Shown here: piece after piece, positions 1 to 64,000 of the stretch
Position numbering within the stretch: the stretch's first letter is position 1
Layout: each line of letters begins with the position of its first letter
NCBI RefSeq assembly: GCF_949774925.1
Contig: NZ_OX458932.1
Coordinates: 930,001 to 994,000, forward strand
Length of the DNA stretch: 64,000 nt
Direction: 5' to 3'
From: Candidatus Methylacidiphilum fumarolicum
Lineage (GTDB): Bacteria; Verrucomicrobiota; Verrucomicrobiia; Methylacidiphilales; Methylacidiphilaceae
Program-made: the position numbers and the translations under genes
The notes under the pieces: model-generated
What the model saw: the letters and a program-made list of their open reading frames with translations, nothing else
Database searches by the model: none
What the model was told of the DNA's origin: nothing

Positions 1-2106
1 GATCTTTTTGTCAGCCAGGGAGTTCTCACAGGCGAATCCATGCCTGTAGAAAAATATGACACGGTTTATCCTGCTTCCCTTAATGAACAAAAAAGAACGG
101 ATCCCTTTTCTCTACCTAACATTGCTTATCTGGGTACAAATGTTATTAGCGGAACGGCGACTGCCGTTGTCTTAGCAACAGGTGAAAATACCTATTTTGG
201 CGCTTTTTCGAAGAGTCTCAGGGGTTATAGGACAATGACCAGTTTTGATGTCGGGGTAAACCGTATCAGCTGGTTACTGCTTCAGGTCATTGGAACATTA
301 ATACCGGTGATTTTTCTCATTAATGGCTTTACCAAAGGCAGTTGGATGGATGCCTTCCTTTTTTCTCTGGCAGTTGGCGTTGGACTCACGCCAACAATGC
401 TACCCGTGATCGTTAGTGGTTGTCTGGCAAGAGGTGCGCTTTTACTTTCAAAAAATAAGGTCGTCACTAAAAGACTGAATGCGATTCAGAATATAGGAGC
501 GATGAATATCCTTTGTACGGATAAAACAGGAACTTTAACCCATAACAAGATTATTTTGGAAAAATATCTTGATCCGGAAGGTAACGAGAACGAAGAGGTT
601 TTGAAATATGCGTATATCAATAGTTATTATCAAAGCGGTTTACGCAATCTTCTTGACCAAGCCGTCCTGGATAAAAAGGAAGAAGGTAAAAAATTCATTT
701 TTCACTATACAAAAGTTGATGAGATTCCTTTTGATTTTACAAGGCGCCGAATGTCCGTAGTGGCAAGAGAAATCACCACAGGAAAAGATCTTTTGATAAC
801 AAAGGGAGCCGTTGAGGAAATGATTGCTATCTGTGGAAGCCTATTAAAGGATGGAAAAGTAATAGAATTAACTCCAGACATTAAGAAGAAAGCTCTGGCT
901 CTTCGGGATGATTTAAATAGTGATGGATTAAGAGTTCTTGCGGTTGCTTTTAGGGAATTGCCTCTTGAAATGACTAGACCTGTTTCAGTGAACGATGAAG
1001 AGGGAATGACCCTCTGTGGCTTTATTGCTTTTCTGGATCCTCCAAAGCATGATGCGGAAGATGCTGTGCGGGCACTGAAGAACTATGGAGTGGAAGTTAA
1101 AATTATTACTGGAGACAATGAATTAGTTACACGAAGAATCTGCGATTGGATTGGATTGGAAGTCAGAGGGGTCATGCGTGGCTCTGAAATAGAAAACTTA
1201 ACCGATGATGAATTGATTACAGCAGCTGAAAAAGCAAATATTTTTGTCAAAATGTCCCCTCTACAGAAGGCACGAGTGATTCGAGCCTTAAGGACTGGGG
1301 GACATATTGTGGGATTTTTAGGGGATGGGATCAACGATGCTCAAGCTTTGAGAGAAGCAGATGTGGGAATATCTGTGGATACGGCCGTTGATATAGCTAA
1401 GGAGTCGGCTGATATCATTCTTTTAGAAAAAAGCCTGATCGTTTTAGAACAAGCCGTTATTGAAGGCAGGGTAATGTTTGGCAATATGGTGAAGTACATA
1501 AAAATGGCGGTGAGTTCTAATTTCGGTAATGTATTGAGCATCCTAGGCTCAGGAATTTTACTCCCCTTTTTACCCATGAGCCCCCTTCAAATCTTAATTC
1601 TTAATTTGATTTATGATCTTTCGCAAACATTGATTCCTTGGGATAGAATGGATGAGGACTTTATTGCCAAGCCTAGGAAATGGGAGGCTGAGGGGATTCT
1701 TAGGTTTATGTTCATCATTGGACCGATTAGTTCGGTTTTTGATTATGTGACTTATGGAGTCATGTGGTTTGTTTTTGGAGCAAATTCCATCGAAAATCAA
1801 AGTCTGTTTCATACCGGTTGGTTTGTTGAATCTTTACTTTCACAAAGCTTGATCGTTCATATGATAAGAACGAGAAAAATTCCTTTTATCCAAAGTATTG
1901 CCACAAAACCGCTGGTTTTGGCTACTGCTGTTGTCATCGTCATTGGTCATCTTATACCATATAGTTTTTTCGGAGAAGCCGCGGGACTTGTTCCATTGCC
2001 TTTTAGTTATTATCTATGGCTTTGGGGTATATTACTTACCTACTGCATTACTGTTCAGACAGTCAAAAATTGGTATATAAAGAGATTTTATGGGGAATGG
2101 CTCTGA
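1..2106 (+). CDS. mgtA: Mg2+-transporting P-type ATPase (MgtA/MgtB type), 5' end outside the window
   Basis: The reading frame is open from base 1, so the gene begins before the window; the first ATG at position 40 lies inside the actuator-domain motif LTGESMPVEK and is not the start. Visible in order: the TGES loop, a pair of membrane spans, the phosphorylation motif CTDKTGTLTHNK, the nucleotide-binding domain, the hinge GFLGDGINDAQALREADVG, and a C-terminal block of about six membrane segments. The SSNFGNVLS segment and the overall pattern fit the P3B (MgtA/MgtB) magnesium importers of the inner membrane. This is a family assignment; the ion is not shown by sequence alone. About a quarter of the usual ~900 residues is missing. 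Confidence 0.9.
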   Translation, partial: DLFVSQGVLTGESMPVEKYDTVYPASLNEQKRTDPFSLPNIAYLGTNVISGTATAVVLATGENTYFGAFSKSLRGYRTMTSFDVGVNRISWLLLQVIGTLIPVIFLINGFTKGSWMDAFLFSLAVGVGLTPTMLPVIVSGCLARGALLLSKNKVVTKRLNAIQNIGAMNILCTDKTGTLTHNKIILEKYLDPEGNENEEVLKYAYINSYYQSGLRNLLDQAVLDKKEEGKKFIFHYTKVDEIPFDFTRRRMSVVAREITTGKDLLITKGAVEEMIAICGSLLKDGKVIELTPDIKKKALALRDDLNSDGLRVLAVAFRELPLEMTRPVSVNDEEGMTLCGFIAFLDPPKHDAEDAVRALKNYGVEVKIITGDNELVTRRICDWIGLEVRGVMRGSEIENLTDDELITAAEKANIFVKMSPLQKARVIRALRTGGHIVGFLGDGINDAQALREADVGISVDTAVDIAKESADIILLEKSLIVLEQAVIEGRVMFGNMVKYIKMAVSSNFGNVLSILGSGILLPFLPMSPLQILILNLIYDLSQTLIPWDRMDEDFIAKPRKWEAEGILRFMFIIGPISSVFDYVTYGVMWFVFGANSIENQSLFHTGWFVESLLSQSLIVHMIRTRKIPFIQSIATKPLVLATAVVIVIGHLIPYSFFGEAAGLVPLPFSYYLWLWGILLTYCITVQTVKNWYIKRFYGEWL

Positions 2107-2258
2107 CTGCCGTACATGCAAGAAAGTTAGTGGTCTAAAACGCATTATTTTTTGAAAAAACTAAGCAATAGAGGAAGCTTGCTACTGATTGTGTTAAAAT
2201 AGCCTTGAAATAATGCCATAAAATCAGTTAAGCTTTTTTTTCCTTTGTGTGAACGGCA

Positions 2259-3230
2259 ATGAATTTGATTAGTTTAGCGAAAAAAGTTTTTGATCTAGAA
2301 ATGGACGCTTTGCGCACTGTCCAAAAACAGCTGGACTCTTCTTTTGAACAAACCATTGAGGTTTTGGAAAGAACAATTTTGGCTAACAGAAAAATTGTCA
2401 TTACCGGAGTTGGAAAGTCAGGCCATATTGGTAGAAAAATAGCAGCTACCTTAACAAGCACTGGGGCCCCAAGCGTGGTTCTTGATGCCGTTAACGCTTT
2501 TCATGGTGACTTGGGAATGGTTAATAAGGGAGATGCTGTTATTGCATTGAGTTATAGTGGAGAAACGGAAGAAATTCTTAGGCTTATTCCTCATTTAAAA
2601 AGAATCGCGACCTCTTTGGTTTCAATTACTGGCAATGAAAATTCGACATTAGCGAAAAATTCTGATCTTATTTTGAATGTCCGGGTCAGTAGGGAAGCTT
2701 GTCCTTTGAACTTAGCTCCTACATCGAGTACCACGGCCATGCTTGTTCTAGGGGATGCAATAGCTATGGTGTTACTTGAAAAACGAGGATTTAAAAAAGA
2801 AGATTTTGCCCGCTTTCATCCTGGAGGAACACTGGGTAGAAATTTACTCCTAAAGGTAGGCGATATAATGCGTCCTTTGCCTCAAATTGTAGTTCTCGAA
2901 GCGGAGGCTAAAGTAAAAGAGGCTCTGAAACTGTGGAATATAAAAAGAGCGGGAGCAGTGGTGGTGGTGAATTCAGAGAGAAAAGTCATTGGAATCTTTA
3001 CCCATGGGGATTTCGTAAGGAATTATGAGCTTAATCCCAAAATTGGCGAATTATCATTAGGAAATGTGATGACCAAAAATCCAGTGACAGTGCGAGTCGA
3101 TAAACTTGCAGTTGAAGTTCTTAATGTTTTTGAACACAATAAAATAGAAGATTTAATTGTTGTGGATGAAGCTTACAAAGTGGTAGGTTTAATAGATTCA
3201 CAGGATTTAGCTATCCATCGATTGTTATAA
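2259..3230 (+). CDS. kdsD: D-arabinose 5-phosphate isomerase (KdsD/KpsF family)
   Basis: 323 residues. An N-terminal SIS domain (about 30-170) shows the sugar-phosphate loop [13 protein letters not shown] and the SYSGETEE motif; two CBS domains (about 205-320) follow. This is the standard architecture of the enzyme converting ribulose-5-phosphate to arabinose-5-phosphate, the first step to the Kdo sugar of lipopolysaccharide, implying a Gram-negative envelope. It stands 11 bases before the efp start, so the two are probably co-transcribed. Confidence 0.92.
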
Positions 3231-3241
3231 GGAGATTGGGT

Positions 3242-3802
3242 ATGTTTGTGAATGCGAGTGACATAGGAAAAGGTCAAGCGATACGACATAACGGGGCTAT
3301 TTGTCTAGTTTTAGATACAATGCATAGAACTCCAGGTAATTTAAGAGCTTTTGTACAGATGACTTTGAGAAATTTGAAAACAGGGAAGTCTTTTGTCGAA
3401 AGATTTGGCTCTCAAGACAAAGTGGAGTTGCTCTCTTTAGTCCGAAGGCGTTGCGAGTATAGTTATAGAGAAGGCAATAGTTTTGTTTTTATGGATCCTG
3501 AAACCTATGAGACCTTTTCTGTTCCAGAGGAGATGGTAGGAAAAGCCAAGGATTTTTTAAAGGAGAATCAGCCAGTTGATCTTCTGTTTGCTGATGATAC
3601 GCTAGCTGCTATAGAACTGCCCCAAAGTGTGGTGTTGAAAGTCGTGGAAGCTCCAGAAGGAGTGAAGGGTGATTCTGCAACTAATGTAATGAAACCAGCT
3701 ATCCTTGAAACGGGGTTGTGTATTCAGGTCCCGCTTTTTATTAAAGAAGGAGAATTGGTAAAAGTAAGCACTACCGATGGAAAGTATTTGAGCCGGGCGT
3801 AG
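3242..3802 (+). CDS. efp: Translation elongation factor P
   Basis: 187 residues, the usual three-beta-barrel EF-P length. The ATG at 3242 is chosen because GGAG at 3231-3234 is correctly spaced and the protein then begins [11 protein letters not shown]; an upstream in-frame TTG adds only two residues. EF-P relieves ribosomes stalled at proline runs. Oddity: the domain I loop that normally offers Lys or Arg for modification (PGKGQ in E. coli) reads TPGNLRAF, so the tip residue is Asn. Lysylation or rhamnosylation in the known way is therefore not possible at that site. Confidence 0.95.
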
Positions 3803-3824
3803 GAAATATTTCCCGACTTTTTTT
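3794..3824 (+). terminator. Candidate intrinsic terminator after efp
   Basis: CGGG (3794-3797) can pair with CCCG (3812-3815) around an inner GGAAA/TTTCC arm, and a run of seven T follows at 3818-3824. The stem is short and overlaps the efp stop codon, so the call is tentative. Confidence 0.4.
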
Positions 3825-3851
3825 ACTGTTAGAATATACTTTTAAAAGCCT

Positions 3852-4697
3852 GTGGCGATCTATATGGGAAAAGGTCTTGTTGAAGATTTGGATTGGACAG
3901 ATCTGTGGAATGAGATTTTGCTCAAAGCTCAAAAAGGTCAAGAATTGACTGATGCGGAGCTTGCACGTAAAGCAGGAGTCAAGATTGATGATTTAAGAAA
4001 ACTGAAAAATGGAGTGCTTGATGAAAAGGCTCTTTTTTTAGTTGCTCAGGCTCTTTCCTTGAGTGGTGAAATTTTGCTGTCAATGGCTACGGGAAAATGT
4101 AATCCTCAACCGTTGACTCTTCCCTACTTTTTAAAAAAAATATCTAGTGAAGAGACACCTGAAAAAAAATCTTATCTGTTAATGGACAAGAGAAGCAATA
4201 AAAAATTCTTGATAGATCCTCCGAATAAGCGATTGATCGAAAATTATGTTCATGATAGGGAGTATGGACTGGATCATGTCTTTCTTTTTTCTTTGGAACA
4301 AATTCAGGAATTAGCCGATGGTTTAAAAAGTTTTTCCTTGCCTTTTTCAGCTCCTTCTAAAGAGGGGCAACTGGAAAGGAAAGAGGAATGGTTTGGATCG
4401 TTCAGAGTGGAGCTTATTCCTTTAATCGATAAAATATTCTACTTTGTCCATCCTCCTGAATCTTCTCCTTTGGTTTTTGTTGGAAAATATTTTATTTCTG
4501 GCTCTATTTCCTATGAAGAAACCGGTTATTATAAGACTCTTGAACTGATTCGATCTACGCTGTTTGGATTTCCGGATGAAACCATCATTTGTCCCAGGAT
4601 TGGTCCCCTATCAACCGTTGGCTTTGAAAAAGGACATAACCCTTTTTTTCCTGAATACCAGATTTATTCTTCTTTTCAAATGCTTACCGAAATTTAA
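3852..4697 (+). CDS. HTH protein fused to a metallo-beta-lactamase fold that has lost its metal ligands
   Basis: 281 residues from GTG 3852 (ATG 3864 is an alternative). Residues about 28-75 resemble an Xre-type helix-turn-helix (LTDAELARKAGV...LKNGVLDEKAL). The rest follows the order of glyoxalase-II/YcbL-type hydrolases: a YLLMD...FLIDP opening strand pair and a C-terminal TLFGFPDETIICPRIGP then STVGFEKGHNPFFP that parallels the family's GHGP..T.G.E...NPF ending. However the THxHxDH site is replaced by VFLFSLEQIQELADG, the TGD ligand region by VGKYF, and the last histidine (GHGP) by RIGP. It is probably a non-catalytic sensor or scaffold, perhaps a regulator. Function unknown; the fold assignment is by pattern only. 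Confidence 0.6.
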   Translation: MAIYMGKGLVEDLDWTDLWNEILLKAQKGQELTDAELARKAGVKIDDLRKLKNGVLDEKALFLVAQALSLSGEILLSMATGKCNPQPLTLPYFLKKISSEETPEKKSYLLMDKRSNKKFLIDPPNKRLIENYVHDREYGLDHVFLFSLEQIQELADGLKSFSLPFSAPSKEGQLERKEEWFGSFRVELIPLIDKIFYFVHPPESSPLVFVGKYFISGSISYEETGYYKTLELIRSTLFGFPDETIICPRIGPLSTVGFEKGHNPFFPEYQIYSSFQMLTEI

Positions 4698-4698
4698 G

Positions 4699-4720
4699 AA
4701 AACCTAAGAAGCTTAGTTTT
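4699..4720 (+). terminator. Candidate terminator hairpin after the HTH gene
   Basis: AAAACCTAAG and CTTAGTTTT form about nine base pairs with one bulged C and a three-base loop. The T-run is part of the stem, and the site sits between the HTH gene stop and the prs promoter region. Confidence 0.4.
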
Positions 4721-4816
4721 ATGATGGGCAATCCAATGGGTTTAAAGCATAACAATTTTTATTTTTTTATGAAATGCAAAATATTTTAGGTTAAATTTTG
4801 TCGGAGCTGCGATTAA

Positions 4817-5785
4817 ATGAATGACGAATATAAATTATTAAAAATATTTTCTGGAAGAGCGAATCCGGCTCTGGCAACAAAGATTGCTCAGTATGTCGGC
4901 ATACCTCTTGGACAAGCAACCATTTCATCATTCCCTGATGGAGAAACCTTTGTAAAATTCAACGAAAATATTCGAGGAAGAGATGTTTTTATTGTGCAGC
5001 CAACCTGTCCTCCGACCAATCATAATCTAATGGAATTATTGATTATGATTGATGCTGCCAGAAGGGCAAGTGCAGCAAGAGTCACAGCCGTAATTCCTTT
5101 TTATGGTTATGCCAGGCAAGATCGGAAAGATCAGCCAAGAGTGTCTATAACAGCCAAACTGGTTGCGAACCTCCTCGTAGCCGCTGGAGCCAACAGAGTG
5201 CTGGCAATGGATCTTCATGCTCAACAAATTCAAGGTTTTTTTGACATTCCCGTAGATCATCTTACAGCTGTTCCTGTTTTTTATAAGTTTCTCGAGGCAA
5301 ACAATCTACTCGATCTTGTTGTTGTCTCTCCAGATGTAGGAGGGATAAAAATGGCCTCAACCTATTCTCAATTGCTAGGCAAAGGGCTTGCTTTAGTGGT
5401 TAAGAAGAGAGTGGATGCCTATCATACGGAGGCGGACTTTGTTGTTGGTGATGTGGAAGGGAGAGATGTATTGATTGTCGATGATTTAACAGAAACGGCA
5501 GGAACTGTGGTTTCTGCGGCAACGATCTTAAAAAAAATGGGAGCCAGAAGGATTTATGCTGGAATTTCTCATGCCGTTCTTAATCAGATTGGCATAGGGA
5601 GGCTGAGAAGTTCACATCTTGAAGAATTAATCACTACCAACAGCGTTCCCGTCCCTGTAGTTGAAGGAGTTCGGGTAACGGTGTTAGATGTTGCGCCCCT
5701 TTTAGGAGAAGCCATTAAAAGAATTCATACAGGGATGTCTGTGACCTCTCTATTCGAGGTTGACGGAAAGAAAATTAATCTTTAA
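4817..5785 (+). CDS. prs: Ribose-phosphate pyrophosphokinase (PRPP synthetase)
   Basis: 322 residues, the normal class I length. Makes PRPP from ribose 5-phosphate and ATP for nucleotide, His and Trp synthesis. Visible: SSFPDGET near the N-terminus, the ATP loop PFYGYARQDRKDQPR, DLHAQQIQGFFDIPVD, and the PRPP-binding loop IVDDLTETAGTVVSA. The PRPP loop has Glu-Thr where many enzymes have Asp-Thr, a conservative change seen in other phyla. The 119 bases upstream are AT-rich and hold the candidate terminator above. Confidence 0.95.
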   Translation: MNDEYKLLKIFSGRANPALATKIAQYVGIPLGQATISSFPDGETFVKFNENIRGRDVFIVQPTCPPTNHNLMELLIMIDAARRASAARVTAVIPFYGYARQDRKDQPRVSITAKLVANLLVAAGANRVLAMDLHAQQIQGFFDIPVDHLTAVPVFYKFLEANNLLDLVVVSPDVGGIKMASTYSQLLGKGLALVVKKRVDAYHTEADFVVGDVEGRDVLIVDDLTETAGTVVSAATILKKMGARRIYAGISHAVLNQIGIGRLRSSHLEELITTNSVPVPVVEGVRVTVLDVAPLLGEAIKRIHTGMSVTSLFEVDGKKINL

Positions 5786-6305
5786 AAAACATTGTGTGCA
5801 TAACCTCTTGAAAGTTAATCCTCAATTAATTAGCGATATTGTTCGACTGTTGGAAAAAAATGCGCGACTTTCCATATCGGATATAGCTTCGGCTTTAGGA
5901 ATTTCCGTTGAGGAAACGGCTGGTCTTTTGAAGGAGCTTGAAAAAGAAAAGTTCATTTTGGCCTATAAGACCATCTTTGATCCAGAAAAAATACAGAAAA
6001 ACAGAGTGCGTGCTGTTATTGAAGTCAAAATTACTCCTGAGCGAGGAGGTGGTTTTGATAAGCTATCCAAGCGAATAGCCGGATTTGAAGAGGTTACTTC
6101 TTGTTTCTTAATGAGCGGAGGCTATGATCTACTTGTTTTCCTAGAAGGAGAAAGCCTAAAAGAGGTCGCTCTTTTTGTTTCAGAAAAGTTGGCTACTCTG
6201 CCTGGGGTTATTTCTACAGCAACCCATTTTATGCTAAAAACTTACAAAGAACAGGGAATCATTTTTTCAGCTCCATCCCATTTTCGCCTGCCCGTAAGTC
6301 CGTAA
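5760..6305 (+). CDS. Lrp/AsnC-family transcription regulator
   Basis: Up to 181 residues: an N-terminal winged helix (about 20-70, with SISDIASALGISVEE) and a C-terminal RAM/Lrp effector domain (about 80-165). The start is uncertain: TTG 5760 overlaps the prs end by 26 bases, GTG 5796 would not overlap, and neither has a clear ribosome site. It is followed after 9 bases by an aminotransferase, the usual pairing of Lrp-type regulators with amino-acid enzymes, so it may control that gene in response to an amino acid (inference). Confidence 0.8.
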   Translation: MTERKLIFKKHCVHNLLKVNPQLISDIVRLLEKNARLSISDIASALGISVEETAGLLKELEKEKFILAYKTIFDPEKIQKNRVRAVIEVKITPERGGGFDKLSKRIAGFEEVTSCFLMSGGYDLLVFLEGESLKEVALFVSEKLATLPGVISTATHFMLKTYKEQGIIFSAPSHFRLPVSP

Positions 6306-6314
6306 TTTCCTTAC

Positions 6315-7550
6315 ATGAAAAAACATCCTGTTGTCAATTCTACCGAAAAAATAGTGCCTTTTGATTTTCGAACCAAGGTACCAATAGCCAAACATCTTTC
6401 CTTAATTGGAAAATCGTCAATCAGGGATTTTTTTGAACTTGTCCAGAACCAAACTGATGTTATTTCCTTAGGGATTGGTGAACCGGACTTTGATACTCCC
6501 TGGATGATTAGAGAAGCAGCCATTTATTCCCTTGAAAAGGGAGAGACCGGCTACACATCTAATCTTGGCCTTATAGAACTCCGAAAATTAATAGCCCAAT
6601 ATGTATCGAAACTAATCGGTGTTGACTACAACCCCTATGAAGAGATCCTTGTAACGGTGGGGGTTTCAGAAGGGCTTGATTGTGCTTTAAGAGCAATAAT
6701 TGATCCTTTTGACGAAGTCATAATCCATCAACCTTCTTATGTGTCTTATGTTCCTTTAGTGGTTCTTGCCCATGGAGTGCCTGTCATTGTTGAAACGTTG
6801 GAAAAAGACGGATTTCAACTCGATCCAGTTGCAGTCGAAAAAAAAATTACCCCTAAAACCAAAGCAATTATTCTAAACTTCCCCACGAATCCTACAGGAA
6901 GTATTGAAAATGAAGAGAAACTGGAAGCAATTGCTCAATTAGCTTGTAAGCATGATCTTTATGTAATCAGTGATGAAATTTATGCGGAACTGATGTATGA
7001 AGGCACCCATCGTTCAATAGTCGCTCTTGATAGAATGAAAGAAAGGAGCCTTTTCCTCCATGGGTTTTCTAAAGCGTTTTCAATGACAGGTTTTAGGATA
7101 GGTTATGCGTGTGGTCCAAAGGAGTGGATAGAGGCGATGATGAAAATTCATCAATATTCGATCCTCTGTGCTTCTTCCATAGCTCAGCAGGCAGCTATAG
7201 AAGCTTTGTTGCATGGAAAGAAAGATATGGAACAGATGGTTGAAGAGTATAGATTGCGTCGGAACTTTCTCTGGAAAAATCTTTCTTCCATAGGTCTTGT
7301 CGGGAATCTTCCTAAAGGGACCTTTTACTATTTTCCTTCGATTCGTCATTTTGGACTATCATCAAAAGAATTCTGTTATCGACTTCTCCAGGAAGGAGGA
7401 GTGGCACTGGTTCCCGGTTCTGCTTTTGGACAGGGGGGAGAAGGATATGTGAGATGTAGTTTTGCCACCCGTTTTGAAGACTTGGAAATAGCCGTTCGAA
7501 GAATCGAAAGTTGGTTAAAAAAAATTGAAAAAGAAGGGAAGAAACAATAA
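6315..7550 (+). CDS. Class I/II PLP-dependent aminotransferase (aspartate/aromatic type)
   Basis: 411 residues. Fold-type I transaminase features: GIGEPDFDTP near the N-terminus, FPTNPTG, SDEIYAELMYEG with the Asp that holds the pyridine nitrogen, the Schiff-base lysine in HGFSKAFSMTGFRIGY, and a terminal arginine region VRCSFATRFEDL. It resembles the AspC/PatA branch that transfers amino groups between aspartate, alanine or aromatic amino acids and 2-oxoglutarate. The exact substrate cannot be read from sequence. It probably shares a transcript with the Lrp-type regulator just upstream. Confidence 0.88.
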   Translation: MKKHPVVNSTEKIVPFDFRTKVPIAKHLSLIGKSSIRDFFELVQNQTDVISLGIGEPDFDTPWMIREAAIYSLEKGETGYTSNLGLIELRKLIAQYVSKLIGVDYNPYEEILVTVGVSEGLDCALRAIIDPFDEVIIHQPSYVSYVPLVVLAHGVPVIVETLEKDGFQLDPVAVEKKITPKTKAIILNFPTNPTGSIENEEKLEAIAQLACKHDLYVISDEIYAELMYEGTHRSIVALDRMKERSLFLHGFSKAFSMTGFRIGYACGPKEWIEAMMKIHQYSILCASSIAQQAAIEALLHGKKDMEQMVEEYRLRRNFLWKNLSSIGLVGNLPKGTFYYFPSIRHFGLSSKEFCYRLLQEGGVALVPGSAFGQGGEGYVRCSFATRFEDLEIAVRRIESWLKKIEKEGKKQ

Positions 7551-7615
7551 ATGAATAATTAGGAAAGAAAGCTTATAGTATCTAGGAAAAAATTTAATAG
7601 AGATTAAGGAGAATT

Positions 7616-8077
7616 GTGGGTATTCAGACAACACAAGATAGACAGCCGGAAAAAATTAGCCAGTTTACCGTTTTCATGGAGAATAAAGCGGGAAGACTTT
7701 TAGAATTAGTGCGTCTTTTGGAAAGTCATGAAATCCACATTATAGGTTTTACTATTTTAGACACATCCGAAGCCTCCACCATTCGATTGGTGGTTGATGA
7801 CCCGCAAAATGCTAGAAAGATTCTCGCCGAAAATGGAATATCTTATACAGAATGTTCTCTGATCGCCTTGGAACTTCCGCAATCAGCCGAAGATCTAAGA
7901 AAAGTCCTTACCGTGCTACTTCAAGCTGAAATCAATATTTATTTTAGCTATCCTTTTCTGACAAGACCCTATGGGAAAGCTGTATTGGCGCTTAGGGTTG
8001 AAGATGAAGAATTAGCCATATCCGTGCTTTTAAGGAACAATTATCGAGTGCTTTTCCAAAAAGATATCAGCAGGTAG
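7616..8077 (+). CDS. Tandem ACT-domain protein
   Basis: 153 residues from GTG 7616, preceded by AAGGAG at 7606-7611. Two ACT-type ligand-binding repeats (about 15-80 and 85-150); the first begins FTVFMENKAGRLLELVRLL, typical of ACT units that bind amino acids. No catalytic domain is attached, so it is probably a small allosteric or regulatory protein. Position between an aminotransferase and metK suggests a role in amino-acid or methionine control (inference). Confidence 0.75.
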   Translation: MGIQTTQDRQPEKISQFTVFMENKAGRLLELVRLLESHEIHIIGFTILDTSEASTIRLVVDDPQNARKILAENGISYTECSLIALELPQSAEDLRKVLTVLLQAEINIYFSYPFLTRPYGKAVLALRVEDEELAISVLLRNNYRVLFQKDISR

Positions 8078-8134
8078 AAAAAGTTTTTTTTAAAAAAGAT
8101 TGTTTTTTTTTCTTATATTCTCATTGTAGCTATT

Positions 8135-9325
8135 ATGTCTAAGTCTTATGTTTTTGCTTCTGAATCCGTGACCGAAGGCCATCCAGATAAAGTATGCGAT
8201 ACCATTTCGGATACTGTTTTGGACCATTGCCTTCAGCAGGATAAGTTCAGCAGAGTGGCCTGTGAGACCCTTGTGAAGGAAAACCTGGTTGTGTTAGCAG
8301 GAGAAATCACCACCAAGGCTAATCTGGATTATATAAAGATTGTCAAGGATACGGTTCGGCAAATAGGATATAATGATCCCAAAAGCCTATTTTACCCTGA
8401 AAAATTACATATCGTTTGTGCGATTTCCAAACAAAGCCCAGACATTGCCTTGGGGGTTGATGGGAAGAAGGAACGTCATAATATGGGAAGAAATCTCGAT
8501 CAGGGTGCAGGGGATCAAGGGATGATGTTTGGTTTTGCATGTACTGAAACTCCTGAACTTATGCCGGCTCCAATTAGTTTTGCTCATAGACTTTCAAGAA
8601 GATTAGCTGAATTAAGAAAAAAAGAAGGGTGTCCTTGGTTACGGCCCGATGGAAAAACGCAAGTATCTCTTTATTATGAGGACAATAAACCAATGCGTGT
8701 TGAGGCCATTGTTGTATCGACACAGCATACCGAAGAGGTTTCTAACAAAGAAATAGAAGAAATCATAAAAAAAGAAGTTATCCAGAAGGCTATACCTGAG
8801 GAATTTCTCCATAAAAAAACGGTTTTTTACATTAACCCAACAGGTAGATTTGTTGCGGGTGGGCCAGATGCCGACTCTGGCGTTACTGGGAGAAAAATTA
8901 TTGTTGATACCTATGGAGGCATGGGGCGACATGGGGGAGGGGCATTTAGTGGGAAAGATCCTTCGAAAGTGGATAGAAGTGCTGCTTATATGGCTAGATA
9001 TATTGCCAAAAATATTGTGGCAGCAAAAATTGCTAACAAAGTCGAAGTTCAAATAGCTTATGCTATTGGGAAAGCTGATCCGGTTTCGGTTGCTGTGGAC
9101 ACTTTTGAAACGGGACTTGTTGAAGATCAAAAAATAGAAAGAGCGATTCGTGAGGTCTTTCGGCTTAAGCCTGCTGAAATAATCGAAGAACTGAACTTAC
9201 TTCGACCGATTTATAGTAAAATCACCAATTATGGCCATTTTGGTAGAAACGACGAGTTTGATATTTTTTGCTGGGAAAAAACTGACAAAGTAAATGATTT
9301 GCTTACTGCCGTAGGGTTGGAATAA
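8135..9325 (+). CDS. metK: S-adenosylmethionine synthase
   Basis: 396 residues, family length. Converts methionine and ATP to S-adenosylmethionine. Visible: [15 protein letters not shown] (ATP and metal binding), the flexible loop region with [12 protein letters not shown], and [18 protein letters not shown] with active-site lysine. The 57-base upstream gap is too short for a SAM riboswitch. It precedes ahcY in the same direction, so synthesis of SAM and clearance of its product S-adenosylhomocysteine are linked. Confidence 0.97.
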
Positions 9326-9432
9326 ACAGTGCAAAAGGCCAACCAGTTAGTAGACCCTTGTCTATCTTTTCATGAATACACCAACAATCTTACTAGAATA
9401 GTGTTAGAAGCATGTTTATGGAAGGAGTTAAT

Positions 9433-10737
9433 ATGGCTGATTTTAAAGTAAAAGACATGGAGCTTGCCGATTTTGGTCGAAAGGAAATTGAAGTAGCTGA
9501 GGATGAAATGCCTGGTCTAATGGCTCTTAGAAAAGAATATAAGGGGTTATATCCATTAAAGGGAACTAGGATTGCTGGCTGCCTTCATATGACTGTTGAG
9601 ACGGCTGTTTTGATAGAAACCTTAGTTGAGCTTGGAGCATCGGTCAGATGGAGTTCCTGCAATATTTTTTCTACTCAGGATCATGCTGCTGCAGCGATTG
9701 CAGCAAGGGGAATTCCAGTTTTTGCTTGGAAGGGGGAAACATTGGAGGAATATGAGTGGTGCATGGAACAAACGTTAAGATGGCCTGATGGTCAAACTTT
9801 AAACATGATCTTAGACGATGGTGGCGATCTGACTGAACTTGTACACCAGAAATATCCAGAACTGCTAGATGGGATTGTAGGTATTTCTGAAGAAACAACA
9901 ACAGGAGTTCATAGATTGTACCAAAGAGAAGCTAAAGGGACCTTAGGGCCTCCATCTATGAATGTTAATGATTCCTGCACAAAAAGCAAATTCGATAATC
10001 TCTATGGTTGCCGGGAATCCTTCCTTGATGGTGTAAAAAGGGCTACGGATGTGATGATTGCAGGTAAAATAGTCGTTGTCTGCGGGTATGGGGATGTTGG
10101 GAAAGGGTGTGTCCAATCAGCAAAAGGGATGGGAGCGCGGGTTATCGTTACAGAAATTGATCCTATTAATGCCCTGCAAGCTTCAATGGATGGTTATGAA
10201 GTAACTCTTTTGGAGGATGTTGTAGAAAAAGCTGATCTGTTTGTGACAGCGACTGGGTGCATTAATGTCATCCGAAGAGAACACATGGATAGAATGAAGT
10301 CAGGAGCCATCGTATGTAATATTGGACATTTCGATTCAGAAATAGAAGTAAGATCACTGTATGAGGATAAACGTCTGCAACGGATCCAAATAAAGCCACA
10401 AGTTGATATGTTCCTTTGGCCGGATGGAAAAAAATTGTACGTGTTGGCTGAAGGACGGCTTGTAAACTTAGGATGTGCTAGCGGCCATCCAAGTTTTGTC
10501 ATGAGTGCCAGTTTTACCAATCAAGTTTTAGCTCAAATTGAGTTGTGGACCAAACGCCACAGTGGGGAATATAAAAGAGGGAAAGTCTATACTCTGCCCA
10601 AGATCCTTGATGAAAAAGTGGCAAGGTTACACCTAGAAAAGCTTGGCGTGAAACTAACTCGCTTGACAAAAGAGCAAGCGGATTACTTAGGGGTTCCAAT
10701 TGAAGGCCCCTATAAACCTAACCATTATCGCTATTAA
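9433..10737 (+). CDS. ahcY: Adenosylhomocysteinase
   Basis: 434 residues. ATG 9433 is taken as the start because AAGGAG sits at 9422-9427, although an in-frame ATG exists at 9412. Cleaves S-adenosylhomocysteine to adenosine and homocysteine. The NAD fold is visible in [21 protein letters not shown]-like sequence near residue 220, the substrate Cys-Thr region is [13 protein letters not shown], and the C-terminus ends in the conserved YKPNHYRY that contributes to the neighbouring subunit's NAD site. Tail of the metK-ahcY pair. Confidence 0.97.
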
Positions 10738-10783
10738 AATTTCTTATAGACTGGTTAGAGGGGAAGAGAAGGAAATTCGGAAC

Positions 10784-10809
10784 AACAAGCCTTGATTGAG
10801 GCTTTGTTT
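10784..10809. terminator. Candidate bidirectional terminator between ahcY and the sulfite dehydrogenase genes
   Basis: ACAAGCCT (10785-10792) pairs with AGGCTT-T-GT (10799-10807), about nine pairs with one bulge and a six-base loop, with T-rich sequence on one side and AT-rich sequence on the other. It lies between convergent genes. Confidence 0.5.
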
Positions 10810-10818
10810 CTAGGGGAC

Positions 10819-11277
10819 TTATTTTTTTTCCTCTTTAACTGAACAACTCTTTTCAAGGAATTCGATAATGTGGGAGATCATGTCCTCAGGAATTTGTGCC
10901 CCAAGTTGTTTCATTTTTTCCACTTCATGCCTCCAAGTTTTTAAAGAAAATTTCGGTTGGAGGCTAATGATGGTTGTACTATGGCACATAGAACAATAGC
11001 TCTGCACAACTTCTTGTCTTTCTCCTGTGGGTAAAGGTTCGGTTGTAAGAGGATAAGCACCTACAGCATAGACAGAGCTGGAATCTTGCGGATACGGAGT
11101 AAAAGGAAAGATTACTCCAGATGTATCAAGAGTATATAATCCAGCCTCGCCAATTTCAGTTACATCTATAGAGGCTTGAGAGAAAGATGCAGATGCAATA
11201 AAAAGAAGGCTTAAAAAAATGAGTATTTTAGAGAGAAAAGATATCCTTAAACAATAGTGGCGCTTAATTTTATGCAT
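10819..11277 (-). CDS. sorB: SorB-like monohaem cytochrome c subunit of sulfite dehydrogenase
   Basis: 152 residues from ATG at 11277. The N-terminus (MHKIKRHYC then a hydrophobic run ending IASASFS) is a Sec signal peptide. A haem c site CSMCH lies near residue 98, with a downstream EKMKQLGA methionine as the likely sixth ligand. The start overlaps the end of the molybdoenzyme gene by eight bases, so the two are translationally coupled. This matches the periplasmic SorAB pair, in which SorB takes electrons from the molybdenum subunit. Function inferred from the pairing. Confidence 0.75.
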   Translation of the reverse strand: MHKIKRHYCLRISFLSKILIFLSLLFIASASFSQASIDVTEIGEAGLYTLDTSGVIFPFTPYPQDSSSVYAVGAYPLTTEPLPTGERQEVVQSYCSMCHSTTIISLQPKFSLKTWRHEVEKMKQLGAQIPEDMISHIIEFLEKSCSVKEEKK

Positions 11278-12574
11278 ATTTTCCAACCCAAACTTTTTGA
11301 ATTTCAATCGTATTCCAACAATAGCCTCCAGGGTTCCAAATGGGGGTAGTCGGTTGGGTGTTCCCCTTCTCATCCCAGGCCCTGGAAGCAAGCAAGTATT
11401 CTCCTGGCTGTCTTGGGGTCCAGTTTAGATGCCAAAGTCGGAATGAATATTTTCCTAAATCTCTATCTAGCATTGCTTCTTGCCAGTGAGAACCGCCATC
11501 AGCAGAAAATTCTACTTTGACGATTCTCCCATAACCACTGAAGGCTATTCCCTTGACTTGCACTCCCATTTTTTCGACTAATTTTACATCCCCAGTTGGC
11601 TGGATAATAAAAGATCTGACAGGCATCTGGATATCCCCAATAGGAATAGTCTGGATAGGAGTACTTTTTTGATATTCCTCAAATGAAATGGAGTTCCTAT
11701 TGGTTTTGGGGATGCGATAAGCGGTTTTCATCCAGAAGTTTGTGTCTGGAGTATCCAACGCTCGAATCCAGGTCAGATGTTTAATCCAGTATGTGGCAAA
11801 CTTTCCTGGAACAACCAGTCTTAATGGAAAACCGTTTAATAAGGGTAGCGGCTCTCCATTCATGGCATAAGCAAGAATCGTTTCTTCTAAAATAGGATCA
11901 TTTCTATCAAGCGATTTGATAAAGGCATGAGCAGGAGTTCCTTCTGGAGATCGGCCATAATCGAACCCTTGGAATTGAATTTGCACGGTATTGGGTTTTA
12001 TTTTTGCTTTTTGCAAGACATCCATGAGCCGAACTCCTGTCCACTTCGCATTTCCCATAGCACCGTTGCCCCATTGAGCTCCCGGGACTCTAGGATAGAA
12101 TCTGCTTCTAGAATTTCCAGAACATTGGTTGACAGCCACAACCGATACGGGATCAAATTGGGTCAATAGGTCTGCAAAAGAAAAAGAGATAGGATTAGCG
12201 AAATTCCCTTCAAGGTACAGCCTCCATTTCGAAAGATCAATGGAGTTAGGAATGCCATCGAGATGATATCTTACGTAAAATGCCGCATTTGGGGTAAAAG
12301 GAAACTCGAAAAATTCCCGTGGGGTTTCAAGTACGATAGGTCTATCGTTTAATCGAATGAGAGGAAGCTTTTGGGGTTCATAGGCAAAGGGATTTTGGCT
12401 TGTCCAGTATGGACTGGGATTGGATGTGGATAGATGGATCTTTCTTGTCTCTTCTCCAGCAAAGGCTTTTTGGAAAGCTAAACTGGAGAGGGTAGAAAAT
12501 CCAAAAATTTTCAGCCAGTCTCTTCTAGTAATAACAGGAAAATTCAAAAAGTATTTTAAGAACTCTTTATGCAT
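11270..12574 (-). CDS. sorA: SorA-like sulfite:cytochrome c oxidoreductase, molybdenum subunit
   Basis: 434 residues. A twin-arginine signal is visible (ITRRDWLKIFGFSTLSSL), as expected for a cofactor-loaded periplasmic protein. The sulfite-oxidase fold has the molybdenum-ligating cysteine in NQCSGNSRSRFYPR, the ARGVPGAQWGNGAMGNAKWTGV-like pterin-binding block, and a C-terminal Ig-like dimer domain (VEFSADGGSHWQEA). Oxidises sulfite to sulfate and passes electrons to the cytochrome encoded downstream. Relevant in sulfurous acidic habitats (inference). Confidence 0.82.
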   Translation of the reverse strand: MHKEFLKYFLNFPVITRRDWLKIFGFSTLSSLAFQKAFAGEETRKIHLSTSNPSPYWTSQNPFAYEPQKLPLIRLNDRPIVLETPREFFEFPFTPNAAFYVRYHLDGIPNSIDLSKWRLYLEGNFANPISFSFADLLTQFDPVSVVAVNQCSGNSRSRFYPRVPGAQWGNGAMGNAKWTGVRLMDVLQKAKIKPNTVQIQFQGFDYGRSPEGTPAHAFIKSLDRNDPILEETILAYAMNGEPLPLLNGFPLRLVVPGKFATYWIKHLTWIRALDTPDTNFWMKTAYRIPKTNRNSISFEEYQKSTPIQTIPIGDIQMPVRSFIIQPTGDVKLVEKMGVQVKGIAFSGYGRIVKVEFSADGGSHWQEAMLDRDLGKYSFRLWHLNWTPRQPGEYLLASRAWDEKGNTQPTTPIWNPGGYCWNTIEIQKVWVGKYA

Positions 12575-12661
12575 TATGTAATATCCTGTAATATTCAGTT
12601 TATAAAATCAACAGGATAAAAAAGGAAAAGTTTTTCTTAATAAATCGCTATAAGTCCAGCC

Positions 12662-13333
12662 TTAAAATTCCCATGGCTTTTCAAAAGCTTCTTCTGAAAT
12701 CATAAATTGAGAAGGTGGATCAGGAAGAAGTTCATCTTTTGGCCTTTTGAGATGTTTCCCAATAGTAAGATCTTCAGGAAAAGAGTCAGCAATAAGAATT
12801 TTTGTTCCAATATTTACAAGATTAAAAAACTCAATGGCTGTTTTGCCGTGAAGACGGATACATCCATGTGTCCTTGGCGTAGTCCATACAAAGCCTTCAT
12901 GAAAACCATATCCAGGGGCAAACTCTACCCAATAAGGCATAGGATAACCGACATATTCCCAAGGACCTCCAGGAGGTGGTTTTGATGGGTTTTCAGTGGC
13001 TCTTATATCATTGCCTTTTACCCAGAATCCATAACTATGAGAGCGTTTTTTTATTGATTTTGCGCTAATGTGGAATATTCCTTTGGGGGTCGGGTGCCCA
13101 CTTTTGCCTACTGTACAGGGGGCAACAAAAATAACCTTACCTCTATCGAGTACATAAACAGTTTGGCCTTGTAGGGAGACTTTAACGATTCTTTCCTTGC
13201 TAACTGTTGAATTTTCCTCATTCGAACCGGAGATATCGTTTAAAGCTAAGGCTGAAGAAAAGAGATAAAAGAAAAAAAAATAGAGCAAATAAATGAAAGA
13301 AAGGGTATTAATAAAGGTTTTTTCTTTTCCCAC
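12662..13333 (-). CDS. L,D-transpeptidase (YkuD domain), exported
   Basis: 223 residues. An N-terminal hydrophobic segment (about 8-30) serves as signal or anchor. The YkuD domain spans about 48-185: it opens with IVKVSLQGQTVYVLDRGKV and ends with the catalytic motif THGCIRLHGKTAIEFF, containing the nucleophile Cys and partner His; the upstream conserved His is in GYGFHEGF. Such enzymes make 3-3 cross-links in peptidoglycan or attach proteins to it. Stands alone between unrelated genes. Confidence 0.87.
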   Translation of the reverse strand: MGKEKTFINTLSFIYLLYFFFFYLFSSALALNDISGSNEENSTVSKERIVKVSLQGQTVYVLDRGKVIFVAPCTVGKSGHPTPKGIFHISAKSIKKRSHSYGFWVKGNDIRATENPSKPPPGGPWEYVGYPMPYWVEFAPGYGFHEGFVWTTPRTHGCIRLHGKTAIEFFNLVNIGTKILIADSFPEDLTIGKHLKRPKDELLPDPPSQFMISEEAFEKPWEF

Positions 13334-13913
13334 AGAATGGGAAATATACTAGGAGTTTTGAGGATCGGAAAGAAAAAAAACGAGTGTATAAGATTAGGGG
13401 CTAAAAAATCTATGTAACAGGATGATAGGAGGTATTCAGCTTGCCTCAGTAGGATATGGACACATACGAAACTGCCAAGCGGGCAGCAAGGAACCATCTT
13501 GTCATGGCTTTGGAAGGAACTGTAACCGGCCAACTTAATGATAATTGAGCAGGAAATGATGCCTGTGGACATTGGAGCTTTCTATCCTTACGACCCCTCG
13601 CTGTAGTGTAAAGAATAATGTAAAGAATAGAGCGGGAAACTACTTGAAGTGATCTCATAAGACATTAGTTCACAAGTTGCCGAACGGATACCTCATACAA
13701 GATTTATTCAATGTATCTACTGTATCGAAAAGGGATAAAACTCTGTATCTCGTTCTGCTCCGAAGTGCCTAGCTTTTCTTGTTGATGAAAACGGAAATCA
13801 ATTGCCTTACATCCTTTTTTATATTCCTTTTTCTTTTCTTCTGTTTTTTTATACTGCTTGCTCATGTAAAAATGAAAAAGCAAATAATGTGCCAAACGCC
13901 TTTTTTAATGTAC
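13334..13913. other. 580-base gap with no established gene
   Basis: No RNA gene or long frame was recognised. One short frame, 13456-13548 on the plus strand, would encode 30 residues beginning MDTYETAKRAARNH; it follows an in-frame stop, has a weak ribosome site, and might be a small protein or a gene remnant. The downstream part is AT-rich. Confidence 0.4.
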
Positions 13914-14462
13914 TTAAAACAATGGTTTTAGAATCCATACTTTTGTTTCTCCTATTGTTTTTTCCCAATGAATTACCCAGAAATCAGGCAAACGAAGTAT
14001 GTTTTTGGAATAAAACTCCCAGACAAACAGTCCTTCAGAGTCTATATTCTGATGCACTAGGGAGAGCAAGGAGGAGCTATCGACAGGCTTCGATACTTTG
14101 ATATAGGGCGGAGAGGCAAAAACAAGTTCAAATTTCTCTTTGTTCTTTTGTAGAAATTTAAAGACATCCATCAGAATTAAATTTCCTTCTAAATGGGCTT
14201 TTTTAAGATTGTTACTTATACAGTCAATGCATTCTTTAGATAGATCGACGAAGGTGCAGGAAGAAGCCCCTCTGCTCAAAGCCTCGATTCCGAGAGAGCC
14301 GGAACCTGCAAATAGATCAAGGACATTTCTGCCTTCTATCCAGTCTCCAAGGGAAGAAAAGATGGCAGCTCTCATTCTCGATAGAGCTGGGCGAACAACG
14401 GTTTTCTTAGGCACATGAAGGGGAGTTCCTTTGGCAATTCCACCTATGATTCTTAGGGACAT
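13914..14462 (-). CDS. rsmD: 16S rRNA (guanine(966)-N2)-methyltransferase RsmD
   Basis: 182 residues. The N-terminus MSLRIIGGIAKGTPLHVP and PALSRMRAAIFSSLG match the RsmD family, and the SAM site reads NVLDLFAGSGSLGIEALSRGA. It methylates G966 of 16S rRNA. Oddity: the catalytic motif, usually DPPY in this family, reads FASPPY, so the Asp is Ser. The family motif tolerates Asp, Asn or Ser in related methyltransferases, so activity is not excluded. Confidence 0.85.
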   Translation of the reverse strand: MSLRIIGGIAKGTPLHVPKKTVVRPALSRMRAAIFSSLGDWIEGRNVLDLFAGSGSLGIEALSRGASSCTFVDLSKECIDCISNNLKKAHLEGNLILMDVFKFLQKNKEKFELVFASPPYIKVSKPVDSSSLLSLVHQNIDSEGLFVWEFYSKNILRLPDFWVIHWEKTIGETKVWILKPLF

Positions 14463-14490
14463 AACAATAAGGCAATGAAAGGTGAGGAGG

Positions 14491-15846
14491 TTATTTGGTG
14501 AAAATAAGAGTAGGAGAAAGAAGAGAGGAGCCAGAGGGAGAAAGCCTGGGCAAGGGGTTTGGTTGTATGAAAGCAGCTTTGGGGTTAGCCAAAGTGCCAG
14601 AAATTTTGACTGGAATAGAAGTCAACGCATTTGAATGAACGTTTAGTTTGTTTAGAAGAGCATCTGGAAGCGTTCCGTTAAAAAACGTTTTATTGAGTAA
14701 TATCTTTAGATCCATATCTATAGAACTATCGAAACGGAGAAAGCCATTCCCAATCATTGAAAAGGAATTTGATAAAATAGACATATCTGATAATAAAATT
14801 TTTCCTTCTTTGATCTTAAAAGAACCATACCATTTCTCAAATTCTGGAGTTTTCAAATTGGTGTTCTTAAGCAATCCAGATAGTTCTTGAAACAAAGCTA
14901 AATTTTTTATCTTTCCTTGTTCTATTTGAAAAGTGCCATTTCCTTCGATGGCATTAAGTTCCATCTTATTGATAGATCCATCAGCTTTGCAACTTAACAA
15001 CCCAGAGATCGAATAAGATCCATGGGGATCAATCAAACTAAAAAGCTCTTCAACATTTGACCCAGAGGAAATAATTTTCCACTGGAGCTTCTTTTCTTTA
15101 TCCTGATTGTTAGGGATGTTTGATAAACTTAAATGTAATTTGCCACCTGCGAGCAAGGCATCAAGATCTAAATGTTGAAAAACTTTGTGGAAAAAAATGT
15201 AATTAAAATGAACATCATGAAGCAATGGAATAGAATTAATATATGCCAGAGCCGCTTTTCCAAAGCAGGAGGCTTTCTGTTTTTTTAGATCTAGGCTTTC
15301 TTGTTCTTCAATCCCTTGAAGAATAAACAATGGAGTTTGGTCGCCAGAAAAAATTTTTATCATTCCATTACGGATTAGAATATTTCTAATTGGTAAAGAA
15401 GCTGCCAGTTTTCCTGAAAAAAGTGAAGGAAGCTCTTCTCCATTGCTTCCTTCTTCTATCAAAGGTAGAAGTAGATGGCGTCCTCGATTGAGTTCAAAGG
15501 ATGTTTTAGGGTCCACCAAAAAGACATCAAAAAATATACCGTGGCTAAAAGGGGCGAATCCGTTTTTTAATTTGATGGCAGTGGATTCGAAAAGAAGAGG
15601 GCAATTTTTAGAAAGTGAATTTTCAACCTTCAATTTTTCAAGACTTACGGAAAAGGGAAAGGAAAAATGAACTTTTTCAATAGTTGTGGGAATACCAAAG
15701 GCATCGGTTAAAAACGATTCGATGAAATGAACCATAGCCGGTTTTTTTTCCATTTTTTGTAAAATCAAGAAAAAGCTTAGAAATAACAATAGCAATGTGG
15801 CCAGAAGTAAGATAAAAAATTCGACGAGCTTCAGAATAACGCGCAC
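14491..15846 (-). CDS. AsmA-like membrane-anchored protein
   Basis: 451 residues. One N-terminal membrane span (about 5-30) followed by a long beta-rich body and, in the C-terminal third, an AsmA-like region (GNGTFQIEQGKIKNL...ELSGLL...GSFKIKEGKILLSDM). AsmA relatives bridge the periplasm and affect lipid movement to the outer membrane. Divergent from the neighbouring lipid-kinase gene, 36 bases away. The subfamily is not resolved. Confidence 0.65.
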   Translation of the reverse strand: MRVILKLVEFFILLLATLLLLFLSFFLILQKMEKKPAMVHFIESFLTDAFGIPTTIEKVHFSFPFSVSLEKLKVENSLSKNCPLLFESTAIKLKNGFAPFSHGIFFDVFLVDPKTSFELNRGRHLLLPLIEEGSNGEELPSLFSGKLAASLPIRNILIRNGMIKIFSGDQTPLFILQGIEEQESLDLKKQKASCFGKAALAYINSIPLLHDVHFNYIFFHKVFQHLDLDALLAGGKLHLSLSNIPNNQDKEKKLQWKIISSGSNVEELFSLIDPHGSYSISGLLSCKADGSINKMELNAIEGNGTFQIEQGKIKNLALFQELSGLLKNTNLKTPEFEKWYGSFKIKEGKILLSDMSILSNSFSMIGNGFLRFDSSIDMDLKILLNKTFFNGTLPDALLNKLNVHSNALTSIPVKISGTLANPKAAFIQPNPLPRLSPSGSSLLSPTLIFTK

Positions 15847-15882
15847 AAAGAAATAGTGTATATGTATTTGAGGTAAAGGCTA

Positions 15883-16764
15883 GTGCAGAATAAGATTTGT
15901 ATTATTTTCAATCCGGCGGCTAGAGGAGAAAAAGCTAAATATCTCCTTACTAAACTTCATAGCGTTGTAGGGGAAGTCCCGATTAAGATTAGCCAATATC
16001 CAGGAGATGCAGAAGCTAAAACCGAATGGGCTATTGAGCAAGGATATGACCTGATTGTTGCTGCAGGTGGGGATGGAACGATCAATGAGGTGGTTAATGG
16101 TTTTAATGGCAGAGAGGTGACACTAGGTATCATTCCATTAGGAACGATCAATGTTTTTGCAATGGAACTTGGCTTGCCTAGATCGATAGAAAAAGCTTGG
16201 ACAATTATATTAGAAGGAAAGGTAAAAATAATAGATTTACCCAAAGCCAACGACCATCTTTTCGTACAGCTTGCAGGAGTAGGATTAGATGCTAAGGTGT
16301 TGCAAGTCACTCATAAAGATATAAGAAAGACTTTTGGTCCTCTGAGCTATGTTTTTAGCGTTACAAAACTATTGAAAGAACCTCAACCCTTAATAGAAGT
16401 AAAATTAAAAGAAGGCAAACGATTTTTCGGTTCTTTTCTTTTGGTTGGTAATGGTAAATATTATGGGGGACCATTCTCAGTGTTCCCTAAGGCTCAACAG
16501 GATGACGGAATTCTTGATGGTTGCCTATTTTCGCGTGTGAGTTCAACCATATTGTTAAAATGCCTTTTCAAAAGTTTTTTCAACAAAATGCCTACGGACT
16601 GCGAAGTCATTCACTTTCAGTCGAAGCAATTCCAGGTGAGCTCTCCAGAAGAAATTCCTGTTGAGCTCGATGGAGATTTTTATGGGTATACTCCAGTAAG
16701 TTTCAGCTGCGACCAACAGAAGTTAAAAGTGATTGTTCCTCCAACTGAGAAGGCAACATGTTGA
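15883..16764 (+). CDS. Diacylglycerol-kinase-type lipid kinase (YegS/DagK family)
   Basis: 293 residues from GTG 15883. The catalytic nucleotide loop GGDGTINEVVNG and the preceding NPAARGEKA are the family signatures, and IPLGTINVFAMELG follows. These enzymes phosphorylate lipids such as diacylglycerol or sphingoid bases at the membrane. The substrate is not determined by sequence. Confidence 0.85.
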   Translation: MQNKICIIFNPAARGEKAKYLLTKLHSVVGEVPIKISQYPGDAEAKTEWAIEQGYDLIVAAGGDGTINEVVNGFNGREVTLGIIPLGTINVFAMELGLPRSIEKAWTIILEGKVKIIDLPKANDHLFVQLAGVGLDAKVLQVTHKDIRKTFGPLSYVFSVTKLLKEPQPLIEVKLKEGKRFFGSFLLVGNGKYYGGPFSVFPKAQQDDGILDGCLFSRVSSTILLKCLFKSFFNKMPTDCEVIHFQSKQFQVSSPEEIPVELDGDFYGYTPVSFSCDQQKLKVIVPPTEKATC

Positions 16765-16870
16765 AGGTTTTTTGAAATAAAAAACTTGATTTTTTTTCTA
16801 TTTTTTCCATTTTTATAAGTTCCCGGTTGTGTTGTCGGGATATTCTCTTCGGAGTAGGGCTTGAGGGACA

Positions 16871-16966
16871 ATGAGTGGCAAGCCTTTAGGAAGGCTCCAT
16901 TGGAATAATAAAAATATTGAGAGTAAAGAAGAACTAGCTTTATTTAAAAAAAGCAGGATTGGGTAA
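16871..16966 (+). CDS. Possible 31-residue leader peptide ahead of rpsL
   Basis: ATG 16871 with GAGGGA just upstream opens a frame [19 protein letters not shown]...GLFKKSRIG-type of 31 codons that ends TAA at 16964-16966, only four bases before the rpsL start. A potential hairpin (TCCCG/CGGGA) lies shortly upstream. Position suggests a translated leader coupled to rpsL, but no homologue is known to me and it could be fortuitous. Confidence 0.35.
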
Positions 16967-16970
16967 GTGT

Positions 16971-17396
16971 ATGCCTACGATCAATCAACTTGTACGAAAA
17001 GGTAGAGAAGCTTTAAAAAGAAAAACCAAAGCACCGGCTTTGGACAGTTGTCCACAGAAAAGAGGCGTCTGTGTTCAGGTGATGACTAGAACCCCCAAAA
17101 AGCCAAATTCCGCTTTAAGAAAAGTTGCAAAAGTAAGATTAACCAATGGCAAGGAAATTATAGCCTATATTCCAGGAGAAGGACATAATTTGCAGGAACA
17201 TTCTATTGTTCTTGTTCGAGGTGGAAGGGTAAAGGATTTACCAGGTGTACGCTATCATATTATTCGGGGCACATTGGATGCTTCTGGAGCTGTTGGTCCA
17301 AGCAATACAAACAAAATGAGTAGGAATGTATCACGAAGTAAGTATGGAGTTAAAAGGCCTAAGGCTGGCGCAAAACCTGCGGCTAAAACCAAATAA
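16971..17396 (+). CDS. rpsL: 30S ribosomal protein S12
   Basis: 141 residues from ATG 16971 ([13 protein letters not shown]), the universal S12 start; an upstream TTG would add four unrelated residues. Streptomycin-site region is intact ([17 protein letters not shown] and [10 protein letters not shown]). First gene of the merged str-S10-spc operon. Confidence 0.98.
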
Positions 17397-17511
17397 CCAG
17401 AGCATTCAATCTGGAAGAAAAATTATCGAATTTACATGGGTTAGAGAAAATATATATTATGTTTTGAAAAGGGTTTAGAAGGGACTATAGAAAGAGTCCA
17501 TTAGTCTTTAT

Positions 17512-17543
17512 CGATGCTCCTTTGTCATAGATGCATCGTTTTT
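17512..17543 (+). terminator. Candidate terminator or attenuator between rpsL and rpsG
   Basis: CGATGC (17512-17517) and GCATCG (17533-17538) can pair across a 15-base loop and are followed by a T-run. The 216-base rpsL-rpsG gap is the longest inside the ribosomal operon, so partial termination here is plausible. Confidence 0.4.
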
Positions 17544-17612
17544 AAATGTTTTATTGTGAAGTGGATTTTTTTTACTAAAAAGGCAAGTCGGTGATTAGGT
17601 TTGGAATGTTTT

Positions 17613-18083
17613 ATGAGAAGAAGAAGAGCTGAGAGAAGGGAACTAGAGCCGGATCCGAAATATGGTTCTGAACTTATTACAAAGCTGGTCAATACTGTGA
17701 TGAGAAAAGGAAAAAAAAGTGTGGCCAGAAGAATCGTTTACGATGCTATTGAGGCATTGAATCAAGACAACAAGGAAGGAGATCCGGTTGAGATTGTTAG
17801 AAAAGCGGTGGACAATGTAAAACCAAAACTGGAAGTGAAGTCCAGAAGGGTGGGTGGAGCAACCTATCAAGTGCCAGTTGAGGTCAACCCTCATCGCCAA
17901 GTCTCTCTGGCATTGCGATGGATTGTGCGATATGCCAATTCTAGAAAGGGAGTTCCTATGTCCAAAGCGTTGTTTTTGGAGCTGATGGATGCGGCTAATG
18001 GTCAGGGAAGCTCGATTAAGAAAAGGGATGAAGTCCATAAAATGGCGCAGGCAAATAGAGCTTTTGCTCATCTTCGTTTTTAA
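17613..18083 (+). CDS. rpsG: 30S ribosomal protein S7
   Basis: 156 residues from ATG 17613 (MRRRRAERRE). S7 core motifs MRKGKKSVARRIVYDA and RRVGGATYQVPVEV are intact. S7 starts assembly of the 30S head. Placed between rpsL and fusA as in most bacterial str operons. Confidence 0.97.
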   Translation: MRRRRAERRELEPDPKYGSELITKLVNTVMRKGKKSVARRIVYDAIEALNQDNKEGDPVEIVRKAVDNVKPKLEVKSRRVGGATYQVPVEVNPHRQVSLALRWIVRYANSRKGVPMSKALFLELMDAANGQGSSIKKRDEVHKMAQANRAFAHLRF

Positions 18084-18163
18084 AAGAATAGATTTTTTGA
18101 TGTATGGTTGAATATCGCATTTGGAAGCAATAGCTTAAAAATAAAAGGTAGAGGATTTTTTTT

Positions 18164-20335
18164 ATGAGTAGCGAGTTACTACAAACTGTAAAAAGCCCAG
18201 CAGTGAATTCTCCTCATCGAACTTTCCCTCTGGAAAGAACGAGAAATATAGGGATTGCAGCCCATATCGATGCGGGAAAGACGACACTGACCGAAAGGAT
18301 TCTTTTTTATACCGGGATGATTCATAAGATGGGAGAGGTTCACGAGGGAACAACAGTGACTGACTGGATGGAGCAGGAAAGAGAACGGGGGATTACTATT
18401 ACGGCTGCAGCCATTTCTTGTTTCTGGCCTGAGAAAAAAGAGCAAGGCTTAGTAAAATTGTTCGAAGGCGAAAAATTTAGAATTAACATAATTGATACGC
18501 CGGGACATGTCGATTTTACTGCAGAAGTGGAGAGATCTTTGCGAGTGCTAGATGGAGTGATTGTGGTATTCTGTGGAGTGGCAGGAGTACAGCCGCAATC
18601 CGAAACGGTCTGGAGACAGGCTAATCGGTACAAAGTACCTCGAATTGCTTTTGTTAATAAAATGGATCGGATAGGGGCCGATTTTGATAAAGTCGTCGAA
18701 GAGATTCGGACAAAGCTTGATGGTTATGCTTGGCCAGTGCTTCTTCCTTTGGGAAAGGAAGATCAACTCCGAGGTCAGATAGATGTCATCTGTCAAAAAG
18801 CTATAGTGTATACGGATAATGACAGACTTGGTTCCACCTATGTGATAACGGATATTCCCGAAGAGTATCAAGCTGTTGCACGTGAGGCTAAGGCTAAACT
18901 TATTGCTGCCTTAGCGGATCGAGACGAAGCAATTGCTGAGCTCTTTCTAGAAGAAAAGGAACCAACTCCCCTTGAGATAAAACAGGCTATTCGCAGACTA
19001 GTCGTTAAAAATGAGTTTGTACCTGTCGTAGGAGGCTCCGCTTTTCGTAATAAAGGTGTACAATCTTTGATCAATGCCGTTATTGATTATTTACCAAGTC
19101 CTTTAGATATTGATCCCCCAAAAGGTCAGCATCCTTATACCCATGCTCCAGTAGAAGTCATTGTAAGTGATACATCTAAATTTTGTGCCCTTGTCTTTAA
19201 AATATGGTCTGATCCTTATGTAGGCAAGCTAGTGTTTTTTAGGGTTTATTCTGGGATTTTGAGAAAAGGAGACAGCGTTTATAATGTCCGGACCGGAAAA
19301 AGGGAAAGAATCAGTAGAATAGTTCAAATACAAGCTAACGAAAGAAAAGATATTGAAGTGGTCTATTCTGGGGATATTGCAGCTCTTGTTGGAATTAAAG
19401 AAGTGGCTACTGGGGACACGCTTGCTGCAGAAGGCTTTGAAGTGTCTTTGGAGCCTCCTGTCTTTCCTGAACCTGTCATATCTATGGCTGTAGAGCCTAA
19501 AGCTCAATCAGATAGGGAAAAACTTTCTCATTCTTTGCAACGGTTAATGGAAGAGGACCCCACTTTTCGAGTTCATACAGATACTGAAACTGGCCAGACT
19601 ATTATATCGGGAATGGGGGAGCTTCATCTCGATATTATTACCGATAGGCTAAGGAGGGAGTTTGGAGTCAGTGTCAATGCGGGAGCTCCTCAGATTGCTT
19701 ATAGAGAAACGATTCGAAAACATGCCGTAGGTGAAGGAAAATTGATTAAGCAAAGTGGTGGCCGTGGCCAGTACGGACATGTGATTCTGGAGATGGTACC
19801 TCTGGAGCGGGGCAAAGGAGTGGAATGGGAAAGCAAAATTGTTGGAGGCACTATCCCCAAAGAGTATATTCCGGCCTGTTTTAAAGGAATTCAAGAAGCA
19901 TTAAGCGCAGGTATTCTCTATGGTAGTCCCGTAATAGATCTTAAAATAACAATTATCGATGGAAGTTACCATGAAGTGGATTCGAGTGAATTGGCTTTTA
20001 AAATGGCTGCTATATTTGCCGTTAAAGATGCCCTTAAAAAAGCCGATTCCTATTTGCTTGAGCCTATCATGAAAGTGGAAGTGTCTACACCTTCTGAATT
20101 CCAAGGCGATATCCTTGGGGATTTAACTCGAAGAAGGGGCAAGATTCTCAATGTTGAAACCAAAGGGAATACTTCTATTATTAATGCAGAGGTGCCTCTG
20201 GCAGAAATGTTTGGATATGTCAATGATATCCGCTCGATGTCTAAGGGGCGGGCAGCCTATTCGATGGAGCCTTCTCATTTTGAAGAAGTCCCCATTCATA
20301 TTTATAATGCACTATTGGATCAAAAGAAAAAATAG
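18164..20335 (+). CDS. fusA: Elongation factor G
   Basis: 723 residues, slightly longer than the usual ~700 because of an N-terminal extension of about 25 residues. GTPase motifs: [16 protein letters not shown] (P-loop), DTPGHVDF and NKMD. Drives translocation on the ribosome. It is followed 18 bases later by rpsJ; the tuf gene that commonly stands here is absent. Confidence 0.97.
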
Positions 20336-20353
20336 GAAAAGGGGGGATGACAA

Positions 20354-20659
20354 ATGGCTAACAAAATTAGGATTCGTTTAAAATCTTTCGATTATCGTCT
20401 GTTGGATAGGGCAGCTTCTGAAATTGCAGAAACCGCTCGAAGAACGGGTTCTGCAGTATCAGGTCCAATTCCTTTGCCTACGAAAATAGAACGGTGGACT
20501 GTGAATCGGTCACCACATGTTGATAAGAAGAGCATGGATCTTTTTGAAATTAGAACTCATAAGCGGCTTATTGACATCAAAGAACCAACCTCTAAGACGG
20601 TAGATGAATTAAAAAAATTAAATTTACCTGCAGGTGTTGATATTAGCATTAGGATTTAA
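20354..20659 (+). CDS. rpsJ: 30S ribosomal protein S10
   Basis: 101 residues. Starts [18 protein letters not shown] and carries the [20 protein letters not shown] block typical of S10. GGGGGATGA upstream provides a good ribosome site. Opens the S10 part of the operon. Confidence 0.97.
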
Positions 20660-20764
20660 TGTGGAATAAAGGAAAGAGGTATTAGAGCTTTGCATTGAGG
20701 GAAGAGTTTGCCAGAGTTTTCAAGTTATAGAGGAGAGAGAGGAAAAAAAACAAAACGGATTACT

Positions 20765-21415
20765 ATGAGCATCGATGGATTTGGGGTAATGGCGAGGAAA
20801 GTGGGAATGACCCAACTGTTTGATTCTAAAGGTAGATTATGTCCTCTGACGGTTCTGGTTGTAGAACCAAACGTGGTGGTACGATTTAATAAAGAGGGTA
20901 ATACGGTACGCTTGCAAGTGGGTTTTGAAGAGCTAGCAGAGAGAAAGGTAAGCAAACCTCTTTTGGGACATTATAAGAAAAGTGGGATCAGCCCTCGGAG
21001 GTTTTTGAAAGAATTTGTATTTGAGTCAGAAAAACAGTGGCAGCCTGGGCAAACACTCTCTGTAAGTGATTTTGAAGAAGGTGAAAAAGTAGACGTTATT
21101 GGAATTACTAAAGGGAAGGGATTTCAGGGAGTAATAAGAAAACATGGATTTGCAGGTCAACCTGCCTCTCATGGATCCAAAACCCATAGGAGAAATGGGG
21201 CTATTGGGGAGAGATCATTCCCAGGAAGAGTATTTAAAAATCAAGGTATGCCAGGACATATGGGAAGAAAACGGGTAACTATACAGAATTTGGATCTTTT
21301 TAAAATTCTTCCTGAAGACAATGCGCTTCTGGTGACAGGGAGCATCCCTGGGGCTAGGGGGGATGTAGTCATTGTTCGAAAAGCTATAAAAGGGCAAGCA
21401 TCGAACAACAAGTAA
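20765..21415 (+). CDS. rplC: 50S ribosomal protein L3
   Basis: 216 residues from ATG 20765; TTG 20708 would add 19 unrelated residues and ATG 20789 (MARKVGMTQ) is another candidate. The KVGMTQLFD start and the GKGFQGVIRKHGF and GRVFKNQGMPGHMG motifs identify L3. Confidence 0.95.
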   Translation: MSIDGFGVMARKVGMTQLFDSKGRLCPLTVLVVEPNVVVRFNKEGNTVRLQVGFEELAERKVSKPLLGHYKKSGISPRRFLKEFVFESEKQWQPGQTLSVSDFEEGEKVDVIGITKGKGFQGVIRKHGFAGQPASHGSKTHRRNGAIGERSFPGRVFKNQGMPGHMGRKRVTIQNLDLFKILPEDNALLVTGSIPGARGDVVIVRKAIKGQASNNK

Positions 21416-21437
21416 GTTGATAACCAAAGGTTTCGTT

Positions 21438-22094
21438 ATGGAATTGCTAAGTAGAGAAAAAGCAGAACAGTATGGATTGGTTTTTCCTCAGGTTAAAGAA
21501 AGGGATCAGGTGTTGCATGATGCCCTATGTGGATATCTTGCGAATATCCGGAGTGGCACTCGAGCGACAAAAACGAAGGCAACCGTTAAAGCTTCTGGTA
21601 GAAAACCATGGAGGCAAAAGGGAACAGGTAGAGCTAGAGCTGGATATGTTTCTTCACCCATATGGGTAGGAGGAGGGGTGGTTTTTGGGCCACAGCCAAG
21701 AGATTTTTCTAAAAAAATTCCCAAAAAGATTAAACAATTAGCCTTAATCAAAGCTTTGGCTGCAAAAATAAATAATGAATCTGTCCTATGCATAGACCAT
21801 GCGAACCTTGCTACGATTAAAACAAAACATATATTTTCATTACTGGATGGATGGGATGGTAAAGAGAGTTGTTTGTTGATTTTAAAATCTCCCAATAGAA
21901 ATGTCTTACTTTCTGGAAGAAATATTCCCCATTTAGACATAGTTACGGCTTGGGATGTGAATGCCTTGGACTTGATGAGCTTTAAGAAAATTTTTATTGA
22001 AAAAGAAGCCATTAATATCCTTGTTGAAAGAATTAAAAAGCATCATCAAACTGGCGATGCTATAGCCAATAACCATAATGGAGGCAATCAATGA
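21438..22094 (+). CDS. rplD: 50S ribosomal protein L4
   Basis: 218 residues from ATG 21438. Core motif GRKPWRQKGTGRARAG with GGGVVFGPQPRDF is the exit-tunnel loop region of L4. Its last four bases overlap the rplW start (ATGA), so they are translationally coupled. Confidence 0.95.
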   Translation: MELLSREKAEQYGLVFPQVKERDQVLHDALCGYLANIRSGTRATKTKATVKASGRKPWRQKGTGRARAGYVSSPIWVGGGVVFGPQPRDFSKKIPKKIKQLALIKALAAKINNESVLCIDHANLATIKTKHIFSLLDGWDGKESCLLILKSPNRNVLLSGRNIPHLDIVTAWDVNALDLMSFKKIFIEKEAINILVERIKKHHQTGDAIANNHNGGNQ

Positions 22095-22375
22095 ATGATC
22101 CGTTTTCTATCCTCCGACAAGCTAGAGTGACTGAAAAAGCTACGATGCTTCGTGAACAAAACAAATATATTTTTGATGTCGATCCAAGGGCGACCAAAAT
22201 TGATGTTAAGAAATCGGTGGAAAAGGCTTTTGGGAAAAAAGTTCTTAAAGTTAATTTATATACCGTCCAGTCAAAGACAAAATGGAATAGAATAGGCAGG
22301 CCGGGCAAGACGCCAAGGATTAAAAGGGCAATCGTCCAGTTATATCCTGGTGAAAAAATAGATATTACAGTTTGA
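22091..22375 (+). CDS. rplW: 50S ribosomal protein L23
   Basis: 94 residues; motifs [20 protein letters not shown] and [19 protein letters not shown] match L23, which sits at the tunnel exit. Overlaps rplD by four bases. Confidence 0.95.
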
Positions 22376-22386
22376 AAGGAAAGAGT

Positions 22387-23238
22387 ATGGGAATAAAAAA
22401 TTTTCGACCTTTGACACCAACATTGCGGTTTGTAGCGTTGGATGATTTTTCAGACATTACCAATTGGGAGCCCGAATGGTCTTTAACAGAACCGTACAAA
22501 AAGAAGGGGGGAAGAAATAACTATGGAAGGATTACGGCTCGTCATAGAGGGGGGGGGCATAAACAACGTTATCGGATTATTGATTTTAAAAGGAACAAGT
22601 TTGGAGTACCAGCTATAGTAGAGAGTATAGAATATGACCCCATACGAACGGCTCGAATTGCTTTACTAAAGTATGAGGATCAAGAAAAAAGATATATAAT
22701 TGCTCCGCAGGAATTGAAAGTGGGTAGTCGGGTGATTAGTGGCCCAGAGGCTCCTCCAGAAGTTGGAAATGCTTTGCCATTAAAGAACATTCCTTCGGGC
22801 CTTCCGATATACAATATAGAGTTGGTACCTGGAAAAGGAGGACAGCTCGTTCGCTCTGCTGGAAGCAGTGCTCAAATGATGGGCTTAGATAAAGAATATG
22901 CCATTGTGAAGTTGCCTTCTGGCGAAGTGAGAAAAATTTTGTCTGAATGCTATGCAACGATTGGCCAAGTCAGCAACCCGGATCACTTCAACAAATCTCT
23001 TGGAAAAGCCGGTAGAACAAGATGGCTTGGCTGGAGGCCTCGAGTCAGGGGAGTTGCCATGAATCCGGTAGATCATCCTAATGGAGGGGGACAAGGAAAA
23101 AGTAAAGGAGGGGGAGGATGGCAGCAGTTGGAATCTCCATGGGGGAAGCCAGCCAAAGGCAAAAAGACGAGAAAAAAAAGGAAAAATTCTACTAGGTTTA
23201 TTGTGGAAAGACGTCCTAAGAAAAAGAAGAAAAAGTAA
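22387..23238 (+). CDS. rplB: 50S ribosomal protein L2
   Basis: 283 residues from ATG 22387, preceded by AAGGAAAG. Starts [15 protein letters not shown]. Contains [17 protein letters not shown] and the peptidyl-transferase-side [18 protein letters not shown] loop. A very basic lysine-rich tail ends the protein. Confidence 0.97.
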
Positions 23239-23253
23239 AGGGAGGGAGCTAAT

Positions 23254-23529
23254 ATGGGTAGAAGTCTCAAAAAGGGTCCTTTTGTAGATGCTCATTTACT
23301 AGAAAAAATTGAAAAATTAAAAGGGGCAAAAAAGCCTATTAAAACATGGTCAAGGCGATCGATGATTATACCTGATTTTGTGGGGCATACCTTTTTAGTG
23401 CATAATGGAAAGACCTTTCAATCTGTCTATGTGACAGAGAATATGGTTGGTCATAAGTTAGGTGAATTTGCTCCGACTCGCACCTTCAGAAAACATGGTG
23501 CACATACAGAAAAGGCTTCGGTGAAATAG
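23254..23529 (+). CDS. rpsS: 30S ribosomal protein S19
   Basis: 91 residues; [20 protein letters not shown] and [17 protein letters not shown] are diagnostic. GGGAGG upstream is a strong ribosome site. Confidence 0.97.
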
Positions 23530-23538
23530 GAGATTCAT

Positions 23539-23877
23539 ATGGAAGTTCGAGCGGTATATAAAATGGCTAGGATTTCAGCGTTTAAATCTAGGGATGTTGC
23601 ACGTTCCATAAAGGGGATGGATGCTAAAGAGGCGTTCAATCTGCTGGCATTCTATCCTAAAAAAGCGGCTCGGATTATACGAAAAACGCTTGGCTCGGCA
23701 ATTGCCAATGCGGAAAATAATCACAATATGAGGGTCCAAGATCTTTATGTAAAAGGGGTCTTTGTGGATGAAGGCCCAACCTTTCGACGGTATCAACCTA
23801 AGGCTCGGGGAAGTGCTGGGATTATAAGGAAGCGGACGAGTCATATTAAGGTGATTTTGGAAGAAAAAGAAAAATAA
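23539..23877 (+). CDS. rplV: 50S ribosomal protein L22
   Basis: 112 residues. The tunnel hairpin region appears as EGPTFRRYQPKARGSAGIIRKRTSHI, and the SAIANAENNHNM helix is typical. Starts nine bases after the rpsS stop. Confidence 0.95.
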   Translation: MEVRAVYKMARISAFKSRDVARSIKGMDAKEAFNLLAFYPKKAARIIRKTLGSAIANAENNHNMRVQDLYVKGVFVDEGPTFRRYQPKARGSAGIIRKRTSHIKVILEEKEK

Positions 23878-23897
23878 GAAGGAAATAAGGTATTCGT

Positions 23898-24545
23898 ATG
23901 GGGCAAAAAGTAAATCCGATTCTATTTAGGCTGCCAGTCAACAGACAATGGCGATCGATATGGTACGCTGATAAAAAAACTTTTCCTAGGTTTATTTGGG
24001 AAGACTATCAGATTAGGAAATTTATTAAAAAACGGTTGGAATCAGCTGCTGTATCGAGGATTGTTATAGAAAGAGCTGGAAACCGTGTTCGGATCAATAT
24101 TCATACAGCTAGGCCAGGGTTAGTCATTGGGAGAAAAGCGGCTGAACTTGATAAGATCAAAGAGGAGATTGCTGATATTGTTGAAAAAGGAAGAGAAGTT
24201 TTAATTGATGTTAAAGAAGTTAAGCATCCAGAACTTGAAGCCCAGCTAATAGCTGAAAATATTGCCCTTCAGATTGAAAGAAGAGTGGCTTATCGAAGGG
24301 CAATCAAAAGGGCTATACAACTGACTATGGATGCTGGAGCAATGGGGATTAAGGTAAGATGTGCAGGAAGGTTAGGGGGAGCTGAGATTGCTAGGGCTGA
24401 GCGTTATCATGAAGGCAAAGTGCCACTTCATTCTCTCAGAGCAGATATTGATTATGGGTTTGCAGAAGCTCTGACGGTGGCTGGCAAGATTGGGGTTAAA
24501 GTATGGATTTGTAGAAAGGAAGACATAGCGACGGCGGTCGTTTAA
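23898..24545 (+). CDS. rpsC: 30S ribosomal protein S3
   Basis: 215 residues. [13 protein letters not shown] start, KH domain with [17 protein letters not shown], and the C-terminal [20 protein letters not shown]. Length is usual for S3. Confidence 0.96.
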
Positions 24546-24567
24546 TAGTTTAGCAGGAGATGTTTAT

Positions 24568-24993
24568 ATGCCTCTATTGCCTCGAAGAGTAAAATATAGG
24601 AAAAGTCAGCGTGGTAGCCGAAAAGGGAATGCGACGCGAGGTACTGAATTGGCTTTTGGATCTTATGGAATGCAGGCTCTGGAGAGAGCCTGGATCACCA
24701 ACACCCAAATAGAAGCAGCTCGTGTTGCTATCATGCGTAATGTAAAAAGGAAAGGTAGGTTATGGATTAGAATTTTTCCTGATAAATCTGTAACGGCGCG
24801 ACCTCCGGAAACTCGTATGGGTAAAGGTAAAGGCCAACCCGCTTTTTGGGTAGCTGTGGTCCTACCGGGTAGAGTACTTTTTGAACTAGATGGACTACCA
24901 GAATCAGTGGCTAAGGAGGCTATGAGGCTTGCTGCCGCAAAGCTTCCTATTCATACCCGTTTTATAACTAGGGAGAGGTTGATTAAAGTATGA
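24568..24993 (+). CDS. rplP: 50S ribosomal protein L16
   Basis: 141 residues. [16 protein letters not shown] start, [22 protein letters not shown] loop near the tRNA-binding sites. Overlaps the rpmC start by four bases. Confidence 0.96.
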
Positions 24994-25202
24994 AAAGCAA
25001 AAATCTGCTCACTGAATTAAGATCGCTAGGAAAGCAGGAGCTTTTAGTTAAAGAACAGGAATGCCGAGAGGAACTTTTTCGGTTGCGAATGCAAAAATCA
25101 ACGGCTCAGCTGGAAAAGCCATCACGCATCAAGGAATTAAAAAAGATGATAGCACGGATTAAAACGGTATCTAAGCAGAAGTTTGCAGAAGAAGGTAAGT
25201 AA
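24990..25202 (+). CDS. rpmC: 50S ribosomal protein L29
   Basis: 70 residues. Two long helices with [27 protein letters not shown]-type sequence and the [15 protein letters not shown] helix. Near the tunnel exit with L23. ATGA overlap with rplP. Confidence 0.92.
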
Positions 25203-25215
25203 AAGGGGGATTAAG

Positions 25216-25509
25216 ATGGAAGACAACATGGAACTCAAAACTGTTGCCAATGAGAAAGTTGTATCTAAAAGAAAACCGAAGGAGAAGATCGGCACGGTGG
25301 TATCGACGAAAATGGCGAAAACTGCTGTAGTCCTTGTATCTAGACATAAGTCCCACCCTTTATATAAAAAGGTTGTTTTGGTGCGAAAAAAGTTTTATGC
25401 ACATGATGAAGAGGGGATTGCTAAAGAAGGAGATAAAGTTCGAATTCAAGAGTGTCGCCCACTGAGTCGCTTGAAGAGATGGAAAGTTGTAGAGGTTTTA
25501 AAATCATAG
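25216..25509 (+). CDS. rpsQ: 30S ribosomal protein S17
   Basis: 97 residues from ATG 25216, which follows AAGGGGG; an upstream in-frame start would overlap rpmC. S17 motifs [16 protein letters not shown] and [16 protein letters not shown]. About 18 residues longer at the N-terminus than typical S17. Confidence 0.94.
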
Positions 25510-25531
25510 TAAATGGGAAGGGGGTGTAGAA

Positions 25532-25897
25532 ATGCTTCAGATACGTAGCTGGTTAGAGGTTGCTGATAACACAGGAGCAAAAAAAGCGACCATGATCGGA
25601 GTTGTTGGTAGAAAAACATTGATTGCAAGAGTGGGGGATATTATTACTGCTTCGGTGAAAGATGCCATTCCTAATGGATCGGTAAAAAAGGGAGAGGTTG
25701 TAAGAGCAGTGGTAGTACGGACTAAAAGCCCGATTAGGAGAAGTGATGGTTCGTATCTTAAATTTGATAATAATGCTATCGTCATCATCGATAAAGAATC
25801 TAATCCTAAAGGAACTCGAATATTTGGTCCTGTAGCTCGGGAATTGCGCGAAAAGAATTTTATAAAGATTCTTTCCCTTGCGCCGGAGGTAGTATGA
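25532..25897 (+). CDS. rplN: 50S ribosomal protein L14
   Basis: 121 residues; [18 protein letters not shown] and [25 protein letters not shown] are diagnostic. Overlaps rplX by four bases. Confidence 0.96.
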
Positions 25898-26208
25898 AGA
25901 AAAGGGGACAAAAAAAGTGTATTGTTCCATTAAAAAAATTTCCTGTAAAACGGGGAGATGAGGTTATCGTTATATCGGGCAGTGAGCGTGGCAAAAAGGG
26001 GAAAGTCTTGCAGGTTCTCAGGGAAAAAAGTAAAGTCATAGTGGAAGGAATTAGGATGATGAAAAAAGCCGTGCGGCCTACCCAAGAGAATCCACAAGGA
26101 GGTATTATTGAAAAAGAAGCGCCCATTTCAATTTCAAACGTTATGATTTTTTCGAGATGGGAAGAAAGACAGAAAAAAAAGAAGAGCGCTTCAACAACTG
26201 AAGCATGA
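25894..26208 (+). CDS. rplX: 50S ribosomal protein L24
   Basis: 104 residues. KOW motif region [20 protein letters not shown], with [19 protein letters not shown] following. Early assembly protein of the large subunit. Confidence 0.94.
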
Positions 26209-26272
26209 AAGATAACCCTTGCAAAAGGGTTTGATGGCATGATGGCTAATATAAAGGAAGTACTGAGAGAAA

Positions 26273-26854
26273 ATGAAAAGTGATATGCCCACCTTTTGGA
26301 AAGCGTACAAGGAAATAGTGGTTCCTCATTTGATTTCTTTAAATAACTATAAGAATATCCATGAGGTGCCAAAAATAGTAAAAATCACCATTAATTGTTG
26401 TGTGGGTTCCTCAGGGGATATAAAAGTAGCCTTAGAGGAAGCAGTTAAGGAACTTGCATTAATAACAGGACAGCAGCCAGTAAAGACGAGAGCGAAAAAA
26501 AGTATTTCCAATTTTAAATTAAGAAAAGGTCAAGAGATTGGCTGTATGGTAACATTGAGAGGAGCGAGAATGTACGAGTTTTTGGAAAGATTTGTCTGGG
26601 CGGCTTTACCCAGAGTCAGGGATTTTAGGGGTCTTCCTACTCGTTCCTTTGATTCTCAGGGTAATTATACAATAGGGATTAAAGATCACACAATTTTTCC
26701 TGAAGTAGATATTGAAAACATTAAGAGGAATCTAGGATTTGACCTGACGATTGTCACCACTGCGAAGACAAAGAAAGAGGCAATCGATCTTCTTTCGGCG
26801 ATGGGTTTTCCGTTCATTGGAGAAAAGAATAAACCGCTCGTTTTATCTGCTTAA
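26273..26854 (+). CDS. rplE: 50S ribosomal protein L5
   Basis: 193 residues. Motifs KTRAKKSISNFKLRKGQEIGC, RVRDFRGLPTRSFDSQGNYT and FPEVDIENIKRNLGFDLTIVT identify L5, which binds 5S rRNA. ATG 26285 is an alternative start. Confidence 0.96.
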   Translation: MKSDMPTFWKAYKEIVVPHLISLNNYKNIHEVPKIVKITINCCVGSSGDIKVALEEAVKELALITGQQPVKTRAKKSISNFKLRKGQEIGCMVTLRGARMYEFLERFVWAALPRVRDFRGLPTRSFDSQGNYTIGIKDHTIFPEVDIENIKRNLGFDLTIVTTAKTKKEAIDLLSAMGFPFIGEKNKPLVLSA

Positions 26855-26881
26855 AGAAGGCTAATAGTAAGGGGAGGCAAT

Positions 26882-27067
26882 ATGGCTACCAAAGCGTGGA
26901 TAGCAAAGCAAAAGAGAAAACCAAAATTTAGTACAAGAAAGTATAATCGATGCAAAATCTCAGGGAGGCGGAGGGCTTATATGAGGAAATTTGGGCTTAG
27001 CAGGATTCAATTTAGAGAATTAGCGTCATGGGGAGAAATTCCTGGGGTAATTAAAGCTAGTTGGTAA
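26882..27067 (+). CDS. rpsN: 30S ribosomal protein S14, short form lacking most zinc cysteines
   Basis: 61 residues, the length of the short (type Z) S14, with [21 protein letters not shown] start and [11 protein letters not shown] end. The zinc-binding form has two CxxC pairs; here the first reads RCKIS and the second LSRIQF, so only one of four cysteines remains and zinc cannot be bound by this site. It therefore appears to be a zinc-independent derivative of the short form. Confidence 0.93.
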
Positions 27068-27082
27068 ACAGGGAAAGGAAAT

Positions 27083-27469
27083 ATGACAACGGATCCTATT
27101 GCTGATTTCTGTTCTGCATTGCAAAATGCTGCATATGCGAAGAAAAGAGAGTTAACTGTTCCTTATTCTCGGATTAAAGAGCAGATCGCTAAAGTGATGC
27201 TGGATGAGGGTTATTTAGAAAAATTTGAAAAAATAGCAAGTGGTAAAAATATATTTGTGTTGAAGCTAACTATCAAAGATCCGGCTCTTATAACCAAAAT
27301 AAAAAGGATAAGTAAACCTGGATTACGACAGTATGTTGGATTTAAAGAAATTCCCAATATATTAAGAGGCTTAGGAATTTGCGTCCTTTCTACATCGAAA
27401 GGAATAATGGCAGGTCATAAAGCAAAGAAAATGCGAATGGGGGGAGAACTTTTGTTATCGATTTATTAA
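27083..27469 (+). CDS. rpsH: 30S ribosomal protein S8
   Basis: 128 residues. TTDPIADFCSALQNA start and GLGICVLSTSKGIMAGHKAKK end are characteristic of S8, which binds the central domain of 16S rRNA. Confidence 0.95.
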   Translation: MTTDPIADFCSALQNAAYAKKRELTVPYSRIKEQIAKVMLDEGYLEKFEKIASGKNIFVLKLTIKDPALITKIKRISKPGLRQYVGFKEIPNILRGLGICVLSTSKGIMAGHKAKKMRMGGELLLSIY

Positions 27470-27482
27470 GAGGGATGGAAAA

Positions 27483-28022
27483 ATGTCAAGAATTGGAAAG
27501 ATGCCTATCAAATTGCCGGCTGAGTTACAAGTAACTATCGATAAGAATGTTGTAACTTTTGAAGGGAAAAAGGGGAAACTTTCTCATCCATTGCCCGACT
27601 TTTTGAAAGTTCATAAGCGTGATAATACTTTAGTGGTGGAAAATGTATCGGAAAGTCGCGAGGCGAAGGCGATGCATGGATTGCATAGATCCCTACTGTA
27701 TAATGCCCTAGTAGGAGTTCAGGAGGGTTTTCAAAAAAAATTGGAAATAAACGGTATTGGCTTTAAAGCTTCGGTTGAAGGAAGAAAGTTAGTGATGCAA
27801 TTAGGCTTCTCTCATCCTGTAGTTTATGAAATACCCGAAGGAGTAACGGTAAAAGTTCAAGATAATACAAAGTTGACAGTAGAAGGGATTGATAAATGTT
27901 TAGTAGGGGCGGTAGCAGCGGATATTCGAGGGTTTTATCCTCCGGAGCCCTATAAGGGAAAAGGAATAAGATATGCTGGTGAACAAATCCGAAGAAAAGC
28001 GGGGAAGACCGCTCAAAAATAG
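27483..28022 (+). CDS. rplF: 50S ribosomal protein L6
   Basis: 179 residues. MSRIGKMPIKLPAEL start and the C-terminal YKGKGIRYAGEQIRRKAGK are L6 signatures. AGGGATGG upstream. Confidence 0.96.
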   Translation: MSRIGKMPIKLPAELQVTIDKNVVTFEGKKGKLSHPLPDFLKVHKRDNTLVVENVSESREAKAMHGLHRSLLYNALVGVQEGFQKKLEINGIGFKASVEGRKLVMQLGFSHPVVYEIPEGVTVKVQDNTKLTVEGIDKCLVGAVAADIRGFYPPEPYKGKGIRYAGEQIRRKAGKTAQK

Positions 28023-28037
28023 TAAAAGAAATTGGCT

Positions 28038-28391
28038 ATGAAGAAAAATAGATTGGAAGCAAGAAAGATTCGTCATCAGAGAATAAGAAAAAAAGTTTTT
28101 GGCACATCGCAAAGACCGCGATTAAGTGTTCATTTTTCTAATAAGCATATCTATATCCAACTAGTAAATGATGAAGAAGGAAAAACACTTGTTAGTGCAT
28201 CGACTAGAGAAAAAGCATTTTCCGAACTAAAACCAAATATCAATGGGGCAATAAAATTGGGAGAAGCTATTGCTATACGGGCGCAAGAAAAGAAAATAAG
28301 TAAAGTGGTTTTTGATCGAGGGGGATTCTTATATCATGGGAAAGTTAAAGCCTTAGCTGATTCTGCAAGAGAAAAAGGATTGGAGTTTTAA
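28038..28391 (+). CDS. rplR: 50S ribosomal protein L18
   Basis: 117 residues from ATG 28038 (TTG 28032 would add two). [20 protein letters not shown] and [21 protein letters not shown] are typical. Binds 5S rRNA with L5. Confidence 0.95.
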
Positions 28392-28395
28392 GAGA

Positions 28396-29034
28396 ATGAA
28401 TTCAAAAGAAAATACGATCTCACCTGCAATTTTAGAGGAAAAGTCATCCTATATCCCTAAAGAAGAGGAAGGAGCTTTAGAGCCTAAAGGATCTAAAAAA
28501 AGGATTCGGCGTCATTTTGAAAAAAAAGATCTCAAACAGGATGAGTCTTTCCATGAAGAGTTGATGGATAGAGTCATCTATGTGAACCGCTGTGCAAAGG
28601 TAGTAAAGGGTGGTAGACGGTATAGTTTTGGGGCCTTAGTAGTTGTAGGAGATAGGGCTGGACAGATTGGATTAGGTTTTGGAAAGGCAAATGAAGTAAC
28701 TGACGCTGTCAAGAAAGCTACAGAGAATGCACGAAAAAACATGGAACAGATAATGAGAACCGGTGATACTATTCCGCATGAGGTGATAGGAGAATTTAGT
28801 GGAGGAAGAGTGTTGTTAAAGCCTGCTTCTCCAGGTACTGGGATTATTGCCGGGGTTACGGTACGTTCAATATTGGAAGCAGCAGGTATCAAGGATGTTC
28901 TAACGAAATCGTTAGGATCAAAGAATCCCTACAATGTGGCTAAAGCTACTTTTAAAGCACTAGCTCAATTGAAATCTCGAGACGAAGTTTTTCAGAGAAG
29001 AGGAAAAGAAATAAATCTTTCCTCTAAAAAATAA
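28396..29034 (+). CDS. rpsE: 30S ribosomal protein S5 with acidic/basic N-terminal extension
   Basis: 212 residues, about 45 longer than E. coli S5. The first ~55 residues are charged and low in complexity; the S5 core begins near [21 protein letters not shown] and contains [15 protein letters not shown]. rpmD (L30), normally next, is absent: rplO follows after 43 bases. Confidence 0.95.
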
Positions 29035-29077
29035 CAATGTAAGCTGACAATGAGAATGACTTTATAAGGAACGAGTT

Positions 29078-29521
29078 ATGATGCTTAATGATATCAAGCC
29101 TGCAATAGGAGCCAAGAAAAGAAAAAAAAGGGTTGGCTGTGGTGAAAGTTCAGGCCATGGCAAAACTAGTGGCAAAGGGCATAAAGGACAGAAAGCACGC
29201 TCTGGGGGATCGATACGAATAGGTTTTGAAGGCGGTCAAATGCCACTTATCCGGAGAATCCCCAAAAGAGGATTTAATAATAAGCGGTTTCATATTCAGT
29301 ATGCACCTGTTAATCTTAGCTCCATTGAGGGTATTACTGAGGAGGTAATAGACGAAAACTTGTTAAGGAAATTGGGATTAGTCAAAGGAAGAGTCGACGG
29401 GATAAAGATCTTAGGAAAAGGAGAAATCAGTAGAGCCTATATTTTTAAAGTCCATGCTGTGAGTACTTCTGCAAAAGAAAAAATCGAAAAAGTAGGCGGT
29501 AAGATTGAATTGATTCAATAG
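29078..29521 (+). CDS. rplO: 50S ribosomal protein L15
   Basis: 147 residues (ATG 29081 also possible). Gly-rich RNA-binding N-terminus with GCGESSGHGKTSGKGHKGQKAR and GFEGGQMPLIRRIPKRGF. Followed 123 bases later by secY as in standard spc operons. Confidence 0.96.
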   Translation: MMLNDIKPAIGAKKRKKRVGCGESSGHGKTSGKGHKGQKARSGGSIRIGFEGGQMPLIRRIPKRGFNNKRFHIQYAPVNLSSIEGITEEVIDENLLRKLGLVKGRVDGIKILGKGEISRAYIFKVHAVSTSAKEKIEKVGGKIELIQ

Positions 29522-29644
29522 GTTTTTATTCCATTTTTATCTATAAACTGGAGTAATTGTCTAGAATGTTCTCTGGATAAATGAATAAAAAAGTGTGAAT
29601 TGTAAAATTCTTTAAAATTATATTGATGAAAAGAAAAAGAGTCC

Positions 29645-31135
29645 ATGCTTAACGCCTTTGTCAATATTTTTAAAATTCCTGAACTAAGATCTAGAATCCT
29701 ATTTACTTTGGGAGTTATCATAATTATAAGGCTTGGTTCAGCTATACCTTGTCCAGGGGTCAATCCTAATGTTCTAGGAGAATTTTTCCGGACCGTTGTT
29801 GACCAACAAGCTCAGGGTTCGGTTGTGGGGATGCTGAATCTTTTCAGTGGGGGTGCACTTGAAAATTGCGCCATTTTTTCTTTAAGCGTCATGCCTTATA
29901 TAAGTGCAAGCATTATGATGCAACTGTTGACTACAGTTGTTCCAACTCTTGGAAAGCTTGCAAGAGAAGAAGGAGGTAGGCAGAAATTAACCCAATATTC
30001 CAGGCTTTTAACCGTTCTATTATGTCTTTTCCAAGGATATTTACTTGCCATAGGTTTTGAAAATCCAGAAAGTATCCCTTTGCTTCATGGGATACATGGG
30101 ATAATAGAAAAACTGGGAAGTCCACTGGTTCCAGAACCGGGTTGGAGCTTTAGACTTATAACTATGATCAGTTTGACCACAGGGACGTTGTTGCTCATGT
30201 GGTTGGGGGAACAAATATCCGACAAAGGAATTGGTAATGGGGTTTCTTTGATTATCACCATAGGGATTCTAGCCAGATTGCCTGCGGGACTTGTTCAAGG
30301 ATGGTCGAAACTGATATCCCCTTCAAGCATCACCGCATCAAGTCCCTTTTTAATCGCCCTCCTTCTCCTCTTTTTGTTTGGTGTCATTGCTGCAACGGTG
30401 GCAATGACTCAGGCTATGCGAAAAATCACTATTCATTATGCTAAGCAGGTACGAGGAAATAGGGTCTATGGCGGACAGACTTCTTTTTTGCCTCTGAAAG
30501 TGAATTATGCAGGAGTGATGCCGATCATTTTTGCTCAAGCCATTCTGTTATTCCCCTCAACTATAATCGGATTTGTAGTCCCCAATTCTGCCGTTGCTGC
30601 TAGGATTGCTAATTCATTGTCTGCTGGAGGCCTCTATTATGCCCTTTCAGTGGTGTTGATTTTCTTCTTTTCTTATTTTTGGGTGGCGACCCAATTTAAT
30701 CCTGTTCAGATTGCTGATGATTTAAAAAAACACGGTGGCTTTATTCCTGGAATTAGACCGGGAGCGCCAACCTCTGAGTTTCTTGACTATTCGATGACAA
30801 GATTGACCTTAGCAGGAGCTATTTTTTTATCTATTTTAGCTGTCTTACCTATGGTAGTTCAAAATCTTCTGGGCATTCCGGCTATCACAGCACAATTTTT
30901 TGGCGGTACCAGTTTGCTCATTGTTGTGGGAGTAATATTGGATACAATGCGGCAAGCAGAAACCTATTTACTACAAAGAAATTATGATGGATTTCTTAGA
31001 AAGAAAAAGGTTGGGAAAGTGGCTGGCAGCCCAGTTGTGGCAAATGTAACAAAAGAAGGAACGTTGGTGTGGATTTATACTTTTATTGGTATTCTTGTAA
31101 TTGCTGGAATCACTGTGTCTCTGTTTAAAAAGTAG
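29645..31135 (+). CDS. secY: Protein translocase subunit SecY
   Basis: 496 residues with about ten membrane spans, the channel of the Sec translocon. Plug and pore region ALENCAIFSLSVMPYISASI, cytoplasmic loop KHGGFIPGIRPGAPTSEFL, and GGTSLLIVVGVILDTMRQAE near the end are conserved. The usual followers (adk, map, infA, rpmJ, rpsM, rpsK, rpsD, rpoA, rplQ) are absent; the gene ends by overlapping a convergent gene by 11 bases. Confidence 0.97.
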   Translation: MLNAFVNIFKIPELRSRILFTLGVIIIIRLGSAIPCPGVNPNVLGEFFRTVVDQQAQGSVVGMLNLFSGGALENCAIFSLSVMPYISASIMMQLLTTVVPTLGKLAREEGGRQKLTQYSRLLTVLLCLFQGYLLAIGFENPESIPLLHGIHGIIEKLGSPLVPEPGWSFRLITMISLTTGTLLLMWLGEQISDKGIGNGVSLIITIGILARLPAGLVQGWSKLISPSSITASSPFLIALLLLFLFGVIAATVAMTQAMRKITIHYAKQVRGNRVYGGQTSFLPLKVNYAGVMPIIFAQAILLFPSTIIGFVVPNSAVAARIANSLSAGGLYYALSVVLIFFFSYFWVATQFNPVQIADDLKKHGGFIPGIRPGAPTSEFLDYSMTRLTLAGAIFLSILAVLPMVVQNLLGIPAITAQFFGGTSLLIVVGVILDTMRQAETYLLQRNYDGFLRKKKVGKVAGSPVVANVTKEGTLVWIYTFIGILVIAGITVSLFKK

Positions 31136-32072
31136 TGGTTGGGTGTGAGTTTTTGAAAATATTCTTTTTAATAATCTTAAAAAGGATGATAAAGACAACG
31201 AGAGTTATAAAAGAATATATTACACTTAATATATAAACGGCTTTGCAGTCTTTTGTTTTTACCTGTACTGTTGCGGTCATCCAAGGACCAATATTAGAAG
31301 CATCGAATTTTTGACTGTCATCGAAAAGGATTTTGACTGGGATTCGTTGTGTAGTTTTCACATAATTAAGGGAAAGATCTTCTAAGGGATAAGGGCTAAA
31401 AGCCCCTTTAGTCCCTCTTTGCACACTATCAACTCGTGCTCTGAACCATTTCTTAGGATAGGCATCGATTCTGACTTTGGCTTGTTGCCCAGGATGAATG
31501 TTCTCTAATTGGTTCTCCTTAAAATTACCAATGATCCAGTAGTGGTTTCCAGAAATAATGGACAAAAGATACTGGCCCTCACTTACATATTCTCCTTCTT
31601 CAATACTTCGGGCTGTGATTTTCCCTTCTATTGGGCTATAGATATTGGTATAACCAAGAGAGAGGCTTTCTAGTCGTAAGATAGAACGAGTCATTACGTT
31701 AGTGGCTAAAGCTAGATCGTAATTGAAAGCACTTAAAGCATTGATCACGCTTAGTTGGCGGATTCTTAACCATTCAGTTTGAGCAAGTTTTCTGATGGCA
31801 TCGGCCACAGCTACTCTGGCCATATAATCTCTACTATCAATTTTTACTAAAAGTTCGCCTTTTTTTACCTCCCAATTATCCTGAGCAAGGAGCGTTTCAA
31901 TGTAACCAGAGACCTTAGAGGCAATGCGAACAACATGGGCTGCTATATACGCATCCTTCGTTTTTTGATAACACCCTTTCTCCAAGAAATAATTCCAAAA
32001 AATGAATAATAGCCCTTCAAAGAGAATGAAGGCCATGAGAATGAACGATGGATTTTTTTTTGTTAATTTCAT
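31125..32072 (-). CDS. HlyD/EmrA-family membrane fusion protein with extra C-terminal membrane span
   Basis: 315 residues from ATG 32072 (TTG 32078 is possible). N-terminal membrane anchor (about 10-32), biotinyl-lipoyl-like halves (VVRIASKVSGYIETLLAQDNW and YSPIEGKITARSIEEGEYV), a short helical hairpin, and a beta-barrel domain. Such proteins link inner-membrane pumps to outer-membrane channels. Unusually a second hydrophobic span (YILSVIYSFITLVVFIILF) occurs at the C-terminus. No pump or TolC gene is adjacent. Its 3' end overlaps secY in antisense. Confidence 0.78.
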   Translation of the reverse strand: MKLTKKNPSFILMAFILFEGLLFIFWNYFLEKGCYQKTKDAYIAAHVVRIASKVSGYIETLLAQDNWEVKKGELLVKIDSRDYMARVAVADAIRKLAQTEWLRIRQLSVINALSAFNYDLALATNVMTRSILRLESLSLGYTNIYSPIEGKITARSIEEGEYVSEGQYLLSIISGNHYWIIGNFKENQLENIHPGQQAKVRIDAYPKKWFRARVDSVQRGTKGAFSPYPLEDLSLNYVKTTQRIPVKILFDDSQKFDASNIGPWMTATVQVKTKDCKAVYILSVIYSFITLVVFIILFKIIKKNIFKNSHPTTTF

Positions 32073-32129
32073 AAGCAAGTAATTGCTTACTATACTACCA
32101 AACGGGTCATTGACTAGAATTAGATTTTG

Positions 32130-34082
32130 TTAGCTTTTAAAGCCAAAAATGGATTTTTTTCTTTTGCTTGAGGAATTTTCTAAAAATGAAATTTTATGGG
32201 CTGTTCTTATAGGGATCTTTCGTGGCTCTTTTGCTTCAGAATGATTATCTTCCTTTGGAAAACTCAAAACCAATTCCCGTGATAATTCTTCTTCAGCCTG
32301 TCGTAATTTGTAATCGCGCATCATAGTGGTCATGGTCGTTACTCCTGCTATAGCCAGATCAATAGGAGTAATGGCTGGAATGAAACGATTAGAGGTTCTT
32401 GTAGCTTGTGTAGTTAAAAGTGTGATCCCCGAATGGGTAGATACAAGATTAAGCTTTGCCCCAACCCGCCATGCTGCCCATACGATAGAATAGAATCCTT
32501 CGTAGGTCGTGACTTCTCCATAAATTAGACTGTCTACTGATAGCCATCTGCCTAATGTATTTGAAGGAACACTAAGTAGATCCTTCATAGTTGATAGACC
32601 ATGAGATTTTAAAATCGTGTCTGTTTCACCAATGTTAAGAATGTCAAAATCCCTTTGTGCAAGATAGCACGCAATTGCTTTGCGTATTCTGTTTCCTACT
32701 GTCCATCTCCAATTTTCCTTTTGTTCCTTTGTTTTTGGGAAAAGTGGTATGTGATTTATAAGTAAGTTGCCTCCGGTTGCTTGATCTGAAAAAGGAAGGA
32801 TAGCAATTGTACCGCACCTTTTACTGGAATAACTGGGATGAACAATTACCTCAGGTTTTTGAATGTCCATTTCAATTAACCGATCAAACATGGTTTTTTT
32901 TCCATGTTGTTTTTCAGCAATTTCGGACAGAAAAAAACTTTGTTGAGGGACAGAATTGAGAAGGTTTGATGGCAAGGCTAATTCCTTCTTGTTATGGTCC
33001 GTCCTTGCTTCTTCTATTGGTGCTAGGGCAAAATCTGCTTTTCTAATTTGTTCTTTTATTTCATTTTTAGTTTCTTTTTCTTTTCTAAATAAATGAGCAG
33101 AAAAGGTAGGATGATTATTAAATGTTAGAGCATCATTCTGTAGAATATTTCCAACAGAATGGCTCCTAGTGGGTGACTGCTCATTTTTTTTGTTAGCCAA
33201 CAATGGATTTTGGAAATTTAGAGAATGGCTGAGAGATTCTTCTTTCTTTTTTTTTGCTTTATGTTGATTTTCAGAAAGCTTTGTTTTTTCCGTTTGAGGA
33301 AAATAGGGCAATGGCCTTCTAGTTGGAATTCTGAAAACAATTTCTCTTGAAATATCTTCTTCAGCTCTTCTCAAGACCACATCTCTTAAATAGGTCCCAT
33401 TGGCAATCATATTTATAGCTAAATCAGTTGGGTTCAATCCAAAATCAAATCCTACTTGGTTTCTAGAGGCTGAAGAATAAAAGAGCTGATCACCTGTTTT
33501 TGTTGAGATCATTTGTACATCTGCAGCAATACTGTAACCACAAATAATTCCCGCATAATAACTTTCATAATTTTTGACAATTCCGTATATCACAGCATCT
33601 ACATTAAGCCATGAGCCCAAAACTTCAGGAGATATCTTAGAAAGATCTGTACTATTTTTGATTCCATGTTCTTTTAATACTGCATCGACCTTTTCTAACT
33701 TAATGGGATAATATTCTCTTTGAGCTAGGTTGCCGTAAATTAGTTTTCTAACTCTTTGCGCTCTTGTCCACCGATATTGTTCTTTCCATTGAGGATTTCG
33801 ATTAGTCACGGCAACTTTGTCTAAATAAAAATTTCCACTATCTTTGTCGACAAAAGGTAGAACAGCAATCGATTTGGGAGGAAGTTCGTAAAATAAGGTA
33901 CTGGTTCTGCTTTTTATACGTCCAGGATCTATATCGACTACATGATCGTAAAGAGTTTTTCTCCCATGATTGGAAATGGATGGTTCTTTTAAAAAAAGTT
34001 TTTGTTCTTCAGGAGGAGTTCGAATACCAGAGCATCCAAAAAAAAGAAAAAAAACAGCAAGGAGGCAAATGGAATTGCGCAT
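32130..34082 (-). CDS. Lipoprotein with two tandem GNA1162/DUF799-like domains
   Basis: 650 residues. The first 17 residues end in FFGC, a lipobox with Cys at 17. Two homologous units follow: about 40-255 and 390-620. Shared landmarks, in order, are GRKTLYDHVVDID / GKKTMFDRLIEMD, IAVLPF / IAILPF, RWTRAQRVRKLIYGNLAQR / RWTVGNRIRKAIACYLAQR, LGSWLNVDAVIYG / LGRWLSVDSLIYG, and DLAIN / DLAIA, then RRAEEDISRE / RQAEEELSRE. A charged linker separates them. GNA1162-like lipoproteins are thought to act in outer-membrane or secretion assemblies; the role here is unknown. An internal duplication is clear. Confidence 0.7.
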   Translation of the reverse strand: MRNSICLLAVFFLFFGCSGIRTPPEEQKLFLKEPSISNHGRKTLYDHVVDIDPGRIKSRTSTLFYELPPKSIAVLPFVDKDSGNFYLDKVAVTNRNPQWKEQYRWTRAQRVRKLIYGNLAQREYYPIKLEKVDAVLKEHGIKNSTDLSKISPEVLGSWLNVDAVIYGIVKNYESYYAGIICGYSIAADVQMISTKTGDQLFYSSASRNQVGFDFGLNPTDLAINMIANGTYLRDVVLRRAEEDISREIVFRIPTRRPLPYFPQTEKTKLSENQHKAKKKKEESLSHSLNFQNPLLANKKNEQSPTRSHSVGNILQNDALTFNNHPTFSAHLFRKEKETKNEIKEQIRKADFALAPIEEARTDHNKKELALPSNLLNSVPQQSFFLSEIAEKQHGKKTMFDRLIEMDIQKPEVIVHPSYSSKRCGTIAILPFSDQATGGNLLINHIPLFPKTKEQKENWRWTVGNRIRKAIACYLAQRDFDILNIGETDTILKSHGLSTMKDLLSVPSNTLGRWLSVDSLIYGEVTTYEGFYSIVWAAWRVGAKLNLVSTHSGITLLTTQATRTSNRFIPAITPIDLAIAGVTTMTTMMRDYKLRQAEEELSRELVLSFPKEDNHSEAKEPRKIPIRTAHKISFLENSSSKRKKSIFGFKS

Positions 34083-34189
34083 AGTTGGAAGAGTCGAATA
34101 ATTTTGACATTAACTTATTGAAAAGCAAGAACAAAGAACAAATAGCTCTTGCTAGCGCAATTCAAAAATACTACTGAAACAAAAAGACT

Positions 34190-34831
34190 TTAACGTTTAA
34201 TTGTAAAAGGCACTAGTTTTTTAAACAAACTGGAAAAATTGTGTCTTTCTAATTCCTTTTTCAATTTCTCTTGATCGGTTACCCAATTGAGCATAACCAC
34301 TCTTCTTTCTCCTTCAAATGGCAAATGGCCATGATACGAATTGTCGGATCTTTTGAAGATAATCAGAGAACCCCAATCTGGAGGAACTTCAGCTGCAAAA
34401 TCATTGATATTTTTACTTCTTAAAAGGCGTAATCTTCCTCCTTGAGGTTCCCATTCCTCATTCAAATAAATAAGTAGCGTAACGAGTTTCCATTCAGAAT
34501 CAGTATGGATATTGCCATCTCTGTCTTTTGAACACCAACCTCTTACTGTTGTTAAAATGGGTCTATTTTGAAGGTTTATTCTAAATTTTTCTTGAATGAT
34601 TTCAGTGAGTTGCGGGCTTTCCAGTTCTTCTATAAACGAAGCAAAGGCGGGGCCATAATTTAACTCAGAGAGAGGAAAAACACCAGGTTTTTGGATTTTC
34701 GGAAAATCTGAAAGCAAAGTTTCTTTGGTTTCGATATTAACGAAACCTTTGACGATGACATATTCAAAAGGATCCGTAATCACTGGTGCCGACAATAGCT
34801 TTTCTAATAGAAGGTATTTCATAGGCTTCAT
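34190..34831 (-). CDS. 2-oxoglutarate/Fe(II)-dependent oxygenase (prolyl-hydroxylase-like)
   Basis: 213 residues. The iron facial triad is readable as His and Asp in GNIHTDSEWKLVTLLIYLNEEW and His in SYHGHLPFEGERRVVMLNWV, with the Arg expected to bind 2-oxoglutarate in ERRVVM. The double-stranded beta-helix pattern (GGRLRLL..., PDWGSLIIFKRSDNSYHG) supports the family. The substrate is unknown; some relatives act on proteins or envelope sugars. Minus-strand neighbour of the lipoprotein, about 107 bases away. Confidence 0.78.
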   Translation of the reverse strand: MKPMKYLLLEKLLSAPVITDPFEYVIVKGFVNIETKETLLSDFPKIQKPGVFPLSELNYGPAFASFIEELESPQLTEIIQEKFRINLQNRPILTTVRGWCSKDRDGNIHTDSEWKLVTLLIYLNEEWEPQGGRLRLLRSKNINDFAAEVPPDWGSLIIFKRSDNSYHGHLPFEGERRVVMLNWVTDQEKLKKELERHNFSSLFKKLVPFTIKR

Positions 34832-34957
34832 TTTCCTTGTTTCTTTTAAAGTTAAATTTTTGAGTAATTAATGCTTCATTCTTTTCCAAAGTTTTTTTAA
34901 AGTTTAAGATAGTTGTTTATAATCTAAAAGTTTAAAATATAGTTTATGGATAAAATT

Positions 34958-35046
34958 GGAGCTGTGGCCGAGTGGCTGAAGGCAGCGGTTTGCTAAACCG
35001 TTAAGGGACCAAAATCCCTTCGAGGGTTCGAATCCCTCCGGCTCCG
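34958..35046 (+). tRNA. tRNA-Ser(GCT)
   Basis: An 89-base cloverleaf. The acceptor GGAGCTG pairs with CGGCTCC (35039-35045); discriminator G at 35046. The anticodon loop is TTTGCTAAA, anticodon GCT, and the long variable arm (GGGACCAAAATCCC) is the class II feature of serine tRNAs. The CCA end is not encoded. Confidence 0.95.
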
Positions 35047-35523
35047 GTATAGTTTATTGTTTAGGTGGACTCAAAATATGAGCGCTCTCTTTTTTCTCTT
35101 TCTTTTTCTGTAGTCCTTGAGCACTTTATTTAATTTTAATTAATTGTGATTTGTATTTATTAGGGTAAACAAAGACACACAACGGGATTGTTTGTTTTTT
35201 CCCATTTCATTTAAAAAATTTCTAAGATTTTTTCTGCAAAAATTTCTGCAAAAAAAATTTTGGCCTTAAGTATGAAGCACATTCTATCGCTATTTCAGAG
35301 CAAATTGCTCTCCTTAGGAACTTTGAAAGCTTTCAAAAAGATTTCAAATGACCATTATTGAAAGGGATTAACTAAGGAGATTAGATTCTCAAAAGATTTG
35401 GCAAACCAGAATCGAAGTTTTTTTGAAATTTAAAGCTTTCCTTTTTAACAAAAGAAGGGATGGGAATGTAGAGCGATATCAGTTCAATGGAACATTGTAA
35501 AGGCAGGACAATGTAGTCCGTAT

Positions 35524-35763
35524 GAATGGGGAGACATAATCTTGATACCCGATAAAGAACTTTGCCACAAGGAATATTTCAGCAGTCTTAATAAAACTCT
35601 TACAGACTATTCAGTTATAGCCATCTTGGAATGCGATGGAGGAAAAAGCGTTAGTAGGAACCTTACGGACTTATCCATTATCGCTCGTTCTGACTGCTTT
35701 CCTCGAATTCAGGAAGTGTAGGTTACCGTTTACGATATGATCTGTGAGCTTTTAATGGAATAG
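35524..35763 (+). pseudogene. Decayed fragment of the tandem-SIS gene (3' end)
   Basis: The reading frame ending at 35763 parallels the last ~55 codons of the gene at 50934-52139. From about 35597 the two translations agree at roughly two thirds of positions (IAIL..DGG, DLSIIxRSD, PRIQEV, TVY..ICELL). An in-frame TAG at 35719-35721 replaces the CAG codon of the intact gene. The upstream part (35524-35596) aligns only weakly. A partial duplicate or an older version of the gene left behind near the hydrogenase genes. Confidence 0.75.
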
Positions 35764-36022
35764 AAGTAAAAAGAAGAGGAGTGAGAAAACTTTTACGACC
35801 TCAAAAAAATTTTCCCTCTGCCGAAGATCTTAGGGATGAGCATTAATAGTCAAAAAACGAGCTTAGGGAAGATGATGAGAAATAGGATCTAAATATCTTA
35901 AAGCGACTAGTTGCTTTCACCGAAGTAAAAAGCATTCCTGTGCAGGTCCAGTAAGGAGAACTGATGTAGGTTGTCAGGAAAGGGTAAAAGGGTAAAGCTG
36001 TTCAAAAAAATAAAAATTTAAA

Positions 36023-36051
36023 TTGACATAAAATCTCCTCAAGAATAACCT
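36023..36051 (+). promoter_or_regulatory. Candidate sigma-70 promoter for the hydrogenase transcript
   Basis: TTGACA (36023-36028) is followed after 17 bases by TAACCT (36046-36051), a perfect -35 and a poor -10. Transcription would begin near 36058, about 44 bases ahead of the small membrane protein gene. Only pattern evidence. Confidence 0.35.
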
Positions 36052-36101
36052 CAGAAAAGGTAGTGAACTGTTTCTGCGTCAAAAAAAGGAGCAAGTCAAA
36101 G

Positions 36102-36212
36102 ATGAAGTTGTGGCGTTATCTTTTTTTAATTTTGTTTGCATGGGTGATTGTTGCAATTGTGATTCCGTCTTTTCCTGGGTTTGTTAGATATTTAAGAATA
36201 CGACAAATGTAA
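36102..36212 (+). CDS. 36-residue single-span membrane protein upstream of hhyS
   Basis: ATG 36102 to TAA 36212. GGAG lies about 10 bases upstream. The peptide MKLWRYLFLILFAWVIVAIV continues to IPSFPGFVRYLRIRQM: one hydrophobic span (about 6-21) and a basic tail that would face the cytoplasm. The start lies 84 bases before the hydrogenase small-subunit gene and behind the only promoter-like sequence. Because neither hydrogenase subunit has a membrane span or export signal, this could be its membrane anchor or assembly partner (inference). No homologue is claimed. Confidence 0.6.
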   Translation: MKLWRYLFLILFAWVIVAIVIPSFPGFVRYLRIRQM

Positions 36213-36295
36213 AGCAGGAGAAAAAAGAAAAGTTCGGCTAGATTGGGCATATAGGCATATAGAAACCCAAGCTGAACGAACAGGAGAAAAAAGAG

Positions 36296-37351
36296 ATGAA
36301 CAATACCGAACAGTCTGTTCAATCAAAGGAGCTTGAGGTTCATATATTATGGATCAATGCTGGCCTTTCATGTGACGGAGATTCTGTTGCGTTGACTGCT
36401 GCTAGCCAGCCTTCCATAGAGGACTTAGTGCTTGGAGTATTCCCTGGTCTTCCTAAAGTACAGTTTCATTGGCCGCTTATAGATTATCACACTGGCGATG
36501 ATTTTATCGAATGGTTTTTTAAAGCGGATCGTGGGGAAGTTGACCCCTTTATTTTAGTGGTTGAGGGTTCTATTCCGAATGAAAAAATAAAGGTTGAGGG
36601 ATACTGGGCTGGATTCGGAAATGATCCTTCCACCGGTCAACCAATGACAACCAGCCAATGGATTGATCGGTTGGCTCCTAAGGCATGGGCGGTTGTTGCT
36701 GCGGGAACATGTGCGACCTATGGTGGAGTGCATGCGATGGCTGGCAACCCGACAGGGGCAATGGGGCTTCCAGACTATCTAGGATGGAAGTGGAAATCGA
36801 AGGCAGGAATTCCTATTGTTTGTGTACCCGGTTGTCCCATTCAACCAGATAATCTTTCGGAAACGTTTCTTTATCTCCTTTATCAGGCTGCTGGGAAAGC
36901 ACCAATGATTCCTCTTGATGAAAATCTACGACCCAGTTGGCTTTTTGAACAAACTGTTCATGAAGGCTGTGATCGGGGAGGCTATTATGAACAGGGACAA
37001 TTTGTTAACGGGTATGGAGAAAAGGAGTGTCTGGTAAAGGTTGGTTGTTGGGGTCCGGTGGTAAAGTGCAATGTGCCAAAGAGAGGATGGATGGGGGGGA
37101 TTGGAGGATGTCCTAATGTTGGAGGGATATGCATTGGATGTACCATGCCCGGATTCCCAGATAAATTTATGCCTTTCATGGATGAGCCCCCTGGAGGAAT
37201 GGTCTCTTCAATGATAAGCGGTAATTATGGAACCCTCATTCGGAAGCTTCGTTCGATAACAGAACACACCGTTGAAAAAGAACCAAAGTGGAGACACAAT
37301 CGTCCAGAACTGACGACTGGTTATAAGCCTCATTGGCAACAAGGAGGATAA
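36296..37351 (+). CDS. hhyS: Group 1h (actinobacterial-type) [NiFe] hydrogenase small subunit
   Basis: 351 residues, preceded by AGGAG. Starts VHILWINAGLSCDGDS around residues 15-30: Cys26 is present but the second Cys of the usual CxxC is Asp29, the hallmark of the O2-tolerant high-affinity group. Other iron-sulfur ligands: GTCATYGG, PGCPIQPDN, HEGCDRGGYYEQ, EKECLVKVGCWGP, and GGCPNVGGICIGC. There is no twin-arginine signal and no C-terminal anchor, so the enzyme is not exported by itself. It passes electrons from H2 oxidised in the large subunit. Confidence 0.92.
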   Translation: MNNTEQSVQSKELEVHILWINAGLSCDGDSVALTAASQPSIEDLVLGVFPGLPKVQFHWPLIDYHTGDDFIEWFFKADRGEVDPFILVVEGSIPNEKIKVEGYWAGFGNDPSTGQPMTTSQWIDRLAPKAWAVVAAGTCATYGGVHAMAGNPTGAMGLPDYLGWKWKSKAGIPIVCVPGCPIQPDNLSETFLYLLYQAAGKAPMIPLDENLRPSWLFEQTVHEGCDRGGYYEQGQFVNGYGEKECLVKVGCWGPVVKCNVPKRGWMGGIGGCPNVGGICIGCTMPGFPDKFMPFMDEPPGGMVSSMISGNYGTLIRKLRSITEHTVEKEPKWRHNRPELTTGYKPHWQQGG

Positions 37352-37352
37352 T

Positions 37353-39167
37353 ATGGCTGATACAAAAACTACAGAGTTTGAGGAAGAAGTTTCTTCCAAA
37401 GGGAATTCTCGGATAGTGGAAATGTCTTGGGATCCTATTACTCGGATTGTGGGTAGTTTAGGAATTTATACGAAAATAGATTTTTCTCAAAGGAAAGTAG
37501 TGGAGTGTTTTAGTACCTCTTCGATATTTCGTGGCTACAGTATCTTTATGAAGGGGAAAGATCCTCGAGATGCTCACTTTATCACTAGTCGTATTTGTGG
37601 GATTTGTGGCGACAATCATGCTGCGTGTTCAGTTTACAATCAAAACATGGCTTTCAAAGTCAGACCACCGCATCTTGGAGAATGGATTTGTAATTTAGGT
37701 GAAGCAGCTGAGTACATGTTTGATCATTGCATTTTCCAGGAGAATTTAGTGGCTGTAGATTTTTGCGAAAAAATGGTCAAGGAAACCAATCCTGGAGTAT
37801 GGGAAAAAGCCACGCGAACAGAAGCCCCCAATGGGCATATTCATGGGTATAAGACTATTGCTGACATTATGCGAGCTTTCAATCCCATTGAAGGAGAGTT
37901 TTATCGCGAAGCTTTAGTGATGAGTCGTGTCACTAGAGAAATGTTCTGTTTAATGGAGGGAAGGCATGTTCATCCTTCTACTTTGTATGCTGGTGGGGTA
38001 GGGACTGTTCCCTCGGTACAGCTTTTTACTGATTATTTAACTAGATTGATGAAATACATAGACTGGGTGAAGAAAGCTGTACCTATGCATGACGATGTGT
38101 TTAATTTTTTTTATCAAGCTCTCCCTGGTTATGAAGAAGTAGGTAAAAGGCGAATATTACTTGGCTGTTGGAGTTCGCTCCCAGACCCCGAGTTTTGTGA
38201 CTTTCGGTATGAAACGATGACTGATTGGGCCAGAAAATCTTTCGTAACTCCAGGGATTGTGGTAGATGGGGAACTTTTGACTACAGACTTGGTAGAAATA
38301 AACTTGGGGATCCGAATATTGCTGGGGAGTTCCTATTATGACGATTGGGTGGAAAGCAATGGACATTATAGGGTAACACGAGATCCTTTAGGAAATCCTG
38401 TTGACCCCAGGCATCCTTGGAATGTGGACACTTTGCCTAAACCTCAAAAAAGGGATTTTAAAGGCAAATATAGTTGGGTAATGTCTCCCCGATGGTTTGA
38501 CAAGCGCTCCTATTTAGCTTTAGATACGGGAGGAGGCCCATTGGCTCGACTGTGGGTTACTGCTCTGGCCGGTTTGGTAAAGACTCCTTATGTCGAAGCT
38601 ACAGGTAATTCGGTGAAGATCCATTTACCCAAAACAGCTACGCGAGGACCACTGAGTCTAGAATGGAAAGTTCCTCAATGGTCCAACACGATTGAAAGGG
38701 ACCGAGCTAGAAGTTATTTCCAAGCCTATGCAGCGGGCTTAGGACTATATTTCGTTGAAAAAGCCTTAGAAGAGGTTCGAAAAGGGCATACGAAAACGTG
38801 GAACCCTTTTGAAGTGCCCAAGGAAGCAATCAGTTGTGGATTTACTGAAGCAGTGCGGGGGGTGCTTTCTCATCATATGATTATAGAAAATGGGAAGATT
38901 GCCAATTATCAACCTTGGCCGCCAACTCCATGGAATGCCAATCCGCGGGATATCTATGGGACACCTGGTCCTTATGAAGATGCAGTTCAGAATACGCCTA
39001 TTTTTGAGGAGAATAGTGAAGAGCATTTCAAAGGAATAGATATTATGCGCACAGTCCGAAGCTTCGATCCTTGTCTGCCTTGTGGAGTGCATATGTATTT
39101 ACCAAAAGGGAAAGTTGTTGAAGCTTATCATTCACCTACTTTTGCAGCGACTCAGTGGAAAAAGTAA
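37353..39167 (+). CDS. hhyL: Group 1h [NiFe] hydrogenase large subunit
   Basis: 604 residues, starting one base after the small-subunit stop behind AAGGAGG. NiFe ligands: N-terminal RICGICGDNHA and C-terminal DPCLPCGVH. A 24-residue extension (MYLPKG...TQWKK) follows the final His and is expected to be cut off by the maturation protease after nickel insertion. It oxidises H2 at trace levels in known relatives. The length is usual for the group. Confidence 0.93.
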   Translation: MADTKTTEFEEEVSSKGNSRIVEMSWDPITRIVGSLGIYTKIDFSQRKVVECFSTSSIFRGYSIFMKGKDPRDAHFITSRICGICGDNHAACSVYNQNMAFKVRPPHLGEWICNLGEAAEYMFDHCIFQENLVAVDFCEKMVKETNPGVWEKATRTEAPNGHIHGYKTIADIMRAFNPIEGEFYREALVMSRVTREMFCLMEGRHVHPSTLYAGGVGTVPSVQLFTDYLTRLMKYIDWVKKAVPMHDDVFNFFYQALPGYEEVGKRRILLGCWSSLPDPEFCDFRYETMTDWARKSFVTPGIVVDGELLTTDLVEINLGIRILLGSSYYDDWVESNGHYRVTRDPLGNPVDPRHPWNVDTLPKPQKRDFKGKYSWVMSPRWFDKRSYLALDTGGGPLARLWVTALAGLVKTPYVEATGNSVKIHLPKTATRGPLSLEWKVPQWSNTIERDRARSYFQAYAAGLGLYFVEKALEEVRKGHTKTWNPFEVPKEAISCGFTEAVRGVLSHHMIIENGKIANYQPWPPTPWNANPRDIYGTPGPYEDAVQNTPIFEENSEEHFKGIDIMRTVRSFDPCLPCGVHMYLPKGKVVEAYHSPTFAATQWKK

Positions 39168-39212
39168 AAGTAGTAAAAGTACTGACAGTCCATCGAACTT
39201 ATCAGCGAGGAA

Positions 39213-39758
39213 TTAACTCTTTTCAATGTAAAAATTATCTACTTGGGAAAGAGAAAAAAACGTCGCCCAAAACTCATTTGTTGGAATGCAAGATTGATCA
39301 ACCAACAAACAATCAATAGCCTTGATTAAAACATTGGCTGTATGTCTAACAGCTTGTTGAACAGAGGAAGAAAGACCGATCTTTTCTTCAATAGTTTCTG
39401 GTTCGCATCCAATCAAATAAATCTGTTGGGGAATGGATCCTAATTGACCCGCAAAATTCAACATCGATGGGATGTCCATTTGATGAGGATGAAAGGATGA
39501 GTTGAGGGGATAATCTTTAGGGTGGAGTAGGTAGATTCGGCCTGGAGGATTGCCTAAAAAGACGGCGTCAATAATAATGGCCCAATCGTAACCATTGGTC
39601 AGTTCAAATGCCAGGTCAACGGTACGAATGCCAAAATCCATGATGGAAAGGGATGGCGATGGAGGATAGTAAGTTTTTCTTATCGACTGGATTACTTCTA
39701 CTCCAAATCCATCGTCTCCAAAAAAGATATTCCCGACTCCTCCTATTAATCCTTTCAT
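39213..39758 (-). CDS. hyaD: Hydrogenase maturation endopeptidase (HyaD/HupD type, peptidase M52)
   Basis: 181 residues. Begins MKGLIGGVGNIFFGDDGFGVEVIQ, the metal-sensing Asp/Glu motif of the M52 family; a second conserved region is VFLGNPPGRIYLLH and HPHQMD. It removes the C-terminal extension of the large subunit once Ni is bound. Convergent to hhyL and overlapping the gene behind it by four bases. Confidence 0.88.
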   Translation of the reverse strand: MKGLIGGVGNIFFGDDGFGVEVIQSIRKTYYPPSPSLSIMDFGIRTVDLAFELTNGYDWAIIIDAVFLGNPPGRIYLLHPKDYPLNSSFHPHQMDIPSMLNFAGQLGSIPQQIYLIGCEPETIEEKIGLSSSVQQAVRHTANVLIKAIDCLLVDQSCIPTNEFWATFFSLSQVDNFYIEKS

Positions 39759-40999
39759 AAAGGTAGGATTTCGTTAGGTTTAAAATAAAGAAATCGACCA
39801 TACCACCGAAACACTTCTGCTCCAGGATCCTCTATTAAGGTGACCCCAATGAAATAGTTTCCTTCGACGTCCTTCCGAATTTCTTCCACTCGAGCTATTT
39901 TTTGGTTGTAAAAAAGATCGCATGCATCCGCTCTGCCTTGAGGCTGAAGTTTGACCAGGCTGCCAGTTTTGACCAGCTTGTTCTCAATGTACAGCGATTC
40001 AATGTAGTCTTCTGAAACCTCTTCCATTTTTCGCATAGTTCCATGCAGCCCTGTCAGAGAATGAAGATTAAAATCCGACCACCGCTCAATTAATTCATTG
40101 GCTTTTGGATCGGTAGCTTTTGCCCATTGTTTTTCTTCGGAAGTTAGGCATAGTGTGCTTAATGCAAGAAGTTCTTCGATTTCTGTGGCATCAAAGTCCT
40201 GGCCATGGCTTTCAGGAGCAAGCTTAGGATAATCTTCCATAATAATGGGAGAAACCAGTAGGAGTTGATCAGTGAGAAGAATTGGCCATAGTCCCTGGTT
40301 TTTAAGAGCTTGAACTTGATTTTGAAGAATAGAGGGAGGATTCGATAGTGACATGAATTTTCCGGTAGAAAGCTGGCAAAGAATGTTGATGGAAAGAAAA
40401 GCGTGTTTGAGGAGGATCTCTCTTTTTGAAACCAAAGAATAATCGAGGACTTTAAGGTTTTGCCATTGGATTTTCAGCAGACAATACTGGTCGATTTGGA
40501 GGGGAAAAAGCTGGACAAGTCCTTGTAAAGTCTCTGCAGATCTCATGATTCTTCCAGAAGGAAATTCTTCGTAAACATTTTTTGCTGGAATTTCCATGGG
40601 TAGTTGTTCTCCATCCCTAGAAAACCCGTTTAAAGGGAAGCAGAAGCAATATTCGTGTTCGATCGCTTCATCCCAAGGAATCAATAATTTTTTGCCTTCT
40701 TGAAGTTGATCCACAGGAACAAATTGCCCCTCTTGTTTTTTTTCTACTGTTCTACTTTGAAGTTGAAGGAATCGAAGATATAGAGTCAATGTCGATGACT
40801 GTGGGGCTTCAAAAAGGATGTGAGTGGAGGCAGAATATGGTTCCTGTTGGAATTGAGGATCAGAGAGTTGTGGCATCAGAACCCCAAATTGAAATCGGGT
40901 TGCCGGGTTATTCTTTAAAGCGTTTGCTCGATAAGGCCATAGAATATAACCTTCGTAGAGAAGAGTTTGAGATAAAAGACGGGCTTGTTCTATTGTCAA
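39755..40999 (-). CDS. Hydrogenase-cluster protein of unknown function (414 residues)
   Basis: I recognise the pattern ILWPYRANALKNNPATRFQFGV near the N-terminus as belonging to a family that accompanies group 1h hydrogenase genes, but I know no proven role. No membrane span, signal or catalytic motif is evident; a C-terminal beta-rich part (VEEIRKDVEGNYFIGVTLIED...) is possible. It overlaps the genes on both sides (ATGA type) with hyaD and the DUF6084-like gene, so all three are one operon. Likely assembly or electron-transfer accessory (inference). Confidence 0.6.
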   Translation of the reverse strand: MTIEQARLLSQTLLYEGYILWPYRANALKNNPATRFQFGVLMPQLSDPQFQQEPYSASTHILFEAPQSSTLTLYLRFLQLQSRTVEKKQEGQFVPVDQLQEGKKLLIPWDEAIEHEYCFCFPLNGFSRDGEQLPMEIPAKNVYEEFPSGRIMRSAETLQGLVQLFPLQIDQYCLLKIQWQNLKVLDYSLVSKREILLKHAFLSINILCQLSTGKFMSLSNPPSILQNQVQALKNQGLWPILLTDQLLLVSPIIMEDYPKLAPESHGQDFDATEIEELLALSTLCLTSEEKQWAKATDPKANELIERWSDFNLHSLTGLHGTMRKMEEVSEDYIESLYIENKLVKTGSLVKLQPQGRADACDLFYNQKIARVEEIRKDVEGNYFIGVTLIEDPGAEVFRWYGRFLYFKPNEILPL

Positions 41000-41631
41000 A
41001 CTATTCTCCTTGTTTCAGTTTGTTCTTTATCTAATAGCCTTTCTAAGGCCGTTTGCAGCGAAGGAAGTCCATTGGATAATTGATAATCCTGCAGTCTTCC
41101 ATAGAGGCTATGATCCAATCGGATCCAAAGGGAATCTGGATAGTATCTATAAATCGTTTCTTTCCAGATGTCGTAGGGCAACAGATAGCTGCATTCAGAA
41201 CTCCAAGGAATAGATCGGACTGTTATTTTGTCTTCAGCTAAAAGATAACAAATTCCACTGAAAAAAAATTTTAAAAAGATTTCTCCTCCTTCTAGAGAAG
41301 AAAAATAATACCAAATAGCTGACTCATGATCCTCTTTAATCTCAATGGGTAGATCTACAGTCTGGATCGAATTGGTTCGATTTAAAAGCAACATCTTTTC
41401 ACACCACAAAATATTATTGAGAGAATCAGGTGGACCAAAACGACGCTCTACCCTTTTTACTTCCGACAAACTGTAATCTTTGATTTTCGGATCTATCATA
41501 ACCAGCACTTTCAGAAGAGCCGAATCAAGAAGTTCTTTCCCAAGATAATGGACTTGGACTAAAAAATTTAGAGTAGGAGACAAACAATGCGGTTTGGGAA
41601 GGGCTTTAAGGATTTCAAAACTAAGGTGCAC
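40996..41631 (-). CDS. DUF6084-like hydrogenase-cluster protein
   Basis: 211 residues. The pattern LSFEILKALP...PTLNFLVQVHY, the RRFGPPDSLNNILWC and SLEGGEIFLKFFFSGICYLL segments and a final GLPSLQTALERLLD fit, from memory, a family of unknown function found with group 1h hydrogenases. No catalytic residues stand out. Overlaps the next gene by four bases. Confidence 0.5.
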   Translation of the reverse strand: MHLSFEILKALPKPHCLSPTLNFLVQVHYLGKELLDSALLKVLVMIDPKIKDYSLSEVKRVERRFGPPDSLNNILWCEKMLLLNRTNSIQTVDLPIEIKEDHESAIWYYFSSLEGGEIFLKFFFSGICYLLAEDKITVRSIPWSSECSYLLPYDIWKETIYRYYPDSLWIRLDHSLYGRLQDYQLSNGLPSLQTALERLLDKEQTETRRIV

Positions 41632-41691
41632 TGTTGGTTGATTTAATTTTTTTATGCTTGTTGTTTACTATATTGATATTCTTCCAGGATA

Positions 41692-41953
41692 TTATTTTAC
41701 TGGAAAATGAGATTTAAAAAAGAATTTTAATCCAGGAAATTGTCCTTTTTTTTGCTCAAGTTCTTTCCATTGCTTATGATCCTGTTCAAAAAGATCTGGT
41801 TGGCTGGGTTCAGTGTGGAGAAACAAAAAGCAGGATTAGCTTTTCTTTTATACCCAAATCCAGGTAGGTGATTGGGTTATTGTAGTTTGGTTTTGCCAAA
41901 ACTAAAATAGTTTTCTCTAACTTTTCTGCATACGAAATTCTTTTGCTTAAAAA
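41692..41953 (-). pseudogene. Frameshifted small gene at the head of the accessory operon
   Basis: Two overlapping open frames on the minus strand read together as one plausible protein: ...EKTILVLAKPNYNNPITYLD...LILLFVSPH (frame ends TGA at 41810-41812) and then HTEPSQPDLFEQDHKQWKEL...FPGLKFFFK (ends TAA at 41692-41694). The switch falls between 41812 and 41836. No ATG start exists upstream, only TTG at 41897-41899. It is the first gene of the operon leading to hyaD, so it may be a lost or mis-read hydrogenase accessory. Unknown family. Confidence 0.4.
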
Positions 41954-41997
41954 CTAGCGCCCTTTTTGGGTGAAGGGCTTTGGATTGAAGCTGAAGC

Positions 41998-43337
41998 TTG
42001 TTGTTATGGATCTTTCTCTTTGGATCCTCTCTCTCCTTTCTTTTTTGCCTGGTTTTTTTAATCTTTCTTTTCTTGCAGCTGGAGGTTCATTTCGCTGTGG
42101 CTTGGGCACAAGTAGTGGAGGATCCGCTCGATGGGGCCATGGAAAGGCATTTAAAAGATTCAAAGGAACCTTCAGGAAGCATTCCGACCATTTCTCTACC
42201 TGAAGTCACCGTCAGCGCTCAGACTGTTCCTTCCGAGTCTACTATTTTGCCTACCAGTCGACAGTTTTCTTCTTATGGTCCTGAAATGAACATCATAGAA
42301 ATTCCTCGCGACATTCGTCCAGTAAGTCAAGAGGAGATGAAAACGGTCATGGCTTTAACTGTAAATGACTTAGCCTCGTTTAACCCTTCGATAAATCCCA
42401 CTCAAGCGACGGGTAATATTGTTAGTGAACCTGTCATCCGGGGTCTGCCAGGCACAGTGTTTCGTAATGGAATGTTGGTTGGCTTTTCCAGTGGGGGTAA
42501 TTGGAGTCCTTTAATGAACACGATGGCTTATGGTTCTTTGGACATAGTGACTAGCCCAGTAAGTATTATATTTGGTCCTCAAGAATTTGCTGGGGGTTAC
42601 GTTAATGAGCTAACTAAACAGCCTTACTTTGATCGGTTTCATAGAAATGCTTCCTATACTTTTGGCATGTATGGGGATAGCTTTTGGAATGTAGATTTAG
42701 GCGGTCCAGTCAGGAAAACCAAAAAGCCGCTTTCAGAATAGATTATTTTGGGCAGGCTGGTTATGCCCCATTTAATTACTACGATGGGGCATATATGCAA
42801 AGGGAGGCCTTCTATTTAGCTTTTAGTGCCCATCCATGGGAAAATCTTTGGATCGACTGTAATGGAGAACTGGATCTCAACAATTTTGTTCCTTACGCAG
42901 GACTTAATCGGCCTACGGCTGCTCTTATCCAGGATGGGCTTTACAAGACAGGGAGTTGGATTGGATCAATAGGTCCCACAGGAGCTTTTATTCCTGGTCA
43001 TGTTATCCCGCCTCCTTCTGGAGGATACGTGATAGATTTTGGGCCTGAAGTTCCGATTAGCGGCAGAAACAACATCTTCAATAGTCCTTTGAAATTCACA
43101 CTTCAAACCTATGGAGTTTTTCAACCGATTATCCGGTTGGAGGTTAACGACCGGCTGCGGATTGTTAATAACCTTATGATCGAATATTTTCGAACGGAAA
43201 TTGGCCAACCGGTGCCTATGGACACTTGGGCTTTTCTTATTCTTCTTTTAATCAGTTTAATTTTTATTATATTTTCGGTAATTTCTTTTCTTATTGGCTT
43301 TCTCTATGGAATATGGAGTCTTTTTCTTCTTTTTTAG
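41998..43337 (+). pseudogene. Truncated and frameshifted TonB-dependent receptor
   Basis: Signal-peptide-like N-terminus, then LPEVTVSAQ and a plug domain with PVIRGLPGTVFRNGMLVGF up to about 42720. An A-rich stretch (42712-42724) shifts the frame: the barrel continues as AAFRIDYFGQAGYAPFNYYD from the other frame. The barrel stops near VPMDTWAF (about 43225) and runs into an unrelated hydrophobic tail ending at 43337, so only about 430 of the usual 700-plus residues remain. Likely dead; its ligand is unknown, and iron or nickel uptake are guesses. Confidence 0.7.
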
Positions 43338-43344
43338 TGCAGGA

Positions 43345-43428
43345 ATGAGAAAAATTGGAGGAGCATTTCTCTGTGGCGCCTTCTTAATGTTATTGTCTGG
43401 ATTTTTTTATGGATCATACGAAAAATAG
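43345..43428 (+). CDS. Possible 27-residue hydrophobic peptide
   Basis: ATG 43345 to TAG 43428 reads MRKIGGAFLCGAFLMLLSGF then FYGSYEK, a single hydrophobic helix. It overlaps the next gene start by about 20 bases in another frame. No homologue known; could be a receptor remnant. Confidence 0.25.
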   Translation: MRKIGGAFLCGAFLMLLSGFFYGSYEK

Positions 43429-43738
43429 CTCACAAGATTTTAAAGTAAGGCTAAAAGAAGCTCAAGCCCATTTCTTAGAATCTTTAAAGCGCGTTAGTAA
43501 AAACTTATCTAATGAAAACATCCTTTTGATCAGCTTGATCATAGGAATTATTATAGGTCTTCTCTTATATTCTCTCCGGTGGATTCTTTCCAAAATAATC
43601 CGAATTGGTTTCTTATATTATATTCTTCAACAATTATGGAATATACTAACTAAAGATAATCAAAAAACGGATTCCAAGACATCATCAGAGACTTCCAACA
43701 GTCCATCCAAGGAGAACGAATCCCCAGCAACTAATTAA
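43409..43738 (+). CDS. Small membrane protein of unknown function
   Basis: 109 residues. A charged N-terminal helix (residues 1-38), one or two membrane spans (about 39-72: LLISLIIGIIIGLLLY and the following WILSKIIRIGFLYYILQQLW), and a Ser/Asn/Lys-rich tail. Resembles small YtxH-like or inner-membrane proteins in layout only. No family recognised. Confidence 0.45.
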   Translation: MDHTKNSSQDFKVRLKEAQAHFLESLKRVSKNLSNENILLISLIIGIIIGLLLYSLRWILSKIIRIGFLYYILQQLWNILTKDNQKTDSKTSSETSNSPSKENESPATN

Positions 43739-44415
43739 CGGCGTTTTTTTCTTTATTGCGGTTTCTTGAATATGCCCTATAGGGAGTCACTAGTTTTTCT
43801 TAAGAATGCCTAAGAGCTTTTAGAACTGTTTTTTAACGAAATGGAATCTAAACTTCCATCATACATTGATAGTGAGGTGGCTGGAACATGGTCTTCTGAT
43901 GGAGTAATGAAATGGCACTAACAAAAAGTCGAAGTCGTTAGTTTTATTTGAACGTTGATTGACCATAGCTTCACTTATCCATCCCTTGAGATAAAATATT
44001 GCGATAAAAAGTGCCATTGGCAATGATATGATCTTCGGATGCCGGTTGAATTAGGTTTAAGAGTATATGTTCCTGCTTGATGTTGCCTATGTAAGAGGTG
44101 CAACATTTTCAGGATAATGGAAAGCCAGTTCTTCAAAAACTGAAGAAAATAAATAAAGTTGACTGAACTTAGACAGAAGGCAAGGTAAGCTGTTCTTCGA
44201 CAATGGATTTGAAAGAAGCTACGGAGCCTAATAATCTCTAGGCCTTTCTCACTTGTTTTTTAGCTTATGCCCTGAATCCTAGAAGGATAGAAAGCTTGAG
44301 TGTGGCCAGCCAAATCTCCAAAGCCACAAATTTCACTTTAGAAAAAAAAGAAAATGACCTATACTTTATACTCATATTCTAAACAATCATTGTTTTTTGC
44401 GGAGAGAATAGACTT
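43739..44415. other. 680-base gap without an intact gene
   Basis: Contains broken coding-like stretches: for example 43841-43921 reads MESKLPSYIDSEVAGTWSSD then stops, with an open frame interrupted by TAA just upstream. It probably holds one or more decayed genes between the receptor remnant and hypB. Confidence 0.4.
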
Positions 44416-45216
44416 ATGTGCGAACATTGCGGCTGTCAGCTTGCTTCTCATCAATCAACTCAGTCAGTAAACCACCATCCGGAGCTAATCCATTCTCATC
44501 ATGATCATAACGATCACAAAGAGATTGAGGCTGAGAAACCAAGAGATCAGGTGAAACTTCAAATGGATGTTCTTGAAACAAACAGCCGATTTGCAAAGAC
44601 GAACCGCTCTTTATTTTCTGCCCGAAAAATTTTGGCTCTAAATGTAATTTCAAGCCCAGGTTCAGGGAAAACCTCTCTTTTAGTGAAAACCATTGAGGCT
44701 TTTCAAGGAAAATTCCCTCAAGCGGTTATCGAAGGGGATCAGCAGAGTGAAATAGATGCCCAAAGAATTCGGCAGACCGGTGTGGAAGCGGTACAAATCC
44801 AAACAGGAAAAGGATGTCATTTGGATGCCCATTCCATTGGTCATGCTCTAGAAGAGATCCTTTTACCTTCGGAGGGGATCTTGTGGATTGAAAATGTAGG
44901 TAATTTGATTTGTCCGGCTCTTTTTGATCTAGGTGAAACAAAAAGAGTATTGCTTTTGTCTGTAGCTGAAGGGGATGATAAACCTCTTAAATATCCTGAA
45001 GCTTTTTACGGAGCTGATTTATTGGTGTTGACGAAGATCGACTTGCTCCCTTATGTTGACTTTTCGGTGGAAAAATGTATGGATGGTCTTCGAAGGATTC
45101 GGCCAGGAATGGAAGTCGTTGCCTTATCAGCAAAAACAGGAGAAGGAATAGAAAAGTGGTTGCATTGGGTTAATCAACAATTGGCCACTGTTAGAGGAGC
45201 AGAATCTGTCTGTTAA
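44416..45216 (+). CDS. hypB: Hydrogenase nickel-insertion GTPase HypB
   Basis: 266 residues. N-terminal MCEHCGC metal motif and a His-rich stretch (HHPELIHSHHDHNDH) for nickel storage, followed by the GTPase: SSPGSGKTSLL (P-loop), EGDQQSEIDAQRI, TGKGCHLDA (metal-binding Cys/His), LTKIDLLP. It delivers Ni to the large subunit with HypA, but no hypA gene is seen in the window. Confidence 0.93.
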   Translation: MCEHCGCQLASHQSTQSVNHHPELIHSHHDHNDHKEIEAEKPRDQVKLQMDVLETNSRFAKTNRSLFSARKILALNVISSPGSGKTSLLVKTIEAFQGKFPQAVIEGDQQSEIDAQRIRQTGVEAVQIQTGKGCHLDAHSIGHALEEILLPSEGILWIENVGNLICPALFDLGETKRVLLLSVAEGDDKPLKYPEAFYGADLLVLTKIDLLPYVDFSVEKCMDGLRRIRPGMEVVALSAKTGEGIEKWLHWVNQQLATVRGAESVC

Positions 45217-45245
45217 TTTTTAACTAATTCGATAAGAGGCGTTTT

Positions 45246-45956
45246 GTGGATTTATCCCCAGAACTTGTTTTGATTACTGGCCTAGTTGCGGGCTTCATTC
45301 ATGCTTTAACGGGACCGGATCATTTGAGCGCTATTGCTCCCTTGGCTATTGAAAGCAGGAAGGCAGCTTGGAAAATCGGTTTGTTCTGGGGCCTAGGACA
45401 TAGCGGTGGAATCTGGATTTTAGCGGTCATTTTATTTTTTTTTCGTAACCTCTTTCCGATCGCTCAGCTTTCTCGGTGGTCGGAAAAAGCGGTTGGGATT
45501 GTCTTGATGGGGATAGGGATTTGGAGCATTCGCCGGGTCTTTCAAAAGAAAATTCATATCCATAGCCATCATCATGATGGGATAGAACATTGTCATATTC
45601 ATTACCATGAAGAAACGCCGGCGGTCTCCTCTACTTCCCCTTTACACGAGCATAGTCCACATTATCATACCCATGCATCTTTAGGGATAGGATTGCTACA
45701 TGGGATTGCGGGATCCAACCATTTTCTCGGAGCCCTTCCCGTTTTGGCATTTCCCACACAAGCACTTGCAGCCCTTTATGTTTTAGGTTTTGGGTTAGGA
45801 GCTATATTGGGAATGATCGTTTTTTCATTTTTTTTATCCAGGATGGTTTTTAGTCAACTAGTAGATACAAAAAGGAAGGGGAAATGGTTAAACATCTGTT
45901 TTGGCAGCTTGGCTATAGGCGTAGGTTTGTTCTGGTTGATTGGAGGAGGAGAATGA
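45246..45956 (+). CDS. Nickel/cobalt transporter of the UreH/NicO-like type
   Basis: 236 residues from GTG 45246, starting 30 bases after hypB. Six or so membrane spans; the first contains HALTGPDHLSA, the HX5DH-like nickel signature; a His-rich loop (HIHSHHHDGIEHCHIHYHEE...HEHSPHYHTH) lies in the middle. Placement among hyp genes supports nickel supply for the hydrogenase. Direction of transport is not proven by sequence. Confidence 0.78.
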   Translation: MDLSPELVLITGLVAGFIHALTGPDHLSAIAPLAIESRKAAWKIGLFWGLGHSGGIWILAVILFFFRNLFPIAQLSRWSEKAVGIVLMGIGIWSIRRVFQKKIHIHSHHHDGIEHCHIHYHEETPAVSSTSPLHEHSPHYHTHASLGIGLLHGIAGSNHFLGALPVLAFPTQALAALYVLGFGLGAILGMIVFSFFLSRMVFSQLVDTKRKGKWLNICFGSLAIGVGLFWLIGGGE

Positions 45957-45993
45957 AGATAAAAAGCTCAGCCTTTCACTTACGACCTAGCTG

Positions 45994-48351
45994 ATGTCAA
46001 AAACATCTGTAATGAAAAAAGCCTTACGCATTCATTTAAAAGGCAAAGTTCAAGGAGTTGGTTTTAGGCCTTTTGTTTACAAGCTTGCTCACAGACTTGC
46101 ACTACAAGGCTGGGTCAACAATACGACAAGTGGAGTACACATCCATGTCGAGGGGACTCAAGAAAATGTTGAAACTTTCTGTCGTGATATCATCGATCAA
46201 GCTCCCTCCATTGCATTTATCAGTTCGTCGGTCTTCGAAAAAGCAGAAGTCAAACACTATAAGTCTTTTACCATCGAACAAAGTCAAGAAGAAGGTAAAC
46301 CATCGGTCCTTCTTTTGCCTGATCTTGATCTTTGTGAGGATTGCCTGGTGGAGCTTCGTTCTCCAACTAATCGGCGCTTTGGTTATCCTTTTATAACCTG
46401 TACGCAATGCGGACCGCGTTTCTCCATCATCCTTTCGTTACCGTATGACAGGCAGAGGACGACGATGGCTTCTTTTAAGATGTGCTATGAATGTCAAAGG
46501 GAATATGAAGAGCCACTGGATCGCCGATTTTATTCTCAAACCAATTCATGCAAAGACTGCGGGATAACCCTAAGACTTTATGATAAACAAAGAAATGAAT
46601 TGAGCTGTAATCATTCTGCGCTTGACGAGGCGGCAAAGGGAATCTTAGCAGGAGAAATTGTCGCTGTTAAGGGTATCGGAGGCTTTTTAATTGTGGCAGA
46701 CAGCTACAGCGATCAGACTGTCTTGCGCCTGAGAGAAAGCAAAAAAAGGGCTCATAAACCTTTTGCCTTAATGTTTCAAGACCTTAAGACTGTCAAAGAG
46801 CATACTGAAATTTCCGGCGAAGAAGAAATGTGGCTGACGTCCCGTCAAAAGCCAATTATGCTCCTAAGAAAAAAAACAAATTTCTCTTCGGCCCTTTCTG
46901 AGCACATTGCACCTTTGCAAGATACTCTTGGGATCATGCTTGCCTATGCTCCCTTGTACGTTTTGCTCCTTGATCTTATCCAACATCCAGTGATAGCAAC
47001 CAGCGCGAACATTTCCGGCTCTCCCATACTAACTACAGAGGAAGAAGTTTTCTCTCAACTCCAAGGGGTAGTTGATAAAGTGCTTACTCATAACAGAGAC
47101 ATTGCAGTGCCTCAGGATGATTCGGTCATGGCTTGTTCCCCTTTGACGAAGACGCCGATTTTGCTCCGAAGAAGTCGTTCTTTTGCTCCCTTTTATAGGT
47201 TAGACTCTTATGAATTTTCACAGTCAGCTTGTCTTTTGGCTTTGGGATCGGATCTCAAAGCTACCTTTAGCCTTTGTCACGAATCGAACGTTTATGTTTC
47301 TCAATATTTAGGTGATCTGGGCAACTGGAATGCTTATGAAACCTATCAGAAAGTCCTGACTCATTTTACAAAACTTTTTGATCTTATACCAACAGCTGTC
47401 GCTGTTGACCTTCATCCTCGGTATCATTCGACTGAATTGGGTCTGGAGATTTCAAAGAGTAATAAACTCAACCCTTTTTTTGTACAGCATCATAAAGCCC
47501 ATTTTTGGGCGGTTTTAGCCGAAAACGACCTTCTTTGGCAACAGCAGCCTGTATTGGGTATCGTATGGGATGGGACTGGATATGGGGAAGACGGAAGAAT
47601 TTGGGGGGGAGAATTTTTCCTTTTTCAAAGGGATCAAGGAATGAAAAGGCTAGCTCATTTCGAATATTTCCCTCTTCTCTTAGCCGATAAGGGCATTAAA
47701 GAACCGCGTATTTCTGCTCTTGGCATATGGTCATCACAAGTTGGAACATTAGATGAACTGAACTTTTTGAGACCGAAGTTTTCAGCTATCGAATGGAGAG
47801 CCTATCTGAAGATGCTTGAAGCAAAAAAATATGCTTTAAGTTCAAGTGTTGGCAGAATTTTTGATGGAGTAGCCTCGATACTTGGTCTTTGTGATTATAC
47901 TACTTTTGAAGGTCAAGCAGCCATTGAGTTACAAAAACAAGCTACCCGCTACGCTTTATCTGTAGGTCTTTGGAACAACACGCACGCAATAAAAAATTGG
48001 AAAGTTCCAGAGGCGAAGCTTTATAACAGTGTGGTTTACCTAGGTCAGTTGTTCCAATGGATAAGGCAGATGGCAGAAGAAAAAAGACCGAAGGAGGAGA
48101 TCGCTTTTGGACTACACTATTGGCTAGCCCAGCTTGTGGGAAGATTAGCCAACGAGTTTCAAGTGCGGAAAATAGCTTTTTCTGGTGGAGTCTTTCAAAA
48201 TGGCTTGTTAGTTGACCTGTTGAAGCTTTTGTGGGGAGACAAATTGGAACTTTTTTTTCATAGGACCCTCTGTCCCAATGACGAGAATATCAGTTTTGGT
48301 CAGCTCATTGCCCTTGCTTATGAAAATCACTGGATAAGAAAGAAGCTGTGA
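45994..48351 (+). CDS. hypF: Carbamoyltransferase HypF
   Basis: 785 residues, the usual size. Order: acylphosphatase domain (GKVQGVGFRPFVYKLA), two zinc fingers (CEDCLVEL...CTQCGP and CYECQREY...CKDCG), a YrdC-like domain (KGIGGFLIVADSYS), and a Kae1-like domain (HHKAHFWAVLAEND, WDGTGYGEDGRIWGGEF). It makes the cyanide ligands of the NiFe site from carbamoyl phosphate, together with HypE. Confidence 0.96.
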   Translation: MSKTSVMKKALRIHLKGKVQGVGFRPFVYKLAHRLALQGWVNNTTSGVHIHVEGTQENVETFCRDIIDQAPSIAFISSSVFEKAEVKHYKSFTIEQSQEEGKPSVLLLPDLDLCEDCLVELRSPTNRRFGYPFITCTQCGPRFSIILSLPYDRQRTTMASFKMCYECQREYEEPLDRRFYSQTNSCKDCGITLRLYDKQRNELSCNHSALDEAAKGILAGEIVAVKGIGGFLIVADSYSDQTVLRLRESKKRAHKPFALMFQDLKTVKEHTEISGEEEMWLTSRQKPIMLLRKKTNFSSALSEHIAPLQDTLGIMLAYAPLYVLLLDLIQHPVIATSANISGSPILTTEEEVFSQLQGVVDKVLTHNRDIAVPQDDSVMACSPLTKTPILLRRSRSFAPFYRLDSYEFSQSACLLALGSDLKATFSLCHESNVYVSQYLGDLGNWNAYETYQKVLTHFTKLFDLIPTAVAVDLHPRYHSTELGLEISKSNKLNPFFVQHHKAHFWAVLAENDLLWQQQPVLGIVWDGTGYGEDGRIWGGEFFLFQRDQGMKRLAHFEYFPLLLADKGIKEPRISALGIWSSQVGTLDELNFLRPKFSAIEWRAYLKMLEAKKYALSSSVGRIFDGVASILGLCDYTTFEGQAAIELQKQATRYALSVGLWNNTHAIKNWKVPEAKLYNSVVYLGQLFQWIRQMAEEKRPKEEIAFGLHYWLAQLVGRLANEFQVRKIAFSGGVFQNGLLVDLLKLLWGDKLELFFHRTLCPNDENISFGQLIALAYENHWIRKKL

Positions 48352-48422
48352 AGCCTCCTCCGCTTTTAAACCTATTACTTGGCATTGACATCCATAGAAA
48401 AAAGAATAGCCTACAAAAAGAT

Positions 48423-48722
48423 ATGTGTTTAGCAATTCCTGGAAAAATAGTTGAAATGGATCTTAACGACCAAACGCCTTTTGTTCAAACGGCTCTTGTT
48501 GAGGTTTCTTCAGTGAAGAGGAGGATCAACATTGAATTAATAAAGGACGAAGATCCTAAACCAGGGGATTGGGTATTAATTCATGTTGGATTTGCAATGG
48601 CGAAAATATCTGAACATGAAGCTCAGGATCAGTTACGGATTCTTTCTATGCTTGGAGAAGATAAACAGGCAATGGAAGAGCTTCAAGGTTATTCTATGGA
48701 AGAAGAAGAAAAAAAAGCATAA
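48423..48722 (+). CDS. hypC: Hydrogenase chaperone HypC
   Basis: 99 residues from ATG 48423; the annotated-looking upstream extension is not needed because MCLAIPGKIVEMD is the fixed N-terminus of the family, where Cys2 is the catalytic residue. It carries the Fe(CN)2CO unit with HypD. Contains the typical GDWVLIHVGFAMAKI. Confidence 0.95.
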   Translation: MCLAIPGKIVEMDLNDQTPFVQTALVEVSSVKRRINIELIKDEDPKPGDWVLIHVGFAMAKISEHEAQDQLRILSMLGEDKQAMEELQGYSMEEEEKKA

Positions 48723-48762
48723 AAGATATCTCTTTGAAGAATCTGATTTTTAGAAAGTACAG

Positions 48763-49875
48763 ATGCACTATGTAGATGAATTTCGGGACAGCCGACTTAT
48801 TAAAAAGACAATAGAAGCGATTCAACAGCTAGCTGATCCTAAAGTGCACTACCGGATCATGGAAGTCTGCGGAGGCCATACTTTTTCTATTTACCGATTT
48901 GGACTTCATGATCTTATTCCTTCAAATGTGGAATTGATCCATGGTCCAGGATGTCCTGTATGTGTATTGCCGATGGGAAGAATTGACGAGGGGCTGAGAA
49001 TTGCTGAAGATCCAAAAGTGATTTTAACCGCTTTTGGGGATATGATGAGAGTGCCTGGTCAAACAGGCAGTCCTCTAGTCCTGAAAGCAAAAGGTAGAGA
49101 CATTCGAATGGTGTATTCTCCGTTAGATAGCCTGAAGCTGGCTAAAGAACATCCTAAAAAAGAGGTTGTTTTTTTTGCTATTGGTTTTGAAACTACAGCT
49201 CCTGCAACGGCTCTAACACTTTTAAAGGCACAGGAATGGGGAATAAAAAACTTTTCTGTATTTTGTAACCATGTGTTGATTCTGCCTGCCATTCGAGCGA
49301 TTCTAGATTCGCCTGACATGCGACTTGATGGGTTTATTGGTCCTGGTCATGTCTCTACAGTGATTGGTTGTCGGCCATATGCATTTGTTGCCCAAAATTA
49401 TAGGAAACCAATAGTGATTTCAGGTTTTGAACCTTTGGATATTTTAGAATCCATTCTACGAATCTTGCGCCAGTTAAAAGAAAAAAAGAGCGAGGTAGAA
49501 AATCAGTATGGCCGTGTTGTTCCTTGGGAGGGTAATCGCACGGCGTTGAGGCTTCTTCAACGGGTTTTTGAGCTTCGTTCGTATTTCGAATGGCGCGGAC
49601 TAGGATTCATAGCACAGTCGGCCCTTAAAATTAAAAAAGAATTTTCTTATTGGGATGCTGAATTGCGTTTTGGCACTCAAGGGATTACTCTTACTGATCC
49701 AAAAGCAGCGCAGTGTGGAGAAGTCCTGAAAGGGGTGCTCAAGCCTTATCAATGTAAGCTCTTTGGAAAGAGCTGCAATCCAGAACATCCAGTAGGAGCT
49801 TTGATGGTCTCTTCAGAAGGAGCTTGTGCAGCTTACTATCATCACGTCTATCAAAAAACAGAGGTCTATGCATAG
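48763..49875 (+). CDS. hypD: Hydrogenase Fe-cyanide assembly protein HypD
   Basis: 370 residues. Conserved CGGHTFSIYR, HGPGCPVCV, GFETTAPATA, and the C-terminal cysteine block CKLFGKSCNPEHPVGALMVSSEGACAAYY that holds a 4Fe-4S cluster. It receives CO and CN ligands while bound to HypC. Confidence 0.96.
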   Translation: MHYVDEFRDSRLIKKTIEAIQQLADPKVHYRIMEVCGGHTFSIYRFGLHDLIPSNVELIHGPGCPVCVLPMGRIDEGLRIAEDPKVILTAFGDMMRVPGQTGSPLVLKAKGRDIRMVYSPLDSLKLAKEHPKKEVVFFAIGFETTAPATALTLLKAQEWGIKNFSVFCNHVLILPAIRAILDSPDMRLDGFIGPGHVSTVIGCRPYAFVAQNYRKPIVISGFEPLDILESILRILRQLKEKKSEVENQYGRVVPWEGNRTALRLLQRVFELRSYFEWRGLGFIAQSALKIKKEFSYWDAELRFGTQGITLTDPKAAQCGEVLKGVLKPYQCKLFGKSCNPEHPVGALMVSSEGACAAYYHHVYQKTEVYA

Positions 49876-49923
49876 GGACAAGAGAGCTGCCAAGTTAAAT
49901 GGGTTTTGCAATGGAATTGGATA

Positions 49924-50940
49924 ATGAAACAGGAACAGTGCATAGAACTGGCTCATGGAGCGGGAGGCAAATCGAGTAGAAGGTTAATTGAACAGGTGAT
50001 ATTGGCTGAATGCAGGAACCCACTTTTAGAGCCTCTTGCTGATGCTGCGATTATCGAATGGGATAAAACCAGATATGCGCTGACAACAGACAGTTATGTG
50101 ATCAGCCCCTTAGTATTTCCGGGTGGATCCATTGGTGAACTTGCGGTCAACGGGACTGTTAATGACCTAGCTGTTTCGGGAGCAAAGCCTTTGGTTATTT
50201 TATCCAGTTGGATTCTGGAAGCAGGACTTTCAATGGAGGTTTTTCAACGGGAAGTCAAAGCCATGGCTCGGGCTGCAAAAGCTGCCTCGGTTATTATTGC
50301 TGGAGGGGATACAAAAGTCGTTGAGCACGGAAAAGGAGACGGGCTTTATATTACAACGACTGGGTATGGACTTGTGGAGCCAGGGGTGAATTTAGGTCCT
50401 CATAGAGTGGAAGTTGGAGATAAAATTTTACTTTCAGGTCCTATCGGTGACCATGGGATTACAGTTCTTTTAGCCAGAGGAGAAATAGAACTGGAAGCAA
50501 CTCTTCAGACAGATAGCCGACCTCTTTGGCCAATAATTGAACCTATGATTAGATTGGAGCCTGCGGCTATTAAGTGGATGCGGGATCCTACAAGGGGAGG
50601 CTTGGCTTCAGTCCTTAATGAACTTGCCCATGACATTGGCTTTGGAATAATGATCGAAGAGGAGTCGATTCCAATTCGTCAAGAAGTTCGAGGAGCTTGT
50701 GAGATCTTGGGCCTGGATCCCCTGCACATAGCTTCTGAAGGACAATTTGTTGCTGTTGTGGATCAGAAGAAGGCCGTTGATTTTCAAAAGCTGCTAAATG
50801 ACATTCCTGGAGGGGAAGAAGCTAGAATTATTGGGGTAATTTCAAACAAACCTCCTGGGAAAGTGGTTGCTCTTTCTGGATATGGTGGGAGTCGGATGGT
50901 TGATATGCTGATAGGAGATCCCTTGCCAAGGATATGTTAA
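49924..50940 (+). CDS. hypE: Hydrogenase cyanide-forming protein HypE
   Basis: 338 residues from ATG 49924 (TTG 49906 possible). The C-terminus ends PRIC, whose Cys is carbamoylated by HypF and dehydrated to thiocyanate. ELAHGAGGKSSRRLIEQ, VNGTVNDLAVSGAKP and MRDPTRGGLASVLNEL are family motifs. The stop overlaps the next gene by seven bases. Confidence 0.95.
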   Translation: MKQEQCIELAHGAGGKSSRRLIEQVILAECRNPLLEPLADAAIIEWDKTRYALTTDSYVISPLVFPGGSIGELAVNGTVNDLAVSGAKPLVILSSWILEAGLSMEVFQREVKAMARAAKAASVIIAGGDTKVVEHGKGDGLYITTTGYGLVEPGVNLGPHRVEVGDKILLSGPIGDHGITVLLARGEIELEATLQTDSRPLWPIIEPMIRLEPAAIKWMRDPTRGGLASVLNELAHDIGFGIMIEEESIPIRQEVRGACEILGLDPLHIASEGQFVAVVDQKKAVDFQKLLNDIPGGEEARIIGVISNKPPGKVVALSGYGGSRMVDMLIGDPLPRIC

Positions 50941-52139
50941 GGAAAGAAAAAATACCAAAAGATCTTAATTGGATAAGACAGCGGGTTGAAAAGCGAAACG
51001 AGCTCTCGGCCTTGTTTTTCCAAAAAGAAGCTTTATCATTGGCAACAATATGCCAGCAGATTGCTAGCCGGTTTTTGAATGGAGGTAGAATTTTGGCTTT
51101 TGGTCGAGGCTCTTCTCAAACTGATGCACAGCATGTTGCGGTAGAGTTTGTCCATCCTGTAATCGTTGGCAAACGAGCGCTGCCGGCTTTAGATATCTCA
51201 GCGGATTTTTTTAATTGGCTTAAGGCCATCTGCAGGGCTAATGACATTGTTTTTGGATTCAGTGGAATTGAAGGAGATGTTTTGGTTGAAAAGGCCATTG
51301 ACCTGGCGATGGGAAGGGGAGCTTTGACTTTAGCGCTGCCTGGAAAGAGGGGAAGTTATTTTATAGACAATCCTTCTGAAGATCCTTTTATATTTCAAGA
51401 GATCGTCGAAATCCTTTATCACACCTTATGGGAAACGGTGCATCTTTTTTTTGAACATCGTCATTTAGGACAATCGGGAGGAGAAGCACATTTTCTCTAT
51501 CCCTTTTTGGGTATAGATGGTCAGCCAGAGGCAGGGATTATTGAGGAGGTGAGTTGGTCAATACGAGAAAAAGCCAAAGAAGATGAAAGATTAAGATTAC
51601 AGGTGGTAGAAGATGAGGGCGAAAAGATTCTTCAGGCAGCAAAACTACTTAAAGAAAAAAGTCAACAGGGAGCTAAAATTATCCTCTTTGGCAATGGAGG
51701 ATCAGCTACGGATGCCAATGACTTTGCTTTAGACCTACTGAATATATCTGTGGAATGGCCCAAACCTTTGACTGCCTATTCATTATCTATGGAACCAGCC
51801 GTGATCTCTGCGCTGGCCAATGATGTTGGAGCAGAAGTCATTTTTTCGCGTCAATTGATGGCCCATTTAGAATCTGGAGATATTGTAGTTGGAATTTCGA
51901 CAAGTGGTGGATCACGCAATGTTTTGACCTGTTTTGAGGAAGCAAGGAAAAAGGGGCTTTCTACTATTGCCATTTTGGGATACGATGGAGGGGAGATCGT
52001 TTGTAGGGGACTTGCTGACCTATCCATTATCGTTCGTTCTGACTACATTCCTCGTATCCAAGAAGTGCAGGCTACCGTTTACCATTTGATCTGTGAGCTT
52101 TTAAGGGAAAAGGAACCAATCGGAAAGAGTCCAGAATAG
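50934..52139 (+). CDS. Tandem-SIS-domain protein (GmhA-like) in the hyp operon
   Basis: 401 residues with two phosphosugar-binding SIS halves: about 25-190 (GRILAFGRGSSQTDAQHVAVEF) and 210-390 (AKIILFGNGGSATDANDFALDLL then GDIVVGISTSGGSRNV). The second half retains GmhA-like motifs; the first is less canonical (VFGFSGIEGDVL in place of IS.SG.S). GmhA isomerises sedoheptulose 7-phosphate, but the location inside the hyp operon and overlap with hypE argue for a hydrogenase-linked role. Unknown in detail. Confidence 0.7.
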   Translation: MLRKEKIPKDLNWIRQRVEKRNELSALFFQKEALSLATICQQIASRFLNGGRILAFGRGSSQTDAQHVAVEFVHPVIVGKRALPALDISADFFNWLKAICRANDIVFGFSGIEGDVLVEKAIDLAMGRGALTLALPGKRGSYFIDNPSEDPFIFQEIVEILYHTLWETVHLFFEHRHLGQSGGEAHFLYPFLGIDGQPEAGIIEEVSWSIREKAKEDERLRLQVVEDEGEKILQAAKLLKEKSQQGAKIILFGNGGSATDANDFALDLLNISVEWPKPLTAYSLSMEPAVISALANDVGAEVIFSRQLMAHLESGDIVVGISTSGGSRNVLTCFEEARKKGLSTIAILGYDGGEIVCRGLADLSIIVRSDYIPRIQEVQATVYHLICELLREKEPIGKSPE

Positions 52140-52167
52140 ATAGATATTTAATGAAATCATAGGTCTT

Positions 52168-52335
52168 TTAGGGTAGAAAAGCTAGACCACAAAAGATTAG
52201 TGGTTCTGGGAGAATAGCAGGGGCAAGACACTGTTCATGGATACTTCGAACCCATTCAGGCAGAATTAGCCGAGCTGCCGGACAGAATTCTCTCCCGACG
52301 ATTACCCAGTGGATGCCTTCGAGGGTAGGCTTTTG
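52168..52335 (-). pseudogene. C-terminal fragment of a DUF5131 (phage Gp37/Gp68-like) protein
   Basis: On the minus strand LEGIHWVIVGREFCPAARLI followed by PEWVRSIHEQCLA matches the end of the DUF5131 family (LxGIDWVIVGGESGPGARPM...WVRSIRDQC), with the family's Gly-Gly-Glu-Ser replaced and a changed tail before the stop at 52168. No remainder of the gene was found. Mobile-element cargo remnant. Confidence 0.55.
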
Positions 52336-53179
52336 AAGGGGGGGATTAACAGCTCACAAGATAAAATAGTACGACTGCAGGATACGGTTTTAGTATTGCT
52401 CTTTATTTGTTATAACATATTTATCTTTTTTTAATTCTTCGGATTGGACTCTGATGGCCTCGTCTAAAGTTTTTTTCTACCAATTCAATTCGTTTTCCCT
52501 GGTTCTAGAATCCAGCATCCATTTTAGATAGCAAATTACTCATTCTATTACTTTGATTATCTAATCAGGGCTTCATTTTGGTCATTACGAACTTATTAAG
52601 AGTATATTTTTGGGATTGGCCCTTGTCTCAGCGATGCCGGTGGCTGGATTTTCAACGGTATGGTCACAAAATGCTGGGGAAAATGTAATTTTTTCTCTCC
52701 TGTTAGTTCTTTTCACTACTTTCCCAAGCCCCCTTTTTTCTCCTTGCCTATTACATTGGATGGAAGAGATGATTAGTGGTTCCAATGCACTAGACCTTCA
52801 TACAGTAATTGCTAAACGAATAGGAATTTTTCTTTTGTTGTTTGCTATTTTGCCTACTGTAGGTGGTTCATTATGTCGTTGTGTTTTAAAAGACCTAAAG
52901 TTGAATACAATTCACTATATAGAAAATACTTTTTTACTTCTTCTTTGCTATGCAAATAGTACAGCTTCTTTACCGAAAACATTTCAATAAGCTAATTTTA
53001 TATTTTTATTAATGGTTTTATTTTTTTTCTTTTATTTATTGTTTTTCTCGTTTCTCTGTTGGAAATTTTATTGGTTGGTTTTTTCATTATCTGGAAGACG
53101 TGAAAAAGTCACTCGTTTTTGGAACAGGAATGAGTAATACTGGTAGTGCTTTGATTTTAGCCAACATAGCTTTATCAAA

Positions 53180-54996
53180 CCCATCTTCCGCAACGTTGCG
53201 TCATAAGTGATTGCAACAGAACGAAATAGATTTTTCGTTCTGCCTACATTGCCCACTTGGGCGGAGAAGCGAAGAGGGAAAGTAGATCGATCTTTTGAAG
53301 CAAGGCATTCAACTCGGAGGGAATCTGAGAGAAGAGCCCAATCAGCGGTTGTCCTTTTAGAGAGAGGTTGACCAAGCGGATCGTCTGAAGACGCCGAAGC
53401 ACCTTGGGCACCTCTTCGGTAAAGCCCTTGGCCACCCATTCGGCTCCGAGCCGCGCACTTATCCAGAAGGCAAGGAAGCAGATCATTACATGGTTGCGGA
53501 CTCGGTCCGGTCGCCAGTGATAGACGGGACGGACTTCCAGGTAACTCTTGAGCTCCGAGAAAGCGGCTTCGACCACAGCTAGCTGCTTATAGTGGGTGAG
53601 CACCGCCTGGCCCGAAGCCTTGGTCGCCGGGAGATTGGTCTCCAAGAGATACCAGCCGTCAGTCGCCTCTTCTTCCTTGACCCGCTCCTGATCCAGTTTC
53701 CACCAGAACCGGCCGCCTGCGTCGACGCCGTACTGGAAGTATTTGTGCGCTTTGAGCTTCTGCAGCGCTCGGCCAACCCGGCTGCCGAGATTCACGGGAT
53801 TCACCTGCCGGCGTACCGCCTTCGTGATCTGGCGGAGCACCTCTTCTGCTTGGGCAATGCGGCTTTGCCGCCGTTCGCGATCCCGCTGAGCCCGCCACTC
53901 TCCTCCCGCAATGACATAGCGCACCCCCTCCTGTTCAATCTCCAGTACCCGCGTCCGGTCCATTAGCCAAAGCTGCCGGTCTTCAGGCAGACGACTGAGA
54001 ATCTCCTGAAGCTTGGCCCGAGTCGACCGGGTCACGTACTCAAGCTCCATGCCAGTCAGGATCTCCAAGTTCCACCAACTCCTCATCCCCCCGTCGAAGA
54101 CGAAGGTCGCCTCTTGGATCCCAAACCTCCGTCTGAGCGTGACCAAGAGCCCCGTCAAGGTCGTGCGGTCCGCCCGATTCCCTCTCAGCACTTCCACATG
54201 GAACGGAATCCCCCGACCATCCGTAGCTACCGCCAGAAGAACTTGTCGCCGATCCTGCCGGTGATCCCGACTATAGCCATATTGCGCCAGTCCCTCAGGG
54301 CCCTCCCCTTCGAAGTAAACACTCGAAAGATCATAGAGCACCAGGCTCGCCCCCTGCGGCTGACTCCCTTGGTAAAGCTTCTTCTCAATCCCACTCCAAC
54401 AGCCGTTCAACTCATCCATCGCCCGGTAGAGCTCGTCCTCATCCAGATCCTTCTCCTCAAGCCCACAAGCCTTGGCCAGAAGAGTCCCCCGCGCTTCCTT
54501 CCGAAGGGCCAGCTTCGAGGAAGGAAAGAGAATCCGGCCAAAAATCATCGCCTTCAAAAGCCTTCGTTTCCGCTCCGAGCCAACACTAGCAAAGACTTCC
54601 TCAAGGCCAAAGCGATGCCAAGCCTCCTCAAGAACGGCCAATCCTCCGTAATCAAGTGCCTCCTGGGCTTCGAGCCCCTCTACAGGCACAAGACGCTTCT
54701 TTTGCAAGGCCGCCGCTAGCACTTCTCGAGCTTCTTCCGGCAATCGGGTCACGTTGGCGATCCGGCGGGTCTTCACCTGCTTCCCCACCCGGTAGGACTC
54801 TCGGACAATATAGGATCGATAGATCTTCCCTTTTTGGCGGGTGCGGACCTCCTGCAAGTACATGCCTACTTGACTAACATATTTTCGACACGATGCCAAA
54901 AAAATAATAAAAGATAAATAAATTATTGTGTCCTACACAAATATACATAAATCATTGATACATCAACAAAATGGCCAAAAACTTGCGGAAGATGGG
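53180..54996 (-). mobile_element. Insertion sequence copy 1, 1817 bp, IS4/IS1634-like
   Basis: Ends CCCATCTTCCGCAA and TTGCGGAAGATGGG (14-bp perfect inverted repeats), flanked by the direct repeat CAAA (53176-53179 and 54997-55000). The interior is clearly richer in G+C than the surrounding DNA. It carries one transposase on the minus strand. Confidence 0.9.
53244..54863 (-). CDS. DDE transposase of IS copy 1
   Basis: About 539 residues from ATG 54863; an in-frame TTG extends it to 54899. Motifs of the IS4/IS1634 superfamily: LYDLSSVYFEGE (first Asp), FVFDGGMRSWW (second Asp), and THYKQLAVVEAAFSELKSYL (the Y-(2)-R/K-(3)-E-(6)-K-like block with Glu). Appears intact, so the element may be active. 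Near identical to copy 2. Confidence 0.88.
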   Translation of the reverse strand: MYLQEVRTRQKGKIYRSYIVRESYRVGKQVKTRRIANVTRLPEEAREVLAAALQKKRLVPVEGLEAQEALDYGGLAVLEEAWHRFGLEEVFASVGSERKRRLLKAMIFGRILFPSSKLALRKEARGTLLAKACGLEEKDLDEDELYRAMDELNGCWSGIEKKLYQGSQPQGASLVLYDLSSVYFEGEGPEGLAQYGYSRDHRQDRRQVLLAVATDGRGIPFHVEVLRGNRADRTTLTGLLVTLRRRFGIQEATFVFDGGMRSWWNLEILTGMELEYVTRSTRAKLQEILSRLPEDRQLWLMDRTRVLEIEQEGVRYVIAGGEWRAQRDRERRQSRIAQAEEVLRQITKAVRRQVNPVNLGSRVGRALQKLKAHKYFQYGVDAGGRFWWKLDQERVKEEEATDGWYLLETNLPATKASGQAVLTHYKQLAVVEAAFSELKSYLEVRPVYHWRPDRVRNHVMICFLAFWISARLGAEWVAKGFTEEVPKVLRRLQTIRLVNLSLKGQPLIGLFSQIPSELNALLQKIDLLSLFASPPKWAM

Positions 54997-55118
54997 CAAA
55001 CCACCAAAGAGCAATATTTGTAATTCTTTTTTATGATGTTATACAATTATTAATCGGATTATATATGATATCGTTATTTCATAATCAAAAATCTATGTCT
55101 CATAAAATAGATTCTTAA

Positions 55119-55464
55119 AAGGTTTTCTTTTGAGTTACCTAAATTTTTGATTTTGATCAAATTCTTCCGACATGTATTTTCTGAATTCTCTTTTTGAAAA
55201 AAGCGTTCATTTGTTCCACGAGCTTTGCTACCTCTTCTACTAATTGAGGATATTCTGATTTATCTATGATATGTTTTGTCCGGTATTACAGGAATAAATA
55301 CAAGCTCTAGAAAGCCTGAGGCAGTTTCTTAAATTTGTCCATTCAAATGTCTAAAAAACACGGTTGCTGAATGTATAAACATTGTAGCAATTATCCAAGC
55401 AAAAGATAAAGTTAGCCATTGGTTTATTCAACCCTCAAATTGATGTAAAGACTGCTCCGATATT
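55119..55464. other. 345-base gap with a short coding-like remnant
   Basis: No intact gene. A minus-strand frame between stops at 55157 and 55288 reads KHIIDKSEYPQLVEEVAKLV and more without any start codon; it looks like a gene remnant of unknown family. Confidence 0.3.
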
Positions 55465-55938
55465 TTATTGAGCGATAAGATCGAGTGGCTTCTGTTCGTA
55501 AAAGATCCGAGTTAAACGGTTATCTTCATCAGAAAAGATAAAGTATGCATCATAAACATAATGGGAAGAATCTTTGTATGTCCATTTCAATACATGAGCT
55601 CTGATTAAGTTCCCATTTTGTTTGTTACTAATTGCTATGTATCCTGTCATTATACGTCCTCTTCGATAGTGGAGATTCATGACATCAAACCGCTCGTATT
55701 CCTCGCCCATGATTTTAATAACCTGTTCCTGAGGCATCCCTTGTTGAAAATGATGGCCTTTCACTTCCCAAGTAGACCAGAATGTCTGCACAAAAGGAGT
55801 GCCAAATGGAGGTTGAATCGATGGTTCTTTTAAATTGGGTCGTATAGGAAAATCAGGAATAGGGTAAACTTGTGCATAACTGCCAAGAGCGAATACCATT
55901 ATTCCAACAGCAAAGGAAAGAAAAGCAAACTTTTTCAT
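55465..55938 (-). CDS. Exported SmpA/OmlA-like protein of unknown function
   Basis: 157 residues. A signal peptide (MKKFAFLSFAVGIMVFALGSYAQ) is followed by a Pro-rich part and a region GMPQEQVIKIMGEEYERFDV, similar to the short motif of BamE/SmpA-type beta-lactamase-inhibitor-like folds; the end (DSSHYVYDAYFIFSDEDNRLTRI) is beta-rich. Probably periplasmic or outer-membrane. Family assignment weak. Confidence 0.5.
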   Translation of the reverse strand: MKKFAFLSFAVGIMVFALGSYAQVYPIPDFPIRPNLKEPSIQPPFGTPFVQTFWSTWEVKGHHFQQGMPQEQVIKIMGEEYERFDVMNLHYRRGRIMTGYIAISNKQNGNLIRAHVLKWTYKDSSHYVYDAYFIFSDEDNRLTRIFYEQKPLDLIAQ

Positions 55939-56434
55939 ATGAAAAAGTACAAAACCATAAGTTTTTAGCTAAGAAAAAGCTTTTCTAACTATTCCCACTA
56001 AAACAACAGGAGAAATCGGATACAGCATTACGTAACAGTTTGGTGTCTTATCTCACAGAAGTTCACAAATATAAGGATTTTAATGCTTTGATAATTACAA
56101 ACTTAAACACAATGATGATGAAAAGATAGATACTGTCCATTATAAATGATTTTAAAAAGATGGTCTTTGAAAAGCTGCTTCCAAGCGATTCTTTTTTTAG
56201 GAGTTTTAGATATAATCAGTGTAATCATTTCGACATAAGAGAAGATATATTTGACTTTTTATAGAATAGGCTAATACACAGCATTTGATGAGGTGGTTTT
56301 ATACTATTTTAAGGGATAAGGAGCTTCCTTTGTAAAATCAGAGAAGATAATCGATGAAAAGTGTCTTATAAAAGAAGTTTATAAAAAAAGATCATCTCAT
56401 AAATTCTGTTCAACAATCTAAAAGGGAGGATCTT
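55939..56434. other. About 500-base AT-rich gap
   Basis: I see no gene, RNA or clear repeat in it. The right end carries GGGAGGATCTT, a leftover ribosome site for the pseudogene that follows. Confidence 0.4.
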
Positions 56435-56665
56435 ATAACCGATACGGTTGCTAAAGAACATGAAAAAGCTGCTATGCATTACGAACGTGTCGCGATGCAC
56501 CACAGAAAAGCTGCATAACATCATCGTGCTGGTGAACGTGCAGATTCAGGTCATCAGGCTCATATAGCTCATGGGCATGCTAAACATGCCCAAGCCCATA
56601 CTGAAGCTGCAGCTAAAGATGAAGCAACCTGCATGATAAGGAACCTTGGGCTTGATTGTAAGTAG
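56435..56665 (+). pseudogene. His/Ala-rich small protein gene that has lost its start codon
   Basis: Behind GGGAGG at 56424-56429 the reading frame begins ATA (56435) where ATG would be expected: ITDTVAKEHEKAAMHYERV, then KAA, a TAA stop (56516-56518) and HHRAGERADSGHQAHIAHGH...AHTEAAAKDEA to 56665. Such His/Ala/Glu-rich repeats occur in a small family of metal- or stress-related proteins. Two changes (start and stop) make it a pseudogene. Confidence 0.55.
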
Positions 56666-56896
56666 ATTGAAAAATAATAATCTATAAATATAGAAAATTA
56701 AAGATGAGTTGCGTGTATGTTTTTGTAAATTTAGTAAAAATTTGAAATAGATAAGTGGTAAAATGGAGGTGCGCTTTCGTACATTATAGATTAATACAAT
56801 AATGGAATTATGTAAGAATGAAAGGCAGTTTAAGCGTGCTCCTGCAGACAATATAAGATTTAATCATAAACCATATTGTAAAAAGAGATTTACTAG

Positions 56897-58713
56897 CCCA
56901 TCTTCCGCAATGTTGCGTCATAAGTGATTGCAAAAGAACGAAATAGATTTTTCGTTCTGCCTACATTGCCCACTTGGGCGGAGAAGCGAAGAGAGAAAGT
57001 AGATCGAGCTTTTGAAGCAGGGCATTCAACTTTGGGGGAATCTGAGAGAAGAGCCCAATCAGCGGTTGTCCTTTTAGAGAGAGGTTGACCAAGCGGATCG
57101 TCTGAAGACGCCGAAGCACCTTGGGCACCTCTTCGGTAAAGCCCTTGGCCACCCATTCGGCTCCGAGCCGCGCACTTATCCAGAAGGCAAGGAAGCAGAT
57201 CCTTACATGGTTGCGGACTCGGTCCGGTCGCCAGTGATAGACGGGACGGACTTCCAGGTAACTCTTGAGCTCCGAGAAAGCGGCTTCGACCACAGCCAGC
57301 TGCTTATAGTGGGTGAGCACCGCCTGGCCCGAAGCCTTGGTCGCCAGGAGATTGGTCTCCAAGAGATACCAGCCGTCAGTCGCCTCTTCTTCCTTGACCC
57401 GCTCCTGATCCAGTTTCCACCAGAACCGGCCGTCTTCGTCGACGCCGTACTGGAAGTATTTGTGCGCTTGGAGCCTCTGCAGCGCTCGGCCAACCCGGCT
57501 GCCGAGATTCACGGGATTCACCTGCCGGCGTACCGCCTTCGTGATCTGGCGGAGCACCTCTTCTGCTTGGGCAATGCGGTTTTGTCGCCGTTCGCGGTCC
57601 CGCTGAGCCCGCCATTCTCCTCCCGCAATGACATAGCGCACTCCCTCCTGTTCGATCTCCAGTACCCGCGTCCGGTCCGTTAGCCAAAGCTGCCGATCTT
57701 CGGGCAGACGACTGAGAATCTCCTGAAGCTTGGCCCGAGTCGACCGGGTCACGTACTCCAGCTCCATGCCAGTCAGGATCTCCAAGTTCCACCAACTCCT
57801 CATCCCCCCATCGAAGACGAAGGTCGCCTCTTGGATCCCAAACCTCCGTCTGAGCGTGACCAAGAGCCCCGTCAAGGTCGTGCGGTCCGCCCGATTCCCT
57901 CTCAGCACTTCCACATGGAACGGAATCCCCCGACCATCCGTAGCCACCGCCAGAAGAACTTGTCGCCGATCCTGCCGGTGATCCCGACTATAGCCATATT
58001 GCGCCAGTCCCTCAGGGCCCTCCCCTTCGAAGTAAACACTTGATAGATCGTAGAGCACCAGGCTCGCCCCCTGCGGTTGCCTCCCTTGGTAAAGCTTCTT
58101 CTCAATCCCACTCCAACAGCCGTTTAACTCATCCATCGCCCGGTAGAGCTCGTCCTCATCCAGATCCTTCTCCTCGAGCCCACAAACCTTGGCCAGAAGA
58201 GTTCCTCGCGCTTCCTCCCGAAGGGCCAGCTTCGAGGAAGGAAAGAGAATCCGGCCAAAAATCATCGCCTTTAAAAGCCTTTGTTTCCGCTCCGAGCCAA
58301 CACTGGCAAAGACTTCATCGAGGTCAAAGCGACCCCAGGCTTCTTCGAGAACGGCCATTCCTCCGTAATCAAGTGCCTCCTGGACTTCGAGCCCCTCTAC
58401 AGGGACAAGACGCTTCTTTTGCAAGGCCGCCGCCAGCACTTCCCGAGCTTCTTCCGGCAACCGGGTCACGTTGGCGATCCGGCGGGTCTTCACCTGCTTC
58501 CCCACCCGGTAGGACTCTCGGACAATATAGGACCTGTAAATCTTCCCTTTGTGGCGTGTGCGGACCTCCTGCAAGTACATGCCTACCTGACTAACATATT
58601 TTCGACACGATGCCAACAAAATAATAAAAGATAAATAAATTATTGTGTCCTACACAAATATACATAAGTCATTGATACATCAACAAAATGACCAAAAACT
58701 TGCGGAAGATGGG
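56897..58713 (-). mobile_element. Insertion sequence copy 2, 1817 bp, same IS as copy 1
   Basis: Same length and ends as copy 1 (CCCATCTTCCGCAA / TTGCGGAAGATGGG), but flanked by a different direct repeat CTAG (56893-56896 and 58714-58717). It therefore inserted independently. Same orientation as copy 1. Confidence 0.9.
56961..58580 (-). CDS. DDE transposase of IS copy 2
   Basis: About 539 residues from ATG 58580, with an in-frame extension to 58619. Nearly the same protein as copy 1 with scattered replacements, for example FDLDEVFASVGSERK against FGLEEVFASVGSERK, so the copies have diverged slightly. All DDE motifs remain. Confidence 0.88.
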   Translation of the reverse strand: MYLQEVRTRHKGKIYRSYIVRESYRVGKQVKTRRIANVTRLPEEAREVLAAALQKKRLVPVEGLEVQEALDYGGMAVLEEAWGRFDLDEVFASVGSERKQRLLKAMIFGRILFPSSKLALREEARGTLLAKVCGLEEKDLDEDELYRAMDELNGCWSGIEKKLYQGRQPQGASLVLYDLSSVYFEGEGPEGLAQYGYSRDHRQDRRQVLLAVATDGRGIPFHVEVLRGNRADRTTLTGLLVTLRRRFGIQEATFVFDGGMRSWWNLEILTGMELEYVTRSTRAKLQEILSRLPEDRQLWLTDRTRVLEIEQEGVRYVIAGGEWRAQRDRERRQNRIAQAEEVLRQITKAVRRQVNPVNLGSRVGRALQRLQAHKYFQYGVDEDGRFWWKLDQERVKEEEATDGWYLLETNLLATKASGQAVLTHYKQLAVVEAAFSELKSYLEVRPVYHWRPDRVRNHVRICFLAFWISARLGAEWVAKGFTEEVPKVLRRLQTIRLVNLSLKGQPLIGLFSQIPPKLNALLQKLDLLSLFASPPKWAM

Positions 58714-58915
58714 CTAGCTGTAGTTGCAAAAGTCATTTTTGAATCAAATAGATCTCAAGCTATCGCATTGATATAATAGATTTTCGTACTGTTTAAATTC
58801 ATTAGAAGACTATAATGAATAAAATACCATTTCATGCTTTTGTTTTCTTTTATTTATAAACGGCGCGGGAATACCTGTCCCCTTGAGGAAATTGGGATGA
58901 GAGCGCTACAAATGG

Positions 58916-59325
58916 CTATTTGCCTTGGCATGCTGTGATGTAATGACGAATGACTTTCGCCGATACTGCCCCAGCCGTTCCCACACAGTAGGCTTGCGTC
59001 CATAAGTGTTCCCAGCAATGCCCAATGTTATTAAGCTTCGGGAACCATTTCCGATAGCCTCGCGGGACGTGTAGTCCTTAAGAAGTCCCTTGATCGTTGA
59101 AGGTGACCAACGAGGCGGGGCCGATACGAAGCAATGCCCCTGGTCGATGTCCGTTCTCAAAACTGGCATCCGAAAGCCGTGTTGTCGGCAGCATTTGGTG
59201 ATCAGAGCTTTGCAGGTCGCCTCCACCACGCCAGCGTGTATTCTGCGACGGTATTTCGGTATCAATACAAAGTGGTAGGCGATCTGATAATGCCCCTATC
59301 GCGTGTTTCTGGTTTGTAATGTATC
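58916..59325 (-). pseudogene. tnpA: Frameshifted tnpA (Y1/HUH transposase) of IS200/IS605 type
   Basis: Pieces read in different frames: GHYQIAYHFV after an in-frame stop, then LIPKYRRRIHAGVVEATCKA, VLRTDIDQGHCFVSAPPRWS, and, after a frameshift, WEHLWTQAYCVGTAGAVSAK ending in CQGK (stop at 58916). The HUH motif reads DIDQGHCF instead of HIH, so the catalytic site is lost as well. Confidence 0.7.
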
Positions 59326-59375
59326 AGCCAGAATGCTATGAATAACATCTGTAGAACAGGTCCTCCTCCTATCCT

Positions 59376-60638
59376 TGAAGTGTATCTCCAAAAGAGAGGC
59401 TCCCTATCATTCAGCAAGGTCAGATAGAGGCGGCCAAGGTCTGGGCGACGTGCCGGGACAAGCATTTCAAGGCTGTCTGGACGCGGCGAAAATCAAAAAG
59501 CCACCGCCGGAGGCTGCTACGTCTTGCATGCCCAAGGCCTCCAACAGGTCTTTCACGCCTTCGAGGCAGCCGTGGAAGTAGCTCGCAGGAACAGCCGCGT
59601 AGGCGCAGGGCTATCTGCTATTCATATAAGGACAAGCGCTTTTCCCCCCTGATGTGGCTGGTCCAAGCAATGGGATAGGAGGAAAAGCGGATCGTCCCCC
59701 CATGGGACGAGGAGGATCGTTTCTGATATTGCCGCGTCCCGCTTGGCTTTTTCACAAATTCGCTTGCCTGATTGTCTGGAATGACCTGCCTAACGAATGG
59801 CACGTAACCCTTGTCAAAATCGGCATCTGACCCGAACTTGTAAGAGCCCGCGGAACGGTGTGCCACGGTGGATGTCGACCAAATTCACCAGGCCGCCGTA
59901 GTCTCCAACGACGGGAAAGCTCTAGTCGTTTCCGGGCAAGGTTAGCGCACCATCAAGCGGCTGCACAGCAAGCAACTTGGCGAAATCCTGAAAAAGCACT
60001 TCCGATTCAAGAAAGGCAGCCGGCGCTTCCGCAAGCTCGGATGAGCCAGAGCGAAGCGCACGCTGCGTCATAAACGCAGGCTTCTCGACCTGCGTCATAA
60101 AGGCATCCGGAAAACCGTGGACTTCTGCCTGTATCATGGAATTCAATCCATCTTCGCTGGTAACCCGGATGGGGTGCGTCGCGGCGCCTGTAGATGCCGT
60201 CACAACCAGCGGATGAGCCAATGGGAATACAGCAAGGATTTGGAATATTTGATACAGAGGTCGGAGCAAGCCCAGATCACGTGCTTCACCGAGGACGAAC
60301 GGGGCAGGTCCAGCCGGTGTCCGGAATGCGGCATAAGCCCCGTGGGCGGAACTGACGATGGCCGAAATGCGGCTTTCAGGGCCAATCGGGATGTGTTCGG
60401 CGTCCTCAACGGATACCCGCTATCCTTCGGTCATGTGGTGCTATTTCCAATGCGCATCACGTATCTGCGACCCAGCCCTCTGCGAGGGCGGGCCACCGGG
60501 ATGAACAACCGGAAGCCAAAAAGCAGGTGTAGACTGGATAGGGGCCAAAGTTGTCTAACTGCAGCACGGCCTCAAGCGACCTCGGTTCGCAGGCAGGTTC
60601 CCCATGAGGACTGCCTACCAGTCGTGCGTTCTAGCTAG
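59376..60638 (+). pseudogene. tnpB: Heavily degraded tnpB (RuvC-like, IS605 OrfB)
   Basis: Readable stretches in order with several stops and shifts between: IEAAKVWATCRDKHFKAVWT, VDVDQIHQAAVVSNDGKALV (RuvC Asp region), GEILKKHFRFKKGSRRFRKL, AGNPDGVRRG then HNQRMSQWEYSKDLEYL, and a zinc-ribbon half with CPECG. Not functional as an open frame. The 3' end runs to the element's right end. Confidence 0.7.
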
Positions 60639-60671
60639 AAGTTCATCCGTTTTAGCGGGTTGAGAGTGTCA
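60638..60671 (+). repeat. Likely right end of the IS605 element
   Basis: The sequence GAAGTTCATCCGTTTTAGCG continues to GGTTGAGAGTGTCA and can fold as ATCCG/CGGGTT. It resembles IS605/IS1341 right ends and, in functional elements, would lie at the 3' end of the tnpB guide RNA. Here it is only a relic. Confidence 0.4.
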
Positions 60672-60943
60672 AGGACAAAGCAACGTGATAATTTTAGCTT
60701 GTGTAGCTAGAGTAAAAAATTGGAATCTCAATGGTAATTTCATTTTTAACCGCAGGTTATTGTGAAAGGCAACCATTGCTCTAGGAACAGTAACGATTAC
60801 GATAACTTGTCTGAATCCTCACTATGATAAAAGGTTAGCCATGGTTCTGTTTTTTTAAGAAAAATAAGATGCTATGCTCTTAGTATTTTCTTAGGGCTTT
60901 AGTTTTCTTGCAAAAAATATAAAACACTGGATAATCTTAAGTA

Positions 60944-61309
60944 ATGGAGTGGGTTCAAACAATTACGGTAATCGTTACTGTTATAGGGGCTGTGGTCTGG
61001 TTTCAGAACAGTCTTCGAGGAGAGATGAACAGCCTTCGTGGAGAGATGAATAGTCTTCGAGGAGAAATGAATAGTCTTCGAGGAGAAATGAATAGTCTTC
61101 GAGGGGAAATGAACAGCCTCCGGTTAGAAATGAATGCTAGGTTTGAAGCGATGGAGAAAAGACTGGATGATCTCCGCTCAGAAATGAATTCCAGGTTTGA
61201 AGCGGTGAATGCGAGGTTCGCCGAGCAGGGGAAAAGAATTGAGTTAATAGAAAAAATTTTGGCTAAAGCCGTTCGGTTGGACGTAGAAGAACTTAAAAAG
61301 TCTTCTTGA
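60944..61309 (+). CDS. Membrane-anchored coiled-coil protein with heptad repeats
   Basis: 121 residues. A single N-terminal membrane span (about 7-21: ITVIVTVIGAVVWF) is followed by six near-identical seven-residue units (NSLRGEM), then MNARFEAMEKRLDDLRSEMN, a further coiled-coil. It resembles the small DUF1640/LPP-like or chemoreceptor-stalk proteins in shape only. The repeat number is likely variable between strains. No domain known. Confidence 0.6.
   Translation: MEWVQTITVIVTVIGAVVWFQNSLRGEMNSLRGEMNSLRGEMNSLRGEMNSLRGEMNSLRLEMNARFEAMEKRLDDLRSEMNSRFEAVNARFAEQGKRIELIEKILAKAVRLDVEELKKSS
61007..61132 (+). repeat. Six 21-bp tandem repeats inside the coiled-coil gene
   Basis: Units start at 61007, 61028, 61049, 61070, 61091 and 61112, each AAC/TAGTCTTCGAGGAGARATG with few changes; units three and four are identical. 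In-frame copies give NSLRGEM heptads. Confidence 0.9.
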
Positions 61310-61550
61310 TTGTTATGCCTTTGCTCGGAGACAGCAAACGGAATACTTACTTTCTTCCCATTGAGATAGCCAGTAGAGCAAAAATTCTAAAAATTCTTGT
61401 AGGATAGGTAAAGATTTAGGATTTTTCTCACATTTTATAGCATTAATTTTTAGGTTTTTAGATGTATTCTTAGGCATTATTCCATTTTTATAAGTTTTAT
61501 TGAGTTTAACTTACAATTTTGATCTATTCTTGATTATCGGCTACTTATCG

Positions 61551-61626
61551 TGGCGCACCCGGCGTGATTCGAACACGCGACCAACGGATTAGAAATCCGC
61601 TGCTCTATCCACTGAGCTACGGGTGC
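61551..61626 (-). tRNA. tRNA-Arg(TCT)
   Basis: On the minus strand a 76-base cloverleaf with acceptor GCACCCG pairing to CGGGTGC, TTTCTAA anticodon loop (anticodon TCT), TTCGAAT T-loop and encoded CCA (bases 61551-61553 read TGG). Confidence 0.95.
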
Positions 61627-61849
61627 ATTGCTATCATAATACTATAGCTTCATTCCCGGAGGAACTTCCAACCTTTGCTAAATTTGTTTTCCTTTTGGGA
61701 AAAGATAGTTCCAATATCTTATTTATCTTCAAAAAAGAGTGAATTAGTTTTTTCTTTTATTTTTAGGAATTTAATTTTTTTCTTTTTTTTCTTTTTTATT
61801 AAAACGAAAAAATAAAGCACTATCCAGTTATAAAAAAAGGAGGATTAAA

Positions 61850-62626
61850 TTGATACAGCGTCTTGGACATCAGTGTATTCAATTTTTAAGAAGCACGGGT
61901 GAAATTTTTTTCCTCCTTCTCGATACCATTTATTCCTTTTTTAGTTTTCCATTACGTTGGAAGCTGTTTTTGATGCAGATTTTATCTATTGGGGCAAAAT
62001 CCCAGATTATAGTTTTAATAACCGGAGCTTTTACAGGTGCTGTTTTTGCAGCCCAAGTGCAGTTTCATTTTGGAAAACTTGGGATGAGTTCAGCTACGGG
62101 CCCAGTCGTAACTTTAGCCATGTTAAGGGAATTGGGGCCTGTCCTCTGTGCTCTAATGGTGTCGGGCCGGGTAGGTTCTGCAATGGCTGCAGAAATTTCA
62201 ACAATGAGAGTGACCGAACAGATTGACGCCTTGAGGGCTCTGGGAGTATACGTGACCCAATATCTGGTTGTGCCGCGTTTTTTGGGCCTGGTTGTTTCTA
62301 TGCCGTTGCTTGTGGCTATTACTTCTGGGATAGGTATCCTCTGTGGCTATTTGGTCTCTGTGCCATTGCTGGGAGTGGAGCCTGCTTATTATTGGGAAAA
62401 TACAATCAGATTTACATCGCTCGATGATGTATGGATGGGAGAATTAAAAGGGATGTTTTTTGGGGGGCTGATTGTATTGATTAGCTGCTATCGGGGACTT
62501 AATTGTCAATTAAGTGCTGAAGGAGTAGGGATTGCTGCGACGCAGGCAATGGTATATTCTTCGATATCCATTCTTATTTCTAACTTTTTCTTTAGTTTTC
62601 TTATGAATATCCTGTTTGCAGGATAA
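61850..62626 (+). CDS. mlaE: MlaE-family ABC transporter permease
   Basis: 258 residues from TTG 61850, which follows AAGGAGG. About five membrane spans. The conserved LGPVLCALMVSGRVGSAMAAEISTM and EQIDALRALGV helices are typical of MlaE permeases, which move phospholipids between the inner and outer membranes. The next genes (MlaF and MlaD) follow in the same direction. Confidence 0.92.
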   Translation: MIQRLGHQCIQFLRSTGEIFFLLLDTIYSFFSFPLRWKLFLMQILSIGAKSQIIVLITGAFTGAVFAAQVQFHFGKLGMSSATGPVVTLAMLRELGPVLCALMVSGRVGSAMAAEISTMRVTEQIDALRALGVYVTQYLVVPRFLGLVVSMPLLVAITSGIGILCGYLVSVPLLGVEPAYYWENTIRFTSLDDVWMGELKGMFFGGLIVLISCYRGLNCQLSAEGVGIAATQAMVYSSISILISNFFFSFLMNILFAG

Positions 62627-62825
62627 AGAAGAGATAGATAAAGATAGACAAATGAGAAATGCTTATAAAAATGGGTATTTGTAAGAAAATAAAAATCTGT
62701 GAGCTCTATGAGCTGTTGGTTGTGTCTGATAACTGATAAATGATGGAGAAGGATAGAGAAACAAGGAAAGAGAGCAGGGAAAAGAACTTATTTGTTCTTG
62801 AATCGCACAAAAGGGTAGCAGAAAG

Positions 62826-63572
62826 ATGCTGAAGGTAGTCAATATCAAAAAAACTTTCAATGGAACTGTTGTTTTAGATGGAGTCAATTTTGAAATCCTT
62901 GAAGGAGACCGGTTCATGATTATTGGAAGGAGCGGAGGGGGTAAAAGTGTCCTTTTACGCATTATTCTTGGCTTAATAAAGCCAGATTCTGGGGAAGTTT
63001 GGTATAAGGGTCAAAATATTGTAATGCTTTCAGAAAGAAAACTTGCTCCCTTACGGAGAGATATGGGAATGGTTTTTCAGAATGGTGCCCTATTTGATTT
63101 TATGACCGTTGAAGAAAATGTTGCTTTTGCCTTGCGGGAAAAGGGAGGAATGAGTGAAAAAGAGATTAAGAAAGAAGTGAGTGAACTTTTAGAAAGGCTA
63201 TTGTTAAAAGGTCAGGAAAAGAAGATGCCGTCTGAACTTAGTGGAGGAATGCGAAAAAGAGTAGCCGTGGCTCGTGCAGTTATAGCGAAACCGAAGATCA
63301 TATTTTTCGATGAACCAACTGCTGGACTTGATCCTATAGCCTCTTCGGAACTTAACGCTCTTATTTGTTCTTTAAATAAAGAATTTAATGTGACTACTGT
63401 TATAGTTACCCACGATATGGAGGCGGTTCGGCAACTGGGAATCACTGTAGCCATGCTCTATAATGGTAAAATTTACAGGATAGGGACTCCCCAAGAGTTT
63501 GAGACTTCAATGGATCCTGTGATTCGTAATTTTGTACATGGGATTATAGAATCCGAAGCGAGGTGTAATTGA
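62826..63572 (+). CDS. mlaF: MlaF-like ABC transporter ATP-binding protein
   Basis: 248 residues. Walker A GRSGGGKSVLLR, signature LSGGMRKRVAVARA, Walker B IIFFDEPTAGLDP and a switch histidine (THDMEA). Powers the MlaE permease. The 199-base gap before it holds no recognised gene. Confidence 0.93.
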   Translation: MLKVVNIKKTFNGTVVLDGVNFEILEGDRFMIIGRSGGGKSVLLRIILGLIKPDSGEVWYKGQNIVMLSERKLAPLRRDMGMVFQNGALFDFMTVEENVAFALREKGGMSEKEIKKEVSELLERLLLKGQEKKMPSELSGGMRKRVAVARAVIAKPKIIFFDEPTAGLDPIASSELNALICSLNKEFNVTTVIVTHDMEAVRQLGITVAMLYNGKIYRIGTPQEFETSMDPVIRNFVHGIIESEARCN

Positions 63573-63573
63573 A

Positions 63574-64000
63574 ATGGAACCAAAAAATTTAGAACTGAAG
63601 GTGGGTTTATTTCTTTTGATAGGGCTGGCGATTTTAGGGGCATTGATCATTTATTTCGGCCGGTATGGGGAAAAATTTCGTCCTTCTTATCAAGTTACTG
63701 TCGAGTTTCCTAATGCTTATGGATTGATTAAGGGTGCTCCTGTTTATTTTGCGGGTGCTCCAGTTGGTAGAGTGATCAGTACCCCGCGGCAAATTAGGGA
63801 GGGGAGGGCGGTGGAGGTGGATATAAAAATTAACGCTGATGCTAAAATCCGTAAGGATGCTTTGTTCCAAATTGTAGATGTAGGGATGTTAGGGGATAAA
63901 GCTATTGCGATTACTCCTAAAGGAGTAACGGCTCCTTTTTTGCGGAATGGGGATAAGGTTCGGGGAACTAGAGCTTCAACCCTGAGTGATGTGACCAGTC
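63574..64000 (+). CDS. mlaD: MlaD/MCE-domain protein, 3' end outside the window
   Basis: ATG 63574, one base after the mlaF stop, opens the frame MEPKNLELKVGLFLLIGLAI with an N-terminal membrane span, followed by an MCE domain (VTVEFPNAYGLIKGAPVYFAG, ...GDKAIAITPKG). It is the substrate-binding partner of MlaEF. Truncated by the window edge. Confidence 0.88.
   Translation, partial: MEPKNLELKVGLFLLIGLAILGALIIYFGRYGEKFRPSYQVTVEFPNAYGLIKGAPVYFAGAPVGRVISTPRQIREGRAVEVDIKINADAKIRKDALFQIVDVGMLGDKAIAITPKGVTAPFLRNGDKVRGTRASTLSDVTS

What the first reader, a model, noticed from the sequence alone, without database searches (positions are those of the whole stretch)
36102..36212. Untracked 36-residue membrane peptide in front of the group 1h hydrogenase genes
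The hydrogenase subunits have no export signal or anchor, yet group 1h enzymes must hand electrons to the membrane quinone pool. A one-span basic-tailed peptide 84 bases upstream of hhyS, with a ribosome site and a TTGACA promoter element, could be the missing membrane link or assembly factor. I know of no described small subunit at this position in this lineage.
Basis: partly seen in the sequence, partly recalled or inferred. Interest (0 to 1): 0.7.

Follow-up and report, generated by a model that had tools for sequence, protein, structure and literature searches.

The report
Tiny membrane-peptide gene before hydrogenase genes
Just before the genes of an enzyme that lets a volcanic methane-eater burn hydrogen lies a 36-amino-acid gene that looks real in this strain and could hold the enzyme at the membrane, but its only relative shows a one-base break there, possibly a sequencing error, so it is a good lead and not a proven gene.

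Summary
The open reading frame is present as described: ATG 36102 to TAA 36212, AAGGAG 10 bases before the ATG, TTGACA at 36023, and 83 bases before hhyS. A hydrophobic, ribosome-site-preceded ORF this long occurred in 0 of 300 shuffles and nowhere else in about 50 kb of this genome's intergenic DNA. hhySL occurs in only one other genome of the phylum sampled, M. kamchatkense Kam1. There the frame is broken by a missing T in a T7 run, though residues 8-36 are 96% identical in a shifted frame. Substitutions lean towards coding (4 of 7 in third positions; permutation p = 0.04). The evidence favours a translated peptide in SolV (about 0.6) without settling it. It has no Cys or His, so it cannot carry electrons; a weak tether or assembly aid is the most plausible role (about 0.35). 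No counterpart precedes hhyS in about 105 other loci. A stable conserved hairpin separates it from hhyS.

The parts
36023..36051 (+). Putative promoter: TTGACA (36023-36028), 17-base spacer, TAACCT (36046-36051); Kam1 has TAAAAT as second hexamer
   Evidence: Read from sequence and SolV/Kam1 alignment; too weak in SolV for the consensus scan
36086..36091 (+). Ribosome-binding site AAGGAG of the small ORF, 10 bases before its ATG
   Evidence: Sequence, also present in Kam1
36102..36212 (+). Small ORF, 36 aa, one predicted transmembrane helix with basic C-terminal tail; no Cys or His
   Evidence: helix 3-34 predicted from single sequence, pLDDT 84
36121..36127 (+). T7 run where Kam1 has T6, which breaks the frame in the Kam1 assembly
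36215..36228 (+). First copy of 14-base repeat CAGGAGAAAAAAGA (ribosome-site-like), just after the small ORF's stop
36232..36281 (+). RNA hairpin between the small ORF and hhyS, stable in both species (z -4.3 and -4.0); one outer-stem position is G-U in SolV and G-C in Kam1
36281..36294 (+). Second copy of the 14-base repeat, holding the ribosome site of hhyS
36296..37351 (+). hhyS, group 1h [NiFe] hydrogenase small subunit
   Evidence: PF01058 and PF14720; 65-76% identical to hydrogenase small subunits on plasmids; published as MfumV2_0978-9 pair
37353..39167 (+). hhyL, hydrogenase large subunit
   Evidence: PF00374

Best explanation
The ORF is a translated small gene, the first cistron of the hhySL transcript in M. 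fumariolicum SolV. Its product is a single membrane helix with a short basic tail. Most likely it holds the cytoplasmic HhySL dimer loosely at the inner membrane, or helps it assemble there, close to the quinone pool. It cannot pass electrons itself. Shown: ORF, ribosome site, hydrophobicity, position, rarity, near-identical C-terminal 29 residues in Kam1. Inferred: transcription start, translation, topology, binding to HhySL, tether role.
For: Such an ORF is rare by chance (0/300 shuffles; the only one in about 50 kb of intergenic DNA). SolV/Kam1 substitutions keep the residues (2 amino-acid changes against 4.3 expected, p = 0.04; 4 of 7 in third positions; stop TAA to TGA). Published biochemistry needs such a factor: Hyd-1h lacks helix and signal but is weakly membrane-bound, and Km rises from 140 to 300 nM on purification (PMC7174314). 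HhyE, the partner known from mycobacteria, is absent (PMC6688271, PMC6883350). Related high-affinity hydrogenase operons carry small one-helix proteins (PMC9561532; seen directly in L173 and L174).
Against: In the Kam1 assembly the ATG frame ends after 8 codons (MKLWRCLF*). One gap in 111 bases fits intergenic DNA (12.2 gaps per kb) better than coding (0.55 per kb), about 4 to 1. Identity (93.6%) is only average for the region, so conservation alone says nothing. No homologue outside these two genomes. No expression or interaction data. Other membrane proteins of the cluster are rival tethers.
Confidence: 0.35

Rival explanations
1. Chance ORF. The stretch is untranslated 5' leader of the hhySL mRNA (promoter, spacer, hairpin, ribosome site); its T-rich DNA happens to read as a hydrophobic peptide.
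For: Frame broken in Kam1 as intergenic DNA would allow; no homologues elsewhere; the leader holds a stable hairpin of its own; identity no higher than neighbouring DNA.
Against: 0 of 300 shuffles and no other such ORF in about 50 kb of intergenic DNA; substitutions favour the frame; well-placed ribosome site in both species.
Confidence: 0.35
2. A real small gene in SolV that is decaying or restarted in Kam1: the T deletion is genuine and Kam1 either lost the peptide or makes a shorter form (about 33 aa) from an in-frame GTG eight bases after the old ATG.
For: Kam1 keeps residues 8-36 open and 96% identical in the shifted frame.
Against: Kam1 assembly is biased to lose homopolymer bases inside genes (about 20 against 3); the GTG would lie far from AAGGAG.
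Confidence: 0.2
3. Regulatory leader peptide: its translation controls hhyS translation through the hairpin; the product itself does nothing.
For: Stable conserved hairpin between the two frames, flanked by a duplicated ribosome-site motif.
Against: No terminator-like site; no run of one codon type; hhyS has its own ribosome site after the hairpin; amino-acid sparing substitutions.
Confidence: 0.1
4. The membrane partner of Hyd-1h is another protein, such as the 109-aa membrane protein at 43409-43738, apparently one of the two hypothetical membrane proteins (MfumV2_0985-6) noted by Schmitz et al. (assignment by gene order, not checked). This bears on function, not on whether the small ORF is a gene.
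For: Two such proteins are named in PMC7174314; the 43409 protein is present in Kam1 over its whole length at 79% identity.
Against: It sits before the hyp maturation genes, not beside hhySL; no Pfam match; no evidence of binding.
Confidence: 0.25

Closest known systems
HylTM1-5 of group 1l [NiFe] hydrogenases
   Same: Small one-helix membrane proteins encoded in the structural operon of a high-affinity uptake hydrogenase
   Different: About 97-124 aa in L173/L174, several per operon, placed on the 3' side of the small-subunit gene; here one peptide of 36 aa, 5' of hhyS, with no convincing sequence similarity
Single-helix small proteins of group 1m hydrogenase clusters (PMC9561532)
   Same: Single transmembrane helix, no known domain, in a high-affinity hydrogenase cluster
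   Different: 82-92 aa; cluster of a different hydrogenase group
HucM of mycobacterial Huc (group 2a)
   Same: Non-redox protein that links a soluble hydrogenase to membrane and quinone
   [quoted passage not shown] far larger
HhyE of group 1h operons in Mycobacterium
   Same: Accessory protein encoded with hhySL; HhyE is needed for activity there
   Different: Iron-sulfur protein; this peptide has no Cys or His; HhyE is absent from Methylacidiphilum

Membership tests
Protein-coding small ORF | Start, stop, ribosome site, more than chance | tested here: met
Protein-coding small ORF | Frame intact in relatives that keep hhySL | tested here: inconclusive
   Only Kam1 available; broken by one T in a homopolymer, plausible but unproven assembly error
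Protein-coding small ORF | Substitutions biased to spare amino acids | tested here: inconclusive
   p = 0.04 with only 7 substitutions
Protein-coding small ORF | Translation seen | not testable with these tools
   No ribosome profiling or mass-spectrometry data at hand
Single-span membrane protein | One hydrophobic stretch of about 20 residues | tested here: met
   KD-19 maximum 2.6; helix 3-34 in model
Redox subunit (cytochrome or Fe-S) | Cys or His ligands | tested here: not met
   No Cys or His in the 36 residues
HylTM-type hydrogenase accessory (group 1l) | Sequence similarity to such proteins and a tail of about 70 residues | tested here: not met
   36 aa only; only a short hydrophobic match to the proteins seen in L173/L174
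Group 1h accessory gene conserved with hhySL | Small membrane ORF upstream of hhyS in other group 1h loci | tested here: not met
   About 105 loci screened, no comparable ORF

The most novel reading that the evidence does not exclude
A 36-residue lineage-specific membrane peptide is the tether that lets Methylacidiphilum Hyd-1h work at the membrane without HhyE, and so sets its high affinity for H2.
Probability: 0.2. Interest if true: 0.75.

Novelty: new variant of a known kind. Interest (0 to 1): 0.42.

Why it matters
How the group 1h hydrogenase of strain SolV associates with the membrane is a stated open question, and that association appears to set its affinity for H2 (PMC7174314). A small gene directly in front of hhySL is a cheap, specific candidate that the papers read here do not mention, and one PCR product would settle the main doubt.

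Tried and rejected
Rfam search of the leader: nothing above threshold. Terminator or attenuator reading: no terminator-like site. Hairpin as copy of a repeat family: unique in both genomes. Homologues of the peptide in the family, on plasmids and (by DNA pattern) in viral contigs: none but Kam1. Counterparts upstream of hhyS in actinobacteria, Chloroflexota, Methylocystis and Cupriavidus: none; four weakly hydrophobic ORFs in Chloroflexota look unrelated. Leader conservation as evidence for function: rejected, because aligned intergenic DNA of the two species averages 90% identity. Redox-link reading: rejected for lack of ligands. The structure prediction is of a single sequence and only shows a helix.

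Full report
What is there. The window is bases 930001-994000 of a single 2,476,671-base contig, in agreement with M. fumariolicum SolV (2,476,673 in PMC4210602). The 36-codon frame 36102-36212 is present as stated, with AAGGAG 10 bases before its ATG and 83 bases to the ATG of hhyS. TTGACA at 36023 has only a weak second hexamer in SolV (TAACCT) but a good one in Kam1 (TAAAAT), at the same 17-base spacing.

Is it more than chance? A hydrophobic ORF of at least 36 codons with a ribosome site appeared in 0 of 300 dinucleotide shuffles of the 1.46-kb upstream region, and in 1 of 300 with the hydropathy bar lowered to 2.0. Within 400 kb of this genome it was the only intergenic ORF of 30-80 codons that met these criteria. 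The criteria were chosen after seeing the ORF, so the true probability is somewhat higher.

Relatives. Among 62 genomes of the order and 388 sampled from the phylum, only one other keeps hhyS: G010, 2,202,032 bases, consistent with M. kamchatkense Kam1 (PMC6688271 reports that Kam1 and SolV, but not V4, have it). The frame there is broken: SolV reads CTTTTTTTAATTTTG where Kam1 reads CTTTTTTAGTGTTG, so Kam1's ATG frame ends after 8 codons. The remaining residues are open in the shifted frame and 96% identical over 29 residues.

Is the break real? I aligned 400 kb of each genome. In the cores of SolV ORFs Kam1 was short by one base in homopolymers of five or more about 20 times, SolV 3 times. 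For A/T runs of seven, Kam1 was one short in 2 of 217 comparable coding runs and 5 of 28 intergenic ones. The break may thus be an artefact, but a deletion is also likelier in non-coding DNA. One gap in 111 bases favours non-coding about 4 to 1 (0.057 against 0.23), and the codon positions of the substitutions favour coding about 4 to 1 (my arithmetic). The comparison as a whole is neutral, so the verdict rests on the chance test and the position.

What could it do? The model is one helix, residues 3-34, with Lys and Arg at the start and three Arg in the tail. The charge rule gives no clear topology. There is no Cys or His, so no heme or Fe-S cluster can be held. Published work shows that Hyd-1h of SolV has no helix or signal yet is weakly membrane-bound, and that its affinity drops when it is taken off the membrane. 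HhyE is absent. Small one-helix proteins occur in group 1l and 1m clusters. In two Chloroflexota loci with small subunits 48% identical to HhyS I found rows of one-helix proteins of about 97-124 aa beside the small subunit, which look like group 1l by arrangement; the group was not tested. A tether or assembly aid is therefore plausible by analogy, not by homology.

Specificity. No comparable ORF precedes hhyS in about 105 other loci. If real, the peptide belongs, as far as searched, to Methylacidiphilum alone.

The leader. A hairpin at 36232-36281 folds much better than shuffles in both species (z -4.3 and -4.0) and is flanked by two copies of CAGGAGAAAAAAGA, the second holding the hhyS ribosome site. 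It is unique in both genomes. A hairpin there could separate or stabilise the hhySL message; this is inference.

Verdict. Probably a real small gene in SolV (about 0.6), with the tether role at about 0.35. The confidences of the rivals overlap, since the question of the other membrane proteins is separate from whether this ORF is translated. Interest is moderate because one sequencing read in Kam1 could change the answer either way.

Noticed in passing
window 36215-36294: Stable hairpin (36232-36281) between the small ORF and hhyS, flanked by a perfect 14-base direct repeat that holds the hhyS ribosome site; conserved in Kam1 and unique in both genomes.
   Followed up: partly
window 35262-35926: 665-base stretch without counterpart in Kam1 at this place, directly upstream of the hhy leader; it contains a fragment (35616-35763, 81% identical) of the 3' end of the SIS-domain gene found at 50934-52139.
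   Followed up: partly
G010 (Kam1) contig: Kam1 assembly is one base short in homopolymers inside many ORFs (about 20 against 3 in 400 kb), hyhL included; frameshifts in this genome should be read with care.
   Followed up: yes
L173 and L174: Chloroflexota hydrogenase operons (small subunit 48% identical to HhyS) with a row of one-helix proteins of about 97-124 aa on the 3' side of the small-subunit gene; reminiscent of HylTM proteins.
   Followed up: partly
window 41998-43337: Two overlapping frames read like a broken TonB-type receptor gene (by eye, not tested) in the middle of the hydrogenase cluster.
   Followed up: no
plasmid records H3, H5-H10: Public annotation names the group 1h small subunit 'hydrogenase expression protein HypE', apparently a misnomer.
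   Followed up: no
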